64,000 bases of DNA, taken from Candidatus Gastranaerophilales bacterium (GTDB lineage: Bacteria > Cyanobacteriota > Vampirovibrionia > Gastranaerophilales > Gastranaerophilaceae). A model generated the notes under the pieces. That model saw only the letters and a list, made by a program, of their open reading frames with translations. It did not search any database and had not been told where the DNA came from. The stretch is taken from positions 62,001 to 126,000 of the forward strand of contig CALVAX010000002.1 in the NCBI GenBank assembly GCA_944325605.1, written 5' to 3'. Position numbers and translations under genes: made by a program. Below, piece after piece: positions 1 to 64,000 of the stretch. Position 1 is the stretch's first letter; each line of letters begins with the position of its first letter.

Positions 1-1148
1 ATATCGGCAATTTTTTCGCCGTCAATTTTAACTCCGCCGCCCTGTATCAGACGCTTTGCTTCGCCCTTGCTCTGGACAAACTTTAATTCCACCAGAAGGT
101 CAAGAATGTTTTTGCCCTGCTCAACTTTAACTTCTTCAATGTCTGAGGGAAGTCCCTTGTTTGATACAACATTGATAAATTCCGCCTGCGCACGGTCTGC
201 TCCGTCTTTTCCGTGGTATTCTTCCGTTATTGTGTATGCCAGTTTGAGCTTCAAATCCCGCGGGTTTACGGAAGGATCTTTCAGTGAATTTTCGATTTGT
301 TTTAATTCCTCCTCCGGAATATCCGTCAGAAGCGTAAAGTATTTGACAATCAAAGTGTCCGGAATACTCATCAATTTGCCGAACATATCGTTTGCGCTGT
401 CGGTGAGTGAAATGCAGTGTTCTGGGTAAGTTTTGGACATTTTGACAACCCCGTCCGTGCCTTCAATCAGCGGAAGCAGCATAACCATCTGCGGATATTT
501 TTTGCCGTAAGCCTCCTGAATTTGACGACCCAGAAGCGTGTTAAATCTCTGATCCGTTCCGCCAAGTTCAATATCCGCATCAATTACAACAGAATCATAC
601 GCCTGCATTAACGGATAGAAAAATTCGTGAACGGAAATGGGCTTGCCTTCTGCATATCTCTTTGCAAAATCGTCGCGCGTCATCATCTGCGCAACCGTCA
701 TTTGCGAAGCAAGTTTCAGCAAATCAACAAAACTCATCTTGTGAAGCCAGTCAGCATTGTTGGTAACTTCCGCCTTTTCAACATCCACAACCTTTGACAT
801 CTGTTCAAAATAAGACTTAGCATTTTCTTCAACCTGTTCTTTTGTCAGGGAAGGACGGGTTTCGGATTTTCCCGAAGGATCGCCGACCATTGCGGTCGCC
901 CCGCCGACTATCAAAACAACTTTATGCCCGAGTTTTTGAAACTCTCTGAGTTTTCTCATTACAACCGTGTGCCCGAGGTGTAAATCCGGACGCGTCGGAT
1001 CCATTCCGAGTTTTACCCTCAAAGGAGTGTTTGTATCCTTTGCGTGCTGTAATTTCACTGCCAGCTCCTCAATTCCGCCCGGTAAAACTTCTGCGCCTCT
1101 TGAAAGCTTCTTCGCCTGTTCTATGAATTCTTCTCTTATATCAACCAT
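1..1148 (-). CDS. tyrS: Tyrosyl-tRNA synthetase (3' end outside window)
   Basis: Class I aminoacyl-tRNA synthetase that charges tRNA-Tyr with tyrosine in the cytoplasm. Seen on the minus strand: HLGH (the HIGH motif) at about residues 57-60, the GDPSGKS-type loop after the first Rossmann strands, KMSKT near residue 237, and the start of a C-terminal S4-like RNA-binding stretch (RLIQGGGVKIDG) that runs off the left edge. The KMSKT form and layout fit the TyrRS2 (TyrZ-like) subgroup. The start is the ATG at 1146-1148, preceded by AAGGAGAG. Upstream, a strong hairpin terminator (1222-1247) insulates it from the toxin-antitoxin array, so it is probably transcribed from its own promoter just 5' of the gene. 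About 382 codons are present. Confidence 0.96.
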   Translation of the reverse strand, partial: MVDIREEFIEQAKKLSRGAEVLPGGIEELAVKLQHAKDTNTPLRVKLGMDPTRPDLHLGHTVVMRKLREFQKLGHKVVLIVGGATAMVGDPSGKSETRPSLTKEQVEENAKSYFEQMSKVVDVEKAEVTNNADWLHKMSFVDLLKLASQMTVAQMMTRDDFAKRYAEGKPISVHEFFYPLMQAYDSVVIDADIELGGTDQRFNTLLGRQIQEAYGKKYPQMVMLLPLIEGTDGVVKMSKTYPEHCISLTDSANDMFGKLMSIPDTLIVKYFTLLTDIPEEELKQIENSLKDPSVNPRDLKLKLAYTITEEYHGKDGADRAQAEFINVVSNKGLPSDIEEVKVEQGKNILDLLVELKFVQSKGEAKRLIQGGGVKIDGEKIAD

Positions 1149-1221
1149 TTTTCTCTCCTTGTTGACTTAATTGTATCAAAAACAAAAATCAAAGAGCATT
1201 TGAAGTTAAGATATTTAAACA

Positions 1222-1247
1222 AAAAAGCGCCGGCATTGCCGGCGCAT
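1222..1247 (-). terminator. Rho-independent terminator before tyrS
   Basis: Perfect palindrome GCGCCGGC-att-GCCGGCGC at 1227-1245. Read on the minus strand it is followed by a run of T. It would end leftward transcripts from the toxin 1 module before tyrS, so the toxin mRNA would span the whole antisense RNA. Confidence 0.8.
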
Positions 1248-1295
1248 AAATATAAACTTACTTTTTAATAAGCCTTATTTTTAAAACCTTATCCA

Positions 1296-1329
1296 CACTT
1301 GACAAACAGGAGAAAATCGTAAATAATAT
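1296..1329 (+). promoter_or_regulatory. Antisense promoter, copy 1 of a 34-bp repeated block
   Basis: TTGACA (1299-1304), 17-bp spacer, AATAAT (1322-1327). The whole 34-bp block is repeated without change at 1667-1700 and 2751-2784, always pointing right at a small ORF on the opposite strand. Sequence downstream diverges, so the promoter is the most conserved part of the module. Confidence 0.7.
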
Positions 1330-1333
1330 TCAT

Positions 1334-1443
1334 ATAGGGGGAAGCCCTAAGAAAATGTGACTTCCTTAGAGCTTCACTTCGTACCCTATAACCAATAAAT
1401 AATAATTTGTAAAACCGTTATAATTACCGTTATAACGGTTTTT
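1334..1443 (+). ncRNA. Predicted antisense RNA (antitoxin) of module 1
   Basis: Inferred transcript of about 110 nt from the TTGACA/AATAAT promoter. It holds a hairpin near 1340-1374 (GAAGC/CTAAG arms) and ends at a 13-bp stem (1411-1423 with 1430-1440) followed by T5. That terminator lies inside the opposite-strand toxin-like ORF (1386-1460). The RNA is fully complementary to the 3' part of the toxin mRNA, the convergent layout known for TxpA/RatA and Fst-type type I systems. No similarity search was possible. Confidence 0.6.
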
Positions 1444-1460
1444 ATTATCTCGTTGGTCAT
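1386..1460 (-). CDS. Small hydrophobic peptide, type I toxin-like (module 1)
   Basis: A 24-codon ORF starting MTNEIIKT and ending in a Ile/Val/Thr-rich hydrophobic stretch, then IIIYWL and TAG. The ribosome-binding site is a perfect AAGGAGG (1469-1475), 8 nt before the chosen ATG; a second in-frame ATG 6 nt upstream is only 2 nt from it. Length, one membrane-spanning segment and an opposing short RNA match type I toxins (TxpA, Fst, Ldr classes). The sequence differs from modules 2 and 3, but the antisense promoter block and toxin promoter region are shared. A toxic activity is inference. Confidence 0.65.
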   Translation of the reverse strand: MTNEIIKTVITVIITVLQIIIYWL

Positions 1461-1586
1461 TTTCATCACCTCCTTTTTCAGACCGCTTTCTTCGTAAATT
1501 GCGTGTGTCCGTGGAAGTGATAGGCACTTACCCTAAAGTTATATTACAAAAAATCTCTTTGTCTGTCTATTTCAATGTGCAAATGT

Positions 1587-1654
1587 GAGTGAATAAGTGT
1601 TGAAGGTTGAATTGTCGATTTATCAAACAGTTCAACTGTTATTGCCCTTCACTC
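1587..1654. repeat. Inverted repeat between modules 1 and 2
   Basis: GAGTGAA (1587-1593) pairs with TTCACTC (1648-1654), with inner GTTGAA/TTCAAC complementarity. Similar TTGAAGGGTTGA-type palindromes occur at 1984-2051, 2230-2261 (inside a gene) and, with GTGAG/CTCAC arms, at 3063-3116. It lies just upstream of the module 1 toxin promoter. Confidence 0.6.
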
Positions 1655-1666
1655 ATAAATTGCCCG

Positions 1667-1700
1667 CACTTGACAAACAGGAGAAAATCGTAAATAATAT
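1667..1700 (+). promoter_or_regulatory. Antisense promoter, copy 2 of the 34-bp block
   Basis: TTGACA (1670-1675), 17-bp spacer, AATAAT (1693-1698). Identical over 34 bp to the copies at 1296 and 2751. Confidence 0.7.
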
Positions 1701-1704
1701 AATT

Positions 1705-1783
1705 ACAGGGTGGCAGTTTCCTAAGCTGCCGACAACTCTGTAGAAGGCACGGTTCTTATCTGTTCAGGTAAGAGCCGTTTTTT
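1705..1783 (+). ncRNA. Predicted antisense RNA (antitoxin) of module 2
   Basis: Inferred transcript of about 80 nt. It starts near ACAGGGTGGCAG, has a small hairpin (GGCAG...CTGCC), and terminates at a 10-11 bp stem (1750-1760 with 1768-1777) followed by T6. The terminator overlaps the last 9 codons of the opposite-strand toxin-like ORF. Confidence 0.62.
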
Positions 1784-1836
1784 AATATGTACAAAATCAA
1801 AAAGATTAGTAATAAACTAATATTGAAGTTATCCAT
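1756..1836 (-). CDS. Small hydrophobic peptide, type I toxin-like (module 2)
   Basis: A 26-codon ORF: MDNFNIS, a Leu/Ile/Phe-rich membrane segment, then a polar tail KNGSYLNR. SD AAGGGGG (1842-1848) lies 5 nt before the ATG. It is clearly paralogous to module 3 (MNDFNLT..., tail KSGTHLKR), while DNA divergence preserves the hydrophobic core and basic tail. This suggests selection on a real peptide. The 5' leader (about 100 nt) carries CCC/GGG pairing that can bury the SD. Toxin function is inferred from architecture. Confidence 0.7.
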   Translation of the reverse strand: MDNFNISLLLIFLILYILKNGSYLNR

Positions 1837-1941
1837 ATCGACCCCCTTTCTAGTCGGGAACCAACCCGAAGGCTACATAATCATTGTAGGTAGTTCCGTT
1901 TCAAAAAAGAGCTGTCTTTTACCCTGTGGGATTATATTATT

Positions 1942-1971
1942 ACCATAATCCCGCCTGTCTGTCTATTTCAA
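1942..1971 (-). promoter_or_regulatory. Predicted toxin promoter, module 2
   Basis: On the minus strand TTGAAA (1966-1971), 18-bp spacer, TATGGT (1942-1947). The same arrangement occurs at 3025-3054. Module 1 keeps the TTGAAATAGACAGACA block (-35 at 1570-1575) but a less clear -10. Confidence 0.5.
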
Positions 1972-1983
1972 TGTACTATTGAA

Positions 1984-2051
1984 GGGTTGAAGAGTTGAAA
2001 GGTTGAATGGTTTAGATAAATAAACTGTTCAACCTTTCACACTTTCAACCC
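1984..2051 (-). terminator. Long hairpin after the acidic phage-like gene
   Basis: GGGTTGAAgagtTGAAAGG on the left pairs with the CCTTTCA...TTTCAACCC right arm, making a stem of more than 20 bp. It abuts the stop codon of the 2052-2720 gene. No T run follows, so it may be an mRNA 3'-end stabiliser or a palindromic repeat insertion rather than a classical terminator. Confidence 0.5.
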
Positions 2052-2720
2052 CTAAATCAATTTCGTATAATCATTAGTCTTAAAAAATTCAAGCATTTGC
2101 TCATCCGTCAGCCCGAGAAGCTGTCCGACCTGTTTCACGTACGGGTTGCCGTAGTAGAAATTGTTGGCCTTGAGTTCAATCTTAAGCGCTTTAATGTCAA
2201 TAGGAGTTGAAGGGTTGATTGGTTGAGAGGTTGAAGGGTTATTTTCGTCCAGCCCTTCAACTGTTAAACTATTAAACTCTTTAACCATTTTAATTATGTC
2301 ATCAAAGTCAATTCCTTTTGCTTTGTAGATGCCGCGCTCTACGTCGGCGGCGGTCAGGTTAAGCATTGCATTTCTTTCAGCAATTTCTTCTTCTGTCGGC
2401 TCCGGATTTTTGGTTATCTGATAGCGGACATTGCCTTCTGCGTCAGGGTCGATTTCTTCGATGCGATACTCTCCGCTTTCGTTGCACCAGATAGCGGCCT
2501 GCGGCGGGTATTCGCCCGTGAAAATTTCCCCTTCCGTGAACTCGTGTTCATCCCATTCGCTCCAGTCGACGGGAACTATAACTTCCCCTTCGTCGGGCTC
2601 AAAAGAGGTGTCGATGTCCGGAATTTCTATTGTGTCCGGCTGCGTGTCGTCCGGTTCCTGAATATCCTGTGTTGTTTCTTCAACTATTGTTTCGTTTATT
2701 TCGTTTAAAATTTCGTCCAT
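2052..2720 (-). CDS. Acidic phage-tail-associated-like protein, unknown function
   Basis: 222 aa. The first 60 residues are very acidic and Pro/Thr-rich. The middle (LNLTAADVERGIYKAKGIDF) looks like short phage or prophage accessory proteins. The C-terminal 45 residues (DIKALKIELKANNFYYGNP...) look helical. Starts at the ATG after AAAGGAG. It lies between toxin modules 2 and 3 and upstream of nothing but the tail-fibre-like gene, so it may belong to the same phage-derived cassette. An in-frame palindrome (2230-2261) encodes the low-complexity NPSTSQPINPSTP linker. Function not recognised. Confidence 0.6.
   Translation of the reverse strand: MDEILNEINETIVEETTQDIQEPDDTQPDTIEIPDIDTSFEPDEGEVIVPVDWSEWDEHEFTEGEIFTGEYPPQAAIWCNESGEYRIEEIDPDAEGNVRYQITKNPEPTEEEIAERNAMLNLTAADVERGIYKAKGIDFDDIIKMVKEFNSLTVEGLDENNPSTSQPINPSTPIDIKALKIELKANNFYYGNPYVKQVGQLLGLTDEQMLEFFKTNDYTKLI
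2230..2261. repeat. Palindrome inside a coding sequence
   Basis: GTTGAAGGG (2230-2238) and CCCTTCAAC (2253-2261) flank a 14-nt loop inside the 2052-2720 gene. The same TTGAAGGGTTGA words form the intergenic hairpin at 1984-2051. Confidence 0.65.
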
Positions 2721-2750
2721 AAGTTTTCTCCTTTAAATTTTAATTGCCTG

Positions 2751-2784
2751 CACTTGACAAACAGGAGAAAATCGTAAATAATAT
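2751..2784 (+). promoter_or_regulatory. Antisense promoter, copy 3 of the 34-bp block
   Basis: TTGACA (2754-2759), 17-bp spacer, AATAAT (2777-2782); identical to copies 1 and 2. It starts 30 bp upstream of the divergent 2052-2720 gene. Confidence 0.7.
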
Positions 2785-2788
2785 AGCT

Positions 2789-2870
2789 ACAGGGTGGCAG
2801 CTAGCCAAGCTTGCCGGATGCCCTTGAGAGTTCTAAGTGGTGCTTACCTTTTTAGGTGGGTGCCACTTTT
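2789..2870 (+). ncRNA. Predicted antisense RNA (antitoxin) of module 3
   Basis: Inferred transcript of about 80 nt sharing the ACAGGGTGGCAG start with module 2. It terminates at a stem with outer arms AAGTGG (2835-2840) and CCACTT (2863-2868) followed by T. The terminator overlaps the C-terminal codons of the toxin-like ORF on the other strand. Confidence 0.62.
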
Positions 2871-2924
2871 AAATATGATTAAAATCAATAAGATTAAAAA
2901 TAAAGTCAAATTGAAATCATTCAT
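2844..2924 (-). CDS. Small hydrophobic peptide, type I toxin-like (module 3)
   Basis: A 26-codon ORF: MNDFNLT, a Leu/Ile/Phe membrane segment, then tail KSGTHLKR. SD AAGGGGG (2930-2936), spacing 5. Same length and same N-D/D-N-F-N start as module 2. The leader from 2925 to about 3018 is strongly conserved with module 2, including ATCGACCCCCTTTCTAGTCG read on the plus strand. Confidence 0.7.
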   Translation of the reverse strand: MNDFNLTLFLILLILIIFKSGTHLKR

Positions 2925-3024
2925 ATCGACCCCCTTTCTAGTCGGGAACCAACCCGAGTTCTAAGATATTTTGTAGGCGGTTCCGTTTTGAAAAAGGCAT
3001 CTTTTACCCTGCGGGATTACATTA

Positions 3025-3054
3025 CCATAATCCTGCCTGCTTGTCTATTTCAAT
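3025..3054 (-). promoter_or_regulatory. Predicted toxin promoter, module 3
   Basis: Minus strand TTGAAA (3049-3054), 18-bp spacer, TATGGT (3025-3030). Same spacing and sequence as module 2. Confidence 0.5.
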
Positions 3055-3062
3055 GTGCAGAT

Positions 3063-3116
3063 GTGAGTGAATAAGCGAGAGGAAGCATACTATTTCCACT
3101 CTCCTCATCTCTCACT
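3063..3116. repeat. Inverted repeat flanking module 3
   Basis: GTGAG (from 3063) pairs with CTCAC near 3111-3115, with inner GAGAGGAA...TTCC/CTC pairs. It shares the GTGAGTGAATAAG word with the repeat at 1584. It sits just 3' of the tail-fibre-like gene and may serve as its terminator. Confidence 0.5.
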
Positions 3117-3118
3117 TG

Positions 3119-3952
3119 TTAGTATCCAATCGCAAGCCAACATCCTTTCACAAGGTAAAGATAAGCCTTTGCCCATATTACAAACCCTGTCTTAGTTGTA
3201 GAATTCGGCATATTTTCCTTGTCAAAGGATGCGGTACCCCTGGTGGAAATTCGGCTGAATGACAATGAATAATTATTGTCCGAAAATGCAATAGGATATG
3301 TTATTGTGATATTTTTATTTTCATTAGCTGTATTTGGAACATAACTTCCCCATTGTATTATCAGCCCGTCGGAAAATTTAATTGCTCCGGTTGTTCCGGA
3401 ACGATAATTTTGTATTACTACTCCCGGACGGGCTTTTGAAGCTGTGCTTGACGTTGTTGGTTTTGACGTTGTCCAGCGGTTTGCAAGATAGGCAGTTGTC
3501 ACAATTTTTGTTGATGAGTCCGCATAGTTTGTGTAAGTCGGACAGTATGCGTAAACACTTCCGTTTGTGTTTCTTATACCTATTGCTTGTATATCACCGC
3601 TTTCATTTGCCGCAGTTATTGAAACATCATTGTAACCGCTTCCGTTTACAAATCTCACGGAACCACAGCGCTTGTTTGTGTCACTGTTTATTGCAATAAC
3701 AGCATCTGTTGTTCCTCCGTTTGCAAGGTTTTTTATAGTAAGATTCCCCTGCGAAACAGAAAACACGCCGCTTGAAGTTATCGGCTTTGTAAAGATCATT
3801 TCCCCGCTGATAGTCGCATTACTGTTATAATGCATTGCTGTAGCATTATTTTCATCAATTTTGTCGGCAAGTGCTACAAAATTAGCATTTACTTCCTGAG
3901 CTTTTGCTTTTGTACCAGGAGTAAATGAATAAGGTATCATAGAATTTGTCAT
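3119..3952 (-). CDS. Phage tail fibre-like protein
   Basis: 277 aa. The N-terminus (FTPGTKAKAQEVNANFVALADKI) is the common N-terminal motif of phage tail-fibre/appendage proteins. The C-terminus (GLIIQWGSY, ITYPIAF, W-AIGY ending) matches the small beta domain at the end of many tail fibres (gp53-like C-terminal domain). IVTTAYLANRW is another fibre repeat word. Start ATG follows AAAGGAAA. No capsid, terminase or integrase is present, so this is a lone adhesin-like or prophage remnant gene, next to the 222-aa acidic protein and the toxin modules. Confidence 0.8.
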   Translation of the reverse strand: MTNSMIPYSFTPGTKAKAQEVNANFVALADKIDENNATAMHYNSNATISGEMIFTKPITSSGVFSVSQGNLTIKNLANGGTTDAVIAINSDTNKRCGSVRFVNGSGYNDVSITAANESGDIQAIGIRNTNGSVYAYCPTYTNYADSSTKIVTTAYLANRWTTSKPTTSSTASKARPGVVIQNYRSGTTGAIKFSDGLIIQWGSYVPNTANENKNITITYPIAFSDNNYSLSFSRISTRGTASFDKENMPNSTTKTGFVIWAKAYLYLVKGCWLAIGY

Positions 3953-4063
3953 ATTTTCCTTTCTGACAAATTTGATGAACCTCTACTGTAAATTAATTTA
4001 TAATTTTTATAAGACGCAACAACCAAATATACCACGTAACTTTAAAAACTGTCAAGAGGCTGT

Positions 4064-4909
4064 TTATTTTTCGTATGAACCAAAAAATCTCATAAAAGTC
4101 GTTTTTTCTTTAATTTCTTTTAAAGTGTTTAAAATTTTAGGCTCTTTTACATGTCCGTCAAAATTTACTATAAAATTATAATCGCCAAATTTTATCTTGG
4201 AAGGTCGTGAAACTATATATGAAAGATTAATATTATTTTGATAAAAAACATGCAAAATTTCTAACAAAGCCCCGGGTTTGTTTTCTGTTGCAAAAATAAG
4301 AGAAGTTTTATCATGTCCCGTCACTTCCGTTTCAAAATCTCCGATAAGTGCAAATCTTGTTTGATTGGATTTGTCGTCATTTATATTTTCTTTCAATATA
4401 TTCAAATTATAAAGTTCTGCTGTTTTTTCACTGCCGATTGCAGCATACGTAAGGTTGTAATTTGCAAGACTTCTGGCCGCCTCAGCCGTACTCGATGCTT
4501 CAATCAGATTCAGGTTCCTCGGCATTTCATCGTGGATAAAGTTCTGGCACTGGGCAAGTGCCTGAGGGTGTGATATAACTCCGGTTATGCTGTAAAATTC
4601 CGTATTGCGTGACAAAAGACAGTGTCTTATCGGCATTACGGTCTGAGAAAGGATTTTGACATTCGGATTTATTGTCATCATCAAATGGTCAAGGGATTCT
4701 CTCACAGAACCTTCTATTGAATTTTCAAGCGGAATTACGCCTAGAACATTTGTATTTTCATCTACGTATTCTATAACCTGCCGGATTGTGTTCACAGGCT
4801 CCGGATATGGATGAATGTTGTATTTTCCGCAGAATACATCCGCCGCCATTTCCGAAAAAGATCCTCTTGGGCCCAAATATGCAATTCTTTCGACAGATGA
4901 AAAATCCAT
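4064..4909 (-). CDS. pheA: Prephenate dehydratase
   Basis: Converts prephenate to phenylpyruvate in phenylalanine synthesis. 281 aa, the normal monofunctional length. Seen: YLGPRGSFSE at 11-20, PLENSIEGSV at 60-69, the catalytic TRF at 184-186, and a C-terminal ACT domain from about 201 with KPGALLEIL and SRPSK (the ESRP allosteric phenylalanine-binding region, here with S in place of E-S order). No chorismate mutase part. Start ATG follows GGAG. tyrA for the tyrosine branch lies at 35.6 kb. Confidence 0.95.
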   Translation of the reverse strand: MDFSSVERIAYLGPRGSFSEMAADVFCGKYNIHPYPEPVNTIRQVIEYVDENTNVLGVIPLENSIEGSVRESLDHLMMTINPNVKILSQTVMPIRHCLLSRNTEFYSITGVISHPQALAQCQNFIHDEMPRNLNLIEASSTAEAARSLANYNLTYAAIGSEKTAELYNLNILKENINDDKSNQTRFALIGDFETEVTGHDKTSLIFATENKPGALLEILHVFYQNNINLSYIVSRPSKIKFGDYNFIVNFDGHVKEPKILNTLKEIKEKTTFMRFFGSYEK

Positions 4910-4973
4910 TATTTACTTAGCTCCGTATTTTTTTTATAATTATATCAGACACAAAATAAAAGGGCAATGAATT

Positions 4974-6350
4974 ATGGACGGGATAAAATTCGGAACGGAC
5001 GGCTGGAGAGCTATAGTCAGCAAAGATTTTAATAAAGAAAATGTTGCAAGAGTCTGCAATGCAATCGGGAAATATGTTTATAAAAACTTCGGGGATTCTA
5101 AAAAAATAATCATCGGTTATGATCCGAGAAATATGGCAGATGAATTTTCTTATTTTGCTGCCGAAATATTATCTCAAATCGGTTTTGATGTTTTGTACAG
5201 TGATAAAGTTGTTCCGACGCCTGTGCTTGCTTATAATGCGAGACATCTTAATGCTTGTGCGTTGATGTTTACAGCTTCGCACAACCCGCCCGAATATTTG
5301 GGAATAAAATTTATTCCGGATTATGCTGGCCCTGCAACTTCTGAAATCACGGATGAAATTGTTTCTTATCTTGACACTGATATGAAAAAATTCGCTGACG
5401 GAAAAATCGAAAAATATGATTTTAGCAAAGATTATTTCAGGCATATCGAAAGCCTGATTGAATTTGAAAAAATTAAAACTCTTAAGACAAACATAATTTT
5501 TGACGGACTTTATTCTGCAAGTATCGGCTATTTCGACAAACTCCTTGCGCTTCACGGAATAAAGTTTGAAAGCCTGCACCTCTGGCATGACAAGAATTTT
5601 GGAGGCGGAATGCCGGAGCCGAAACCAAAATATTTAAAAGAACTGATTGAAAAAGTTAAGGCAGAAAATAACTCAATCGGGTTTGCAAACGACGGTGATG
5701 CTGACCGGTTCGGAGTGATTAACGAGAAGGGTGAATACGTTACTCCGAATGAAATAATTGCAATTTTGCTTATCCACCTGAAAACACACAAAAAACTGTC
5801 GGGTTCGCTTGTAAAGACTGTCGGGGCAAGCCTTATGCTGGACAAAACAGCCGAAAAACTAAATGTTGAGGTGATTGAAACCGCTGTCGGCTTCAAACAT
5901 GTCGGTGAAGCTATGCGGAAATTTAATCCGATAATCGGCGGAGAAGAAAGCGGCGGTTTAAGTATTCAGGGTCATATTCCGGAAAAAGACGGAATTCTTG
6001 CCAATCTTCTGGTGCTTGAGGCTATGGCTTATTCAAACAAACCCTTAACAGAATTGCAAAAAGAGCTTGAGAATTTTGCCGGATGTAAATTTTTTAATGA
6101 CAGAATTGATAAAAAAGTTTCCAATTCGGATGAAGTTAAAAAAGTTCTTGAAACTTTCAAAAATCTTGAACAAATCGGTGATTACAAAATATCAAAAAAA
6201 GATTTCAAAGACGGTGTAAAACTCTATCTTTCTGACAATTCAAGCTGGGTTCTTGTGCGCCCGAGCGGAACAGAGCCTTTATTGAGAATTTATTTTGAAA
6301 GCGATTCAATTTCAAAAATTGAGGAATTTAAAAAGATTTTGGCAGAATAA
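4974..6350 (+). CDS. Phosphoglucomutase/phosphomannomutase family
   Basis: Alpha-D-phosphohexomutase that moves phosphate between C1 and C6 of hexoses. 458 aa. Seen: FGTDGWR at 6-12, the phosphoserine loop TASHNP at 100-105, the metal site DGDADRF near 240, the sugar-specificity loop GGEESGG near 322, and the phosphate-binding RPSGTEP near 428. All four domains are present. Whether it prefers glucose, mannose or glucosamine phosphates cannot be read safely, though GEESGG is typical of PGM/PMM rather than GlmM. The ATG follows AAGGGCAATGAATT. It lies divergent from pheA. Confidence 0.93.
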   Translation: MDGIKFGTDGWRAIVSKDFNKENVARVCNAIGKYVYKNFGDSKKIIIGYDPRNMADEFSYFAAEILSQIGFDVLYSDKVVPTPVLAYNARHLNACALMFTASHNPPEYLGIKFIPDYAGPATSEITDEIVSYLDTDMKKFADGKIEKYDFSKDYFRHIESLIEFEKIKTLKTNIIFDGLYSASIGYFDKLLALHGIKFESLHLWHDKNFGGGMPEPKPKYLKELIEKVKAENNSIGFANDGDADRFGVINEKGEYVTPNEIIAILLIHLKTHKKLSGSLVKTVGASLMLDKTAEKLNVEVIETAVGFKHVGEAMRKFNPIIGGEESGGLSIQGHIPEKDGILANLLVLEAMAYSNKPLTELQKELENFAGCKFFNDRIDKKVSNSDEVKKVLETFKNLEQIGDYKISKKDFKDGVKLYLSDNSSWVLVRPSGTEPLLRIYFESDSISKIEEFKKILAE

Positions 6351-6445
6351 CTTTTCCATACTGAATTTTTACGATTACAAAAACGGCAGTCCAAAAATTG
6401 AACCGCCGTTTTGGCTAAATATGAATCTGCAAGTCATATAAAAAC

Positions 6446-7399
6446 TTAGCTTTCAATCAAAAGGCTTGAACCGATAACACCTGCCGTATTTCCAAGCTGT
6501 GCCGGAACAATTTCCACAGCAGAGCCTGCAATTTTCATAGCGCGTTTTTTGAGAGCCTCTGCCATCGGAGCAAGAAGAATTTCGCCAGCGTCTGCAACTC
6601 CGCCGCCAACGATTATTCTCTCAGGATTTAAGAGGTTTACAACGCTTGCAAGACCGATTCCGATGTATTCACCAGTAATAGTGAAAATTCTCTGTGCAAC
6701 AGGATCGCCTGCTTTTGCAGCTTCGCAGACAAGATACGGTGTAATCTGTCCGCCGTTTGCCATTTCACGGAATTTTGTAGATTTTCCGCCTCTGATATAA
6801 TCTTCAGCCATTGCCACAATTGAAGGGCCTGAAGCAAAAGCTTCCAGACATCCTGTATCTCCGCATCCGCATATCGGGCCGTCATGCATTTGAAGTTTAA
6901 TATGGCCGATTTCACCTGCTGCGTTTGAAGCACCTCTTACGAGTTTTCCGTTCAAGATTAAGCCTGAGCCGATGCCGGTGCCGACGGTAATACAAATAAG
7001 ATTTTCACAGCCTTTTCCTGCGCCGTATTTCAATTCGCCCAATGCTGCGCATCTTACGTCGTTATCTACACGGGTCGGAATTTTAAATTCATCTTCAATA
7101 AGTTTTGCAATCGGAACTTCCACCCAGCCAGGAATATTCGGAGCGTTTCTTACAATTCCGGCCTTGTAGTCAACCTGTCCCGGAAATCCAAATCCGATTC
7201 CTTCAATGTCTTTTGTCGTTAATTTGGTTTCTTTGAGCAGGTCATAAATCGCCTGTTTAATATTGTTTACGGTGTATTCATAACCCATTTCCGCACGTGT
7301 CGGAACAGAGTTTGAATAAACAATCTTGCCCTTTGTATCAACAAGCGCAATCTTTACATTCGTACCGCCAACATCAATTCCAATTCTGTTTTTAGCCAT
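6446..7399 (-). CDS. glk: ROK-family glucokinase
   Basis: ATP-dependent phosphorylation of glucose to glucose-6-phosphate. 317 aa. Seen: phosphate-binding GIDVGGTNVK at 7-16, the ROK Cys cluster CGCGDTGC with the following LEAF that binds structural zinc (near 177-185), and GVADAGE-type C-terminal nucleotide loop. No N-terminal helix-turn-helix, so it is a kinase and not a ROK repressor. Start ATG follows AAGGGGAGATAAGA. With the mutase next door it makes a short hexose-phosphate region. Confidence 0.92.
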   Translation of the reverse strand: MAKNRIGIDVGGTNVKIALVDTKGKIVYSNSVPTRAEMGYEYTVNNIKQAIYDLLKETKLTTKDIEGIGFGFPGQVDYKAGIVRNAPNIPGWVEVPIAKLIEDEFKIPTRVDNDVRCAALGELKYGAGKGCENLICITVGTGIGSGLILNGKLVRGASNAAGEIGHIKLQMHDGPICGCGDTGCLEAFASGPSIVAMAEDYIRGGKSTKFREMANGGQITPYLVCEAAKAGDPVAQRIFTITGEYIGIGLASVVNLLNPERIIVGGGVADAGEILLAPMAEALKKRAMKIAGSAVEIVPAQLGNTAGVIGSSLLIES

Positions 7400-7628
7400 T
7401 TCTTATCTCCCCTTAAATTCGTTGTACTTTTAAAATTTTTCTTCAGGCGGCCGGTTTGTTATATTGAATTTTACCACTCTCCGCCTGAAATTCTGAAACA
7501 AGTTCAGGATAATCGTAACGGATAACTCGTCCGCCTATTACATTTTTAATTCCATCTCAATGAATGAGCCTTTTTTTATTCTATGACAAACATAAAAATA
7601 TTAAAACAAAATTTATCTTGATTATGTA

Positions 7629-7656
7629 TTGACAAAATCAAAAATAGAGTTATCAT
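7629..7656 (+). promoter_or_regulatory. Sigma-70-type promoter of the His/Cys-rich protein
   Basis: TTGACA (7629-7634), 16-bp spacer, TATCAT (7651-7656), followed by AAGGAGG 5 nt before the ATG of the next gene. The rest of 7400-7628 is AT-rich, with a degenerate fragment of the dispersed TTCTGAAACAAGTTCAG repeat near 7489. Confidence 0.65.
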
Positions 7657-7678
7657 GGATTTATAAGGAGGACGAAAA

Positions 7679-8011
7679 ATGAACGAACATTGCAATCACG
7701 AACACGGAAACTGTCATCATGGCGGAGGCTGCCGGGGAGAAGGTCACTCTTGCGAAAACCACAACGGAGAACACCGGTGCGGCAACGGCGAAGGGCATTG
7801 CCACGGCGAAGGTAAAGGCTGCGGCTGGGGCGGCAAACGCGACGGTGCAGGCAGAAAATGTGAAAATAAAAAAATCCCGTTTAACAGAAGATTAAGCGAA
7901 GCTGCAATTCAAAAAATCAAAGATTATGCAGCCGAACATAACGTCAGCGAAACCGAAGCTCTTGAAATTGCCGTAAAAAATCTTATAACAGAGGCAAGAA
8001 AAGACTATTAA
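7679..8011 (+). CDS. His/Cys/Gly-rich protein with RHH-like C-terminus
   Basis: 110 aa. Residues 1-50 are packed with His, Cys and Gly (CNHEHGNCHHGGGC and similar). Residues 51-60 read GWGGKRDGAGRK, a basic hinge usually found just before a ribbon-helix-helix-like segment. The rest (IPFNRRLSEAAIQKIKDYAA, ...SETEALEIAVKNL) fits that fold. A metal-binding tail joined to a DNA-binding module suggests a metal-sensing regulator, a metallochaperone or a metal store. It has a strong promoter and SD and stands alone. Function is inferred; the family is not recognised. Confidence 0.75.
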   Translation: MNEHCNHEHGNCHHGGGCRGEGHSCENHNGEHRCGNGEGHCHGEGKGCGWGGKRDGAGRKCENKKIPFNRRLSEAAIQKIKDYAAEHNVSETEALEIAVKNLITEARKDY

Positions 8012-8055
8012 AAGTCAAGCGGCTAATCGCTTTATTACTGTATGAAACCTGTAGA

Positions 8056-8095
8056 AGAAACAGCAATTATTTAATTGCTGTTTCTATATTTTTTT
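8056..8095 (+). terminator. Rho-independent terminator
   Basis: AGAAACAGCAATT (8056-8068) pairs with AATTGCTGTTTCT (8073-8085), followed by a T-rich tract. It ends the 7679-8011 transcript and overlaps the last codons of the convergent 8067-9287 gene. Confidence 0.85.
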
Positions 8096-9287
8096 CATTG
8101 TAAAAATTAAATGCATCACGCATTATATCTCTTAGTCGGTTCATTACACCGTTTTCGTACGTTTCGCCATAAACGTCACGCAGATTTTTGAACATTGCGT
8201 CATAGTAAAATGTTGCGTCGGAAAATTCTTTCAGAATGACTTTTTCTTCATCTGTAAAATTAGGATTGTTATAAGTTTTACTTTCGTATATTTTGTTAAT
8301 GGAGTCTTTCAGTTCATTAATTTTTTTCACATCACCGTTCATAGCTTCATCCAAAATTTTTGAACTTTCATCAATGTTTCCTGCAGCTTTGCAAATTTTT
8401 CTCAGGCTGATAAAAGCAGCCACTCTGTCATCATCCATTTTTCCGGAATTGATTATATCCATAACCAGATTCCGTGCGGATCCTACATCTCCAAGAGCAA
8501 GTTTAACTTCGGATATGTTAAGTTTTAACTCGTTTAAACTTCCTAAATTATCAAGTTCTTTTCCGAATTTCTCAATTGATTTTTCATAAACAAAATCGAA
8601 AAATTCTGCGTTTTCTTTATTTAGTTCAATATTATCAATATCTATATCAAGTCCGACAATATAATTTTTTAAACTTTCGCTAAAGCTTTCAATATCATCA
8701 TGATTTCCGGCTATTGAGTTTATGTCATCTTTAAATTTGGCTAAACTCTGCTCGTGCGGCAAAGTTTGCAATTCGGCAGCTGTCAATTTGTAAGGAATTT
8801 CTTCTACAATCTCTGCATCTTCAGCATCAATACGGTTAATAATATCTTTTTTGGGGTTAGTTTCTTCAGTGTCAATTTTGGCTGGAGAAATTTCTGCAGT
8901 TTCGTCTGCTAATTTAGTTTCATTAGTGTCAATTTTGGTTTGGGAAATTTCTTCAGTTTTGTTTGCTAATTTAGTTTCCTGAGACTTTACGGATGAGTTT
9001 TTGGAGTTTACTTCTGTACCGAGATTTTCAGCAGCTTTAGATGTTTCTTTTTTTGCTCCGCCCAGTAGTTTCTGGATTTTTGCGCCTAATTTCCCCCTGT
9101 AACCGGCATAGACAAGCCCTGCAAGAACTACAAGACCTGCTCCGACTCCTATTGCGGTCTGAGTATCTTTGCTAAGTCCTTTACTTTTGTTTTCAACGGA
9201 TGCAGGTTGTGTTGTAACTGTTTGCTGGTTGTTATTTCTGAATGAAAATCTGTTTATATAATTTGGCTGAATTGATGATATTTTCAT
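8067..9287 (-). CDS. Lineage-specific membrane protein with MKIS/FSF N-terminus
   Basis: 406 aa. I start it at the ATG at 9285-9287 (AAAGGAGTG, 3 nt spacing) rather than at an earlier ATG 24 nt upstream that has no SD. N-terminus MKISSIQPNYINRFSF, a Gln/Asn/Thr-rich stretch, one membrane helix (about residues 42-60, AIGVGAGLVVLAGLVYAGY), then a Glu/Lys/Thr linker with two near-identical ETKLA-ETAEIS-KID units, and a helical domain of about 230 residues. The short N-terminal motif recurs in other genes here (29443, 44045, 53460). Function unknown. Confidence 0.75.
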   Translation of the reverse strand: MKISSIQPNYINRFSFRNNNQQTVTTQPASVENKSKGLSKDTQTAIGVGAGLVVLAGLVYAGYRGKLGAKIQKLLGGAKKETSKAAENLGTEVNSKNSSVKSQETKLANKTEEISQTKIDTNETKLADETAEISPAKIDTEETNPKKDIINRIDAEDAEIVEEIPYKLTAAELQTLPHEQSLAKFKDDINSIAGNHDDIESFSESLKNYIVGLDIDIDNIELNKENAEFFDFVYEKSIEKFGKELDNLGSLNELKLNISEVKLALGDVGSARNLVMDIINSGKMDDDRVAAFISLRKICKAAGNIDESSKILDEAMNGDVKKINELKDSINKIYESKTYNNPNFTDEEKVILKEFSDATFYYDAMFKNLRDVYGETYENGVMNRLRDIMRDAFNFYNEKNIETAIK

Positions 9288-9375
9288 AGTCACTCCTTTT
9301 GTTTCATACATTTTTATATAATCACGAAAATATATTTTTTTGTTATTAAAAATTTTAATTCTTACAAAACTTCAT

Positions 9376-9412
9376 AAAAAAAGGAAGGCGGGAATTTGCC
9401 TTCCTTTTAATT
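9376..9412 (-). terminator. Rho-independent terminator of the GGGtGRT gene
   Basis: AAGGAAGGC (9381-9389) pairs with GCCTTCCTT (9398-9406). Flanking A and T runs allow it to work on either strand. Confidence 0.8.
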
Positions 9413-9484
9413 TTTTATTTGTCGTTTTCAATTAACGAACATTTCGCCCGTGTCGAAAGATATCGGCGCGGCTAACCGGTCAGG

Positions 9485-10489
9485 TTACTTATTCAAAGCC
9501 CCTGCAACGGCAACAGCAACAGCAACGGTTGCGCCAACCATCGGGTTGTTGCCCATACCGATAATACCCATCATTTCTACGTGAGCCGGAACTGAAGATG
9601 ATCCTGCAAACTGAGCATCTCCGTGCATTCTGCCCATAGTATCAGTCATACCGTATGAAGCAGGGCCTGCTGCAACGTTGTCAGGGTGAAGAGTTCTTCC
9701 TGTACCGCCGCCTGATGCTACTGAGAAGTATTTTCTTCCGTTTTCCCAGCACCATTTTTTGTAAGTACCTGCTACAGGGTGCTGGAATCTTGTCGGATTG
9801 GTTGAGTTTCCGGTGATAGAAACATCTACGCCTTCGTGAATCATGATTGCAACACCTTCAGATACGTCATCAGCGCCGTAGCATTTAACTTTTGCTCTTT
9901 CGCCGTCTGAGAAAGGCTGTTCTTTAACGATTTTCAATTCGCCTGTTTTGTAATCGTATTTTGTTTCAACAGATGTGAAACCGTTGATTCTTGAGATGAT
10001 GTAAGCGGCATCTTTGCCAAGACCGTTCAAGATTACTCTTAAAGGTTCTTTTCTGACTTTGTTAGCGTTTCTTGCAATACCGATAGCACCTTCTGCTGCA
10101 GCGAAAGATTCGTGGCCTGCAAGGAAGCAGAAGCATTTAGTTTCTTCTCTTAACAGCATAGCAGCCAGATTTCCGTGGCCTAAACCTACTTTTCTTGTGT
10201 CGCCGACTGATCCGGGTACACAGAAAGCCTGAAGACCTTCACCGATTAAGCTTGCTGCATCTGCTGCTGTTTTTGCTTCTTTTTTCAAAGCGATAGCAGC
10301 GCCTAAAGTGTATGCCCATACTGCGTTTTCAAATGCGATAGGCTGAATTCCTTTAACAATTTTGTCAACGTCAATGCCTTTGGACAAACAAAGTTCGCGG
10401 GCGTCTTCAAGTGATTTGAAGCCGTATTCCGGTAAAATTTTGTTCAGTTTTGCCTGACGTCTGTCCTGTCCTTCAAATTTTACTGTCAT
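9485..10489 (-). CDS. GGGtGRT family protein
   Basis: 334 aa. The C-terminal third contains the family signature SVASGGGTGRTLHPDN and a Gly/Ala/Val-rich end (GMGNNPMVGATVAVAVAVAG). This matches the conserved but functionally uncharacterised GGGtGRT proteins of anaerobes. Several Cys occur mid-protein (KCFCF). The gene sits downstream of an iron-sulfur scaffold-like gene on the same strand, a pairing I recall as recurrent for this family. Start ATG follows AAGAGGAAATAAAAA. Biochemical role unknown; an Fe-S-linked task is inference from the neighbour. Confidence 0.85.
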   Translation of the reverse strand: MTVKFEGQDRRQAKLNKILPEYGFKSLEDARELCLSKGIDVDKIVKGIQPIAFENAVWAYTLGAAIALKKEAKTAADAASLIGEGLQAFCVPGSVGDTRKVGLGHGNLAAMLLREETKCFCFLAGHESFAAAEGAIGIARNANKVRKEPLRVILNGLGKDAAYIISRINGFTSVETKYDYKTGELKIVKEQPFSDGERAKVKCYGADDVSEGVAIMIHEGVDVSITGNSTNPTRFQHPVAGTYKKWCWENGRKYFSVASGGGTGRTLHPDNVAAGPASYGMTDTMGRMHGDAQFAGSSSVPAHVEMMGIIGMGNNPMVGATVAVAVAVAGALNK

Positions 10490-10661
10490 TTTTTATTTCC
10501 TCTTAATTTTTAAATACTTTTTAAATATTAATCCGCCTGTGCAATCAAAGATTGCTTCGCTCCATCCGCTCACGCTCCTGTCGCAACGGCGGTATTATAA
10601 TGTTCGCGCCTGCCCGTCTTGCTTAACCGCAAGCCGGCTCTGCGCTCACACCGGCTAACGC
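10490..10661. repeat. GC-richer extragenic repeat-like spacer
   Basis: A spacer containing short inverted words (GCTTAACCGCAAGC; AGCCGGCT...AGCCGG-like) with a composition unlike the flanking genes. Same flavour as the dispersed extragenic repeats at 11.5-11.9 kb. No ORF or promoter stands out. Confidence 0.4.
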
Positions 10662-11366
10662 TTACTCTACTCTCGGGTCGATTTTCTTAACGGCTTCGTC
10701 AAATCTTCCGTAAGTGCTTGTGAATTTTTCAAGAGCTTCTTTCGGGTCAACGCCTTTTTTAACGGCATCCATGAATTTGCCCAGATGTACGAACTTATAT
10801 CCGATAATTTCATCGTTCTTGTCCAAACCTAATTCAAGAACATAGCCTTCAGCAACTTCAAGGTATCTCGGCCCTTTTTGTTTTGTTGAGAAGATTGTAC
10901 CGACCTGAGATCTGAGGCCTTTTCCTAAATCTTCAAGACCTGCGCCAACAGGCAATCCGCCTTCTGAGAAAGCAGTTTGAGTACGGCCGTAAACGATTTG
11001 GAGGAACAATTCTCTCATTGCAACGTTGATTGCGTCGCAAACAAGGTCAGTGTTCAATGCTTCAAGGATAGTTTTACCCGGAAGAATTTCAGCAGCCATA
11101 GCAGCTGAGTGAGTCATACCGGAGCAGCCGAGAGTTTCGACCAGAGCTTCCTGAATAATACCGTCTTTAACATTAAGAGTCAATTTGCAGGTACCCTGCT
11201 GGGGTGCGCAGCATCCGCAGCCGTGAGTTAAGCCTGAAATTTCTTCGATTTTTTTAACCTTTGTCCATTCGCCTTCCTGAGGGATAGGAGCAGGTTCACC
11301 TTTAACGCCGCGTTTTACGCAGCACATTTCTTCTACTTCGTGTGTAAGTTGTATACGATCCAACAT
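10662..11366 (-). CDS. NifU-like iron-sulfur cluster scaffold protein
   Basis: 234 aa. Cys-rich N-terminus (CCVKRG; THGCGCCAPQQGTC) followed by a NifU/IscU-like core (VETLGCSGMTHSAAMAAEIL and DLVCDAINVAMRELF), in which two Cys and a C-terminal region could hold a cluster. It is longer than IscU (about 130 aa), with an added C-terminal 100 residues. It lies upstream of the GGGtGRT gene, separated by 172 bp of GC-richer repeat-like DNA. No IscS or SufBCD is visible. The true start could be the ATG at 11366 (upstream GAAGGGAG). Confidence 0.8.
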   Translation of the reverse strand: MLDRIQLTHEVEEMCCVKRGVKGEPAPIPQEGEWTKVKKIEEISGLTHGCGCCAPQQGTCKLTLNVKDGIIQEALVETLGCSGMTHSAAMAAEILPGKTILEALNTDLVCDAINVAMRELFLQIVYGRTQTAFSEGGLPVGAGLEDLGKGLRSQVGTIFSTKQKGPRYLEVAEGYVLELGLDKNDEIIGYKFVHLGKFMDAVKKGVDPKEALEKFTSTYGRFDEAVKKIDPRVE

Positions 11367-11942
11367 TTTCTATACTCCCTTCGGTTATATACAAGTATAT
11401 TGTACGTGCTGAATAGGCTTAGTCAAGAATTTGTGATTTTGTTATTTTTATATAATGTTCATTCTTTTCTTTTGTTGCAACATGGTACTTTCTTGCCGGT
11501 ACAAGAAAGTACCGCAAAGAAGCTCCCGACCGAAGAATCTTACCAAACGACCTCATGTTATTCTGAGGACGTTAGTCCGAAGAATCTCATGGAGATTATT
11601 ATTTTGTCCTGCGCGGACAGCGGTCGCTTTGGTGGCAAAGCGACGCAAACCAGCCGCACGCTTCGTTCACTAATAATTTGCACGACTCGGCTCTTTCGGC
11701 GGGTAAACTCGCTTACGCTCAAACAATACCCGCCTTTGACATTTGCCTCGTCGGCAATTATTGTTCTCTTCGCTATCGCGGCATTTTGCTTTTTATTATT
11801 CATGTTATTCGGAGGGAGCGAAGCGACCGAAGAATCCCATCGGTTTTTGAGGAGATTCTTCGCTATCGCTCAGAATGACGTGTTTTTTATTTGTCGGATT
11901 GGTAAATTCTACCTACTCGCTGGGCAGGCTCGTTTAGTTCTT
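11367..11942. repeat. Repeat-rich intergenic region
   Basis: No convincing gene. It holds a perfect 12-bp inverted repeat GGTACTTTCTTG/CAAGAAAGTACC (11484-11495 with 11502-11513). It also holds a copy of the dispersed TTCTGAGG...CCGAAGAATCT repeat (11556-11593) and a paired inverted copy of it (11803-11880). The middle (11600-11760) is GC-richer than the genome. Reading frames across it contain only repeat translation. Confidence 0.7.
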
Positions 11943-12498
11943 TTAACCAATAGGAAGTTCTACAATTTTACCCTTTTTAAAACTATCAGAAAGTAATTGA
12001 TACGTAATTTTTTGCGGATCAAAATATTTGTATGTAGATTCATCTATTTTTCCGTCAGCTTTCTGCAGAACAACCATTAAACCATTATCGGACATTTTCA
12101 TAGCTTTGTAAAGTTTGCTCCATTTTGCATCTTTAGCAGCAAATTCATCCATAAGAGTTTTGCCCATTAAAATTATTTTATCACCGGCTGCAAGTTTTCC
12201 GTCATTGTCCCACTCCGCTGCAATTGATTTGAGAGTATCTTTTGTAAATTCTTCCGGTTTTTGCAGAAGTTCGGAGGCTCGTTTTGCAAGTTTTTCGGCG
12301 GCTTTAACGTCAAGACGTCTTTTAACTAAAATTCCTCCGATTGTAAGTGCCGCAAGGGCACCAAGCCCTATCATAGTCTTTTCGCAAGTCGTCAGGCTAT
12401 TTTCTTCGGGGGGGGGGGGTAACTTTTCCTTGTGTAGAGTGGGTTTCGCCGGATTTGAAATAAATGTTGCCGTTTACACGATCTACTGATAACGTCAT
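11943..12498 (-). pseudogene. Membrane protein gene frame-shifted at a C12 tract (phase-off)
   Basis: A full gene would start at the ATG at 12496-12498 (AGAAGG, 7 nt spacing) and run MTLSVDRVNGNIYFKSGE... into a run of 12 C on the coding strand (12408-12419). With 12 C the frame hits TAG four codons later. With 11 or 14 C it joins the downstream frame: EENSLTTCEKTMIGLGALAA, a membrane helix, then about 120 helical residues with no stop. The downstream part alone (from 12374) has no ribosome-binding site. This is the layout of a phase-variable gene; a sequencing error in the homopolymer is the alternative. Function of the protein unknown. Confidence 0.75.
12408..12419 (-). repeat. Homopolymer tract (12 G on plus, 12 C on coding strand)
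   Basis: Twelve identical bases about 80 bp after the start codon. The genome is AT-rich, so such a tract is not expected by chance. Length changes by slippage would switch the frame. Confidence 0.85.
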
Positions 12499-12767
12499 AA
12501 AATTACCTTCTATTTTAACTACCTGTATTTATAAAAACATGAAATCCAAAATTTTTGCGGAATTTGCTGCTTTCAGGTTTACAAAAATTAAAAAATATTT
12601 TATGATTATAATATAAATTTAAAGTCATCATATAGCTAATAATAAAATATATATGTCATTCTGAGCCGATTTTATTTAGATTCTCCGCTATCGCTCAGAA
12701 TGACGCAAAGGCGAAGAATCTCCTTTATATAAAGTGACGGTTCTGTAATAATTTAAAAGAGGTTGTT
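12499..12767. repeat. Dispersed repeat upstream of the HEPN gene
   Basis: Contains GCGGAATTTGCTG at 12557-12569, matching the terminal inverted repeat of the elements at 37.4 and 40.1 kb. It also contains a TTCTGAGC...GCTCAGAATGAC inverted pair at 12654-12721. Possibly a decayed copy of that element. The last 45 bp should hold the promoter and the GAGG ribosome-binding site of the HEPN gene. Confidence 0.5.
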
Positions 12768-13187
12768 ATGAAAAAATCAGAGTTGAATTTGAATGTTTTG
12801 AAAAAAAGTCTTGCAACTTTGAAAGTTTGTTATAAAGATTTAACAGAACAAAAAGACGAAAAAATCAAAACTTACATTAAAGATTCATGCGTTCAGAGAT
12901 TTGAATATACTTACGAAACCGCAAAAAAAATCATGAATAAATTCTTAAAAAAAGAATATGACAAACAGGAAAAAGATTTAACTATAAATAATATTTTCCG
13001 TGAAATGTTTGCACTTGGTCTGATTAAAAATTTTGAACACTGGGCAGGATATAGAGAAAAAAGAAACCTGACTTCACACGAATACAATATTGAACTAACA
13101 TATCCGATTATTGACATAGTTCCGGAGTTTATTGAGGATGTTGATTTTTTAACAGAAAGTTTGGAAAAAGTTTTGACAGATGATTAA
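12768..13187 (+). CDS. HEPN-domain toxin (HepT-like, nucleotidyltransferase partner)
   Basis: 139 aa helical protein of the HI0074 type. The RX4HXY motif of HEPN ribonuclease toxins is at residues 99-106 (RNLTSHEY). It overlaps the next gene, an MNT nucleotidyltransferase, by 8 bp (13180-13187). Known for this pair (type VII, HepT/MntA): HEPN cleaves RNA and is silenced when the MNT protein adds AMP to the Tyr of the motif. All motif residues are intact, so an active toxin is plausible. SD AGAGG lies 6 nt before the ATG. Confidence 0.88.
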   Translation: MKKSELNLNVLKKSLATLKVCYKDLTEQKDEKIKTYIKDSCVQRFEYTYETAKKIMNKFLKKEYDKQEKDLTINNIFREMFALGLIKNFEHWAGYREKRNLTSHEYNIELTYPIIDIVPEFIEDVDFLTESLEKVLTDD

Positions 13188-13467
13188 GGGAATAACAGAA
13201 AAAGAAGAAAGTATAATCCAAAAAATTCTTGCGAAATATCCGTATGAATTTTATTATTACGGCTCAAGGGTCAAGGGTGATTTTACAAAATCTTCGGATC
13301 TGGATATTTTGATAGAGTCAGCCACGGAGATTAAACAATCCGACATTGAAAACCTTGAAAAAGAATTCAACGAAAGCCTGATTCCGTACAGGGTAAATTT
13401 CAGCCGGCGTGACCGGATGGAAGATTATTTCTATGAACTGATTAAAGATAATCTCGTAAAGGTTTAA
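13180..13467 (+). CDS. mntA: MNT-type nucleotidyltransferase antitoxin
   Basis: 95 aa. The minimal nucleotidyltransferase motif GSX10DXD is complete: G28-S29 and D40-L-D42, with the third acidic position later. Family role: transfers AMP from ATP to the HEPN partner to neutralise it. The start codon lies inside the end of the HEPN gene, giving translational coupling, with toxin gene first as is common for this class. Plasmid or genomic-island origin is possible but nothing mobile is seen nearby. Confidence 0.88.
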   Translation: MIKGITEKEESIIQKILAKYPYEFYYYGSRVKGDFTKSSDLDILIESATEIKQSDIENLEKEFNESLIPYRVNFSRRDRMEDYFYELIKDNLVKV

Positions 13468-13491
13468 GGCTCCTGTAAAATCCGTAATAAT

Positions 13492-14082
13492 TTAATCAAT
13501 CTCCAATTTAATCGCACCCTGACGGAATATTTTTATTTCATCGCCAAAAATTCCGGCAACGGTCGATTCCAGCCCTTTGGCAAAACATCCGTAATCAGGA
13601 ATTACAATATCGGCTAAATCTTTCATATTTTCATAAGCCTGTTCATAAGTTTTGGCAGACGGCTGGTGCGAAAGGTTTGCGCTCGTTGTTGCAAGAACGT
13701 GGCCCGGGGTAATTTCACAAATTTCTTTGAAAACTTCATTGTCCGGAACCCTTATGCCCACAGTGTTCATGCCGGATGTCACAAAGTCAGGCGTCTTTTC
13801 GCTTTTTTCAAGCACAAGAGTCAGAGCGCCCGGAAAGTATTTTTTAATAAGCTTTGATGCTGTTTTGGAAAGCGGCTGTTTTACGTATTCAAGAAGATTA
13901 TATGCCTCATTTGACATCAAAATCAAAGGTTTTTGCGCCTCGCGGTGTTTGATTTCGTAAATTTTTTTGACAGCATTTTCGTTCTCCGGCAGGCACCCCA
14001 AACCCCAGACAGTATCGGTTACATAAGCGATTACGCCGCCGCCTTCAAGGATTTTTTTTATTTCTTCTTTGTTTTCCAGCAT
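13492..14082 (-). CDS. tsaC: Threonylcarbamoyl-AMP synthase (Sua5/YrdC family)
   Basis: Makes threonylcarbamoyl-AMP from threonine, bicarbonate and ATP for the t6A37 modification of ANN-decoding tRNAs. 196 aa, the short TsaC form without the Sua5 extension. Seen: VTDTVWGLGC near 21-30, KHREAQKP at 45-52 (the KxR region), GIRVPDN, and TSANLSHQPSA (SxN motif). Ends at GAIKLEID. Downstream is the convergent MNT gene. Confidence 0.93.
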   Translation of the reverse strand: MLENKEEIKKILEGGGVIAYVTDTVWGLGCLPENENAVKKIYEIKHREAQKPLILMSNEAYNLLEYVKQPLSKTASKLIKKYFPGALTLVLEKSEKTPDFVTSGMNTVGIRVPDNEVFKEICEITPGHVLATTSANLSHQPSAKTYEQAYENMKDLADIVIPDYGCFAKGLESTVAGIFGDEIKIFRQGAIKLEID

Positions 14083-14101
14083 GGTTTTTCCTCTTTTATA
14101 A

Positions 14102-14196
14102 ATATAATCGGCTTTGTCATGCTGAATTTATTTCAGCATCTCAACGGGATTCTGAAACAAGTTCAGAATGACATGTAAAGACAAAGCCGATTATAT
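14102..14196. repeat. Palindromic element with 17-bp terminal arms
   Basis: ATATAATCGGCTTTGTC (14102-14118) pairs exactly with GACAAAGCCGATTATAT (14180-14196). Inside are a CTGAA...TTCAG hairpin and a TTCTGAAACAAGTTCAGAA dispersed-repeat core. It overlaps the last codons of the GIY-YIG gene and separates it from tsaC. It could act as a terminator or be a MITE-like insertion. Confidence 0.7.
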
Positions 14197-14484
14197 TATA
14201 TCATAATACAAATCTTTAAACTCCGGATTTTTTTCTTTAATTTTATTTATTTTCCATTCCCTATGCCAATTTTTTATCTGTTTTTCTCTTTTGATTGCGG
14301 CTTCAATATCATTAAATATTTCATAATACACAAGTTTATTTAAATTGTATCTTTGGGAAAAACCATCTACAGCTTTTGATTTATGTTCAAATACTCTTTT
14401 TACTAAATCTGATGTAACACCTGTATAAAAAACCTTATTATTTTTATTTGTTAAAAGATATACAAAATACAATTTTTCATCCAT
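14191..14484 (-). CDS. GIY-YIG domain protein (UPF0213-like)
   Basis: 97 aa single-domain GIY-YIG nuclease fold: YFVYLLTN...VFYTGVTSDLVKRVFEHK gives the Y-V-Y / Y-T-G strands and the catalytic Arg. DIEAAIKREKQIKNW is the usual helix that follows. Members of this group are common small chromosomal proteins of unclear role in DNA processing. The gene is 5 nt downstream of murJ and probably shares its transcript. The end lies in the palindrome at 14102-14196. Confidence 0.88.
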   Translation of the reverse strand: MDEKLYFVYLLTNKNNKVFYTGVTSDLVKRVFEHKSKAVDGFSQRYNLNKLVYYEIFNDIEAAIKREKQIKNWHREWKINKIKEKNPEFKDLYYDII

Positions 14485-14489
14485 AGTTT

Positions 14490-16097
14490 CTACCTTCCGA
14501 GCCGGCTTTTAATCCTTCCGGCAAGTTCGGAGGCATAATCCATTTTCATCATCAGGTTGAGCGGAATATAAACCGCCATACATACAATGAATATGAATGA
14601 AATTTTGATTAATTCAAACAGGACAGGCGGTAATTGAATATACCCGTCAAATCCGCACGCTGCAAGCATACAGACTACAAAAGCGACGCCGCCTGCCGCA
14701 ATCATTTTGAAAAGATTTAAAAAGAGAGATTTGTAATCCATTTTCATTTTTTTACTCATCAAAAATCCGAGAACACAGGCGTTGAAAAGTGTGACAAGCG
14801 ACGTCGACAATGTAATTCCGCCGATACCCATCTGCCACTTTGTGATGAATAAAATATTCAGGAAAAATTTCAGAACAATTGATGAAAACGCAATGACAAA
14901 CGGGGTTGCGCTGTCGTTAAAAGAATAATAAACTCTCGTGATTGAATCTCTAAAAACGTATGGCAAAATTGACGCTGACAAAAACCACAGGGCTTCTGTC
15001 ACCATAAAAGTCGCTTCTTTATCAAATGCGCCGCGCTCAAAAACAAGTCTTACCCCGTCAAGCCCGACAACAAGAATTCCGATGATTATCGGGATAGCCG
15101 CAAAAAACAGGACTCCGACGCCTTTGTTAAAGTATTTTCTAATCCCGTCATAATCTTTGTCTGCCACAAGCCTTGCAAAAATAGGAAACAACGGAACAAG
15201 AAACGCTGTTGTCAAAATTCCGACAGGAAACTGGAAAACCCTGTTTGCATAACCGATTGCCGTCCACGCGCCCTCTGAAATCGAAGATGTGAAAAACATA
15301 TCAACGTAAATATGAATTTGTCCGACTGTCGAACTTAAAACAGCAGGAAAAAGAAGTTCACAAATTTCTTTAAAGTGCGGGTTGTTTGTAAATTCAAAAT
15401 TCGGGCGGAGTTTAAAACCGAGTTTGCGGATATTTGGATACTGGATTACAAGCTGCAAAATCGCACCGATAGTCGTCGCCCACGCTAGCGCAAGCCCTTT
15501 TTTGTCATCCGGTGCCGCAATGGCAGACATTGCGATTATCGCAACACTCATAATTATCGGCGACAAATTCGGAAGCATAAACTGTTTATAAATAATCAAA
15601 ATTCCGTAATAAATCCCGACAATTCCGCCGATGATTAGCAGCGGCGTCATAATTTTTAAGTGAAGCGCCGAAAGATTAATCATCTCCGCTGACCCGTTTG
15701 AGATTATCAATCCCATAATTTCTTTAGGGAAAATAAAAATCAAAACCGACAAAACAAGAAAAAACAAAATCGTTGCCGTCATAAACGTTGAATAAAGTTT
15801 GTTCACTTTTTCAGACGGTTTTTCGTTCAGTGACGGAATAAGCTTTGAAAAAATTGCAACGGTCGCACTGTGAAAAGGCCCGCCGACTCCGCCGAGCAAA
15901 ATTAACGAAAGCGACGGAATTTGATATGCGTAATAGTATGCATCAGATACCATTGTTGCCCCGTAATAATTTGCAATAACAACGTCCCGCACAAATCCGA
16001 TTAATTTGCTCACTATCGTCACGACCGCAATCAGCCACGCGGCTTTTAATACGCTTGTTGTTTTTGAATCTTTATTTAATTCTGTCTGATTTTCCAT
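14490..16097 (-). CDS. murJ: Lipid II flippase MurJ (MviN family)
   Basis: 535 aa inner-membrane protein with about 14 hydrophobic segments. It moves lipid-linked peptidoglycan precursor across the membrane. Seen: N-terminal VSKLIGFVRDVVIANYYG, and the later RVFQFPVGILTTAFLVPLFP stretch characteristic of the MATE-like MVF family. The C-terminus ends with a basic KSRLGR. Start ATG at 16097. A palindrome (16119-16144) stands between it and the upstream SpoIID-like gene on the same strand. Confidence 0.94.
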   Translation of the reverse strand: MENQTELNKDSKTTSVLKAAWLIAVVTIVSKLIGFVRDVVIANYYGATMVSDAYYYAYQIPSLSLILLGGVGGPFHSATVAIFSKLIPSLNEKPSEKVNKLYSTFMTATILFFLVLSVLIFIFPKEIMGLIISNGSAEMINLSALHLKIMTPLLIIGGIVGIYYGILIIYKQFMLPNLSPIIMSVAIIAMSAIAAPDDKKGLALAWATTIGAILQLVIQYPNIRKLGFKLRPNFEFTNNPHFKEICELLFPAVLSSTVGQIHIYVDMFFTSSISEGAWTAIGYANRVFQFPVGILTTAFLVPLFPIFARLVADKDYDGIRKYFNKGVGVLFFAAIPIIIGILVVGLDGVRLVFERGAFDKEATFMVTEALWFLSASILPYVFRDSITRVYYSFNDSATPFVIAFSSIVLKFFLNILFITKWQMGIGGITLSTSLVTLFNACVLGFLMSKKMKMDYKSLFLNLFKMIAAGGVAFVVCMLAACGFDGYIQLPPVLFELIKISFIFIVCMAVYIPLNLMMKMDYASELAGRIKSRLGR

Positions 16098-16118
16098 AAT
16101 TTTTATTTGTTTTGTCCT

Positions 16119-16144
16119 GCGCCGGCTGCTTCCGCAGCCGGCGC
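16119..16144 (-). terminator. GC-rich hairpin between SpoIID-like gene and murJ
   Basis: GCGCCGGCTG and CAGCCGGCGC flank a 6-nt loop. On the minus strand it is followed by GGACAAAAC, then A/T-rich DNA, so termination without a T-run is only likely. Confidence 0.5.
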
Positions 16145-16160
16145 CTTAGTCGCAAATTCC

Positions 16161-17900
16161 CTACCATTTGTAAATTGAATTATCCTGTTTTACAAGTTCA
16201 ACAAACAATCTTAAAGCCTTGTTTTTTGCCTCATTTTCAGGATATGAAAAAGTTATCGTATTAATCCCTTTTTTCAAATATTTTGAGATATCAATCCGGC
16301 AAATTCTGGTTGACGGGAGAAAACCTTTGCAAAGTTCGAAAGTATATTCTTTGCCGTTGATTTCAGCATTAAGAATTGATACAAGATATTTGTTATCAAC
16401 AATAATTTCGGCATGTTTTTCAGGTGCGTAGAAGTTTTGTGTAATTGTCCTCTGGGTTTCGTCTGCGGAAATGATGACGGGTTTTGTGCCGAGCGTAATC
16501 CCGCTGTAATAATGCTGAAGAATTTTATAAAACGGAAGCTTCATTTCGCTTCCCATAAACCCTGCCCCGAACTGGCTCATTCCGACCCCGTGCCCGTAGC
16601 CGCCGCCGAAAGCTTTAATTGAGAGAAGTTTTCCGTCATTATCAAACTGCGGTTCAAAAACTACATTTGCACTCGGAAGCGCCTTGCCGTCTTTAGTAAA
16701 CAGCCGGCGGATTACAAGTTCTTTGTAAACTTTGTAAGTGCCTGAAGTCGTAATTATTTCCAATTCTACAATTTTTCCGGATTTTCCGCGTTTTTTGACT
16801 TCGATTGATAAGATTTCGCCTAACTTTTCGCCTTTTTTAAAAACAGGTTTTACAAAACCTGTTGCAGATTGGGCAGGAAGCGTTCCTTCAAGTGCCGTCC
16901 TTAGTTCTTCCGGCTCCCACTCACGTGTCCATCTGAAATAAGGTGATCTGATATCATAAGCATCCGGAGTTGATTTATAAAATTCAGCGGCAGCCTCTTC
17001 CGTGTCAAGCGGAGTCTGGCTTGCCATATCAGGCTTTGCAATTAAATAAGGTTTTTCATCAGACGGAAACTCTTTTGTTTTCGGGTCTGAAAAAGCGTAT
17101 GCATAACTTTCCGTGTATCCGCCGGCGGTTGATGAATACTGCGCAAGAATTAAATCCCAGCCGTAAAGCGCTACAATACCGGTTGTTTCTTCTACTGCCT
17201 TGTCGGAAATTTCTGTTTCGGTGTTTGCACCATAATAAACCTGACTTGCAACAGAATCCACAACATCATAATTCGGCGAAGACTTTGTTCTCGGGGTTAG
17301 AACGTAATTTCTTGCAGCAACACTCTGGGCTTTCAAGGCCTCCAGCCCGAATCTGACAGGCATTTCATTAGGTACAACGCCTTTCAGATATTCTTCAACC
17401 TCAACAAGGTTTACCAGATTAAATTTGTTATTGTCTTTTTTTACAAGCTGCAAAGCGCCGTGATAAAGCGCCTGTTTGCCCGCTCTTTTCAGGCCCGTAA
17501 CACCAAGAAGCCCGCCGTCGCAGGTGAAAGTCACAGGCCCTGTCATTTCTGCTGTGACATTTCCGTCAGAATCATAAACGGTAAACATTCCGTTTTCGTA
17601 TTTAACCTTAATATCACTGTTTTCCGGGAAAATAGCAGTTGACATTCCGTTATTATATACCTGTATTCCGTCTGTTCCGAATATTGAAATTTCTTTGTAA
17701 TCATAGCTTGCAAAGCCTGATGTTCCTATACCTACCCGCACAACCTCTGACGCAGGTTTTAATTGAGAAGCTCTGACTTCTGCTTCATGCGCTATTTTCA
17801 AAGTTTCTGCAGGAATAAACGGCTGAAACGACGCTGCCTGAACAGAAAGCGTACCTGATAAAAAAATCAGTGAACATAAAAACAATCTAAATCTCTTCAT
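16161..17900 (-). CDS. SpoIID/LytB domain protein, secreted
   Basis: 579 aa from the ATG at 17898-17900; an earlier TTG at 17918 is possible. A signal peptide (MKRFRLFLCSLIFLSGTLSVQA) is followed by a SpoIID core: VEEYLKGVVPNEMP, LEALKAQSVAARNYVL, and GGYGHGVGMSQFGA. Known SpoIID proteins are lytic transglycosylases acting on denuded glycan during sporulation. In non-spore-formers such as this group the role is probably cell-wall remodelling or division. The C-terminal 100 residues look like an added beta domain. Confidence 0.87.
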   Translation of the reverse strand: MKRFRLFLCSLIFLSGTLSVQAASFQPFIPAETLKIAHEAEVRASQLKPASEVVRVGIGTSGFASYDYKEISIFGTDGIQVYNNGMSTAIFPENSDIKVKYENGMFTVYDSDGNVTAEMTGPVTFTCDGGLLGVTGLKRAGKQALYHGALQLVKKDNNKFNLVNLVEVEEYLKGVVPNEMPVRFGLEALKAQSVAARNYVLTPRTKSSPNYDVVDSVASQVYYGANTETEISDKAVEETTGIVALYGWDLILAQYSSTAGGYTESYAYAFSDPKTKEFPSDEKPYLIAKPDMASQTPLDTEEAAAEFYKSTPDAYDIRSPYFRWTREWEPEELRTALEGTLPAQSATGFVKPVFKKGEKLGEILSIEVKKRGKSGKIVELEIITTSGTYKVYKELVIRRLFTKDGKALPSANVVFEPQFDNDGKLLSIKAFGGGYGHGVGMSQFGAGFMGSEMKLPFYKILQHYYSGITLGTKPVIISADETQRTITQNFYAPEKHAEIIVDNKYLVSILNAEINGKEYTFELCKGFLPSTRICRIDISKYLKKGINTITFSYPENEAKNKALRLFVELVKQDNSIYKW

Positions 17901-17921
17901 AAATTTATTATATGACAAAAA

Positions 17922-18182
17922 TTATTCTTCACCTACAGAAAAATTTTCAGGCAGTTCTTTTTCTAATTCTGTCATAAATTCAGATATTGAAAACCCGAAA
18001 GCTTCTGATAATTTAAACAATGTTGTAAGCTGGGGATCTTTGACAGCCCGCTCTAAATCACTCAAAACAGAAGAGGGAATATCATATTCAGCGCCGAGCA
18101 TAAACTGACTTTTACTTCCGCGCAAGCGTTTTACTGTTTTTGCAATCGCGTTGAATATAATTTTCTTTTTAACATCTTGCAT
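17922..18182 (-). CDS. XRE-family helix-turn-helix regulator
   Basis: 86 aa. A lambda-repressor-like HTH: FMLGAEYDIPSSVLSDLERA (turn and recognition helix) followed by PQLTTLFKLSEAFGFSISEF. No other domain. It faces the prepilin-like gene at 18252. Between them lies a perfect 8-bp-arm palindrome (18216-18233) that may be its operator. The start has no clear SD. It ends 21 bp before the SpoIID-like gene on the same strand. Confidence 0.85.
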   Translation of the reverse strand: MQDVKKKIIFNAIAKTVKRLRGSKSQFMLGAEYDIPSSVLSDLERAVKDPQLTTLFKLSEAFGFSISEFMTELEKELPENFSVGEE

Positions 18183-18215
18183 GTTTTTAATTTTGAATAT
18201 AATATATTTAGTATC

Positions 18216-18233
18216 CTATCGCGAACGCGATAG
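18216..18233. promoter_or_regulatory. Perfect palindrome, candidate operator
   Basis: CTATCGCG-AA-CGCGATAG in the 69-bp divergent space of the XRE regulator and the prepilin-like gene. It stands 13 bp after a TATAAT (18198-18203) pointing right and just before the AAGGAGG of the prepilin gene. GC-rich against an AT-rich spacer. Confidence 0.6.
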
Positions 18234-18251
18234 AAGAAAGAAGGAGGATAT

Positions 18252-19007
18252 GTGAAAGATAAACATTTAGCCTTTACTATGGCGGAAGTGCTTATTACGC
18301 TTGGAATTATAGGAATAATCGCCGCAATCACCATTCCAAATCTTATGGGTACATATAGAAAAAAAGTAGTTGAAACTGAACTGCAAAGAGCTTTTTCTAT
18401 AATTTCGCAGACTATTCGGATGTCAGAAGTCAAAAACGAAAATGCTGCCTACTGGGCTTATCCTTCTGAAGGTGCAGGCACAAGTGCCCCGGGTTCTGCA
18501 CAAGCCGAACAATTTATTAATATTTATATAAAACCATACATAAAATATCTTAAAGTTGAAAAAGAAGACCTTGATGTTAAATATGCAGACGGAACTCCAT
18601 CTTATCTTGCAAATTATATTAACAAGGCACCCCAGTTTATTCTTGCGGACGGCTTGTTTTTGCAATTTATGCCAAGGGAAAATTCTGTTGAGGCTGATAC
18701 TCACGGGTATATAATGAATGTATATGTAGGAACTACAAATATGCGCAAAAAAGAGGAGTTTGTTGAAGGCAAAAATCTTTTTGCTTTTACAATGAACATT
18801 GATGAATCTTCAGGCAAGGTAGGTCTAGAACCTCAACATTATCTCAACTGGTCATGTCAAAAACTTCAAACAAATCGTCAAAATTTTATTGACAATTGCT
18901 ATAAAAATCAGCGTGAAACCAGCGGAGTAAGCTCATCTATATATTGCACATATATGATTTACTGCAACAACTGGACAGTTCCGAAAGATTACCCGATAAA
19001 ATTATAA
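18252..19007 (+). CDS. Prepilin-like protein with type IV leader
   Basis: 251 aa. GTG start, with AAGGAGG 4 nt upstream; the in-phase ATG two bases earlier runs into TGA. Leader MKDKHLAFTMAEVLITLGIIG has the prepilin hydrophobic start, with E5-equivalent Glu and a short charged leader. It would be processed by a prepilin peptidase and assembled or held in the membrane. The C-terminal domain is about 210 residues with paired Cys (WSCQ, NCY, YCTY, YCNN) and ends WTVPKDYPIKL. Paralogous to the gene at 36360-37270. No pilin assembly genes are in the window. Confidence 0.85.
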   Translation: MKDKHLAFTMAEVLITLGIIGIIAAITIPNLMGTYRKKVVETELQRAFSIISQTIRMSEVKNENAAYWAYPSEGAGTSAPGSAQAEQFINIYIKPYIKYLKVEKEDLDVKYADGTPSYLANYINKAPQFILADGLFLQFMPRENSVEADTHGYIMNVYVGTTNMRKKEEFVEGKNLFAFTMNIDESSGKVGLEPQHYLNWSCQKLQTNRQNFIDNCYKNQRETSGVSSSIYCTYMIYCNNWTVPKDYPIKL

Positions 19008-19025
19008 TGTAACTTTGAACCGTCT

Positions 19026-20399
19026 TTATTTCAATTCCCAGGTTGTGCCCTCTTTTGTGTCTTTCAGAACTATTCCTTCTTCATCAAATGCAATGCGGAT
19101 TTTGTCGGCTATTGCCCAGTTCTTGTCCTCACGCGCTTTTTTGCGGTATGAAAGAATTTCGTCCATTGATTTAAAATCTTCGCCGAGTTTTTCCGAAACC
19201 CTTGTCACAACACCTTTTATTTCATCGTCAGACAGTGTTGCCTTTTCAAAAGTGAAACCGAGTGCCGATGCAAGCTTGTAAAGTGTTGTGAAAGCTCCTT
19301 TTTCATCTTTGTTTGCCTTGTTTGCAAGGTCAAAAAGCACGGCAAGAGCACGTGATGTGTTCAAATCGTCGTCCATCGCTTCAATGAATTCTTTGTATTC
19401 ATCTGTTTTTGTAATATCAAAGCTTTCATCGACAGGAGTACGTTTTGCATTAAGCATTCTTTTTACCCCCGCTGCGGCTGAAGAAAGTGCTTCGTCACTG
19501 AACTCAACAGGCATTCTGTAGTGGTTTGTCAATATAAAGAACCTGATTGTGTTTGCGTCGTATTTCTTTAGCAAATCGTCAATCGTCAGGAAATTTCCGA
19601 GAGATTTTGACATTTTTTCTTTGTTTATTGTCACAAATCCGTTATGAAGCCAGTAGTTTACAAACTTGCAGCCGTTTGCGCATTCTGACTGCGCAATTTC
19701 GTTTTCGTGGTGCGGAAAAATTAAATCCGCTCCGCCTGCGTGGATGTCTATTGTTTTGCCAAGATATTTGCGGCTCATTGCGGAACATTCAATGTGCCAG
19801 CCCGGACGCCCGATTCCCCACGGGCTTTTGTAGCCGAATTTTTCGTCTTTTTTCCACAGCGCAAAGTCAAGCGGATCTTCTTTCTTTTCTCCAACTTCAA
19901 TTCTTGCGCCGCTTTCAAGCTTGTCTATAGGCTGTTTTGACAGATAGCCGTAGGCAGGAAATTTTTTAACCCTGAAATAAACATCTCCGTCAACTTCGTA
20001 GGCATAACCTTTATTAATCAAATCTTTGACCATTCCTATCATTTCGCCCAGTGTCTTTGTCGCAAAAGGTTCAATGTCAGGTTTTAAGGTATTCAGAGCC
20101 TTCATGGAATTTTCAAACTGCTTATACCAGTATTGAGAAACTTCCTCCGGTGTTTTGTTTTCTTTTTCGGCTTTTTTCAAAATCTTGTCGTCAACATCCG
20201 TAACGTTGCGGCAATACGTAACATCATACCCTTTAAACTTTAAATATCTGTACAAAACATCCCACGTTATGTAGCATCTTGCATGGCCCAAATGTGCATA
20301 ATCATACACCGTCGGCCCGCAGACATACATCTTAATCTTATTATCTTCTATTGGTTTGAATTCCTCAATTTGATTTGTATAAGAATTGTGTAATTTCAT
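19026..20399 (-). CDS. cysS: Cysteinyl-tRNA synthetase
   Basis: Charges tRNA-Cys. 457 aa from the ATG at 20397-20399, which has GAGG 8 nt upstream; a longer start 45 nt upstream has none. Seen: [15 protein letters not shown] (Zn Cys plus HIGH variant), [30 protein letters not shown] with zinc ligands, and KMSKSLGNF. Ends TTWELK, slightly shorter than the 461-aa E. coli protein. Terminates 19 bp from the convergent prepilin gene. Confidence 0.96.
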
Positions 20400-20554
20400 C
20401 TGAAAATCCTCGTTTATCTTTTGATAAAATTTTACAACAAACAATTTTAAATGTTAATTATTGTAAATAAATTGTGAATAAAGGCAATTTTTTTGGGAAC
20501 AAAGTATTTATTAAATATATACAGAGGATTAACACAAAAAAGCGAGGTACAATT

Positions 20555-21040
20555 ATGGGTATTGATGAAGTGAAAGGTGCAGGCCTGCAGCAGAATTACA
20601 CAAGCGTAAAGGTAAAAGATAAAGATTCCGGCAAATCTTTTGTTATTAACTTTACCAATTCTAAAGTTAAAGGAAACAAGGCCGAATGGACAATTAAAGA
20701 CGGTAAAGTCTATGATAAAGACGGCAAAACACTTAAAGAAAACGAAATTGAAGTTACAAAATATCAGGCTGCACTGATTAAGGCCGCAGCTGAAGGTGAC
20801 GGCAACGGCAGATATCTTGACAGCAACGACCTTATCGGAGCAAGTTATGCGGAAAATGCAGAGAAGGAATTACAAAACGTAAAATCCGAATATCATATTG
20901 CTGAAGATAATTACAATAATCCGGCTCCGCCGTTCGGCGATGCTGACGCTCTTGAACACGGTATTATTTATGCCAATGTTGAAAATTCAAAAGGTGAACG
21001 CGGACATCTGGAAATTAAGTTCCTGAACGGTAATCAATAG
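20555..21040 (+). CDS. Unknown protein with EF-hand-like loop
   Basis: 161 aa from the ATG at 20555 (GAGG 7 nt upstream). A longer frame starting at 20474 lacks an SD. Lys/Asp-rich, no signal peptide or membrane helix seen. EGDGNGRYLDSNDL resembles a Ca-binding EF-hand or dockerin-type loop. Similar short Asp-Gly-Asn proteins are seen at 43476. Possibly a small Ca-binding or cell-surface associated protein; function not recognised. Confidence 0.65.
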   Translation: MGIDEVKGAGLQQNYTSVKVKDKDSGKSFVINFTNSKVKGNKAEWTIKDGKVYDKDGKTLKENEIEVTKYQAALIKAAAEGDGNGRYLDSNDLIGASYAENAEKELQNVKSEYHIAEDNYNNPAPPFGDADALEHGIIYANVENSKGERGHLEIKFLNGNQ

Positions 21041-21127
21041 TACAAATACGTCAGGCAAATTCTAACAAGTGTTAGATTAAGAACAATAAGATCTTTTGAT
21101 GAAAATTTATCCGTCAGAATCTTTTTG

Positions 21128-21742
21128 TTATTCAAGCATATCAAAAATTCTATGAACGGGCGAAATCAGTTCTTCGACAGGGCAGGTTTCGTCCAATTCC
21201 AGTGTAATTGTCGGGATTTTCTTTTCTATGCCTGCGTAAGTTCCGAAACTTCCGGGGGTCGGGTAGCCTATGCTTTCTTCAACCGGATAATTTATTATTT
21301 TTGAAATTTTCTCTGAAATTTCTTTTGCACCACCATCAAAGTTGACGACTTTGAAAGGAGCGTGAAGTGTCAAAATCATTTTAGGCTGGAGTTCTTCCAT
21401 AATATCAATCAAAAAACGTGTTTCAATTTCACTTGCCGGTTTTTCTCCTCCGAAAAACTCGTCTTTTGCCGTGAATTCCCAGTTTTCTGTCGGAAAATTT
21501 CTGTTTAAATCTACACCTGATGAGTTGGTGCGTTTTTTCGCAGCCATTCCGTCGGGGTTCAGGCAGGGAATAAAATAAAGTCTGCTTTCGGGGTTTTTAT
21601 CTATGTAATCTCTAATTAAAAAATCTCCCTGTGGTTCATCTCCATGAAATACGCCGATTACAAGAGTGTTACATCTTTCCCCGTTGCCAAACAGCGCAAC
21701 CTCTCTTCCTTCTTGAGTTTTACAGGTTTTGATTTTTTGCAT
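21128..21742 (-). CDS. M14 family zinc carboxypeptidase (MpaA-like)
   Basis: 204 aa. Start ATG at 21740-21742 (GGAG, 5 nt spacing). Seen: GVFHGDEPQGD (HxxE zinc motif), LNPDGMAAKKRTNSSGVDLN with RNFP, the third zinc ligand THAPF, and TITLELDE (catalytic Glu). This is the compact murein tripeptide amidase / M14 fold that cuts the D-Glu/meso-DAP bond of muropeptides. Other M14 roles, such as on peptides, are not excluded. It follows ftsY by 14 bp, in an nusB-ftsY operon. Confidence 0.85.
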   Translation of the reverse strand: MQKIKTCKTQEGREVALFGNGERCNTLVIGVFHGDEPQGDFLIRDYIDKNPESRLYFIPCLNPDGMAAKKRTNSSGVDLNRNFPTENWEFTAKDEFFGGEKPASEIETRFLIDIMEELQPKMILTLHAPFKVVNFDGGAKEISEKISKIINYPVEESIGYPTPGSFGTYAGIEKKIPTITLELDETCPVEELISPVHRIFDMLE

Positions 21743-21756
21743 GACTATCTCCAAAA

Positions 21757-22674
21757 CTATTCGGCGAATAAAGCGTCTATAAATTCTTCGCGTTCAAAAG
21801 TTTTTAAATCTTCCATTTTTTCGCCGACTCCGATTAATTTTACCGGAAGTTTAAGGTCTTTTGCGACAGCCAGAACTATTGCACCTTTCGCAGAGCCGTC
21901 AAGTTTTGTGAGGGCAACAGATGTAAGATTTACGGCATCCTGAAAAACTTTTGCCTGTTGAAGCCCGTTTTGGCCGGTATTTGCGTCCAGAACAAGCATT
22001 GTTTCTCTTAAGTTTTCCGGTGCATTTTTATCAATTACCGACTTGATTTTAGAAAGTTCTTCCATCAGGTTGAATTTATTCTGAAGTCGTCCTGCAGTAT
22101 CAACAAGAATTACGTCGTAGTTTTCATTTTTAGCCTTTTGGATTGCCTCATAAACAACAGAAGCAGGATCTGCTTTATCGCGCCTTACAATATCCGCTCC
22201 TGCGCGTTTTGACCAAATGTCAAGCTGTTCTTCGGCTGCGGCTCTGAAGGTGTCGCCGGCAGCTATCAAAACCCGTTTCCCTTCCTGTTTAAATTTGTAG
22301 GCAAGCTTGCCTATCAAGGTAGTTTTGCCAACACCGTTAACTCCTGTTATAAAATAAATGTTCAGTTCATTTTCTTTATACTGAAGTTTGTTGTCGCCAG
22401 CTTCCTCAAGTGTTTTCATAAATTCGTTTTTGAGATAATTTTTTACGGCAGACGGTTTAATTTTTTCCTGATTGCGAAGCTTATCGACAAGTTCTGAGGC
22501 ATAATTAACACCCAGATCAGCACTTATCAAAAGTTCTTCCATATCATCAAGAACAAATTCCGAGAACTCTTCTTCTCCGCTTACAGTATTAACCACGTTT
22601 CCGACTAAAGCCTTAGCGGTATTGGAAACCGTCTGTTTCAGGTTATTAAATTTATCAGAAAAGAAATTAAACAT
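21757..22674 (-). CDS. ftsY: Signal recognition particle receptor FtsY
   Basis: 305 aa SRP receptor GTPase that docks ribosomes making membrane proteins. Seen: an N-domain helical bundle, GVNGVGKTTLIGKL (G1) at about 113-126, DTAGRLQNKF (G3), TKLDGSAKG (G4 region), and LIGVGEKMEDL near the end. There is no long acidic A-domain, so the form is short, as in many bacteria. The ATG abuts the stop of nusB with no gap. Confidence 0.96.
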   Translation of the reverse strand: MFNFFSDKFNNLKQTVSNTAKALVGNVVNTVSGEEEFSEFVLDDMEELLISADLGVNYASELVDKLRNQEKIKPSAVKNYLKNEFMKTLEEAGDNKLQYKENELNIYFITGVNGVGKTTLIGKLAYKFKQEGKRVLIAAGDTFRAAAEEQLDIWSKRAGADIVRRDKADPASVVYEAIQKAKNENYDVILVDTAGRLQNKFNLMEELSKIKSVIDKNAPENLRETMLVLDANTGQNGLQQAKVFQDAVNLTSVALTKLDGSAKGAIVLAVAKDLKLPVKLIGVGEKMEDLKTFEREEFIDALFAE

Positions 22675-23334
22675 TTATTTAAGTCCGTTTTCAACGATTA
22701 CCTTTGCAAGAATACCGTTAATAAATGATGCGCTGTCGTCTGTTGAATATTTTTTTGCAAGTTCAAGAGCTTCATCGACAACAACTTTCATCGGCGCATC
22801 TTTTATGTATAGCAATTCAACAATCGCAATACGCAGGATGTCTTTATCCATCTTGACCAATCTTTGAAGATCCCAGTTTTTCGCGTGTTTTTGGATAATA
22901 TCATCCACTTCTTTGTGATTTTTCTGGAAGTATTCGGCAATTTGAATTGCGTAATCCTTCACTTCGTTCTGCGAATCAAGTGTTGTAAATTCCGCAATTT
23001 CTAATGCTAACAAAGCTTTATCCGCAATGTCAATCATTTCGTTTACTCTTGCTGACATATCAGCTGTCATCACAAGCGGAACCGAAACGTTTGCAACACC
23101 AATCGGTCTGTTTAAGTTTGTTTCATGTTCGGCTTCGTAGTTCTCAATCTGATCTCTGAAAGCAATAAGTGAACCTACTGCTGTTTTAAGTTCGTCAGTT
23201 GCACTGCTTGTTAATATCCTGACTGATTTCAGGATTATATCTTCCATTTCTTCTTTTGAATATTTTGTTAATTTTTTATCAAACTGTGAAAATAATATAA
23301 ATGCTAATTCTCTGGCTGCTCTGCGGGCTTGCAT
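22675..23334 (-). CDS. nusB: Transcription antitermination factor NusB
   Basis: 219 aa from the ATG at 23332-23334 (AGAGG, 5 nt spacing). The N-terminal RRAARELAFILFSQFD binds boxA RNA; the C-terminal DKDILRIAIVELLYIKDAPM and VVDEALELAKKYSTDDSASF with INGIL are the classic NusB ends. It is about 80 residues longer than E. coli NusB because of a mid-protein insertion (residues about 50-130), a form common in Cyanobacteria and relatives. First gene of nusB-ftsY-mpaA. Confidence 0.94.
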   Translation of the reverse strand: MQARRAARELAFILFSQFDKKLTKYSKEEMEDIILKSVRILTSSATDELKTAVGSLIAFRDQIENYEAEHETNLNRPIGVANVSVPLVMTADMSARVNEMIDIADKALLALEIAEFTTLDSQNEVKDYAIQIAEYFQKNHKEVDDIIQKHAKNWDLQRLVKMDKDILRIAIVELLYIKDAPMKVVVDEALELAKKYSTDDSASFINGILAKVIVENGLK

Positions 23335-23423
23335 ATATACCTCTTTAAATTTAATTGTATCTACACGAGGAAATGCTATCATGAAAAAATTTTCACGACA
23401 AGAGAATAAAAAATTTTATCCAC

Positions 23424-23451
23424 TTGAAATTTTTAAAAAACAGGTTATAAT
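23424..23451 (+). promoter_or_regulatory. Antisense promoter, module 4
   Basis: TTGAAA (23424-23429), 16-bp spacer, TATAAT (23446-23451), pointing right. Same layout as module 5 (23728-23755). Confidence 0.7.
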
Positions 23452-23457
23452 AAAATA

Positions 23458-23550
23458 AAGGGCGAGGATGCGCTAACATCCTCTTGAAAGCCCCTTAATG
23501 GATTAGTTTAAGCACTAAAAGTATTAGCAATAATATTATTAGTGCTTTTT
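23458..23550 (+). ncRNA. Predicted antisense RNA (antitoxin) of module 4
   Basis: Inferred transcript of about 93 nt. Hairpin GAGGATG (23464-23470) with CATCCTC (23477-23483), further closed by GGGC...GCCC. Terminator stem AAGCACTAA (23510-23518) with TTAGTGCTT (23539-23547) and a T run. The terminator sits inside the toxin-like ORF on the other strand. Hairpin shared with module 5. Confidence 0.62.
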
Positions 23551-23569
23551 CGCTTGTCGCGAAAATCAT
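23495..23569 (-). CDS. Small hydrophobic peptide, type I toxin-like (module 4)
   Basis: 24 codons: MIFATSEKAL, then an unbroken Ile/Leu/Val stretch, ending LKLIH. SD GGGAGG (23578-23583) lies 8 nt before the ATG. Paralogue of module 5 (shared start MI, TxE-x-LAII, LLILLVLK, and basic end). Not sequence-related to modules 2-3 beyond composition. Peptide expression and toxicity are inferred. Confidence 0.66.
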   Translation of the reverse strand: MIFATSEKALIILLLILLVLKLIH

Positions 23570-23727
23570 CCTTATCACCTCCCTTCTCAGGTTTAACAAA
23601 TTTTCAGTCTGAGCCTTGAAGTAAGATGAACCAGGGGCTATGCCCTATAATTTTAAATAGTACAAAATATTACTTAAATAAAAATCCTGTAAATTACGGA
23701 TTTAATATTAATTATTTTACACTGCAC

Positions 23728-23755
23728 TTGAAATATTAAAAAAGAATGTTATAAT
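23728..23755 (+). promoter_or_regulatory. Antisense promoter, module 5
   Basis: TTGAAA (23728-23733), 16-bp spacer, TATAAT (23750-23755), pointing right. Confidence 0.7.
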
Positions 23756-23761
23756 AAAATA

Positions 23762-23852
23762 AAGGGTGAGGATGCGCTAACATCCTCTTTCAAAGCCCCT
23801 TAATGATGTTTAAGGACTAGCAGTATCAATAAGATTATTGCTAGTTCTTCTG
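23762..23852 (+). ncRNA. Predicted antisense RNA (antitoxin) of module 5
   Basis: About 91 nt. Same GAGGATG-cgctaa-CATCCTC hairpin (23768-23787) as module 4. Terminator stem AAGGACTAGCA (23812-23822) with TGCTAGTTCTT (23839-23849), T-rich after. Overlaps most of the opposite toxin-like ORF. Confidence 0.62.
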
Positions 23853-23865
23853 TATTTACAATCAT
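23800..23865 (-). CDS. Small hydrophobic peptide, type I toxin-like (module 5)
   Basis: 21 codons: MIVNTEELAIILLILLVLKHH. SD AAAGGAGG (23873-23880) lies 7 nt before the ATG. Tandem paralogue of module 4, 0.3 kb away. The two modules also share 5'-leader segments (AGGGGCT and the ATCC/GGAT hairpin near 23685 and 23980). Confidence 0.66.
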   Translation of the reverse strand: MIVNTEELAIILLILLVLKHH

Positions 23866-24009
23866 CTTACCACCTCCTTTCTTTAAACTTTCGCGATTTA
23901 CAGTCGTCTTTAAAGAAGGATAAGGCGAGGGGCTGTACCCTTTATATTTTTATATTACAGGGAATTTATTCAAATAAAATCCTTCGGAATATGGATTTAA
24001 CATTAATTA

Positions 24010-24852
24010 TTAGACCAGTTCCGCAGCACGGTAAGAGCTTCTGACCAGAGGGCCTATCTGGCGGTGGGTAAATCCGATTTTCAGGGCAAGTTTGTCAAGG
24101 TTGTCAAATTCTTCAGGGGTATAATATTTAGCAACTTCAAGATGCGCTTTTGACGGCTGAATATACTGACCGATAGTCACAATGTCAACTCCTGCGGACT
24201 TCAAATCAAGCAAAGTTTCTTCTATTTGTTCAAAGGTCTCGCCAAGTCCTACCATGAGGCCTGATTTTGTAATAATCTTGCTGTTGTTTTTAATGTATTG
24301 CAAAACCTCAAGCGACAGACTGTAATTTCCTTGCGGGCGGGCGGTTCTAAAAAGAGATTTTACGGTTTCAATGTTGTGGTTGAAAACTTCCGGAGCTGCC
24401 TTGATAATCCTGTCAAGAGCAGCCTTATTTCCTTTAAAGTCAGGTGTCAGAATTTCAATTTTTGTATCCGGTGAAAGTTTGCGGATTTCATAAATGCAAT
24501 TTGCAAAGTGTTCTGCACCTCCGTCTTTTAAATCATCTCTTGTGACAGAAGTTATGACAGCATATTTTAACCCGAGTTCTTTAACGGCATTTGCAATATG
24601 TAACGGTTCATTAAGATTTAATTTTTGAGGTTTCTCGCATCCGATATTACAGTATCTGCAATTTCTGGTACAGACATTCCCCATAATTAAAAAAGTGGCT
24701 GTATTACAGGTATAGCACTCATTTTTGTTCGGACATCTTGCATTTTCACAGACAGTATTCAGGTAATTTTCTCTCAAAATCTGCCTTACTTTTTTGGTTT
24801 TTTCTGTGTCAATAATCGGCCTTTTTAAATAATCCGGCAACCTTTTTTGCAT
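24010..24852 (-). CDS. lipA: Lipoyl synthase
   Basis: Radical SAM enzyme that adds two sulfurs to octanoyl groups on lipoyl domains. 280 aa. Seen: the N-terminal auxiliary cluster motif CENARCPNKNEC, the radical SAM CTRNCRYC, LKYAVITSVTRDDLKDGGA, MVGLGETFEQIEETL, and LVRSSYRA at the end (the Arg-Ser-Ser-Tyr motif). With lpd (25.5 kb) it points to at least one lipoate-dependent complex, perhaps glycine cleavage or 2-oxoacid dehydrogenase encoded elsewhere. Confidence 0.97.
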   Translation of the reverse strand: MQKRLPDYLKRPIIDTEKTKKVRQILRENYLNTVCENARCPNKNECYTCNTATFLIMGNVCTRNCRYCNIGCEKPQKLNLNEPLHIANAVKELGLKYAVITSVTRDDLKDGGAEHFANCIYEIRKLSPDTKIEILTPDFKGNKAALDRIIKAAPEVFNHNIETVKSLFRTARPQGNYSLSLEVLQYIKNNSKIITKSGLMVGLGETFEQIEETLLDLKSAGVDIVTIGQYIQPSKAHLEVAKYYTPEEFDNLDKLALKIGFTHRQIGPLVRSSYRAAELV

Positions 24853-24909
24853 GTACCACTTACCTTTTTTTGAATTATATTATATAATAAAAATAACAAG
24901 GAGGTAAAA

Positions 24910-25404
24910 ATGAAAAAGGTACTTTTAATATTATGCTTGATTGCTTTTACCGGAACAGCATATGCTGAAGCTGATTACACAAGACAAACCAGCCCGCTTT
25001 CAGTAGGCAAGACAGATAAATATTTCAGAGATTTGAATTCCTGGGATTCAAGTAATTTGTATGTTCCTGGACAGCCGTACAGTTATGATCCGCAGGTATT
25101 CGGAACATCAGGCCCTTACAAAAATACCCAGCCGATGGAAGGACACTATTTATACACTGAAACCTCAACTCAGGGCGGCACTCCAGCTGCAAATCAAACA
25201 CGTTATTACAATCAGGGTATAAATATCAATTCACCTGAATACAAAGAAGCTCAGGCAAGAGGCGAACAGGTGGCTCCGACAGCCAATTCCGCAGCAATTC
25301 AGGAACAGGCGCCTAAAAGGCGATGGAATAAAAACGCCAGTGAAAATCATTACAACTTTGGCGGAACAGGTTTCAAAAGCAAAGGTTTCAGCCAGGGATA
25401 TTAA
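24910..25404 (+). CDS. Small secreted protein of unknown function
   Basis: 164 aa with a clear signal peptide (MKKVLLILCLIAFTGTAYAEA). The mature part is Gly/Gln/Tyr/Asn-rich with no strong domain, and ends NFGGTGFKSKGFSQGY. SD AAGGAGG, 7 nt spacing, and a TATAATA at about 24880. Followed by a strong terminator, so it is monocistronic. Periplasmic or surface role is only inferred from the signal peptide. Confidence 0.8.
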   Translation: MKKVLLILCLIAFTGTAYAEADYTRQTSPLSVGKTDKYFRDLNSWDSSNLYVPGQPYSYDPQVFGTSGPYKNTQPMEGHYLYTETSTQGGTPAANQTRYYNQGININSPEYKEAQARGEQVAPTANSAAIQEQAPKRRWNKNASENHYNFGGTGFKSKGFSQGY

Positions 25405-25434
25405 TCTTTGAGTTTTTAACATTCAAAACAAAAG

Positions 25435-25460
25435 ACGGCGCAAATCATGCGCCGTTTTTT
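25435..25460 (+). terminator. Rho-independent terminator
   Basis: ACGGCGCA (25435-25442) with TGCGCCGT (25448-25455) then T5, ending the secreted-protein transcript. Confidence 0.9.
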
Positions 25461-25513
25461 GTATGAAAAATTTTTATGAAATAGAGACATTCATATTTTT
25501 GTAAATTAGGTTT

Positions 25514-26764
25514 CTACAAGTTGCACAGGCATTCAAACACCCCTTCAGAGTAAGTCGGATGGGCAAAGCAGGTTTCTGTCAATTTTCCGGCCGGAATTTT
25601 ATTCTGCATTGCAATAATAAGTTGTTCAATAAGAGCCGAAGCCTCTTTCGACACAATATGAGCCCCGATAATCAATCCCTGACGGCTTAAAATTTTAACA
25701 AATCCGTCAGTGCAGTTGTCACAATGGGATTTTCCGAGAGCCGAGATAAGGAAAACCGATTTTTGGTAGCTTCCTTCCTCTAAATCCTGTTCTCTTAATC
25801 CGGCCCAGGCAATCTCAGGGCAACCATAGATTACGGACGGAATTAGTTTTTCATCATAAAAAACTTTTCCGACCTCATTAAGAGCCTGCCTGATAGCATA
25901 ATGTGCAAGCTGAATTGAGCCTGAAACATCTCCGATATAACTTACCCCGTCAATTTTCGGACAATTTGCGGGCTTTCTGCCTGTAGCAAGCAGAATACAA
26001 TCACTTTCCAATATTTCGCCGTTCGAAAGAGAAACTTTCACTCCTGAATTATCAACAATTTCCACTCTTTCAACCGCTGTTGAAGTATAATACTTAATTT
26101 TTCCTGCTTTGAAAATTCTCTCAAGCCTTTTTGAAACTTCCACATCAGCATTCGGCAAAAGACGAGGCGCAAACTCAACGACCGTCACATTGCTCTCGAA
26201 AGAAGAAAATATTCTTGCCCATTCTGTTCCGATAGCGCCTGATCCAGCGATAACAATATTTTTGGGAAGTTCTTTTAAATTCAAAATATCATCCGAACTC
26301 AGAATAAACTTTCCGTCAAATTTTACGGACGGCAAATCCGCAGGCACCGAGCCTATTGCGCAGATAATTTTTTCACAATGATAAATTTCTCCGCCTGCAT
26401 TAATTGTATGAGAATCCAAAATTTCAGCGAATTCTTTTTTCACAATTGTACCGGAATTTTTAAGGGAAAGTGCCAGATTTTTGCGAAGTTTTTCGACAAC
26501 TTTATCCTTATGCGCCATTACTTTTGAAAAATCAACTCTTAAGTTATCTGCTTCAATGCCAAATTCAGAAGAATTTTTCATTTCTTCAAATAGTTCTGCC
26601 GAATGAAGAATTGTTTTTGTCGGAATGCATCCGCGGTTCAGGCATACCCCGCCCAATTCGTCTTTTTCAAACAGAACGACTAACAAGCCCTTTTTTCTTG
26701 CTTGAAAAGCTGCAGTATATCCGGCAGGGCCTCCGCCGACAATTCCTAAATCAAAATTCTCCAT
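25514..26764 (-). CDS. lpdA: Dihydrolipoamide dehydrogenase (shortened)
   Basis: 416 aa from the ATG at 26762-26764 (GGGAGAG). FAD-dependent reoxidation of lipoyl groups. Seen: FAD site GIVGGGPAGYTAAF near 7-20, redox pair C41 and C46 (GGVCLNRGCIPTK), NAD site GSGAIGTEWA, ATGRKP, and the HPTYSE (H-x4-E) catalytic dyad near the C-terminus. About 50 residues shorter than typical members: between ATGRKP and YIGDV only about 15 residues remain, where other members carry an extra linker of 20-25. It sits 24 bp after alr on the same strand. Confidence 0.9.
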   Translation of the reverse strand: MENFDLGIVGGGPAGYTAAFQARKKGLLVVLFEKDELGGVCLNRGCIPTKTILHSAELFEEMKNSSEFGIEADNLRVDFSKVMAHKDKVVEKLRKNLALSLKNSGTIVKKEFAEILDSHTINAGGEIYHCEKIICAIGSVPADLPSVKFDGKFILSSDDILNLKELPKNIVIAGSGAIGTEWARIFSSFESNVTVVEFAPRLLPNADVEVSKRLERIFKAGKIKYYTSTAVERVEIVDNSGVKVSLSNGEILESDCILLATGRKPANCPKIDGVSYIGDVSGSIQLAHYAIRQALNEVGKVFYDEKLIPSVIYGCPEIAWAGLREQDLEEGSYQKSVFLISALGKSHCDNCTDGFVKILSRQGLIIGAHIVSKEASALIEQLIIAMQNKIPAGKLTETCFAHPTYSEGVFECLCNL

Positions 26765-26788
26765 TAATCTCTCCCGTTTTTCAGGCAA

Positions 26789-27913
26789 TCATCTTGTATA
26801 AACCCTCGGCAGTCTGACTTTCAGACGGCAGGTAAGCTCATAATTAATTGTTCCGAGGATTTTTGCCCACTCATCAATAGAATTGTTTTCATCAAGAAGC
26901 GTAATTACATCTCCGGGTTTAGCATCAATTCCGGTGATGTCAAACATCATCTGATCCATTGTGATATTACCTATTTGCGGAACTCTTTTCCCGTTAAGGA
27001 TTCCGTAAATTTTGTTTGAAAGCCCCCTCGGGATTCCGTCTGCATACCCTAAAGGAACAGTTGCGATTTTTCGTGTTCCATGAGCGATATAGGTGTGGCC
27101 GTAACTTACACCTTCATGGTCTTTTGCCTCGTGTATGTGGACAATTCTGCCTTTGAGGGAAAGTATTTGTTTTAATTCCGGAATATGCTTTTCCCCGTCA
27201 GGCGGAAAGTCCGGATATAATCCGTAAAGAGCAATTCCGGCTCTTTGCATGTTTGAATTCGGCACTTTATAGCACATTTGTCCGGCTGTGTTCAGAATGT
27301 GCAAAAGAAGTCCTTCTGTATCAATTTTTGAAATTACACTGTTCCATTTTTCGATTTGAAGATTGGTTTTTTCGCGGTCTTCCGCATTTGCAAGGTGGGT
27401 GAACACTCCTTTAAAGTCAATAAAATCAGAATTTCTGACCTGGTTTATAAATTCAACCGCATCCTCAACCGCAACGCCGATACGGTTCATTCCGGTATCT
27501 ATTTTCACGTGAACTTTCGGTTTAATCCCTGTTCTGTCAAATGCCTGACGGCAGGCAAGAATGTGTTCTTTTGAAAAAATTGAAATTGCAAGATCAAGTT
27601 TGACAGCGCTTTCTACCGCCCAGACAGGAACTGCCCCTAAAACAAGGATATCAGCTGTTATTTTGGCATTTCTTAAATCTGCGCCTTCGTCAATTGAGGC
27701 AACACCCAGCATATCAGCTCCGCTTGCAAGAAGTGTCGGAGCAAGCATCACGGCCCCATGTCCGTAAGCGTCTGCCTTCACAACCGCCAGAAGTTTCGTA
27801 TTTCCCGGTGTAAATTCCTTGATTGCTTTAATATTCTGCGCCAGATAATCAAGGTTAATCTCAACCCAGCTGTCACGGTGAATATTTATATTTGATTGTT
27901 TTACGTTTTTCAT
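26789..27913 (-). CDS. alr: Alanine racemase
   Basis: 374 aa PLP enzyme making D-alanine for peptidoglycan. Seen: PLP lysine in AVVKADAYGHG (K46), GVFTHLANAED, and the GVSYGHTY region with the second catalytic Tyr (about 265). Ends LKVRLPRVYTR. First gene of an alr-lpd pair. The ATG has no strong SD. Confidence 0.95.
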   Translation of the reverse strand: MKNVKQSNINIHRDSWVEINLDYLAQNIKAIKEFTPGNTKLLAVVKADAYGHGAVMLAPTLLASGADMLGVASIDEGADLRNAKITADILVLGAVPVWAVESAVKLDLAISIFSKEHILACRQAFDRTGIKPKVHVKIDTGMNRIGVAVEDAVEFINQVRNSDFIDFKGVFTHLANAEDREKTNLQIEKWNSVISKIDTEGLLLHILNTAGQMCYKVPNSNMQRAGIALYGLYPDFPPDGEKHIPELKQILSLKGRIVHIHEAKDHEGVSYGHTYIAHGTRKIATVPLGYADGIPRGLSNKIYGILNGKRVPQIGNITMDQMMFDITGIDAKPGDVITLLDENNSIDEWAKILGTINYELTCRLKVRLPRVYTR

Positions 27914-28046
27914 AACTTTTATTATAGGATGAAATTTTTTAAGAGCAATTTATTACAAGTTTTGTTAAATTAGCATTTAACTTTTGTCCGGAAATATTGC
28001 CCGACTGTGCAATTGCTATTTGCCGATTTATAAAGATAATCGTGGA

Positions 28047-29453
28047 ATGAACGAACTTATAAATAATATATGTAATGAAAAATTCATTTTCGTTGAAAAC
28101 TTAAAGGATTTAGAAAATATAAACGGGCTGTCTAAAAAGAAACTATGTATCGCAAAAACTGATTTTAAAGATTTATATCTTGTAAAACGGCTTAGCAAAA
28201 AATATCCTAATCTTGAAATATGGCTTACATCAAGCGAAATATCCAGAAAAAACATTCTTCTTGCAAACGCCAACGGTGTTAAAAATGTTATTCCGTATCC
28301 TGTTGACACAAAACTTGTCCAAAATTTCTTCACCAGACAGAAAGATTCGAAGATAACAGCTCCTGAAATCGGCAGTTATTCTTCATTAAAGGGTCTGAAA
28401 GTTATGATTGTGGATGATAACCAGATGAACATAGAACTTCTTGTGGAGACTCTTTCTGTGTTTGATTTGAATATCAAAACATTTATCAAGCCTCTTGAGG
28501 CATCTAAAGTAATTTCGGATGAAAAATTCGACTTATTTTTGCTGGATATTATGATGCCGGAAATGTCCGGTTTTGAGCTTGCAAATGCTATTAAGCGTTC
28601 AAAAATTAATTCTGACACTCCGATTGTATTTATTTCGGCGCTTTCAGATGCGGAAAATAAAATTATGGGGTATAACATCGGCTCAAGTGCATATATTGAA
28701 AAACCTTTTGATGTTGGAGTTGTTCGTTCTCAAATTTACAATATGCTGAAAACCAAACGGCTTCATGATGCGCTCAACGACAAAAAAGAAACTTTTCTGG
28801 CTATGGTTACGCATGACCTGAAAACTCCTATTTATGCAGAAATTTGCGCTCTGGAACTTTTAAACAAAAATCATGAAAAACTAAATGATTTGCAAAAGGA
28901 AATTATTACGGACATTCTCGGTGCCGCGAAGTATATGAAAAATCTTGTTGAAAATATTACGCAGAAATATAAGGCTGAAAATGAAAAACTTATTTTGCAA
29001 AAGACAAAATGTTCGCTTAAAAATATAATTATAGCCTGTATTGAAGATACCAAATATCTTTTTGAAGAAAAGAAGATGAAGTATATTCTCAACTGCAGTT
29101 CAAAAGACAATTATGCACTTGTAGACGAGCTTGAAATCAAAAGAGTAGTGCACAATTTAATCATAAATACAATTGAACACGGAATTCCAAAATCTAAAGT
29201 AATAATGGATATAAAAGAAAGTGCACAAAATCTTATTTTTTCAATAACTAACTTTGGAGTAGGTCTTGAGATTAAAAATCCCGACGATATTTTTCAGAAA
29301 TATGTGAGTTATGCAGACAAACATAAAAAACTTGCGTCAGGTCTCGGGCTTTATATTGCCAAAAAGATTATAGATGCGCACGGCGGCTCAATAAAAGTCG
29401 AGAGTGAGCCGAACAAATATGTAAGATTTATCTTCTCAATTCCTAAACAATAA
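28047..29453 (+). CDS. Hybrid receiver-histidine kinase
   Basis: 468 aa from the ATG at 28047; a TTG at 27984 would add 21 residues but no SD. Residues about 1-95 look like a degenerate receiver-type fold. A full receiver follows: MIVDDNQMN, phospho-Asp in LLDIMMPEMSG, and Lys in IEKPFD. The kinase core: H-box MVTHDLKTP, N-box LIINTIEH, G1 box NFGVGL (N in place of D, as in several kinases), and SGLGLYIAKKI. No membrane segment, so it is cytoplasmic. No partner regulator is adjacent. Function of the pathway not deduced. Confidence 0.88.
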   Translation: MNELINNICNEKFIFVENLKDLENINGLSKKKLCIAKTDFKDLYLVKRLSKKYPNLEIWLTSSEISRKNILLANANGVKNVIPYPVDTKLVQNFFTRQKDSKITAPEIGSYSSLKGLKVMIVDDNQMNIELLVETLSVFDLNIKTFIKPLEASKVISDEKFDLFLLDIMMPEMSGFELANAIKRSKINSDTPIVFISALSDAENKIMGYNIGSSAYIEKPFDVGVVRSQIYNMLKTKRLHDALNDKKETFLAMVTHDLKTPIYAEICALELLNKNHEKLNDLQKEIITDILGAAKYMKNLVENITQKYKAENEKLILQKTKCSLKNIIIACIEDTKYLFEEKKMKYILNCSSKDNYALVDELEIKRVVHNLIINTIEHGIPKSKVIMDIKESAQNLIFSITNFGVGLEIKNPDDIFQKYVSYADKHKKLASGLGLYIAKKIIDAHGGSIKVESEPNKYVRFIFSIPKQ

Positions 29454-30105
29454 ACTCTACAGTATCTTCCGGAGATATTTCAACTCTGTCAAAAGCACCC
29501 TTCAAGTCATTAAAATTTTTGACATTACTTCCGGAGTTGCATATGTCACGCATTGTATTAAGGTAATAAGTATCGTTCTTTACATCATAGATATAATTGG
29601 AAACAGTGTTTGCGTTTGAGTGTCCCTGAAAAATTGTAGGATTGAATCTTTTAAAAATATCTTCAATCATCTCAAAAAGTTTTGAACTTTCTTTGTCGTA
29701 CATTTGAATATTTTTTTTGTTTTTCAGCCATTCAATATTAAACCCGGGAGTGTCCGGTGATTTTGAACCTATCATCAAAACTGATTTAAACTTGAAATTT
29801 TCCGGCAGTCTTGTGAACGGATAAAAATATTTATAAAAATTGACAAAATTTTCTTTTGTTGTTGCAAGGTGGAGCATCATTGCCTGAGCCTGATGATTAA
29901 CAGATGATTTTGCAAGATTTAAGGAGGTGCAGGTATTAATTGCAGATGTGCCCAGCCAATTTTTAGAAAATTTTGTCTGGGCAAATCCCCATGGTTCATC
30001 AACAATGTAATCCGGCCTCATTTTTGATTTCCAGATTTTGTGAAAATCATTTGCCGGCAAAAAATATATTTTTGAGGTAAATGAGATGTTTTTTGTGTTG
30101 TTCAT
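29443..30105 (-). CDS. Unknown protein, ISFTS N-terminus
   Basis: 220 aa. N-terminal MNNTKNISFTSKIYFL contains the short ISFxS-type motif seen in other lineage-specific proteins here. Central KSVLMIGSKSPDTPGF is reminiscent of a nucleotide-binding-like turn but not a P-loop. Two Cys only. It overlaps the kinase gene's 3' end by 11 bp, convergent. No SD of note. Function not recognised. Confidence 0.7.
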   Translation of the reverse strand: MNNTKNISFTSKIYFLPANDFHKIWKSKMRPDYIVDEPWGFAQTKFSKNWLGTSAINTCTSLNLAKSSVNHQAQAMMLHLATTKENFVNFYKYFYPFTRLPENFKFKSVLMIGSKSPDTPGFNIEWLKNKKNIQMYDKESSKLFEMIEDIFKRFNPTIFQGHSNANTVSNYIYDVKNDTYYLNTMRDICNSGSNVKNFNDLKGAFDRVEISPEDTVEFIV

Positions 30106-30203
30106 ACCGGAATAAAGTCAATAAAGAAAATTTTTTGATATAAGCTGGCGGATTTTGTTACAAATATTGAAAAATTTTTCGAAAAAGAGTAAATTTTAAT
30201 GTA

Positions 30204-31070
30204 ATGAATTTACAAATTTTATCACAGTATCTGGATTACCTTGAAATAGAAAAGGGGCTTTCTATGAATACAATAGAAGCCTACAGGCGTGACCTTGCGG
30301 AATTTTTAGATTTTTGCACCTCAAAAGGTGCGGAAGATCTTCCTTCTGTCACCAGAACTCACATCAACGGGTATATTCTGATGCTTCATGATAAAAAACT
30401 GACCCCGACAAGTGTGATGAGAAAGACTGCATCATTAAGAGGATTTTTCAAATGGCTCTGCGCAAACGAAATTTGCCGCACAAATCCTGCCCTTACCCTT
30501 GAACAGCCAAAAGTTCCGAAAAAATTACCTAAAGTTATGACCGTTGAAGAGATAAATACCCTTCTTTCCGAAAATTTGAACAGGATTGAAAAAGTAGTTC
30601 TCGAACTGCTTTACGGATGCGGACTCAGGGTTTCGGAACTGGTAAACCTGAAAATCAACGATATTGATTTGTCAGGCAAATATCTTCAATGTACAGGAAA
30701 AGGTTCAAAAGAAAGAATTGTCCCGATAGGTTCCAAAGCGTTGAAAGCTCTAAAAAATTATGAAAAAGAACGTGACTTTATTCTGCAAAAGTACAGACTA
30801 ACATCTAAAAATCTTCTTTTTACAGAAGACGGCAAACCAATTACCCGTCAGGAGGTTTACACCTTTATCCATAAGCTCGGCGAAAAAATTCATAAATCAA
30901 TCTCTCCGCATACATTAAGGCACACATTTGCAACCCATCTTCTGGAAAACGGAGCGGATTTAAGAGTTGTGCAGGAACTTCTCGGCCACAGTGACGTTTC
31001 GACCACCCAGCTTTACACGCACATAAGTAAAAAACGACTTAAAGAAGTTTACTTTGCAATCAACGGCTGA
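30204..31070 (+). CDS. Tyrosine recombinase XerC/XerD
   Basis: 288 aa. N-terminal SAM-like core-binding domain (MNTIEAYRRDL) and a catalytic domain with the full set: R142 (GLRVSE), K166 (GKGSKE), H236-xx-R239 (HTLRHTFATH), H262 (LLGHSDVSTTQLYTH) and Tyr271. Family role: resolves chromosome dimers at dif. Length and LGHSDVSTTQLYTH ending fit XerD/XerC rather than phage integrases. No dif site was identified in the window. Confidence 0.93.
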   Translation: MNLQILSQYLDYLEIEKGLSMNTIEAYRRDLAEFLDFCTSKGAEDLPSVTRTHINGYILMLHDKKLTPTSVMRKTASLRGFFKWLCANEICRTNPALTLEQPKVPKKLPKVMTVEEINTLLSENLNRIEKVVLELLYGCGLRVSELVNLKINDIDLSGKYLQCTGKGSKERIVPIGSKALKALKNYEKERDFILQKYRLTSKNLLFTEDGKPITRQEVYTFIHKLGEKIHKSISPHTLRHTFATHLLENGADLRVVQELLGHSDVSTTQLYTHISKKRLKEVYFAING

Positions 31071-31088
31071 CCATGCTAGGATTTAGCT

Positions 31089-31808
31089 ATGCTAGACGTA
31101 TTTGTCACAGGTTCTGAAAACAGTTACGGAAAAGCACTTGTCACAGCCGGAATTGCTGCCACAATGCAAAGCCTCGGCTATTCAACAGGTGTGTACAAGC
31201 CTGTTCATGCCGGAAGCTTCCAGAGAAACGGCAAACTTGCTGTGCCTGACCTTTTATATGTCAAACACGTAGATAACAATGTTAAAACCTACTACAGCTA
31301 TCTGTTTAAAAACAAAGATCTTCCGATGGTTGCCGCAGCAAAAGAGGGAGTGACCATAAGCTTTGACAAAATTTTTGAAGATTACACAAGTGTTAGAGAA
31401 AAATTTGACTGTTTCTTTGTCTGCGGAACCGACGGCATTGCAACACCTATTAACGGCAATCTTCTGGAAATAGATCTTGCAAGACTTTTAAACCTTCCGC
31501 TCTTATTTGTTATATCGCCTTTTATCTCAAATCTTAATGACATATTGATTATGATTAACCACGCCTCGGTCAGAAGTGTAAAAATAAGCGGAGTAATACT
31601 TTTTGACTGTCCGTACAGAACAAACGATGAAAATATCAAAAATCTGCCCAAACTTATTGAACGTTATACAGACACAAGGGTTGTCGGAGCCTTTCCGCAG
31701 ATAAAAAGTCTTGCAAACCTTAACCCTAACGATTTAATTTCTTATGTTCTTTCAGGAGTAAACCTTGAAAATCTGTTTAATGCAAAGATTGCAAAACTCA
31801 GTGCATAA
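31089..31808 (+). CDS. BioD-like ATPase with altered P-loop
   Basis: 239 aa. The fold is that of dethiobiotin synthase: N-terminal FVTGSENSYGKALVTAGIAATM, VYKPVHAG, and VCGTDGIATPING, equivalent to the BioD EGAGG-PI strand. The P-loop reads GSENSYGKA: the Lys is present but the following Ser/Thr is Ala. The biotin pathway role is doubtful; no other bio gene is near. It lies 18 bp after the xer gene, in the same direction. Confidence 0.7.
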   Translation: MLDVFVTGSENSYGKALVTAGIAATMQSLGYSTGVYKPVHAGSFQRNGKLAVPDLLYVKHVDNNVKTYYSYLFKNKDLPMVAAAKEGVTISFDKIFEDYTSVREKFDCFFVCGTDGIATPINGNLLEIDLARLLNLPLLFVISPFISNLNDILIMINHASVRSVKISGVILFDCPYRTNDENIKNLPKLIERYTDTRVVGAFPQIKSLANLNPNDLISYVLSGVNLENLFNAKIAKLSA

Positions 31809-32031
31809 AACAAATTATCGTCCGCTTATGCCTGCCGCACAGCGATTTTTAAGGTATAATCATCCGGATATTTTCACAGAAGACATTGGTTGTTGCGTTC
31901 GTGTCATTCTGAGCGCAGCGAAGAATCTAGCTTATTGTAATCACAGTTTTGTAAACTTAATATGAAAATATTGTCATTAATTGATGTTTTATTTATAATT
32001 TCAGCAGGATAGATTGTGAGGTGATTAGGAT
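31809..32031. repeat. Intergenic space with a dispersed repeat
   Basis: Contains TTCTGAGCGCAGCGAAGAATC (31905-31925), one half of the dispersed repeat. The last 80 bp are AT-rich with TTGATG and TATAAT-like words that may serve as glyA promoter. GTGAGG and GGAT form the weak SD. Confidence 0.5.
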
Positions 32032-33273
32032 ATGAACATAGAACACATTAAAAAGACCGACCCTGTTGTAGCGGAACAGATTGAAAAAGAACTTGAAAGA
32101 CAGCAAAACACTATTGAACTTATAGCAAGTGAAAACTGTACATCCTTAGCGGTTATGGAAGCTTCGGGAAGTGTTCTGACAAACAAATATGCCGAAGGCA
32201 AGCCTCACAAAAGATTTTATAACGGATGCGAACATATTGATGTTATAGAAGAAATTGCACAAAAAAGAGCATGTGAACTTTTCGGGATGGATCATGCAAA
32301 CGTACAGCCCCATAGCGGCGCTCAGGCAAATATGGCCGTATTTATGTATGCACTAAAACCCGGTGATCATGTGCTTGGTATGGATTTGTCAAACGGCGGA
32401 CACCTTTCACACGGTTCTCCTGTCAATTTTTCTGGGCTTTATTTCAATGTAAAAAGCTACGGAGTAGATGAAAACGGCAATATAGATTATGAAAATGTCC
32501 GCGAGGTGGCTCTTGAACATAAACCGAAACTTATTATCTGCGGGGCCTCAAATTATTCGAAAATTATTGACTTTAAAAAGTTTAGAGAAATTGCAGATGA
32601 AGTCGGCGCCTATTTGCTGGCAGATATTGCACACATTGCGGGTCTGGTTGTTGCAGGGCTTCATCCGTCGCCTGCGCCTTATGCGGATTTTGTCACAACC
32701 ACAACACATAAATCTTTAAGAGGCCCCAGAGGCGGTATTACAATGTGCAAAGCCGAACATGCTCAAGGAATTGATAAAGCGATTTTCCCCGGAATGCAGG
32801 GCGGCCCTCTTGAACATATAATCGCAGCCAAAGCCGTTGCACTTCTTGAAGCTTCAAAACCCGAATTCAAAGAATATGCCGCACAGATTATCAAAAACGC
32901 AAAAGCTCTGGCTCAAGGGCTTATGGATGAAGGCATGGATATTGTCGGCGGTATGACCGAAAACCACCTTATGACTCTGGACTTAAGAAGAACAGGCAAA
33001 ACCGGCAAAGATATGGCAAATGTGCTTGAAAGAGTCGGAATTACGGCCAACAAAAACACCGTTCCAAATGACCCGCAAAGCCCGTTTGTAACAAGCGGAA
33101 TCCGCCTCGGTACACCTGCCGTTACAACAAGAGGCTTTAAAGAAGATGATATGGTTGAAGTTGCAAAAATTATTGCATCTGCTATATTTTCATCAGATAA
33201 TGAAATTGGATTGAACAATTTAAGAGAACGCTCGCTTAAGTTGTGTAAAAAATATCCGCTGTACAGCGAATAG
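32032..33273 (+). CDS. glyA: Serine hydroxymethyltransferase
   Basis: Converts serine and tetrahydrofolate to glycine and methylene-THF. 413 aa. Seen: [34 protein letters not shown], and the PLP Lys in [14 protein letters not shown] near 226, with TPAVTTRGF near the end. Full length. It is followed 14 bp later by a membrane glycosyltransferase gene in the same direction. Confidence 0.97.
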
Positions 33274-33287
33274 GGATATTAAATAAA

Positions 33288-34325
33288 ATGATTATCAAAC
33301 TCACAAATGCACATATAATCGGAACAGTAATAGCCTATATTTTCGGGGTATTTCTGGTGCCTCTTGTCATTGCCTTTTCAAAAAAAGAAGGTCTGGTTGA
33401 CCTGCCGAATGAAAGAAAAATCCATAAAATCCCCGTATCGAGGCTCGGCGGAGTTGCAATCTGGACAAGCACAATGCTGACTTTTTTGTGTCTTGTATTT
33501 ATGAGTTATTATCCTTACGGAAGTTTGCTGTCCGGAATTTTGCTCGGAAGTTCTCTGATGTTTCTTCTCGGACTTGTCGATGATGTTTATAATCTGAATG
33601 CAAAGTTTAAATTATTTATACAGCTTTCAATAGCGACAATAGTATATCTTCTGGGTGTAAAAATCCATTCAATTCCGTTTTTTGGCGGAGTTGATTTAGG
33701 GTTCTGGTCATATCCAATTACGCTGTTGTGGATTGTCGGAATTTCAAATGCCGTCAATTTTATTGACGGTGTTGACGGGCTTGCGGGATCTGTGGTAACT
33801 GTAAATTCAATTACCCTTGCAATCATCGCAATCTCAATGACACCTTCAAATCCTATCGCAGCACTCATCGGTTTTATTCTGGCAGGAGCTATGCTCGCGT
33901 TTTTAACATACAACTTTAATCCGGCAAAAATCTTTATGGGGGACAGCGGTGCGTTATTTTCAGGCTTTTTGCTTGCGACAATTTCAATAGTCGGGGTTAT
34001 GAAGGCCGCAACACTGACCCTTCTTCTTCCGTTTGTTGTATTGGCGGTGCCGATTATGGATATTGTTTTCAGCAGTACAAGAAGAATTTGCAAAGGTAAA
34101 TCTCCGTTTGTTGCAGATGCAGAACACATTCACCACAAATTATTGCATGCCGGTTTTTCCCAGAAAAAAACCGTTCTAATTCTTACATCAGTCGCAATTA
34201 TAGCAGGCGCAATTGCCTCTCTTATCATGGGCGAAAATACCATAAAGCATTATGCTGTCTGCATCTTAGTAATTATTTTTGTAATGTTGTTACTTAATTT
34301 CATAAAAGTATTGACAAAAAAATAA
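33288..34325 (+). CDS. Undecaprenyl-phosphate GlcNAc-1-P transferase (WecA/TagO family)
   Basis: 345 aa with about ten membrane segments. It links a sugar-1-phosphate to undecaprenyl phosphate, starting a surface polysaccharide. Seen: DLPNERKIHKIPVSRLGG, GLVDDVYNLN (Asp-rich metal site), NFIDGVDGLAGS, KIFMGDSGA and the HIHHKLLHAG loop that separates WecA/TagO from MraY. Exact polymer not known: O-antigen, enterobacterial-like or teichoic. Confidence 0.92.
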   Translation: MIIKLTNAHIIGTVIAYIFGVFLVPLVIAFSKKEGLVDLPNERKIHKIPVSRLGGVAIWTSTMLTFLCLVFMSYYPYGSLLSGILLGSSLMFLLGLVDDVYNLNAKFKLFIQLSIATIVYLLGVKIHSIPFFGGVDLGFWSYPITLLWIVGISNAVNFIDGVDGLAGSVVTVNSITLAIIAISMTPSNPIAALIGFILAGAMLAFLTYNFNPAKIFMGDSGALFSGFLLATISIVGVMKAATLTLLLPFVVLAVPIMDIVFSSTRRICKGKSPFVADAEHIHHKLLHAGFSQKKTVLILTSVAIIAGAIASLIMGENTIKHYAVCILVIIFVMLLLNFIKVLTKK

Positions 34326-34503
34326 TTATGTGTTATCATCCCAAATGGATTTAATTACTCAGTTTTAGTCGAATGTTTTTAGTGGCATTTGCTTGAAATA
34401 TTTAAGTGTAAATCTGCAATATGTTTTATAGCCTGGAATGAAAAACTTCCGGCAGTAGGATATAGTAATTACGTGGTGTTAGTTAAGTAAGGGTTTATTA
34501 ACT

Positions 34504-35406
34504 ATGGATGTAAGTGCAGTAAAGAGTTATGAAAAAAGAAATCCGTTGCAGACGGTTATCAATTCAACATTGATAGGTGCAGCAGTAGGCTATGGCGCAA
34601 AATACGCTATCCCTATTCAGGAAAGAGAAAAGAAGAATATTGCTTACAGAGCAATTGCAAATTCAGCCAGAAAAAATGAAAATGAAAAGAAAGTTAATGC
34701 GCTGAAAATTCTTAAATCAAGAACTCCGGCTCAGGATGCTTTTATCAAGCTGGTAGATGAAAGAGATAAGTTCAAATATCCTACATTGAAAAATCTCGCC
34801 GAAAGACTCGGCGGAGGCGAAACTCCTCTTGGCAAACAGGTTCTTGAAATTATCAACCGTCCTGAAAATAAGGGAATGAAACTTGACAGATTAGCAGAAA
34901 TTCTGGGTCAGGAATCTGCCGATGTAAAACTTTTTAAAGAAAAAGCCGGTGACAAAGATGTATTCAAAACGCTGACTCTGGACGAAATTACAGCCAAACT
35001 GGGCGGTGAGAATGAACCGCTTGCAAAAAAAGTTATAACAATATTTAAACAAAATGATAACAAAAGTCTGGACTTTGACAGTGTAGCATTCACTTTAGGC
35101 AAAAATTCGCCGGAGGTTGCTGAATTGAACAGGGTTGCCAGATTTAAAAACTGTTTTGTATCGGATAACATCAAAAGTATCGTCAAAAAACTCGGCGGTG
35201 AAGCTTCCGATGCAGGTAAGGAATTTAGACAAATTATAAAAGAAGTTGACCAGAATGCTTCCAAGACTTCAAGAGCAATTCTTCGAGGCGTACACAAACA
35301 CCTGAAAGATATCCGCTATACGGCACCTCTTCTTCTGACAGGTGCAGCGGCAGGGTTTGCAGGAGCATTTATAAAAAATTATTTATCACACAAAACCGAA
35401 GCTTAG
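34504..35406 (+). CDS. Lineage-specific protein with internal LGG repeats and two TM segments
   Basis: 300 aa. A first hydrophobic segment around 18-38 and a second near 273-292 (APLLLTGAAAGFAGAFIKNY) flank about 230 hydrophilic residues. The inner part has three units of the type LAERLGGGETPLGKQVLEII, TAKLGGENEPLAKKVITIF and KKLGGEASDAGKEFRQII, with intervening L-ILGQES/TLGKNS units. Not recognised. No SD is clear (the region before the ATG reads GGGTTTATTAACT). Followed by a terminator. Confidence 0.7.
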   Translation: MDVSAVKSYEKRNPLQTVINSTLIGAAVGYGAKYAIPIQEREKKNIAYRAIANSARKNENEKKVNALKILKSRTPAQDAFIKLVDERDKFKYPTLKNLAERLGGGETPLGKQVLEIINRPENKGMKLDRLAEILGQESADVKLFKEKAGDKDVFKTLTLDEITAKLGGENEPLAKKVITIFKQNDNKSLDFDSVAFTLGKNSPEVAELNRVARFKNCFVSDNIKSIVKKLGGEASDAGKEFRQIIKEVDQNASKTSRAILRGVHKHLKDIRYTAPLLLTGAAAGFAGAFIKNYLSHKTEA

Positions 35407-35440
35407 TATAAATAGCAATTAACTAATAGTCAGAAATAAG

Positions 35441-35468
35441 CAGGGCGATTCACCAAACGTCCTGTTTT
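35441..35468 (+). terminator. Rho-independent terminator
   Basis: CAGGGCG (35441-35447) with CGTCCTG (35458-35464), one G-T pair, followed by T4. The rest of the convergent spacer (35469-35556) holds another hairpin CCGGGG-TTA-CCTCGG. Confidence 0.65.
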
Positions 35469-35556
35469 GGCTATTCTTTTTCTTATCGGCATCCGGGGTT
35501 ACCTCGGCAAACACGGCCTCCTGTAAAGGCAAAAGGGTGATTTAGTCTGTAGAAAA

Positions 35557-36312
35557 TCAGAACATTTTTGAGCGTTCATTCTTAATTTTTTCAATTTTTT
35601 CATTGTAATCCGAAGAGAGCAAATCTCCGACTGATTTGTAAAGTTTAAGGATTGCATGTTCAATATTGCGGCTGTTCATTGTCACCATATCCTCAGCCAT
35701 TTCGGTATTCGACATAGCAAGACGCGTCATATCACGGAATCCGCTAGAGGCAAGATCAAGCGCAAGCGGATTTTCACTTGCAGCAGCAAAAAGAGCCTGC
35801 GAAATTACCATTGGCATATGAGAAATCATCGCAACAGCTTCGTCATGAAGTTCGGGTTTTGTAATCACCGGTTTTGCGCCGAGGGTTTGAATTATTTGAA
35901 TAAGTTTTGTAAGGTCATTTGTGCCGAAAGCCGGAGTAATTGCCCATTTTGCCCCCTGAAAAAGTTCCGGAAAAGAATTTTCAAATCCCTTATGTTCGGT
36001 TCCGGCCATTGGATGAGAGGGGATAAAGTTGTAAGGTCTTTGTTTTTTGCAGACGAATTCTTTTAAACTGCAAACGTCTGTCACAAGAGTTTCGGGCTTC
36101 AGATATTTTTCAAGTTCATCAAGCACGGCAAGGGTTTTGTTCATCGCAGTGCAGACAAAAACAACATCACAGTCTGTGAGAACGTCGTAATTTTTGTAAA
36201 TACCTTCTCCCTGCTGTGACTTAGAAACTCCGGTTATATCAAAGCCTTTGGCTTTTAATCCTTTAAAAATCGACCCTCCGATAAGCCCGAGTCCGACAAC
36301 TCCGATTTTCAT
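35557..36312 (-). CDS. tyrA: Prephenate dehydrogenase
   Basis: NAD(P)-dependent step to 4-hydroxyphenylpyruvate (or arogenate dehydrogenase activity, as in Cyanobacteria). 251 aa from the ATG at 36310-36312 (AAGGAG, 6 nt spacing). Seen: Rossmann GVVGLGLIGGSIFKGL, VTDVCSLKE, PSHPMAGTEHKGFE and GFRDMTRLAMSN. Shorter than the E. coli bifunctional enzyme, with no ACT or chorismate mutase domain. Its 5' end is copied at 37489-37566. Confidence 0.94.
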   Translation of the reverse strand: MKIGVVGLGLIGGSIFKGLKAKGFDITGVSKSQQGEGIYKNYDVLTDCDVVFVCTAMNKTLAVLDELEKYLKPETLVTDVCSLKEFVCKKQRPYNFIPSHPMAGTEHKGFENSFPELFQGAKWAITPAFGTNDLTKLIQIIQTLGAKPVITKPELHDEAVAMISHMPMVISQALFAAASENPLALDLASSGFRDMTRLAMSNTEMAEDMVTMNSRNIEHAILKLYKSVGDLLSSDYNEKIEKIKNERSKMF

Positions 36313-36359
36313 AAAAATCTCCTTATTTTCAAAATGCTTTTGAAACAATTATAACACAT

Positions 36360-37270
36360 TTAGAATTTAATCGGATAATCTTTTGGAACTGTCCAACCAT
36401 TGCAGTATATCAAAAAAGTGCACCACGAGGCTGAAGATACTCCATGCGCACTTCCGCCTGTGTCCTGTTTGCATTCGGATATAAATTCATCTCTGTTTTT
36501 TTCAAGATCTCCGCATGTCCATTTGTAATCAGGCCGCGGCTGTATTCCGAGTCTGGCAGGTGTTTTGGTATCGCTGTACAGGTTAAATAAAAACATATTT
36601 TTCCCGAGAATAAATTTGTCATTGCTGTTGGAAGTTACTACAAGAATACTTGTCTGGATGTTATCGCCTTTTTTAAGCGGGAAAAAATATAGGATTGCGC
36701 CGGAGGGTAATACAAATCCCGGAGTGTGCCAGATATATTGATCATACCAGGATTTTACTCCTGAAGACCAATAAACATCAAATTTTTTTTCATACGGTGT
36801 TGTGTAAACAATATTCAAATACGGTTTTATATAATTGTCAGTAAACGCATGCGTTCCGCTGTCGCCGGCCACTGTGCTGCCGGCTCCTTCAGACGGGTAA
36901 TCCCAGTACCTTGCTTCTCCGTGGTCAACTTCTGCGCGCTGGATAACTTGTGCAAGAGTGGAAAATGCTTTTTGAAGCTGCGTTTCGACAACTTTTTTTC
37001 TGTAAGCTCCCATAAGCCCCGGCATTGTCATAGATGCAACAATACCTATTATCCCTAAAGTAATAAGAACTTCGGCCATAGTAAAAGCCGGAATTTTAAT
37101 AAAACTTTCAGAAAATGTACAGGAAAAAACTGCTAAAAATTTTTCAATCTTATATTTACAGCCAAAAACAGAAAAGTTTTTGAAGAATAAAAAACACTGA
37201 TTATCGGCTACAGAAGCGGGTTTACCCCCCCCCCCCCTGTATGAAATACAGATGTGGTGCGGTTTTTCAT
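36360..37270 (-). pseudogene. Prepilin-like gene frame-shifted at a G13 tract (phase-off)
   Basis: Full gene would start at the ATG 37268-37270 (GAGG, 7 nt spacing). It reads MKNRTTSVFHT, then a run of G, and with 14 or 11 G continues KPASVADNQ..., a long leader, FTMAEVLITLGIIGIVASMT and a 210-residue C-terminal domain to YPIKF. With the 13 G seen here the frame ends at TAG nine codons later. The open reading frame from 37079 starts inside the prepilin signal and has no own SD. Paralogue of 18252-19007 (leader, WTCGD, WCTFLIYCNGWTVPKDYPIK). A homopolymer error is the alternative. Confidence 0.8.
37225..37237 (-). repeat. Homopolymer tract (13 C on plus, 13 G on coding strand)
   Basis: Thirteen identical bases, 33 bp after the start codon, in the region coding for the prepilin leader. 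Slippage by one base would restore the frame. Confidence 0.85.
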
Positions 37271-37354
37271 GGTATATCCTCGTAAGTTTTCATGTTAATC
37301 CTGTATCTTTATTATATCATATTATCCGAAATTTTCAAGATTAAAATGTTGGGA

Positions 37355-37479
37355 TATATATAGCAAATTCCGCCAAAAAACTGAGCGTTAGCGAAGTATC
37401 TAAATAAAAAAGATTTTTCGGACTAAAGTCCTCAGAATGACGGGCTTTTATTGTATCTGTGGAATTTGCTATATAAGTC
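37355..37479. repeat. MITE-like element, copy 1
   Basis: Ends TAGCAAATTCCGC (37361) and GGAATTTGCTATATAAGT (37461) form terminal inverted repeats. The core CTGAGCGTTAGCGAAGTATC plus TAAATAAAAAAGATT is identical to the reverse complement of the element at 40063-40205. No coding capacity. Confidence 0.7.
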
Positions 37480-37488
37480 TCAAAATAT

Positions 37489-37566
37489 TTATATCAAGCC
37501 TTTTGTTTTTAATCCTTTAAAAATCGACCCTCCGATAAGCCCGAGTCCGACAACTCCGATTTGCAT
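37489..37566 (-). pseudogene. Truncated tyrA 5' fragment after proA
   Basis: 26 codons: MQIGVVGLGLIGGSIFKGLK followed by TKGLI and TAA. About 56 bp are identical to the start of tyrA (36253-36308). It begins 2 nt after the proA stop, so it would be translationally coupled in an ancestral proB-proA-tyrA operon. Only the Rossmann start remains; it cannot be functional. Confidence 0.85.
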
Positions 37567-37568
37567 AA

Positions 37569-38858
37569 TTATAAACACCTCTTTGGTCCTACAGTAAGTC
37601 TGATACCCGGGTATAAATCTTTATGATGAAACTGTTTTCTTCCTTCGACATAATCAGATACAATCTGTCCGTTTCCGATTAGTTTGTACTTGTAAATGGT
37701 TAAGCCTTCAAGTCCGACAGGGCCTCTTGCGTGGGTTTTGTTTGTAGAAATCCCGACTTCTGCGCCGAAACCGTAGCGGAAACCGTCCGCAAAGCGTGTT
37801 GATACGTTAAAATAAACCCCTGCAGAATCTACTCTGTTCATAAATTCTTCCGCATTTTCAACACTTTTTGTAATTATACAATCAGTATGCCCCGAACCGT
37901 AAGTGTTTATATGCTCAACAGCTTCGTCGAGATTTTTAACTGTTTTAAAAGCAAGAATTTTGTCACCGTATTCATGCGCCCAGCTTTCAGGATTGTCGAT
38001 AAGTTTGATTTCCGCAAGCTGTAATGCGGCAAGAAGTTCGTCTTTGTGCGGAAATTTTTCGTGAATAAGGAGTGTTTCCACACTGTTGCAGGCGCTTGGA
38101 TACTGGGTTTTAGCATCAATAATAATCTTTTCGGCAGTCATCAAATCTGCGCTTTCATCGGCAAAAATATGGCAAATCCCGTCAGCATGCCCCAGAACCG
38201 GAATTTTCGTGTTTTCTTTGATAAATTTTACAAGGCTATTGCCCCCGCGCGGGATAATCAGATTTATATATTTGTCACACTTAAGCATTTCACCGACGTC
38301 ATCGCGGGTAAACACCTGCTGGATAACGTTTTGGGGGAACCCTTCAACATCAGCCAGTGCGCTGTTAATAATTTCCAAAATCTTTTTGTTTGTATGGGTT
38401 GTTTCTTTTCCGCCCTTCAAAATTACGGCATTTGAGGACTTGATTGCAAGCGATGAAATCTGTGAAATAACATCCGGTCTAGCCTCGAAAATTATCCCCA
38501 GAACCCCGATAGGACAAGAAACTTTATACAAAGTCAAGCCTTCATCAAGTTCTCTTACAAGAAGTTTTCTATTAACAGGATCCGGAAGCTTTGCTATTTC
38601 ACGAATTCCCGCAATCATATCCCGCATCTTGTTTTCATCCAATTTCAAACGATTGAATGTGGATTTTGAAAGTTCGCCGGATTTGACAAGCGGCTCCGCA
38701 AGTTCTAAATCTGTTTTATTGGCCTCAAAAATTTCTTCTTTTGCCTTTTCAATCGCATCAGCCATCATATTAAGCGCTTTGTTTTTAATTTCTTGGCTCA
38801 AAGATGCAGTCAAAAGCGAAGCAGCTTTAGCATTTTTAGCAATTTCAACAAAGTCCAT
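37569..38858 (-). CDS. proA: Gamma-glutamyl phosphate reductase
   Basis: Second step of proline synthesis; reduces glutamyl-5-phosphate to the semialdehyde. 429 aa. Seen: PIGVLGIIFEARPDV, SSNAVILKGGKE, catalytic Cys in TQYPSACNSVETLL, and ARGPVGLEGLTIYKY near the C-terminus. Start ATG at 38856-38858. It follows proB by 11 bp. Confidence 0.96.
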   Translation of the reverse strand: MDFVEIAKNAKAASLLTASLSQEIKNKALNMMADAIEKAKEEIFEANKTDLELAEPLVKSGELSKSTFNRLKLDENKMRDMIAGIREIAKLPDPVNRKLLVRELDEGLTLYKVSCPIGVLGIIFEARPDVISQISSLAIKSSNAVILKGGKETTHTNKKILEIINSALADVEGFPQNVIQQVFTRDDVGEMLKCDKYINLIIPRGGNSLVKFIKENTKIPVLGHADGICHIFADESADLMTAEKIIIDAKTQYPSACNSVETLLIHEKFPHKDELLAALQLAEIKLIDNPESWAHEYGDKILAFKTVKNLDEAVEHINTYGSGHTDCIITKSVENAEEFMNRVDSAGVYFNVSTRFADGFRYGFGAEVGISTNKTHARGPVGLEGLTIYKYKLIGNGQIVSDYVEGRKQFHHKDLYPGIRLTVGPKRCL

Positions 38859-38869
38859 ACAAGCACTCC

Positions 38870-40012
38870 TTACAAAATTGTAATATTATCACGTGTTATT
38901 ATTGCATCATAATTTTTAAACCCGAGAACCTTAATTATGTCATCGGAGTGGCAGCCGATAACTTTCCGGCAGGAATCCGAATCGTAATTAACCATCCCGC
39001 GGGCAAATTCGTGGTCGTTTTCATCAATTATTGAGATTACGTCGCCCTTTTTGAATTCGTGGATTACGTCAATAACGCCGATGGGCAAAAGGCTTTTTTC
39101 TTTTTCGACAAGAGCCTTTTTGGCACCATGATTAACCTTGATTTTGCCGATAATATTTGTTGCATAACCTATCCAGCGTTTTTTGTCTGACAAGCCCTCA
39201 TTTTGCGGCAAAAACATTGTTCCGATTTCATCGCCTGCGAAAACTTTTTTGATTACGTACGGAATTTTTCCGTTTGCGATAAGAACTCTTCCGCCGAATC
39301 TTGTCACCATTCTGGCGGCCATAAGTTTTGTCCGCATTCCACCTCTTCCGCCATCAGATGCGTCAGTTCCGAGTTCTAAAATTTCGTCTGTTACTTCATT
39401 CACAACCGGAATAATTTTTGCGTCCGGATTTTCCTTCGGATTTTTGTCATATAAGCCGTCCACATCGGACAATATCAAAAGCAAATCCGCATCAAGTTCG
39501 CTTGCCACAAGCGCAGAAAGTTTGTCATTATCGGAAAAACAGACCTGCATGTGCTCGTATCTTGGATCGACTTCAATGCTTGAAACCGTATCATTCTGGT
39601 TGATAACAGGGATTACCCCGAGTTCAAGAAGCTTGTTCAGAGTTGTTCTGAGGCTCAAATACCTTGTTCTTATACCGAAATCGTCTTCTGTCAGAAGGAT
39701 TTGCGCGGCTACAAGCCCGTAAGTGTCAAATCCGCCTTCGTAAATTGACATTAGTTTTCCCTGTCCGATGGCAGCGCAGGCCTGCTTAAGAGCGGTTCCG
39801 GTTGTACCTTCAAGCCCGAGTCTTTTCCGTCCCAATCCGACAGCACCGGAAGTTATCAGGATTACCTCTTTTCCTGATTTAACCAGAGAGGCCATGTCCT
39901 CAATAAACGAGAAAACCCTCGGCAATGAAACATAACCTTCGTCATTCCTTAAAATATTTGTGCCTAATTTTACAACAATACGTTTGGCATTTATAAATTC
40001 TTTTCTATCCAT
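38870..40012 (-). CDS. proB: Glutamate 5-kinase
   Basis: First step of proline synthesis. 380 aa from the ATG at 40010-40012. The upstream in-frame extension of 21 residues is hydrophobic and lacks an SD. Seen: KRIVVKLGTNIL, LITSGAVGLGRKRLGL, NQNDTVSSIEV, LSDVDGLYDKNP, GGRGGMRTKL, and a C-terminal PUA domain (KKALVEKEKSLLPIGVIDV, GMVNYDSDS). The PUA-containing form is usually feedback-inhibited by proline. First gene of proB-proA. Confidence 0.95.
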   Translation of the reverse strand: MDRKEFINAKRIVVKLGTNILRNDEGYVSLPRVFSFIEDMASLVKSGKEVILITSGAVGLGRKRLGLEGTTGTALKQACAAIGQGKLMSIYEGGFDTYGLVAAQILLTEDDFGIRTRYLSLRTTLNKLLELGVIPVINQNDTVSSIEVDPRYEHMQVCFSDNDKLSALVASELDADLLLILSDVDGLYDKNPKENPDAKIIPVVNEVTDEILELGTDASDGGRGGMRTKLMAARMVTRFGGRVLIANGKIPYVIKKVFAGDEIGTMFLPQNEGLSDKKRWIGYATNIIGKIKVNHGAKKALVEKEKSLLPIGVIDVIHEFKKGDVISIIDENDHEFARGMVNYDSDSCRKVIGCHSDDIIKVLGFKNYDAIITRDNITIL

Positions 40013-40062
40013 ATCCGGATTATAACATAGAAAAAGATATTGTTTGAGAAGTCTTATTCGGA

Positions 40063-40205
40063 ACTTATACAGCAAATTCCGCAGATACTATTAAAAGTTC
40101 GTCATTCTGAGGGCATTGCCCGAAGAATCTTTTTTATTTAGATACTTCGCTAACGCTCAGTATGACGTTGTTTTGAAAAATTTTGCAGAATTTGCTAAAT
40201 AAGTC
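40063..40205. repeat. MITE-like element, copy 2 (inverted)
   Basis: Ends ACTTATACAGCAAATTCCGC and GCAGAATTTGCTAAATAAGT. Contains a TTCTGAGGGCATTGCCCGAAG dispersed-repeat hairpin and the GATACTTCGCTAACGCTCAG core. It lies 2.7 kb from copy 1, in opposite orientation, flanking proBA. Confidence 0.7.
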
Positions 40206-40280
40206 CCTTTTATTTTAACAATTTTTAACATGTGTTATTTCTTAACGCAAAATGATTATTTTTTATGTTTTATTATTAAT

Positions 40281-40691
40281 ATGACATTAAAAATTGAAAC
40301 GACCAAAATTCCGAATACAAATTCATGCCGTGTGTCATCATACGATGAAATCAATTTGAACGGTGAAATCAAACGGAAAAATCTGAGAAATTTTGTTGTA
40401 CCGGCGGATAAAACCGACGAATTTGTAAATAAATATAAAAAGACTGAAAAAGTATCATTTGTGTCTATGGCGATAACCGGTTTAGCCGGACTTTTAGGAG
40501 CCGGCGCATTGATGCTGCAAATTGCGAAAAAGCATCCCAAAAGTCTTCTGGCTAATGATATTGATTTACCTGCTTATGCTGCAGTTGCAGGTGCCATAAT
40601 TGGCGGCGCAATTCCGTATCAAATTACGAATCACAAAGAAAAACAGATTTTACAAGATTGCAATGCTGTTGAAATTAAATTAAAAAAATAG
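40281..40691 (+). CDS. Small unknown membrane protein
   Basis: 136 aa from the ATG at 40281; a longer frame from 40230 begins with a Phe/Ile-rich N-terminus but no SD is clear for either. MTLKIETTKIPNTNSCRVSSYDEINL opens it, then a soluble 35-residue stretch, two membrane helices (SFVSMAITGLAGLLGAGALM and LPAYAAVAGAIIGGAI) and a Lys-rich tail. It has the same overall plan as the 53460 gene. Not recognised. Confidence 0.6.
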   Translation: MTLKIETTKIPNTNSCRVSSYDEINLNGEIKRKNLRNFVVPADKTDEFVNKYKKTEKVSFVSMAITGLAGLLGAGALMLQIAKKHPKSLLANDIDLPAYAAVAGAIIGGAIPYQITNHKEKQILQDCNAVEIKLKK

Positions 40692-40853
40692 TTTTCCGGT
40701 AAACACAGAAATTTATTATTCTTCATTTAAAATGTCAGGCTGGTTCTTAAACCGGTTTCCATAATTTGTAAAGATTAATTTAAAATTACCTAAAAGCTTG
40801 TTTTTATGCTATGATATGGATATAAAGATTATCAGACACTGGAGGATAAGAGA

Positions 40854-43406
40854 TTGAGTAACCAGCAGAGCATGTTTTCAGACGGAAAGATTATTCCGGT
40901 TAATATAAGAGAAGAGATGAAACGGTCGTATATAGATTACGCAATGAGTGTAATTGTCGGACGTGCGCTTCCTGATGTTCGTGACGGGCTGAAACCTGTT
41001 CACAGACGTATTTTGTATGCAATGAACGAACTCGGGATGACACCGGATAAACCGTTTAAGAAATGCGCCCGTATTGTTGGTGAAGTTCTCGGTAAATACC
41101 ACCCTCACGGCGACAGTGCGGTTTACGAAGCTTTAGTTCGTATGGCGCAGGACTTTTCAACAAGATACCTGACGGTCGACGGACACGGAAACTTCGGTTC
41201 TGTCGACGGCGACGGGGCGGCTGCTATGAGGTACACAGAAGCCCGTATGCACAAGATTACACAGTCCATGCTTGCAGATATTGACTGTGAAACAGTTGAA
41301 TTTGAACCGAACTTTGACGGCTCTTTGCAAGAACCTTCTGTTTTGCCGGTAAGACTCCCGATGCTCCTTTTGAACGGATGTTCAGGTATTGCTGTCGGTA
41401 TGGCAACAAATATTCCGCCGCACAATGTTTGCGAAATCGTGGACGGGACTATTGCTCTTATCAACAATCCCGATATTACAGTTGCTGAACTTATGGAATA
41501 TATTAAAGGGCCTGACTTCCCGACTGCGGCAACAATTATCGGATTGAACGATATTAAACAAGCTTACGAAACAGGCAGAGGCTCAATAAAAATGTCAGCC
41601 GTTGCAACTATTGAAGAAATTGCAGGAGGTGGCGGACGCCAGGCAAGAACTGCAATAGTCGTTACTGAAATTCCTTATCAAGTTAACAAGTCTATGCTTA
41701 TCGAAAAAATCGCAGAACTTGTTAAAGATCAAAGAATTACAGGCATCTCCGACATTCGTGATGAATCAGACCGCGAAGGTATGAGAATTGTTATCGAACT
41801 TAAACGTGATGCCAAGCCGGATGTCGTTAAAAACAACCTTTTCAAATACACACAACTTGCAACAACTTTCGGTGTAAATATGCTTGCTCTCTGCGGCAAA
41901 CAGCCGAGATTGCTGAACTTGAAACAGGTTTTGAATGAATTCGTCGAACACAGGGTTGAGATAGTTACAAGAAGAACTATCTTCTTCCTCAAAAAAGCAA
42001 AAGTCAGAGCGCATATTTTGGCAGGTTTGATTATTGCACTAGGTTCTATTGATGAAGTTATTGAATTAATCAAAAATTCAAAAACAACAGATGATGCAAG
42101 AGAAGGCTTGATGAGCAGATTCGGGCTTGACACGGATCAGGCGAATGCAATCCTTGAAATGCAGTTGAGAAGATTGACAGGATTGGAACAGGACAAAGTA
42201 AAAGCCGAATATGACGAATTAGTCAAGAAAATTGCGGAATACGAGGACATCCTTGCAAGCCGCCACAAAATCCTTGAAATTATCAAGACAGAACTTCTTG
42301 AAGACAAAGAAAAATATGGCGACGACAGAAAAACACAAATTCTGCCCGAACAGGGTGAAGTTACTATTGAAGATTTGACTCCGAACACTCCGATGGCTGT
42401 GTTTATAACTCATCAGGGATACTTAAAACGAATTTCTCTTGACACGTTTGAGCGCCAGAACCGTGCAACCCGCGGTAAATCAGGTATTAAAACAAAAGAG
42501 GATGACGATATCCAGCACTTCTTCACTGCAATGATGCATGATAAAGTTCTGTTCTTCTCATCAAAAGGAACGGTTTACAGCCTGAATGTTTACGACTTCC
42601 CCGAAGGCGGACGTCAGGCAAAAGGTCTTCCGATAGTAAACGTTCTTCCGATTGAACAGAATGAAACAATTACGGCAGTCGTTCCGGTCAGCAACTTCTC
42701 GCATGATTTGAATTTGATTATGCTGACCCGCAAAGGCTACATCAAACGGATTGAACTTGACAACTTCTCTAACATCCGCCGCAACGGAATTATTGCAATC
42801 GGTCTTGAAGAAGGTGACGAACTCTGCTGGGTTAAACTTGCAACAGCGCACGACGAAATTATTATCGGAACCTCCTGCGGTATGGCAATCAGGTTCCCGA
42901 TTGAAGATTTAAGACCGCTCGGCAGAAGCGCAAGAGGCGTAACTTCTATGAAACTCAGAACAGGCGACACAATCGTCGGCTGCGACATTGTTCCGAGAAA
43001 CTATGATGCTGACCTTCTTGTTGTGACATCTGACGGGTTTGGAAAACGCACCAAACTTTCCGAATTCAGAAGCCAGAACAGAGGCGGATTAGGATTGATT
43101 GCAACGAAATTCAAATCCCCTAAATCAAGACTGGTTGCGCTCACAATAGTTAAAGAATCAGACGATATTATGATGGTGACCGCAAATGGTGTCGTAACCC
43201 GTATCAATGCAGGTTCAATAAGCTGTCAGGGCAGACCGGCAACAGGCGTCAGGGCACAGAACCTGATGGATAACGATACTGTTGTTTCAGTCAACAAAAT
43301 TCTGAATCCGGAAGATGATGACACCGCAATTCCTGCTGATATGCAGAAATCCGCTCAGCCGGACGCGAATGTCGAACAAACAAAACTCATTGATGACGGA
43401 AATTAA
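40854..43406 (+). CDS. gyrA: DNA gyrase subunit A
   Basis: 850 aa. TTG start with GGAGG 8 nt upstream; a later ATG at 40872 is possible. Breakage-reunion domain: [34 protein letters not shown] (quinolone-determining region, Ser88 and Glu92), catalytic Tyr127 in [10 protein letters not shown]-terminal beta-pinwheel of six blades. The GyrA box, QRRGGKG in E. coli, reads QNRATRG near residue 530. This loop wraps DNA for negative supercoiling; with two Gly lost, a ParC-like role is not excluded. No gyrB is adjacent. Confidence 0.9.
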
Positions 43407-43431
43407 TTAAAAAGAATTAGTTTTTAGATGA

Positions 43432-43466
43432 AAAAGGCGGCAGGATGTTTCATCCTGCCGCCTTTT
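43432..43466 (+). terminator. Rho-independent terminator after gyrA
   Basis: A 16-bp perfect stem (43432-43447 with 43451-43466), loop TTT, ending in T4. It serves gyrA and, in reverse, the gene on the other strand. Confidence 0.9.
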
Positions 43467-43475
43467 GGTAAAACA

Positions 43476-43904
43476 TTATGCACCTTTTGGAAACCATTCT
43501 TTTATTGTGTCTTTGCCAGAGCCGTAAACGTCGCTCATTTGCGTTTTTTCCGGATTAACTTTTCCGTTCAGCTTACGAACTGTTTCCATTCCGCTCCAGT
43601 CACTTTCAATAATTTCATCATAGCTTCCGTCGTTATTAAGGTCTCTGTATTCTCTTGTATTGCTGGATCTTGAATCTACGTGGTTAAATTTTATTGAAAC
43701 TGCTTCTGATTTGTCATACTGCCCGTCGCCGTTTCTGTCAACAAATACAGATGTCCTTAAAACCTGACCGGATTTATTGTAGGCTGTTTCTGTTTTCTTT
43801 CCGTTTTCTTCAACTGTTTCTACTTTAGCAACTTTGTAGTCGTCTGTAATTGAATTGAACCCCTGCGGTAGTTTTGCACCTAATGAATTAACTTGATTTC
43901 CCAT
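43476..43904 (-). CDS. Ca-binding EF-hand-like small protein
   Basis: 142 aa, no signal peptide. Two Asp-rich loops, DRNGDGQYDKSEA and DLNNDGSYDEII, fit EF-hand/dockerin-like calcium loops. The N-terminus MGNQVNSLGAKLPQGF is not a leader. The ATG has AAGGGGATTTTT before it. Resembles the 20555 protein in style. A surface or storage role is speculative. Confidence 0.75.
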   Translation of the reverse strand: MGNQVNSLGAKLPQGFNSITDDYKVAKVETVEENGKKTETAYNKSGQVLRTSVFVDRNGDGQYDKSEAVSIKFNHVDSRSSNTREYRDLNNDGSYDEIIESDWSGMETVRKLNGKVNPEKTQMSDVYGSGKDTIKEWFPKGA

Positions 43905-44044
43905 AAAAATCCCCTTTTCTTAATACCCTGATTATTGTATATTTATATAAAAAATATGTACTTAAAATTATTGCTAATTTTTGCACGGAACTTTACATTT
44001 TGTAATAAATAGCAAAAAATATTTTGACGGTTTTTATATCAAAT

Positions 44045-45526
44045 ATGAAAATCTCCCCAGATTATTACTACCGGAATATAAACCAAAACGGCAGAATTTC
44101 ATTCAAGCCTGTGCAGAATTACGCAAGATATGAAAATTCTGCTTTTAATCCTGTTATTAAAAATACAAATCCGCCTGCTTTCACCGGTAATCCTGTGAAA
44201 CCTTTAACGGATTATATCCGTTGTTTGGACAGAATGTTGTATGCTAAAGGGCTAAACAAGCTTCTTGCACATGAGTCAAACGGAAATGAACTTCTTTTCA
44301 GAAATCTCAGTATGGAAGCGTTAGAGGGAATTCAGTACGGGATTGAGGTTTTTAAGGGACTTTCGATGAAGGATATTCAATATATGAGCGAAAACCTTCA
44401 TGTTATAGCTGTCAAACGCGGATGCAAAAATATGTGCGGGTATTGTTATGCTGATGCAAAACCCTCTAAAAGAGAGATGTCATGGGAAGATTTTAAACTG
44501 ATAACAGACGGCTTCAAAACTCTTCGCAAAAGGCTGGGAAACCTTCCACTTTTCGGAGAAAACATGACTAAAGATGAAGATACACTTATTTACAGATCAA
44601 CAGAACTTTTTTACGACGCAGACTGCATGGACATTGCAGTCAAAGATAAAAAAGGCAGGCTTCATGATTTTATCGACCTTACGAATGAATTGCACGGGTC
44701 ACTCGGACGAAAGACTGTTTTTGACACCTCCGGCTGGCATCCTGACAACAAAAAGCTTCAGGAAAGAGCAGAAAAATATGCACAATATTTTGCAAAACCT
44801 GAAAATATGGATAAATTAAACGCTTTTAATCTGTCTTTCAACTGTTTCAACGCTTCGTACATTGCAGGAGTAAAGGCGCTTAAATCCGGCGACAGTGAAA
44901 AATATTTCAGGCTGAGAGACAAATTTACGGACAGAATTGCTAATGCTTTATTTACGTTCACCCCGCTTGCGAAGAATGAAAAATTTAACGTAATGACAAG
45001 AAGTTTCGGCTTTGATGCGCAGAATGCCAAATATTTTGATATCCCTGCAATGATCTGGTTGAGAGAAAATGTTCTGGAAAACCTTGAAAGTCTTTACAGG
45101 GCGGACTTAAACGGAGCGCAAAAATACATAAAAAATGAAAAAGATATTAAAACTTTTATGGATTTAATGTCAGATAAAATGAACGGTTTTGACTGCTCTC
45201 TAAATTCCTCCGGCAGAATGAAGCAGTTTATGAAAGAATTCAACATAAAAGCCCCGATGCAGGAGCATGACAACACGACTCCTATACTTGCAGAGGATCT
45301 CCAAACTTACGGACGCTATCACCGTTATCTCGGGATGAAGCTTATTGATACTGACGGGCGGGTATATCATATGGATTATGCAAGATTTTTCCCGACGGAA
45401 ATTCAATTAAATCTTAAAGACAAGTCGCCCGCTCCGGAGCTTGCAAATTTAAGAAAAGATTATCCTGTTTCTAAGGAATTAATTAACTGGAAAGAAACGC
45501 TTAGAACTGTTGACGAATTTTTGTAA
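44045..45526 (+). CDS. Radical SAM-like protein, lineage-specific N-terminus
   Basis: 493 aa from the ATG at 44045; no SD is seen. N-terminus MKISPDYYYRNINQNGRISFKP and later PPAFTGNPVK carry the short motif found in several neighbours. A CX3CX2C cluster motif (C127, C131, C134; RGCKNMCGYCYADA) marks a radical SAM fold. A second Cys region is not clear. Downstream text (DTSGWHPDNKKLQERAEKYA) suggests the usual barrel. Substrate unknown; no precursor peptide is nearby. Confidence 0.8.
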   Translation: MKISPDYYYRNINQNGRISFKPVQNYARYENSAFNPVIKNTNPPAFTGNPVKPLTDYIRCLDRMLYAKGLNKLLAHESNGNELLFRNLSMEALEGIQYGIEVFKGLSMKDIQYMSENLHVIAVKRGCKNMCGYCYADAKPSKREMSWEDFKLITDGFKTLRKRLGNLPLFGENMTKDEDTLIYRSTELFYDADCMDIAVKDKKGRLHDFIDLTNELHGSLGRKTVFDTSGWHPDNKKLQERAEKYAQYFAKPENMDKLNAFNLSFNCFNASYIAGVKALKSGDSEKYFRLRDKFTDRIANALFTFTPLAKNEKFNVMTRSFGFDAQNAKYFDIPAMIWLRENVLENLESLYRADLNGAQKYIKNEKDIKTFMDLMSDKMNGFDCSLNSSGRMKQFMKEFNIKAPMQEHDNTTPILAEDLQTYGRYHRYLGMKLIDTDGRVYHMDYARFFPTEIQLNLKDKSPAPELANLRKDYPVSKELINWKETLRTVDEFL

Positions 45527-45528
45527 GG

Positions 45529-45936
45529 TTATTTAACCCAGAATTCGTTCATAGTCAAAACTTTCTGCGGATTGTCACGCGAGAAAATCTGCATTACATA
45601 AGCTCCGGACTGGTTTATTACAATATAATCATCATAATAATAAATCTGTTCGTCTTTTAATCTGATATCTTTGCCGTAATAAACTTTGTATCCGAGGCGT
45701 TCATAGTCGTTGTCTTTTTTGATAATCTGCATATACATATATCTTGAATGTATTTTTTTAGGCATAACAACAAGATAATAAATTCTTGTACCTCTTTCAA
45801 AAACCTGTTCATGACCCATTACCGTGTCAACGGTAATAGGATATCTGTTGAATAAAATTCCGGGTTTTTCCGAATCACAGGCTGTTGTAAAAAACATTAT
45901 ACAAAATATAAAAAGTAATAATGATAGCTTTTTCAT
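45529..45936 (-). CDS. Small lipoprotein
   Basis: 135 aa. Signal peptide with lipobox FFTTAC (Cys20), so it is lipid-anchored to the periplasmic side or outer membrane. Mature domain is beta-rich (YYLVVMPKK, YYYDDYIVINQSGAYVM). It sits 27 bp after the TPR gene on the same strand and converges with the radical-SAM gene (2 bp gap). Role unknown, maybe an accessory of the TPR protein. Confidence 0.78.
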   Translation of the reverse strand: MKKLSLLLFIFCIMFFTTACDSEKPGILFNRYPITVDTVMGHEQVFERGTRIYYLVVMPKKIHSRYMYMQIIKKDNDYERLGYKVYYGKDIRLKDEQIYYYDDYIVINQSGAYVMQIFSRDNPQKVLTMNEFWVK

Positions 45937-45963
45937 AAAAATTCCCGGTATATTCTGCCTGAT

Positions 45964-48087
45964 TTACTTTTGGAGATTGTTAATCCTGTCTTCGACAACT
46001 TTAACCATATTTGCATCCTTGTTATATTTCAGGAACAAATTGTAGTTTTTAACAGCTTCATCTTTGTTTTCTTCACCCTCAAAAGCAATGGCAAGGGCAT
46101 AATAAGCATAAGCATACTCAGGATCAAAAGAAATAACTTTTTCAAAACAGTCTTTGCTTTTTGAAATGTCGTTATCATTTGCGTAAACCAAACCGAGGTT
46201 AAACCATCCGTCAGTGTAATCAGGATTTACGACTATTGCTTTTTTGTAATAATCAAGTGCTTTGTCGTTGTCATCTTTGAGTTTATAAATATTTCCGAGT
46301 TTCAAAAGCGTAACTTCATCATTAGGATTTATTTTCAATGCATCTTTGTAGTTATCAATTGCTGCGTCATAATCATCTTTTTTATAATTTGCATCACCTT
46401 TTGCGATTAAGTCTTTACTGCGGTCTATATTTGCAATTGTAACAACATTTTCTTCGGAATTTTCTACGCTGATAGAAGGCAGTTTGCCATCAGAGGCCGG
46501 ATTACCTGTTGTTGTAGCGGGAGTTGTAATCGTTTGAGTTTCCGCAGATTGAACAGGAGTGAGGGCACCTGTTTCAGCCGTTGCGGCAGAAGCGGCAGAA
46601 GCGGCGGAAGCCGCATTCATATCCGCAATAAAAGCGGCATACTCATCACTGTATAATGTTTGTCCGGGTGATAACTCTATGGCTTTTTCATATAATGCGC
46701 CGACTTTATCGTTGGCGCCGCTTACACGATAGCATTTTGCAAGCCCGTAGTATGCAAGACCGTCTTTAGTTCCTCTTGAGATTGCCTCTTCAAATTCTTC
46801 CGAAGCTTTTGTATAGTTCTTTAAATCCAGATCAACTTTGCCCTGAGCAACATAGGCGTCAGTTAAATTTGATTCAATAATAGGATTTTCTTTTGTTGAA
46901 AGAATTTCTTTGTAAAGAGTGATAGCATCTTCATATCTGTCGAGTGCGTGAAGCGCAATAGCCTTGTTTACTTTGATATCGTAATTTTCAGGTTCGGCCT
47001 CCAAAACTTCATCGTAATATTTCAGAGCCGCGGTATAATCCTTTTTCATATGATAACAATTGGCAAGTTCTTTTTTTATACTGGTGTCTTTGCCATCAAT
47101 AGAAAGAGCTTTTTCGTAGCTGGCTATTGTATTGTCGTAATCGTTAAGTCTTTTATAGACAATGCCCATATTTTTGTAAGCTCTTGAATCCTCGGGATAA
47201 TGCTCGGCATATATCTTGTACTGTACAATAGCCTCGCCGTTTTTGTCCATATCGGCAAGCAGGTTGGCATAATCAAACCGGATTGAATGTAAATTCGGAG
47301 CCTGTTTGAATACAATTTCGTATTGTCTTAAGGCATCTTCATTTTTGCCGAGTTCCTGATAAGAAAGCGCCAGACTCATATGAGAAGTAATACTGTCCGG
47401 CTCCTGCTCAATAGCTTTTTCCAAAAATTCCACGGCTTTTCCGTAATTTTCTGTCTGAAACAGTGCTAAGCCGTAATTTGAGTAAAATTTAAATTTTGAA
47501 GGATCAGCCTCGTATAATTTGGAGTATTCTTCAACAGCTTTGTCGGGTTTGTTGGCTGCAAGGTAAGCATTTGCAAGACTTTCTCGTGCTTCTTTGTGGT
47601 TTGAATATGTTTCCAAAAATTTTGTATAATTTTCAATTGCAGCATTGTAATCATTCATCTGATATTCAACATTTGCAATATTCAGATAATTATATTTGTA
47701 CTGCGGAAAAAGTTTAAGAGCCTGATTGTATGCTTCCAGAGCCTGAATATATTTTGACTGGTTTTCGTAAATATTACCGATACTAATGTAGACAAAAGCA
47801 TCATCAGGGCGAAGTTTCACAACTGTATTATAAGCATCAATTGCTTCATCATATCTGTCGGTTTCAGCCAGAAGCCCTGCAAGTTTCGTATAAAGCAAGG
47901 CATCTTCACCGGCTATTTTAATAGCTTCCTGAATTTTTGTAATTGCTTCTGAAAAATTATGCTGATACTCTAAAGTGCATGCCTGCTGGTATAATGCGTT
48001 GGCTTCCGGAGGCATGTAAGCTTCTGCAGCAACAGAACTGAACATCAATGCTGCGATTGCTGACATAGTTAATAATTGCTTTTTAAT
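45964..48087 (-). CDS. Secreted TPR protein
   Basis: About 700 aa. The first ATG (48064-48066) lacks an SD. In frame, AGGAG lies 7 nt before an ATT codon at 48085-48087; starting there gives a proper signal peptide n-region (IKKQLLTMSAIAALMFSSVAAEA). So ATT initiation, or a less canonical start, is likely. More than a dozen tetratricopeptide repeats (DDAFVYISIGNIYENQSKYI; DYTDGWFNLGLVYAN) are split by an Ala/Thr/Pro linker near residue 515. TPR proteins act as protein-binding scaffolds; periplasmic. Confidence 0.82.
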   Translation of the reverse strand: MKKQLLTMSAIAALMFSSVAAEAYMPPEANALYQQACTLEYQHNFSEAITKIQEAIKIAGEDALLYTKLAGLLAETDRYDEAIDAYNTVVKLRPDDAFVYISIGNIYENQSKYIQALEAYNQALKLFPQYKYNYLNIANVEYQMNDYNAAIENYTKFLETYSNHKEARESLANAYLAANKPDKAVEEYSKLYEADPSKFKFYSNYGLALFQTENYGKAVEFLEKAIEQEPDSITSHMSLALSYQELGKNEDALRQYEIVFKQAPNLHSIRFDYANLLADMDKNGEAIVQYKIYAEHYPEDSRAYKNMGIVYKRLNDYDNTIASYEKALSIDGKDTSIKKELANCYHMKKDYTAALKYYDEVLEAEPENYDIKVNKAIALHALDRYEDAITLYKEILSTKENPIIESNLTDAYVAQGKVDLDLKNYTKASEEFEEAISRGTKDGLAYYGLAKCYRVSGANDKVGALYEKAIELSPGQTLYSDEYAAFIADMNAASAASAASAATAETGALTPVQSAETQTITTPATTTGNPASDGKLPSISVENSEENVVTIANIDRSKDLIAKGDANYKKDDYDAAIDNYKDALKINPNDEVTLLKLGNIYKLKDDNDKALDYYKKAIVVNPDYTDGWFNLGLVYANDNDISKSKDCFEKVISFDPEYAYAYYALAIAFEGEENKDEAVKNYNLFLKYNKDANMVKVVEDRINNLQK

Positions 48088-48171
48088 TTTTGTGCTCCTA
48101 ACTTTTATAATAACCGTAACCCTTTTCTTTAATATAATGCTTGTATTCTTAACTATATATTAACATAAAAT

Positions 48172-49089
48172 TTAAACTTGTGCAAAGCTGTTTGAATATA
48201 TTTTTTTATTCAGTAAGACCTCGCAGGTTTTAATAATTTTCACCTGTTCCGCATCTTCTTTATCATATTTAATTTCTTCCAGTTCTCCAAAATTTTTGGT
48301 CATATCCGCAAGTTTAATGTATAACTTATCAATTTGGCTGGCCGGAGTGTCTGATTGAAGCATTTTTAAAATTCTGACTAACTCTGCGTCCGCTCCGTCC
48401 ATTATAATTGCATCAATTCCAGCTCCGAATGCCAGAACGGCATATACTCTGTTTAGCAGCGGCCGTAAATGTGAAGGCGCACCGTTTGAAACATTAGACA
48501 AACCAATTATTGTTTTAACGGAATTTTCAAAAGCCTCTTTGATTGTTTTTAATGTATCAAGAGCTTCTTTTGCCTGCGGCTGGCATGATGGTACAGGCAA
48601 AACAAGCGGATCGAAAAAGGTTTTATCAACCAGATTTTGTTTAGAAATCCTTTCATAAATTTCAGAGGCTGTTTCCATTCTTCCGTCGCTTGTTGAGGGA
48701 ATTCCTGAAGATCTGTACATTGTAAGCGCAACAAAGCTGCATCCATATTCAAGCGCAAGTTCTGTCATCGCACTTATTTGTGGAGTATCTGCAGAAGTGC
48801 TGTTTAAAATTACATCTTTTGAATTTTTAATATAATTAAATGCACTTTTCATTTCCTCAAAATTTGTGGTATCCAGTGAAATTTTTAAATCTGAATTTTC
48901 TTCAACCAGAGGACATAACCAGGAATAAATCCCGCAAAATTCCCCGCCGGCCGGCCCGATATTCAAATCAACATAATCCATTGTTTTCTGATACAAAAGT
49001 TGTTCTTTTACAAAAGTTTCATCTTTGAGCAAAAGCGCATTTCGTATCGTTTTAGAAATTATATGAATGTTTTCGCCTATAAAAATCAT
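48172..49089 (-). CDS. AcsE-like methyltetrahydrofolate methyltransferase (pterin-binding)
   Basis: 305 aa TIM-barrel of the dihydropteroate synthase/methyltransferase superfamily. Seen: GENIH at the start, DYVDLNIGPAG, KISLDTT, IIGLSNVSNGAPSHLRPLLNRV (GLSNVSxGxP motif) and GIDAIIMDGAD. This pattern fits AcsE (MeTr), which passes a methyl group from methyl-THF to a corrinoid Fe-S protein in the Wood-Ljungdahl pathway. No CODH/ACS genes are in the window. It could also be a MetH-like methyltransferase domain. Start ATG with weak SD. Confidence 0.75.
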   Translation of the reverse strand: MIFIGENIHIISKTIRNALLLKDETFVKEQLLYQKTMDYVDLNIGPAGGEFCGIYSWLCPLVEENSDLKISLDTTNFEEMKSAFNYIKNSKDVILNSTSADTPQISAMTELALEYGCSFVALTMYRSSGIPSTSDGRMETASEIYERISKQNLVDKTFFDPLVLPVPSCQPQAKEALDTLKTIKEAFENSVKTIIGLSNVSNGAPSHLRPLLNRVYAVLAFGAGIDAIIMDGADAELVRILKMLQSDTPASQIDKLYIKLADMTKNFGELEEIKYDKEDAEQVKIIKTCEVLLNKKIYSNSFAQV

Positions 49090-49203
49090 GCTTTGATTGT
49101 AACATAAAGTTTTAGTTTGAATTAATAAATAGACCGGTTATTTAAAACCGGTCTAAAAGTTCTGTTTAATTTTCTGAAAGTTTTCTGCTTTTGAGTATAT
49201 GGA

Positions 49204-49587
49204 CTACCAGACAACTTTTTCGATTAATTCTATCTCATAGCCGTCCGGATCTTTTATGAATGCAATTTTAGTTCCCTTTCCGTTCAAATCAAAGGGTTCG
49301 TACAGGTATTCATAACCTAGACGATGAAGTTTTTCCGTGAACTCATCAAGCGATTTTACCGAAAAAGCAAAATGTCCGAATCCTGTTCCCAATTGATAGC
49401 CGTCTTGCGGAGTGTCGTCGTTGTGTGTAAGTTCAATCTGGCAAACTCCGTCCTCATCTGTCAAAAAGTAAAGCCAGCAATCATCAAGTCTTTTCTTCTT
49501 GTCCAGACTCATATTCAAAAGTTCGGTGTAAAATTTGACTGATTTATCAGCATCTTTTACTCTTATCATCGTGTGTAAAAATCTCAT
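49204..49587 (-). CDS. gloA: Lactoylglutathione lyase (glyoxalase I)
   Basis: 127 aa from the ATG at 49585-49587 (AAGGAG, 6 nt spacing). VOC-fold metal enzyme that detoxifies methylglyoxal. Seen: RFLHTMIRVKDADKSVKFY (metal His), CQIELTHN, GTGFGHFAFSV (His) and DPDGYEIELIEK (metal Glu). Full short form. Confidence 0.92.
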   Translation of the reverse strand: MRFLHTMIRVKDADKSVKFYTELLNMSLDKKKRLDDCWLYFLTDEDGVCQIELTHNDDTPQDGYQLGTGFGHFAFSVKSLDEFTEKLHRLGYEYLYEPFDLNGKGTKIAFIKDPDGYEIELIEKVVW

Positions 49588-49645
49588 AATTTTCTCCTTA
49601 TTTTTGCACACCTATTTTAGCATAAATTGCCTAAGATTGATAAAG

Positions 49646-50107
49646 TTAATTTATATCTTTTGCTATGACGTCAGTAATATCTTCCCCGCCATAGAATACC
49701 ATACTTTTAGGCAGAACAAGATTGTAATTAAGACTTTTAGCTTTTTCTACGACTGCGGAACGGATTTCGGAGTCAATTTTGGTTAGTTTGTCGTTATAGT
49801 CTTTGTCAAGAGCAACTTTCTGGTCATTAATCTGGTTTCTGTATTTTTCTTCCAAAGCCGTAATTTTAGCCGGATCTTTTTCTTTAGAAATTTCGCTTTG
49901 TGCCTGCTGGATAGTTTTTTGCATTTCGCCGAGTTTCTTTTCCTGATCTGCCTTAAGTTGTTTTACCTGAGAAGAATTTGCAACGATTTTTTGAACGTCA
50001 ACGACTGCAATCTTTGGTGCTGTATCAGAGATTGCAATGTTGTTAATCGAGTATCCGAGCGCAAATGCCATAAGACAAACAAATAAAAAACTGATTTTTT
50101 TGGTCAT
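49646..50107 (-). CDS. OmpH/Skp family periplasmic chaperone
   Basis: 153 aa. Signal-anchor N-terminus (KISFLFVCLMAFALGYSI), then KIAVVDVQKIVANSSQVKQL and a long coiled coil (about 55-120), then LNYNLVLPKSMVFYGGEDIT. Matches Skp, which holds outer-membrane proteins during transit. With the porin-like barrel at 58.4 kb it supports a diderm cell. Start follows AAAGGATTTACC. Confidence 0.9.
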   Translation of the reverse strand: MTKKISFLFVCLMAFALGYSINNIAISDTAPKIAVVDVQKIVANSSQVKQLKADQEKKLGEMQKTIQQAQSEISKEKDPAKITALEEKYRNQINDQKVALDKDYNDKLTKIDSEIRSAVVEKAKSLNYNLVLPKSMVFYGGEDITDVIAKDIN

Positions 50108-50276
50108 GGTAAATCCTTTCTTTTTTAGTGCGATTTAACAATAACGCTTCAAACAAAAGATTTGAATAGCCTGCTCGGGCAGTAAAGTTTATCAAAATCT
50201 ACCCGATTGAATTAAAATTATGTTTTGCATAAAATATCAATGCAGGATTTTTTATTTTTAAATAAGGAGAAAAAAT

Positions 50277-51479
50277 ATGAAAAAATCTATTCTTGATTTA
50301 GGAGACATCAAAGGAAAACGTGCATTAGTACGTGTTGATATCAATGTTCCTCTTGATGCAGACAAAAATGTTACAGATGATACAAGAATTCAGGCAATTT
50401 TGCCGACAATCAAATACTTAAAAGATAAAGGTGCAAAGATTATTCTTATGGCACACTTAGGCCGTCCGAAAGGCGAATGGAACATGGAATTTTCACTGGC
50501 TCCTGTTGCAAAATACATGTCAAAAGTTCTGGGTGAAGATGTGTTGTTTGTTTCATCAAAAGTAGGCGAAGGCGCAGAAAAAGAATTGGCTGATTTGAAA
50601 GACGGACAGGTTGCGCTTCTTGAAAACATCCGTTTCTACAAGGCTGAAGAAGCAAAAGATGACGATATGACATTTGCAAATGAACTTGCAAAACTCGGCG
50701 ATTTCTATGTAAACGACGCATTCGGCGCTGCTCACAGAAACCACACTTCAACAGCAAAACTTGCTAAAGTTCTTAAACCGGCAGTTTCTGGTCTTTTGAT
50801 GGAAAAAGAAATCAGATGTCTTTCTCAGGCTCTCGACAACCCGACAAGACCTTTCACCGCAGTTGTCGGCGGCGCTAAAGTTTCATCAAAAATCGGCGTT
50901 CTTGAAAACTTGTTAGACAAAGTTGACAATATGATTATCGGCGGCGGTATGGCTTATACATTTGTAAAAGCAAACGGCGGCAAAATCGGCAATTCAATCT
51001 GCGAAGACGACCAGCTTGAAGTTGCAAAAGCAATTGAAAAGAAAGCTGCAGACAAAGGCGTAAAACTTGTTATGGCAACAGATGTTCTTGCAACTGATGA
51101 CTTCTCCGGAAACGGTAAAAACGAATTCGTAAAAATTAACGAAATTCCCGATGGATTTGAAGGCGTTGACGCCGGCCCTGACTCAAGAAAAGCATTTGCT
51201 GAAGTTTTGAAATCTTCAAAAACAATCTTGATGAACGGCCCTGTAGGAGCATTTGAAAATCCGAAATTCGCAGAAGGTACAAAAGTAGTTCTTGAAGCTA
51301 TTGTTGAAGCTACAAAGAACGGCGCAACTTCAGTTATCGGCGGCGGCGACTCAGTTTCTGCAGCTAAAAAATTCTTTAAAGCTGAAGATTTCACACACGT
51401 TTCAACAGGCGGCGGCGCATCATTAGAATTTATCGAAGGAAAAGTTCTACCGGGTGTTGCTGCGCTTGATGACAAGTAA
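50277..51479 (+). CDS. pgk: Phosphoglycerate kinase
   Basis: Glycolytic 1,3-BPG to 3-PG step producing ATP. 400 aa. Seen: RVDINVPLD, HLGRPKG, AFGAAHRNHTST, VGGAKVSSKI, and GPVGAFE plus VIGGGDSVSAAKKF near the C-terminus. SD AAGGAG. Terminator after it. tpiA is 4 kb downstream but not in one operon. Confidence 0.97.
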   Translation: MKKSILDLGDIKGKRALVRVDINVPLDADKNVTDDTRIQAILPTIKYLKDKGAKIILMAHLGRPKGEWNMEFSLAPVAKYMSKVLGEDVLFVSSKVGEGAEKELADLKDGQVALLENIRFYKAEEAKDDDMTFANELAKLGDFYVNDAFGAAHRNHTSTAKLAKVLKPAVSGLLMEKEIRCLSQALDNPTRPFTAVVGGAKVSSKIGVLENLLDKVDNMIIGGGMAYTFVKANGGKIGNSICEDDQLEVAKAIEKKAADKGVKLVMATDVLATDDFSGNGKNEFVKINEIPDGFEGVDAGPDSRKAFAEVLKSSKTILMNGPVGAFENPKFAEGTKVVLEAIVEATKNGATSVIGGGDSVSAAKKFFKAEDFTHVSTGGGASLEFIEGKVLPGVAALDDK

Positions 51480-51500
51480 GCTGAATAAATTTCATAAAAC

Positions 51501-51530
51501 AAAAAGGGCCGATGAAAACCGGTCCTTTTT
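51501..51530. terminator. Bidirectional terminator after pgk
   Basis: AAAAAGGGCCG pairs with CGGTCCTTTTT (one mismatch). A/T runs at both ends serve pgk and the convergent TM2 gene. Confidence 0.8.
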
Positions 51531-51557
51531 GTTTATAATTTTTTGAATATCAAAAAT

Positions 51558-51923
51558 TTATGAATGCGGCATTGTTGTAAGTGCTGCAGCTAAACCAAAC
51601 CCGAATAACAATCCGCCCAAAATTCCGAGGAGTAAAAGAATAATAGCAATTATACGCAAAGTCTTACTTACTGTAGAATCGGAATTCGCAAGCGATTGGC
51701 CGTTTGAATCATTGTATTTATTCATTAAAATGGCAATGAGGTCAATTAAAACCCAAATAGCGCCAATACCTCCGCAGAAGCATAATATCAGCTGAAGTAT
51801 ACCCAATCCTATATAACCTGTATAATATCTGTGTGCGCCCAATCCGCCCAAAAACATACAAAGAAGCAATGCAACAGGATAATCCCGTTTTTGTGCTTGT
51901 ATTTGATTACTGTCATTAACCAT
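51558..51923 (-). CDS. TM2-domain membrane protein
   Basis: 121 aa. The TM2 domain is clear: YPVALLLCMFLGGLGAHRYY, then YIGLGILQLILCFCGGIGAI and WVLIDLIAI. A third hydrophobic segment ends it (LRIIAIILLLLGILGGLLFG). TM2 proteins are small membrane proteins of unknown role in bacteria. SD AAAGGAG. Confidence 0.88.
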   Translation of the reverse strand: MVNDSNQIQAQKRDYPVALLLCMFLGGLGAHRYYTGYIGLGILQLILCFCGGIGAIWVLIDLIAILMNKYNDSNGQSLANSDSTVSKTLRIIAIILLLLGILGGLLFGFGLAAALTTMPHS

Positions 51924-52168
51924 CGTTATCTCCTTTCATACTTATAGTGTTTAAATGCAGTAACTTAAACTCTGTGTAATATAACATTGGATTTGAAATA
52001 AGTCAATAAAATCCGGCATAATTTCATACTTAAGTTTGAATCCCCCTCATCCGAATTTCCGGCGAGCGCAGCGAGCCGTAGGAATTCGGGTGAAGGGTTT
52101 AAGTATCTCTTGCAAATCTGTAAAACATTTCTTATAATGTTGGTGTAATTGAGAAAGGAGAGTTTAAT
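51924..52168. repeat. Intergenic palindrome 5' of the Fe-alcohol dehydrogenase
   Basis: CCCTCATCCGAATTTCCGGC and GGAATTCGGGTGAAGGG (52044-52098) form an imperfect hairpin around GAGCGCAGCGAGC. This is another dispersed extragenic repeat type. The last 25 bp hold AAAGGAGAG, the SD of the dehydrogenase. Confidence 0.6.
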
Positions 52169-53377
52169 ATGTTTGAAAAAGATATTAACATCAACGACAT
52201 TAAAGAAATTAGAACGAGAACGACTGTTTACTTTGGTGTCGGCGCAATCCAAAAGATTAACGAAATTGCGCAGGTTCTGAAAAATAAAGGAATAGATAAA
52301 GTTATCGTAATGTCAGGCAGAAACGCTTACAAAGCAACCGGCGCGTGGGATGTTGTTGAAAAAGCCTTGAAAGACAATGAAATCGGATACGTAAACTATG
52401 ATCAGGTAACCCCGAACCCGACAACACACCACGTAAATGATGCCGCAAAACTTGCAAGAGATTTTGGTGCAAAAGCGGTCGTTGCAATTGGTGGCGGCTC
52501 GCCTACAGATGCCGGCAAATCAGTTGCAATTTTGCTTGAATATCCGGACAAAACAGCAAATGATATTTATGAATTCACATTCACACCGGAAAAAGCAGCT
52601 CCGATTGTTTCAATCAACCTGACCCACGGAACAGGAACAGAAACCAACAGATTTGCGGTTGTAACAGTTCCGGAAAAGAACTTCAAACCGGCAATCGCTT
52701 ATGATTGCATCTACCCGATGTTTGCAATTGATGACCCGCAGTTGATGACAAAATTAAGCCCGAAACAGACAAGATATGTTTCAATTGATGCTGTAAACCA
52801 CGTAATAGAAGCCGCAACTTCAACTGTCATGTCACCATACAGCATTACACTTGCCCGTGAAGTTATCGCACTTGTTCACAAATACCTTCCAAAAGCAATT
52901 GAAAATCCGGAAGATTTGGAAGCAAGATACTATCTGGCTTATGCCGCAATGATGGGCGGAGTTGCTTTTGATAACGGCTTATTGCACTACACTCATGCGT
53001 TGGAACACCCGCTGAGCGCCGTTAAACCTGAACTTGCACACGGACTCGGGCTTGCAATGCTTCTGCCGGCTGTAATCAAAACTATGTACAAAGACAGATG
53101 CCACGTGCTTGCCGAAATCCTTAAACCGATTAATCCTGATTTGGAAGGATGTCCGGAAGAAGCTTATCAGGCTGCAAAATCCGTTCAGGACTGGCTGTTC
53201 TCTGTTGATGTAACCTCAAAACTTGAAGACGAAGGCTTTACGGAAGCAGATGTTGAAAAGTTGACAAACCTTGTTTATACAACGCCTTCACTCAGCGGAC
53301 TTCTTGATATTGCCCCGTCAGGAAACGGCAAAGAAGTTGTAGAAACTATTTACAGAGAATCAATCAAACCTTTGTAA
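52169..53377 (+). CDS. Iron-containing alcohol dehydrogenase
   Basis: 402 aa, group III alcohol dehydrogenase. Seen: AIGGGSPTDAGKSVAILLEY (NAD site), HGTGTETNRFAVVT, the metal ligands DAVNHVIEAATS (Asp/His) and HYTHALEHPLSAVKPELAHG (His triplet). Likely reduces aldehydes to alcohols in fermentation. Substrate not assignable. Followed by a strong terminator. Confidence 0.93.
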   Translation: MFEKDININDIKEIRTRTTVYFGVGAIQKINEIAQVLKNKGIDKVIVMSGRNAYKATGAWDVVEKALKDNEIGYVNYDQVTPNPTTHHVNDAAKLARDFGAKAVVAIGGGSPTDAGKSVAILLEYPDKTANDIYEFTFTPEKAAPIVSINLTHGTGTETNRFAVVTVPEKNFKPAIAYDCIYPMFAIDDPQLMTKLSPKQTRYVSIDAVNHVIEAATSTVMSPYSITLAREVIALVHKYLPKAIENPEDLEARYYLAYAAMMGGVAFDNGLLHYTHALEHPLSAVKPELAHGLGLAMLLPAVIKTMYKDRCHVLAEILKPINPDLEGCPEEAYQAAKSVQDWLFSVDVTSKLEDEGFTEADVEKLTNLVYTTPSLSGLLDIAPSGNGKEVVETIYRESIKPL

Positions 53378-53395
53378 TTGTTGAAAATTATCATA

Positions 53396-53437
53396 AAGAG
53401 GGCGCCGCAACTTTTGTTGCGGCGCCTCTGTTTTTTT
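53396..53437 (+). terminator. Rho-independent terminator
   Basis: AGAGGGCGCCGCAAC and GTTGCGGCGCCTCT, one bulged G, then a T run. Ends the Fe-alcohol dehydrogenase transcript. Confidence 0.9.
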
Positions 53438-53459
53438 CCTTCTTTAAATAAATAAACTT

Positions 53460-53795
53460 TTAACCTTCTTTTCTGGCTCGCCAGAAAGCCATTGCGCCCA
53501 TAACAGCACCAAAAACACCGTTCCAGATAAGTGAAGATTTTATATTAGTTTTCATAGGTTTGAATATTGCTCCGACAAGCCTGTCAAGTCCTACTCCAAT
53601 CCCGAACCATACTAAACCGCTGGTCAGCCCGACAGCTGCAGGAGGCATGTTTTCAAATTTTTTAAGAAATTCATCTGCTTTTTGTTCACCGTTTTTTGGG
53701 GGTGTTTGAGCCGCAGACGGCTGCTGTCCGGCCGTAAAGGCGGTATTTTTATTTGAAATATTTTGATTGTTATATGAAACCGGACTAATAGCCAT
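53460..53795 (-). CDS. Small membrane protein, AFTAG N-terminus
   Basis: 111 aa. MAISPVSYNNQNISNKNTAFTAGQQ has the short AFTxG motif of the lineage-specific set. A Pro/Gln/Lys linker is followed by two hydrophobic segments (AAVGLTSGLVWFGIGVGL and SLIWNGVFGAVMGAMAFW). Not recognised. SD is weak (AAAGCAGG). Confidence 0.7.
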   Translation of the reverse strand: MAISPVSYNNQNISNKNTAFTAGQQPSAAQTPPKNGEQKADEFLKKFENMPPAAVGLTSGLVWFGIGVGLDRLVGAIFKPMKTNIKSSLIWNGVFGAVMGAMAFWRARKEG

Positions 53796-53868
53796 AATAC
53801 TACCTGCTTTCTTGTTTATAATAAATAAAAAAGTTTAAAAAATTGCCAATTTATACTATAATTGCTTT

Positions 53869-55683
53869 ATGAAACTTAACAAAACAGTAGAGTTATTGGC
53901 TCCGGCAAAGGATAAAGAAACTGCGATTGCTGCGATTAATGCGGGCGCGGATGCGATTTATACCGGCGCTGTGAAGTTTGGCGCAAGGCAGAATGCTTCA
54001 AATTCTCTTGAAGATATAAAAGAAATAGTCGATTATGCACATAAATTTAACGTAAAGGTTCATGTGACACTGAACACAATTTTGTCGGATGACGAACTTA
54101 AAGAAGCGGAAAAACTTATACATAAACTTTACGAAATCGGAGTTGATGCGCTTATTGTGCAGGATATGGGAATTTTAGAACTTGCAATTGAAGGAAAGCT
54201 TCCTCCGGTAGAGCTTCACGCAAGCACGCAATGCAACAACAGAACGCTTGAAAAGGTTAAGTTTTTTCAGAATATCGGCGTAAAACGGGTTATTTTAGCA
54301 CGCGAACTTACGCTTTCAGAAATTGAACATATCTGTGAAGAAGTGAGAAAGAGCGATTTTAATCCGGATATGGAGATAGAAGTTTTTATCCATGGTGCAT
54401 TGTGCGTGTCATACAGCGGACAGTGCTATTTGAGCGCTTCAATCGGCGGAAGATCCGCAAACAGAGGAGAGTGCGCGCAGCCGTGCCGCAAAAAATATTC
54501 GCTTGTGGATGAAGACGGAAAAGTTTATGCAAAAGACAAATATTTGCTGAGTTTGAAGGACTTCAACGCCTCAAAACATATTGAACGCCTGATTAATGCC
54601 GGTGTAAAATCCTTTAAAATAGAAGGCCGGCTGAAAGACTCCGGCTATGTAAAAAATGTGACGGCATATTATCGAAAAGAAATAGATAAATATGCGGAAA
54701 AAACTTCCTCAGGGCAAATTTTCACTGATTTTGAACCCGATTTGAACAAAAGTTTCAACAGAGGATTTACAGATTATTTTTTGCCTTCGGTGACGCCTGA
54801 CAAAAAGGGCAGAAGAAAAAACATAAACAATTTCGACACCCCGAAGTCGCTCGGCGAAAAAATCGGCAGGGTTGAAAAATTGATAAAAGGCGGCTTTATC
54901 CTTAACAGCGCAAAATTAAATCCGCAGGATGGTCTTTGTTATTTTTCGGACGGCGAACTTCTGGGATGTCTTGTAAATAGAGCGGAAGGCAATAAAATTT
55001 ACCCTAATAACCCGGGAAAAATTAAAGAAGGAACGGTTATTTACAGAAATTTCAACAGCGAATTCGACCGTATCCTCAAAAACTCAAAAACCGCACGAAA
55101 AATCGGGGTTAAATTTGTCTTGAAAGATAAAATTCTGACAGCCGCAGACGAGGACGGAAATACGGCGCAAGTCCCTGCCGCCTCCGGCGAACCTCCGAAA
55201 AATCCCGACAAAATGCGCCTGACTTTAGAAACACAGCTTGCAAAAACAGGCGAAAGTGATTTTTACGCAGAGAGTATTGAAATTCTTGGTATTCCTGATT
55301 TTATGCCGGTTTCTATAGTAAATGAAATGAGGCGGAAAATTCTTTCAGACTTGAGCTCAAAAAGGCTTGAAAATTACAAAAGACCGATACAGACGCCCTT
55401 AAAATACGCAAAATTTCCACTTGAAACTTACGACTATCACGCAAATGTTCTGAACAAAACAGCAAAACAATTCTACAAAAACTGCGGCTGCGAAATTACG
55501 GAAGAAGCATTAGAAAAAACGCACAATTTTATAGAAAAAGAACTTATGTGCACAAAATACTGCCTCAAATTCGCATTTGATATGTGCGGGGTCAAGAAAA
55601 ATCTCTTTCTGACAGACGAAAAAGGGAAAAAATACCCTCTCAAATTCGACTGCAAAAACTGCCGCATGATAATACAGGGCTAA
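53869..55683 (+). CDS. U32 family peptidase
   Basis: 604 aa collagenase-like peptidase. Seen: VELLAPAKDKETAIAAINAG, ALIVQDMGILELA, HASTQCNNRT, EVFIHGALCVSYSGQCYLSA (U32 signature with E-F-H-G-A-C), GECAQPCRKKYS and LKDFNASKH. The C-terminal extension ends in a Cys-rich unit (CTKYCLK, CKNCRM). U32 members include tRNA/ubiquinone hydroxylation partners (TrhP/UbiU) and secreted proteases; the Fe-S-type Cys pairs fit the former. No signal peptide. Confidence 0.88.
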   Translation: MKLNKTVELLAPAKDKETAIAAINAGADAIYTGAVKFGARQNASNSLEDIKEIVDYAHKFNVKVHVTLNTILSDDELKEAEKLIHKLYEIGVDALIVQDMGILELAIEGKLPPVELHASTQCNNRTLEKVKFFQNIGVKRVILARELTLSEIEHICEEVRKSDFNPDMEIEVFIHGALCVSYSGQCYLSASIGGRSANRGECAQPCRKKYSLVDEDGKVYAKDKYLLSLKDFNASKHIERLINAGVKSFKIEGRLKDSGYVKNVTAYYRKEIDKYAEKTSSGQIFTDFEPDLNKSFNRGFTDYFLPSVTPDKKGRRKNINNFDTPKSLGEKIGRVEKLIKGGFILNSAKLNPQDGLCYFSDGELLGCLVNRAEGNKIYPNNPGKIKEGTVIYRNFNSEFDRILKNSKTARKIGVKFVLKDKILTAADEDGNTAQVPAASGEPPKNPDKMRLTLETQLAKTGESDFYAESIEILGIPDFMPVSIVNEMRRKILSDLSSKRLENYKRPIQTPLKYAKFPLETYDYHANVLNKTAKQFYKNCGCEITEEALEKTHNFIEKELMCTKYCLKFAFDMCGVKKNLFLTDEKGKKYPLKFDCKNCRMIIQG

Positions 55684-55752
55684 TCTTGTTGCATTTGGTT
55701 TTTGTCTTGATTATAATGTTGGTGGCTCGTTAACAAAAATAGGAGAGAAATT

Positions 55753-56553
55753 ATGTCAAGAAAACCAATTATCGCAGGAAACTGGAAAATGAATCTTATC
55801 CGCTCAGAAGCTGAAAAAGTTTTTGAAGGGATTAAAGAATTCGTAAACGACTACACAGCCGTTGAGTTGCCGACAATCGTAATTGCTCCGGTATTCACAT
55901 CAATCAGCGCTGTAAGAACAGTAAAATGCACATGCGGCTGCGGCGGCAACAAAATTTCAATTGCCGGACAAAACTGCCACTGGGAAAATTCCGGTGCTTA
56001 CACAGGCGAAATTTCTGTTGAAATGCTTAAAGATGCAGGCTGTGATTATGTAATCATCGGTCACTCAGAAAGAAGACAGTATTTCGCTGAAACTGATGAA
56101 ATGATTAACAAAAAAGCAAAAGCAATCCTTGCAGGCGGCTTGATTCCGATTATCTGCTGCGGCGAAACTCTTGAACAGAGAGAAGCAGGTATCACTGACA
56201 AATGGATTGCAGGACAAATCAAGGCTGCTTTAGACGGAATTTCATCAGAAGATGTTGCAAAATCAGTTATCGCTTACGAACCTATCTGGGCTATCGGAAC
56301 AGGCAAAACATGCGATTCTGACGAAGCTAACAGAGTAATTGCAATGATTAGAAATGTCGTTAAAGAAGTTGCAGGCGCCGAAGCCGCTGATTCTATCAGA
56401 ATTCTCTACGGCGGTTCTGTTAAACCTTCTACTATCGCCGAACAAATGTCAAAATCTGATATCGACGGTGCTCTTGTCGGCGGAGCTTCTCTTAAAGCCG
56501 AAAGCTTCAACGAAATTATTGCTAATACAATGAAAGTTGTAGCTAAAGTTTAG
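55753..56553 (+). CDS. tpiA: Triosephosphate isomerase
   Basis: 266 aa. Seen: GNWKMN with catalytic K12, the catalytic His in IIGHSERR (H104), the active Glu in [13 protein letters not shown] (near 176), and [10 protein letters not shown] with the phosphate loop. Between ISAVRT and AGQNCHW there is an extra Cys-rich turn, KCTCGCGG (Cys59, 61, 63), which most family members lack. SD AGGAGAG. A terminator follows. Confidence 0.96.
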
Positions 56554-56579
56554 TTTTTTGCAAATTTAAATATATAATT

Positions 56580-56608
56580 AAAGAGGTCGGAAATTCGGCC
56601 TCTTTTTT
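56580..56608 (+). terminator. Rho-independent terminator after tpiA
   Basis: AAAGAGGTCG with CGGCCTCTTTT, then T run. Confidence 0.88.
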
Positions 56609-56888
56609 AATTTTTTGCAATTATCACTTAACGTGCAAAGCGAGCCTATTATTTGAGATTCTCCGCTTCGCTCAGAATGGCGTACAAAAGTCACCATGTC
56701 TTCCTGAGGCTTTAGCCGAAGGATCTTCTAAAAATCCGGGTGGATTTTTAGCGCTCAAACTAAAACGCTGAATTTTTCGGGCAAAGCCTAATAATGTCTG
56801 TCAGGCAAAGAATACCATTAATGTTCTGGAAGCCAATGGATAATTGCGATTCTTTTTTACAGCAAATCCGATTTTAAATTTTGCAGGA
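56609..56888. repeat. Repeat-bearing intergenic region
   Basis: No gene seen. Contains the dispersed repeat arms GATTCTCCGCTTCGCTCAGAATGGC (56660-56684) and CTTCCTGAGGCTTTAGCCGAAGGATC (56700-56725). Several weak TIR-like words (CAGCAAATCCG near 56863). Confidence 0.55.
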
Positions 56889-58331
56889 TTACTTGATTAC
56901 TTCAATATATTCATAATCCTGAAGATACGGAAGATGTTCTTCGGTTATGAGTTCGCCCGGGAGAAGAATTGCAATTCCCGGCGGGCATTCGGCAATTACT
57001 TCTGCTGCAATTCTGCCGATGGCCTGCGTTTTTTCAATTCGTTCTTTGGGCGCATAAAAGCTGTCCTGAAGACTCATTTTGATTACAGGTGTCAGCATCG
57101 GCATGTGTTTTTTCTTTTCAAGATAGCAGATATCTGAGTAGTTTGTTTTGTCAATTTTGTAGAGGCAATCAACAAGATATTTGATATCGTTTCTTGAATT
57201 TCCGATATTCGAAAGAACCAGAAGTCCTGCATCAGATGCGCTTTCAACTTCTATATTAAAATCAATTTCCAAAATTGATTCAAGACGCTTGCCGGATAAT
57301 CCGTCTGCTTTTATAAATACTTTTGTAATATCCGTCATATATCCGAAATCAGGTTTTAGTTGATGGATATGTTCCATATTGTCGATTTCGCGTCTTAAAA
57401 ATTTTGCATTTTCAACGGCACGGCTTAACTGTTTTCTGCCTCTTGGGCTGTCTAGGTTTGCACGTGCGGCGTCAAGGCTTGCCAGAAGCATAATGGAAGG
57501 ACTTGTTGTGTGGAGAAGTTTCAAAGCTTTTTCAACAGCTTCCACATCAAGCATAGAGTTTTCTGCTATATGAAGCATAGAACTCTGGCTCATTGAGCCG
57601 CCTGTTTTGTGAAGTGAATGAACAACCGCATCAGCACCGAGTTTGAGGGCGGATGTCGGAAGGTGTTTGTTGAAGTTCCACAGGCATGCGTGGGCTTCGT
57701 CCACAATCAGCGGAACATTATATTTTTTGCAGACTGCCGAGATTGATTTGATATCCGATACAACCCCTTCGTAAGTCGGGTTTGTAATCCATACCATTGA
57801 AATATCGTTATTGCGTCTGAGTTGTTCTTCAACGCTTTCAGGTGTAACGTTGCCCCAGATTCCCCATTCTTCAAATCTTTCTGGAATAAGCCAAACGGGT
57901 TCTGCTCCTGATATAATCATTCCTGTTAAAACCGAACGGTGGCAGTTTCTGTTTGTGAGAATTCTTTGTCCTTTTTTGGTTAAACCCATAGCAAGAGCAA
58001 GGTTTCCGGCAGTTGAACCGTTCAGAAGAAAGAAAGTTCTTTTTGCACCGAAAGCCTGAGCGGCCAGTTCCTGCGCTTCTTTAATCGGGCCTGTTGCAGG
58101 GTGAAGTGTGCCGAGTCCGTCAAATTCGTCAGTTGTATCAAGCGCAAGCGCTTTTTTGCCGACAAGTTTGCGAAAATCAGGCAGTGTTCCGTTTCCTTTG
58201 GTGTGTCCGGGAATATGGAACTGGTAAGTAGGGTTTTCGTAAGCTCTTTTCAGCGCTTCTACAATCGGGGCTTTTATTTTTACCGCTTCTTTGGCCCTGG
58301 CGGGGGTTTTAATTCTTGTTACATCTGTCAT
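56889..58331 (-). CDS. Orn/Lys/Arg decarboxylase family
   Basis: 480 aa from the ATG at 58329-58331; an earlier start would add 12 hydrophobic residues. PLP fold-type I: HIPGHTKGNG, DTTDEFDGLG, FFLLNGSTAGNLA, LIVDEAHACL and HSLHKTGGSMSQSS (PLP Lys). This is the compact biodegradative-type lysine, ornithine or arginine decarboxylase (SpeA/LdcC-like short form). Which diamine or agmatine it makes cannot be told. No antizyme or antiporter neighbour. Confidence 0.9.
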   Translation of the reverse strand: MTDVTRIKTPARAKEAVKIKAPIVEALKRAYENPTYQFHIPGHTKGNGTLPDFRKLVGKKALALDTTDEFDGLGTLHPATGPIKEAQELAAQAFGAKRTFFLLNGSTAGNLALAMGLTKKGQRILTNRNCHRSVLTGMIISGAEPVWLIPERFEEWGIWGNVTPESVEEQLRRNNDISMVWITNPTYEGVVSDIKSISAVCKKYNVPLIVDEAHACLWNFNKHLPTSALKLGADAVVHSLHKTGGSMSQSSMLHIAENSMLDVEAVEKALKLLHTTSPSIMLLASLDAARANLDSPRGRKQLSRAVENAKFLRREIDNMEHIHQLKPDFGYMTDITKVFIKADGLSGKRLESILEIDFNIEVESASDAGLLVLSNIGNSRNDIKYLVDCLYKIDKTNYSDICYLEKKKHMPMLTPVIKMSLQDSFYAPKERIEKTQAIGRIAAEVIAECPPGIAILLPGELITEEHLPYLQDYEYIEVIK

Positions 58332-58393
58332 AACTACAATATACAATAAAAAAATCATGAATTTCAATATGTTTTATGATATAATTAATATTT

Positions 58394-59722
58394 GTGAACA
58401 GAATTTTACGAATAGCTTTGATAATAGTATGTTTGGCCTCATTTAGCAGCCTTTCAGCATCTGCACGTACATCCTCAAAAGCCAAAAAAGAAGATGTAAT
58501 AATTCTTGATGTAACAAAAAATGAAACTGTTTCTTCTGATAAAAATATAGAAAAGTCTAATTCTTCAGGCTCATTAATGGAGAAAATAAAAAACTATGAT
58601 GCAAAAGAAATTGAAAAAGATACTGTTAATGACAACGTTGATGTAGAATTTTCTATCTTTGACAACCTTATTGACAAAGATAAAGAGGCGGATCATCCTT
58701 TTAAAATAGAGGAAGAATCGTTATTTGGCCGGATTTACAAGAAGAAACTTGAGAGAACTTCTATTCCTTCATACCTTTTGCAGGATGAATTAACTTTTAA
58801 ATATAAAAATGGGCCGGTTGATAAGGTGCAATTTTACGGTGCATTTCAGGGAAATTTTAATTCTCTGTTTGAAGGAAGCGATTACGATACAACTTATGAT
58901 TTGAATATTTTCGAGGCCGGTGTTGTCGGCAGTTTAAAAAAAGTGAATACTGATTTTAAATTACAGATGAACTTTAAGCCTGTTGAAGGTGTGAATTTTA
59001 TGCAAGGTTTTATAACCGATGCATATTTGATGAATCTTTCAATTCCTCATCATAAAATAATCGTCGGTAATTCGAGAAATCAGGTTGGAGTAGACGGCGG
59101 TGCAAGTTCTTACACACTTCCGTTTGCAATGCGCTCGCAGATTGCAAGAAACTTCGGAAATACAAGAGCGCTAGGTGTTCGTGTAGTCGGGGATTATTCT
59201 CTTGTTGACTACAGTTTGGCATTGAACAGTTCTGACAGGTTTTTTCAGGAATTTTTCCCCGGTGCGGAATTTACGGGCTGGGTAAACTTTAAGCCTCTTG
59301 GCAGAACCGGCGGTAAATACGGGCATCTTGTAATCGGAACAGGTTTGAATGCAGGGCATAGAAACGAAAATTATACTGTCGGCGGTGCTTATGTCGGATA
59401 TTCATACAAAAAATTTGCGGCAAATGCTGAGTATTCAATAGCAGACGGATACAATGGACGCAACTTCAGTACAAATAAAGCAACAGGTTTTTATACAACC
59501 GTTTCTTATCGTCTTACGCAGAAACTGCACGTTCTGGCACGTTTTGATCAGTTTGATCCAAACCGTGACATTAGCGGGGATTTAAGACGAGAATATACTG
59601 CAGGTCTAAATTATTTTATAAAAGGTCAGGCTCTGCGTCTTATTTTAAATTATGTTTTCTGTGACAATGAAAACGAAGAAGACAGCCACAGGATTATTCT
59701 CGGTACGCAAATATTATTATAA
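58394..59722 (+). CDS. Porin-like outer-membrane beta-barrel
   Basis: 442 aa. GTG start. Signal peptide (about 1-24, LRIALIIVCLASFSSLSASA). About 120 polar residues follow, then alternating aromatic strands (VQFYGAFQGNFNSLF, FRLMNL-type ends) resembling phosphate-selective porin O/P. The C-terminus is GTQILL, with a hydrophobic last residue rather than Phe. Likely an outer-membrane channel; substrate unknown. Its presence supports a diderm envelope. Confidence 0.82.
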   Translation: MNRILRIALIIVCLASFSSLSASARTSSKAKKEDVIILDVTKNETVSSDKNIEKSNSSGSLMEKIKNYDAKEIEKDTVNDNVDVEFSIFDNLIDKDKEADHPFKIEEESLFGRIYKKKLERTSIPSYLLQDELTFKYKNGPVDKVQFYGAFQGNFNSLFEGSDYDTTYDLNIFEAGVVGSLKKVNTDFKLQMNFKPVEGVNFMQGFITDAYLMNLSIPHHKIIVGNSRNQVGVDGGASSYTLPFAMRSQIARNFGNTRALGVRVVGDYSLVDYSLALNSSDRFFQEFFPGAEFTGWVNFKPLGRTGGKYGHLVIGTGLNAGHRNENYTVGGAYVGYSYKKFAANAEYSIADGYNGRNFSTNKATGFYTTVSYRLTQKLHVLARFDQFDPNRDISGDLRREYTAGLNYFIKGQALRLILNYVFCDNENEEDSHRIILGTQILL

Positions 59723-59863
59723 CAAGTGCGGAACATTAAGAAAAATCATACAAATCGTCATTGCCATGTTGCATAAATTTGAAAAATGCGTTATAATCTG
59801 AAAAATAAGAAGAATTTAGCAATGGATTTTTCTTAAAAAGTACTAAATCAGGAGACTACAACA

Positions 59864-60139
59864 ATGTACCAAGACGAAAAATTAGTATGTGAAGATTGCG
59901 GAGCAGAATTTGTCTTCACAGCAGGAGAACAGGAATTTTATGCGGAAAAAGGGCTTGTCAATAAGCCAAAAAGATGCCCTGATTGCCGTAAGGCCCGCAG
60001 GCAGCACAACAGAAAATCAAGAAAAATGTATGATGCTGTTTGTTCAAAATGCGGTGCTCAAACTCAGGTTCCTTTTAAGCCTATTCCTGGCAAAGAAGTC
60101 TATTGCAAAGATTGTTTTTCAACTCTAAAAGCTGAATAG
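59864..60139 (+). CDS. Zinc-ribbon protein
   Basis: 91 aa. Two CxxC pairs near the N-terminus (CEDCGAEF, CPDCRK) and two near the C-terminus (CSKCGAQ, CKDCFS), with a basic Arg/Lys linker. Matches the small zf-trcl / CXXC zinc-ribbon proteins. Role unknown, probably nucleic-acid associated. SD AGGAG. Isolated. Confidence 0.88.
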   Translation: MYQDEKLVCEDCGAEFVFTAGEQEFYAEKGLVNKPKRCPDCRKARRQHNRKSRKMYDAVCSKCGAQTQVPFKPIPGKEVYCKDCFSTLKAE

Positions 60140-60220
60140 AATTTTATATATAGATTTTAAACACTGCAGGGCAAAGCCAATAAGGTTTTGCCCTGTTTGT
60201 ATGTTAAATAATTTGAAAAA

Positions 60221-60529
60221 TTAAGCGCCAATGCAGCTGTTTAAATATTCTATAGTGCTGATTTTTTCATCGTAGAGATATTTAATAAAATTCAAATACG
60301 CAGCATCATAAGACGTTATAACAAGGTTTATTTCAAACCCGTCAGTGCAGAATGGTTCATAATCATATACAACATAACTGTTATATTTACTTTTCCATTC
60401 TTTTCTTTCAACATGGCTGTTGTTTTCCTCGACTATGTCTTCTAGCCAGGCAACAATATCTTTATTCACATTTTTCATTTCCATTCGATTGTATCTTGCA
60501 CAATCATGACAATTATTTCCCATCAGCAT
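60221..60529 (-). CDS. Unknown 102-aa protein
   Basis: Strong SD AAGGAG 8 nt before the ATG. Starts MLMGNNCHDCARYNRME; three Cys in all, no signal peptide or membrane segment. A WLEDIVEENNSH helix and a YVVYDYEPF beta-rich stretch. Not recognised. Convergent with the zinc-ribbon gene. Confidence 0.7.
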   Translation of the reverse strand: MLMGNNCHDCARYNRMEMKNVNKDIVAWLEDIVEENNSHVERKEWKSKYNSYVVYDYEPFCTDGFEINLVITSYDAAYLNFIKYLYDEKISTIEYLNSCIGA

Positions 60530-60708
60530 AAAAATTACTCCTTGTCTAAGGCAGATTTCTTATACTGAAATTTTAAATGTTTTTTTGTTACAAATAATCC
60601 CCTGCAGGTATAGGTTAATATAGTAAGTTTTGCTAATATTACAAACTTTAACATTTTGCCTCTTTAGTGCTCTTATGCTATAATTCTGCCAGAATGGAGA
60701 GAGTTTAA

Positions 60709-61614
60709 ATGAATTTAGCACATATATTTACCGATATTCCTATTTTGATTGTATTGTCAACCTTTGTTTTGTCAATAATTTTCTGTTTGAACCGGTACCT
60801 GTTTGTAAATAAAAATCTGCGTATCTTTCATAAGTTTTTGTCAAATTTTAAAAAGACTGATTTAAACTTCCGCTTCAAAGAAATTGATGAATGGATGTCA
60901 ATGAATCCTTATGTTTCAGGAGCATGGATGGAGTTCAAAAACACCCTTGTTTTCTCGGAATCCGTAGCCTTGAGAGGTCAGAATAACAACCTTACTTATA
61001 AAGAAGTTTCTACAACTGTTCAGAATATTCAGACAACAGTCGATCCGTTGTATTTTTTCAATGAAGACTCGCTGATTACATCAAAATTCAATTTTAAATT
61101 TTTGCAGACTGTACCGACAATTCTTACAGGTTGCGGGCCGTTGTTTACATTCTTGAACATCGCAATTGCATTCGGTAAAATCGACTTTTCATCTCAGGAA
61201 AAAACTATATCTTCAGTTGCAAACCTGATGGCATCAATGCAGGTTGCAGCTCTTGTATCAGTATTTGCCGTAGGGTCTTCACTTTTATTCTTGATTATTG
61301 AAAAGGTTACATATAACAATCTTTGTAAAAGAATCCTTGCAAAATGTCAGGACTTGATTTCAAAACTGTTTGACAATGTTTCATCAGAAAAATTCTTATT
61401 TGAACTTCTTAGAGAAACAAAAATTCAGAATAATAATCTTCAGCATTTGATTGCTGGAATGCCGGATCATTTTAAAGTTGCGCTGAATTCCGGTATTGCA
61501 GCAAATCTTGTTCCGTATTTAGAAAACCTTATTTTCGGTATAAACCTTCTGAATAAGCAGATGAAAGAATCCGCTAAAAAGAGCGGCGGTGATGAAGTGG
61601 ATGAACTGTTTTAG
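60709..61614 (+). CDS. MotA/TolQ/ExbB-type proton-channel protein (ZorA-like)
   Basis: 301 aa with three membrane segments: about 8-30, 133-155 and 171-198 (MQVAALVSVFAVGSSLLFLI). The last two make the MotA/ExbB-like channel pair. The cytoplasmic segment 30-130 is soluble. Followed 17 bp later by an OmpA/MotB-like gene, so they form a stator pair, as in flagellar MotAB or phage-defence ZorAB. The long C-terminal tail of true ZorA is absent. No other defence gene lies in view. SD GGAGAG. Confidence 0.82.
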   Translation: MNLAHIFTDIPILIVLSTFVLSIIFCLNRYLFVNKNLRIFHKFLSNFKKTDLNFRFKEIDEWMSMNPYVSGAWMEFKNTLVFSESVALRGQNNNLTYKEVSTTVQNIQTTVDPLYFFNEDSLITSKFNFKFLQTVPTILTGCGPLFTFLNIAIAFGKIDFSSQEKTISSVANLMASMQVAALVSVFAVGSSLLFLIIEKVTYNNLCKRILAKCQDLISKLFDNVSSEKFLFELLRETKIQNNNLQHLIAGMPDHFKVALNSGIAANLVPYLENLIFGINLLNKQMKESAKKSGGDEVDELF

Positions 61615-61631
61615 GGGAGGTTGACGCAGAA

Positions 61632-62333
61632 ATGGCAATTTCAGGTAAAAAATCAATACATGAAGAGGCTGCTGATAATATTTTCTGGACCACGATGGCC
61701 GACTTGATGCTTGGTTTGGCGATTATATTTATGACGTTGTTCGTTTTTGCTATGACCGGGTTTACGCAGGAAACTGTTAAACTTCAGGAAAGCCAGATGA
61801 AGGCAACCGAAGAACTTGCCGCTAAACTTAAAGAGGCAAAAATTGATGCTGAAATTGACAGATTAACCGGTAATGTTAAAATTTCAAACCTTGAACTTTT
61901 TGAATTGAACAGCTATGAGCTTTCCCCGAAAGGAAAGGCTTATCTGGACAAATTTATACCGATTTATCTGGATACGATTTATTCTAAAGAAATTCTGCGT
62001 GATAATATAGCCGATATTGTAATTCAGGGGCATACGGATTCTCAGTCTTATGCAGGACTCAAGACAAAGGATGAACAATTTGCAAAGAATATGGAATTGA
62101 GTTTGTTGAGGGCAAATTCCGTTGCTAAATATGCGATTTTAAAGACTAATTATGACAAAAAGAACAGTGAAAAACTTCGCAAAATGCTTGTCGTAGAAGG
62201 AAAAAGCTTTTCCGATCCGATTATTGTCGACGGGAAAGAAGATTATAATAAAAGCCGTCGTGTAGAATTGAAACTGAGAGTTAAGGCACGAAATTTTGCA
62301 CAGGTGTTCGGATTGAATTTTGGAAATGATTAA
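61632..62333 (+). CDS. OmpA/MotB-type peptidoglycan-binding partner (ZorB-like)
   Basis: 233 aa. A single N-terminal membrane helix (about 18-42) with the proton-binding Asp24 in [14 protein letters not shown] short coiled coil, then an OmpA domain: [32 protein letters not shown] and [10 protein letters not shown]. The short form without extra domains fits a ZorB-like or a TolR-like stator. It overlaps the next ORF, with ATG at 62326 inside the stop region. Confidence 0.85.
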
Positions 62334-63687
62334 CGAGAATTATATATTAGAAACAATAAATATGATTAAGCTTTACAATCTTGATATAAGGACTGTAACG
62401 CTTGCATTGAGTTTGAGAGATTGTATAGACTCTGATGTTGAAAAAGTTTGCGAAAATATTTATAACAAGATTAAAAAGTATGCTAAAAATCTTGTGGAAT
62501 ATGCAAATGAGTTGGAAAATGAATATTCTATTCCGATAATTAATAAAAGAATTTCTGTAACACCAGTATCTTTAATAGGCGAGGCTTGCAAAAATCCTGA
62601 TTATGTAAAAATAGCCCAAACTCTTGATATGGCAGGTAAAGAAGTAGGAGTGAATTTTATCGGAGGCTTTTCGGCGCTGGTGGAGAAAGGATGCACAAAG
62701 GGCGACCGGCTTTTGATAGAAAGTATTCCGGAAGCATTGTCACGGACAGACTTTTTATGTTCTTCAGTTAATCTTGCGTCTTCCAAGGCCGGAATAAATA
62801 TGGATGCGGTTTTGAAAATGGCAGAAATAATCAAAAAATCCGCAGAATTAACAAAAGATAAAGATTGTATCGGGGCAGCAAAGCTTGTATGTTTCTGTAA
62901 TTCTCCCGGGGACAATCCGTTTATGGCAGGGGCTTTTTGCGGCTTTGGAGAACCTGAATGCGCATTGAACGTCGGGGTTTCAGGCCCGGGGGTAGTGAGA
63001 GCCGCAATAGAAAGTTTACCTGAGGATGCGGATATGAGCGTTCTGGCAAATAAAATCAAACAAATTGCTTTCAAAATTACAACAACAGGAGAACTCGTCG
63101 GCAGAAAACTGGCCAAAAGACTTGAAATTCCATTTGGAGTAATAGATTTGTCGCTTGCGCCGACTCCTGCAATCGGGGATAGTGTAGCAGGAATTTTTCA
63201 GGCAATGGGGCTTGAGCATGCCGGCGCGCACGGAACGACAGCGGCACTTGCTATGCTGAATGATGCTGTAAAAAAAGGCGGGATTATGGCAAGTTCGCAT
63301 GTAGGCGGATTATCAGGAGCTTTTATTCCTGTGTCTGAAGATGCAGGAATGATTGAGGCTGCATCAAGGGGCTGTTTGACTTTTGATAAACTTGAAGCGA
63401 TGACTTCAGTTTGTTCTGTCGGGCTTGATATGATTGCAATTCCCGGAGATACTCCTGTCGATACTATTGCAGGCATAATTGCCGATGAAATGGCTATCGG
63501 GATGATTAACAAAAAAACAACCGCTGTCAGAATTATTCCTGCAATCGGAAAATCTGCAGGTGACAGAGTTAGCTGGGGCGGATTGCTCGGAGAAGCTCCG
63601 ATTATGAAAGTAAACGGACTTTCATCTTCAGGATTTGTCAGGCGCGGAGGCAGAATCCCTGCTCCTATTCATTCGCTTAACAATTGA
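62326..63687 (+). CDS. UPF0210 (PFL family) protein
   Basis: 453 aa from the ATG at 62326, 8 nt inside the previous gene. Full family signature: [92 protein letters not shown], and [20 protein letters not shown]. Fold related to pyruvate-formate-lyase-like beta/alpha barrels but no glycyl radical is seen. Role unknown; members are often next to an ACT-domain gene, not seen here. Coupled to the MotB-like gene. Confidence 0.9.
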
Positions 63688-63732
63688 TAATAAGACAGGT
63701 ATGAAAATATTGTAGTTATATAAGGTATATTA

Positions 63733-64000
63733 ATGGCAAAATCACTTCATGAGTTAGAGTTAAATTTAAAAAATTACATTATAGACTGTCATTCAAACTA
63801 TAAAGGTTTAAAAAACGTTGCAGTCGAAAGATATAACAACTTAAGATTATCTATGGATCCGGAGATTTATCAGACATATCATATAGTAATCCGTATCGGA
63901 ATTTCAGAGGCTGTAATGATTTTACCGGAGGCTCTTATATTTACCGGAACATTAGGTATGGATGAAAAATATGTTCAAAGATGGCTTCAGCTTCCTGCAG
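63733..64000 (+). CDS. Unknown protein, 5' part only
   Basis: 89 codons visible from ATG 63733 (AAGG before it), still open at the edge. Begins MAKSLHELELNLKNYIIDC; no signal peptide or known motif. It could be transcribed with the gene upstream (45 bp gap). Confidence 0.55.
   Translation, partial: MAKSLHELELNLKNYIIDCHSNYKGLKNVAVERYNNLRLSMDPEIYQTYHIVIRIGISEAVMILPEALIFTGTLGMDEKYVQRWLQLPA

Follow-up and report, generated by a model that had tools for sequence, protein, structure and literature searches.

A run of 12 Cs lies near the 5′ end of a minus-strand gene in a 64,000-nucleotide stretch of contig CALVAX010000002.1 (hereafter the window), from a Candidatus Gastranaerophilales bacterium (GenBank assembly GCA_944325605.1). 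Between its ATG at 12498 and the run, the gene reads MTLSVDRVNGNIYFKSGETHSTQGKVT, and the run itself lies at codons 27–31 (Table 1). When tract lengths are recomputed in silico, 12 Cs lead to a TAG four codons past the tract; 11, 14, or 8 Cs hold the frame open to 11943 and yield 184, 185, or 183 aa, respectively, and the other lengths tried (9, 10, 13, 15, and 16 Cs) leave it closed. By this arithmetic, a one-base change in the tract toggles the gene between a truncated and a full-length product. A sequence-only reading of the window had placed the run early in a gene with a Shine-Dalgarno sequence, with an early stop at 12 Cs and a restored frame at 11 or 14; every coordinate it gave is correct, and the recomputed frames agree with it.

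Table 1. Coordinates of the C12 gene and of the companion tract in the window
Feature	Position	Strand	Remark
Shine-Dalgarno-like GAAGG	12506..12510	-	7 bases upstream of ATG; from sequence
ATG start codon	12496..12498	-	kept in orthologues
OFF product ORF with 12 Cs as assembled, 33 aa	12397..12498	-	stop TAG 12397-12399
C12 homopolymer on coding strand, predicted slippage tract, proline codons	12408..12419	-	
Post-tract long frame, 154 codons plus stop	11943..12407	-	joins start at 11, 14 or 8 Cs
Hydrophobic segment MIGLGALAALTIGGILV then KRR, single predicted membrane helix	12324..12374	-	from sequence; topology predicted
Companion tract, G13 on coding strand	37225..37237	-	after ATG 37270, out of frame
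Prepilin-like ORF behind companion tract (AFTMAEVLITLGIIGIVA)	36360..37223	-	GspG model E 7e-6

Because the only G/C runs longer than 5 in the window are C12 and C13 at 37225 (G13 on its own coding strand), the C12 tract is not a product of chance. G and C runs reach 5 and then 12 and 13, with the 6–11 classes empty. Overlapping C8 matches number 11, from these two tracts only, against 0.31 expected per shuffled window, and none of the shuffled windows contained 11. The C12 tract with its flanks is unique in the genome. Both homopolymer genes had been proposed to be OFF and to encode membrane proteins, and both proposals hold broadly: C12 and C13 are each out of frame, and the products carry one predicted helix here and an N-terminal prepilin helix in the companion. 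The prepilin copy in the window scores 14.7 bits against TIGR02532, under the 16.3-bit cut-off, which is exceeded by 6/7 of the companion ORFs tested.

Behind the hydrophobic segment, the long-frame protein has a C-terminal domain of ~110 residues with a predicted mixture of helix and strand (model mean pLDDT 71). Residues 1–35 of the model fall below pLDDT 50, and a long helix is modeled whose first part is also below 50. The positive-inside rule would place the C-terminal domain in the cytoplasm and the tail with the prolines outside. Searches of Pfam, NCBIfam, and PDB with the long-frame protein returned no match, and Foldseek returned nothing below E 0.08, the best second-look hit (Z 3.9) lying over a single helix. 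Viral contigs scanned for this protein and for a prepilin leader with a tract likewise yielded nothing. Three tract-less proteins in the window, at 8067-9311 (-), 34504-35406 (+), and 40230-40691 (+), have a loosely similar layout, with a short N-terminal tail, one hydrophobic segment, and a domain without assignment; they may go with the C12 gene's protein by layout only.

Few of the 59 relatives covered by our orthologue search carry the gene, and it is missing from that chromosomal place in several species of the genus. The locus is conserved, flanked by tsaC/sua5-like and NifU-like genes. In a close sister species (G009), the orthologue also has a C12 tract with different flanking codons and is likewise OFF, needing 11 or 14 Cs. 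Three further orthologues are in frame: G004 carries CCCCCCCTCCCCCC, 14 bases interrupted by T; G013 carries C8 and differs in its C-terminal domain; and G010 is without the tract. Lengths on record at this locus are thus 12 (twice, in both closest species), T-interrupted, 8, or none. The two C12 species are closely related, so that their agreement in length and register cannot be treated as independent. For the post-tract frame, dN/dS is 0.32 relative to G009 and 0.21 relative to G004, values indicative of purifying selection. In-frame orthologues together with a selected frame imply that the functional product of the gene is the long protein, which the C12 allele does not make under ordinary decoding.

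In G013, the gene at the same chromosomal place (G013:C160, L157, 1862-2680) joins an orthologous 5′ part (MTLSVNPVNSNIYFRANE...TPP) to an unrelated C-terminal domain, a fusion that has the appearance of a cassette-like exchange behind the tract. At 12768-13467 (+), the window contains a gene pair with NTase_sub_bind (PF08780) and NTP_transf_2 (PF01909) domains, resembling HepT/MNT-type toxin-antitoxin pairs; the pair is also present in G009, a similar one occurs in G011, and it is missing here in G004 and G010.

The sequence-only reading was confined to the two tracts of the window, and these are two of 22 in the genome rather than an isolated pair. The source genome (2.15 Mb, 99.8% complete) contains 22 G/C runs of at least 9, about half of them exactly 12. 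In 15/22, a short ATG-led leader is followed by a coding-strand G tract and a prepilin-type ORF (FTMAEVLITLGIIGIVAAM...), and the C12 run is the only coding-strand C tract with a clear gene in this genome. In the sample as a whole, drawn from several genera, the tract reads as C on the coding strand in 9/164 genes, and about nine-tenths are prepilin-like with the tract in the leader. Tracts were located by pattern, and larger genomes were sampled rather than read exhaustively. Many paralogous leaders in the genome closely match one another and some are placed at the end of a contig, which makes their assembled tract lengths less certain than the length of the unique C12 tract. We found no G/C runs of at least 9 in two genomes (G005 and G018), as against 7 to over 100 in relatives, indicating gain or loss of tract sets among closely related species.

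Acyltransferase-like tract genes also occur elsewhere in the genus. Three G-tract genes (L069 and L082 in G009, L067 in G008) resemble membrane acyltransferases (VDFLRF...) and share the leader-plus-tract layout, and they appear to form another surface-modification class. A different arrangement is seen at G000:C25:9426-9435 (L045), where a G10 run lies inside a long gene, outside any leader, and is followed by nearly 1000 open codons in another frame, one base short of joining.

A sister locus provides near-direct evidence of recent tract length change. G004 and G010 share an almost identical block of ~2.4 kb with 4 substitutions; the only further changes are indels in the G tract of one prepilin gene, which is 12 (ON) in one genome and 13 (OFF) in the other. 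One-base differences were also found between other orthologue pairs. Loss of mismatch repair was considered as a cause of variation and rejected: MutS1 and MutL are present, so that variation need not mean that this pathway was lost.

The OFF setting of the two tracts in the window, which the sequence-only reading had recorded by simple counting, is also non-random, as three quarters of the sampled tract genes of the genus share the same one-base-too-many register. Among 134 sampled tract genes with a credible start (inferred from an ATG and a Shine-Dalgarno match) in the 14 genomes of the genus, 102 carry one extra base, 19 are ON, and 13 lack one base. Genes that would be ON at 11 have length 12 in 75/86 cases, those ON at 12 have length 13 in 14/31 and length 12 in 8, and those ON at 10 or 13 have length 11 in 11/17. 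In a length-controlled model with separate length and register effects, the one-too-many register is favored ~5.4-fold relative to ON and ~5.6-fold relative to the opposite OFF register. Resampling leader families by bootstrap places 95% of log ratios at about -2.4 to -1.1, clear of zero, in a sample that contains related paralogues whose effect the bootstrap reduces and does not remove. In some of the 13s, the run was extended by substitution of an adjacent base, with no change in total length, and these are still one too long. In G034, which belongs to another genus, the same script found 14 genes with one too few, 5 ON, and 0 with one too many, and the excess is therefore not forced by our classification.

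Random switching alone does not predict this excess. A mutational preference for 12 as the sole cause is rejected by the ON-at-12 class, in which 13s outnumber 12s by 14 to 8. Alternative starts in the ON frame were also considered; in the examples worked through, a stop codon interrupts the upstream ON frame, often as ATGA at the start itself, and start codons ahead of the tract are rare in it, and so in-frame initiation elsewhere does not account for the shift. The frame from tract to prepilin motif is open in 136/142 prepilin tracts and, where the motif is at least 30 codons away, in 58/64, compared to 0.8% of other frames. Preservation of these open frames implies that tract genes are expressed often enough for selection to act, yet most are recorded OFF in one direction. 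This pattern suggests a conserved OFF state that is one deletion from ON, as in the pilus genes of Bifidobacterium breve, and programmed slippage during expression is a less likely cause of the bias.

Our preferred reading, to which we assign a probability of roughly 0.7, is that the C12 gene is a slipped-strand phase-variable gene recorded in its OFF state. The proposal of a phase-variable gene in the OFF state was already part of the sequence-only reading, and it gains support from the conserved and selected frame, the in-frame orthologues, and the genome-wide tract set. The tract would act as a replication-slippage contingency switch early in a gene for a single-pass membrane protein of ~184 aa. 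At 11 or 14 Cs, the long frame would be continuous with the start and the protein would be made (ON), and at 12 Cs, as assembled, translation would end four codons past the tract (OFF). Tract length would change at a high rate in the living population, most cells would be OFF with ON one single-base deletion away, and the protein would presumably act at the cell envelope. The source genome probably contains about twenty such on/off switches, most of them in pilin-like genes.

The shared register might instead be the working state of these genes. Under programmed recoding, one base too many would be the configuration that is decoded, and full protein would be made at a fixed low level, either because RNA polymerase omits a base within the G/C run or because the ribosome shifts by +1 at CCC-C or GGG-G. 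Such recoding would explain directly the register of 102/134 sampled genes, and it is consistent with the tracts lengthened by neighboring point substitution, which stay at 13, one too long, with no return to 12, and with the C-tract gene requiring a shift identical to that of the G-tract genes. However, predicted RNA folding past the tract matches the mean of shuffled sequences in each of the C12 species (z 0.07 and -0.40), the AAGGA ahead of C12 is not retained in G009 with no Shine-Dalgarno-like element conserved, G034 has the opposite OFF register, orthologues without an intact tract are in frame, and the same register belongs to a true DNA switch in B. breve (PMC9187656). We consider recoding unlikely. 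More doubtful still is its genus-wide form, in which the one-too-many register is coded rather than idle and genes are expressed throughout via slippage or a +1 shift. Were that the case, dozens of prepilin-like genes per genome, together with the C12 membrane protein, would use G/C runs of ~12 to set a low, noisy, built-in level of each product. As the simplest account, a DNA switch with a mostly-OFF population is favored.

Gene decay and sequencing error fit these data poorly. A decaying gene, whose frame was broken by slippage and which is being lost in the source species and its sister, could explain why both C12 species are OFF and why several relatives lack the gene, but is quite improbable given 154 codons without other frame damage, the two dN/dS estimates, retention of the tract, start codon, and Shine-Dalgarno sequence, and the occurrence of the same pattern in over a hundred genes. 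An error in sequencing or assembly, with a real tract of 11 and a gene in frame, is very improbable. Long G/C runs are error-prone and the named relatives (Candidatus Gastranaerophilales) are metagenome assemblies, but uniqueness of the tract and its flanks excludes repeat mis-assembly here, and a systematic extra base would have to affect many species yet spare G034, where the opposite holds. Furthermore, in B. breve controls, omission of one base was more frequent than addition (PMC9187656), an error that would shorten runs rather than lengthen them.

The closest comparison for a DNA switch with this register is B. breve UCC2003, in which the sortase-pilus loci bbr_0113 and bbr_1889 are annotated with G11 and G10 and are ON at G10 and G9; the ON fraction at bbr_0113 was 3% of cells in culture and about 30% of those in mice (PMC9187656). 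Both systems are found in gut commensals with intragenic G/C tracts of 10–12, are recorded OFF by one extra base, and have ON one deletion away. B. breve differs in being an actinobacterium with sortase pili whose switching was demonstrated by deep sequencing, whereas the present case is drawn from genome comparison and involves a C tract, a membrane protein without a family match, and prepilin-like genes in a nonphotosynthetic cyanobacterial lineage. The Campylobacter phasome described with PhasomeIt similarly comprises dozens of G/C tracts in each genome, most of them intragenic, with coding-strand poly-C in the minority (5%, PMC6321876, compared to 9/164 here). Campylobacter tract sets are known for capsule, LOS, and flagellar modification genes, whereas the set described here is ~9/10 prepilin-like with leader tracts, plus the C12 membrane protein. 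Examples of programmed transcriptional slippage and +1 frameshifting include Shigella mxiE and bacterial dnaX (cited in PMC3711429). These resemble the present genes in that a slippery run links two overlapping frames and the register is conserved (here within the genus but not in G034), and the present genes differ in a run that is G/C and 12 long, in the lack of a visible stimulator, and in having in-frame orthologues.

The literature that we searched contains no report of phase variation in Gastranaerophilales. If the switch is real, uncultured gut relatives of cyanobacteria have a set of slippage switches that ranks among the larger ones and lies chiefly in pilin-like genes, and each host may harbor several surface types side by side. 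The shared register poses the question of whether selection maintains OFF, one deletion from ON, as a resting state, which is what B. breve suggests, or whether the products are made directly from that register.

Finally, dispersed repeats of the cattctgag...gaagaatct type occupy intergenic positions on either side of the C12 gene (11540-11900 and 12650-12720). Similar repeats, when translated, constitute long in-frame leader inserts in tract-bearing prepilin genes, including one with 235 codons from tract to motif (L036).
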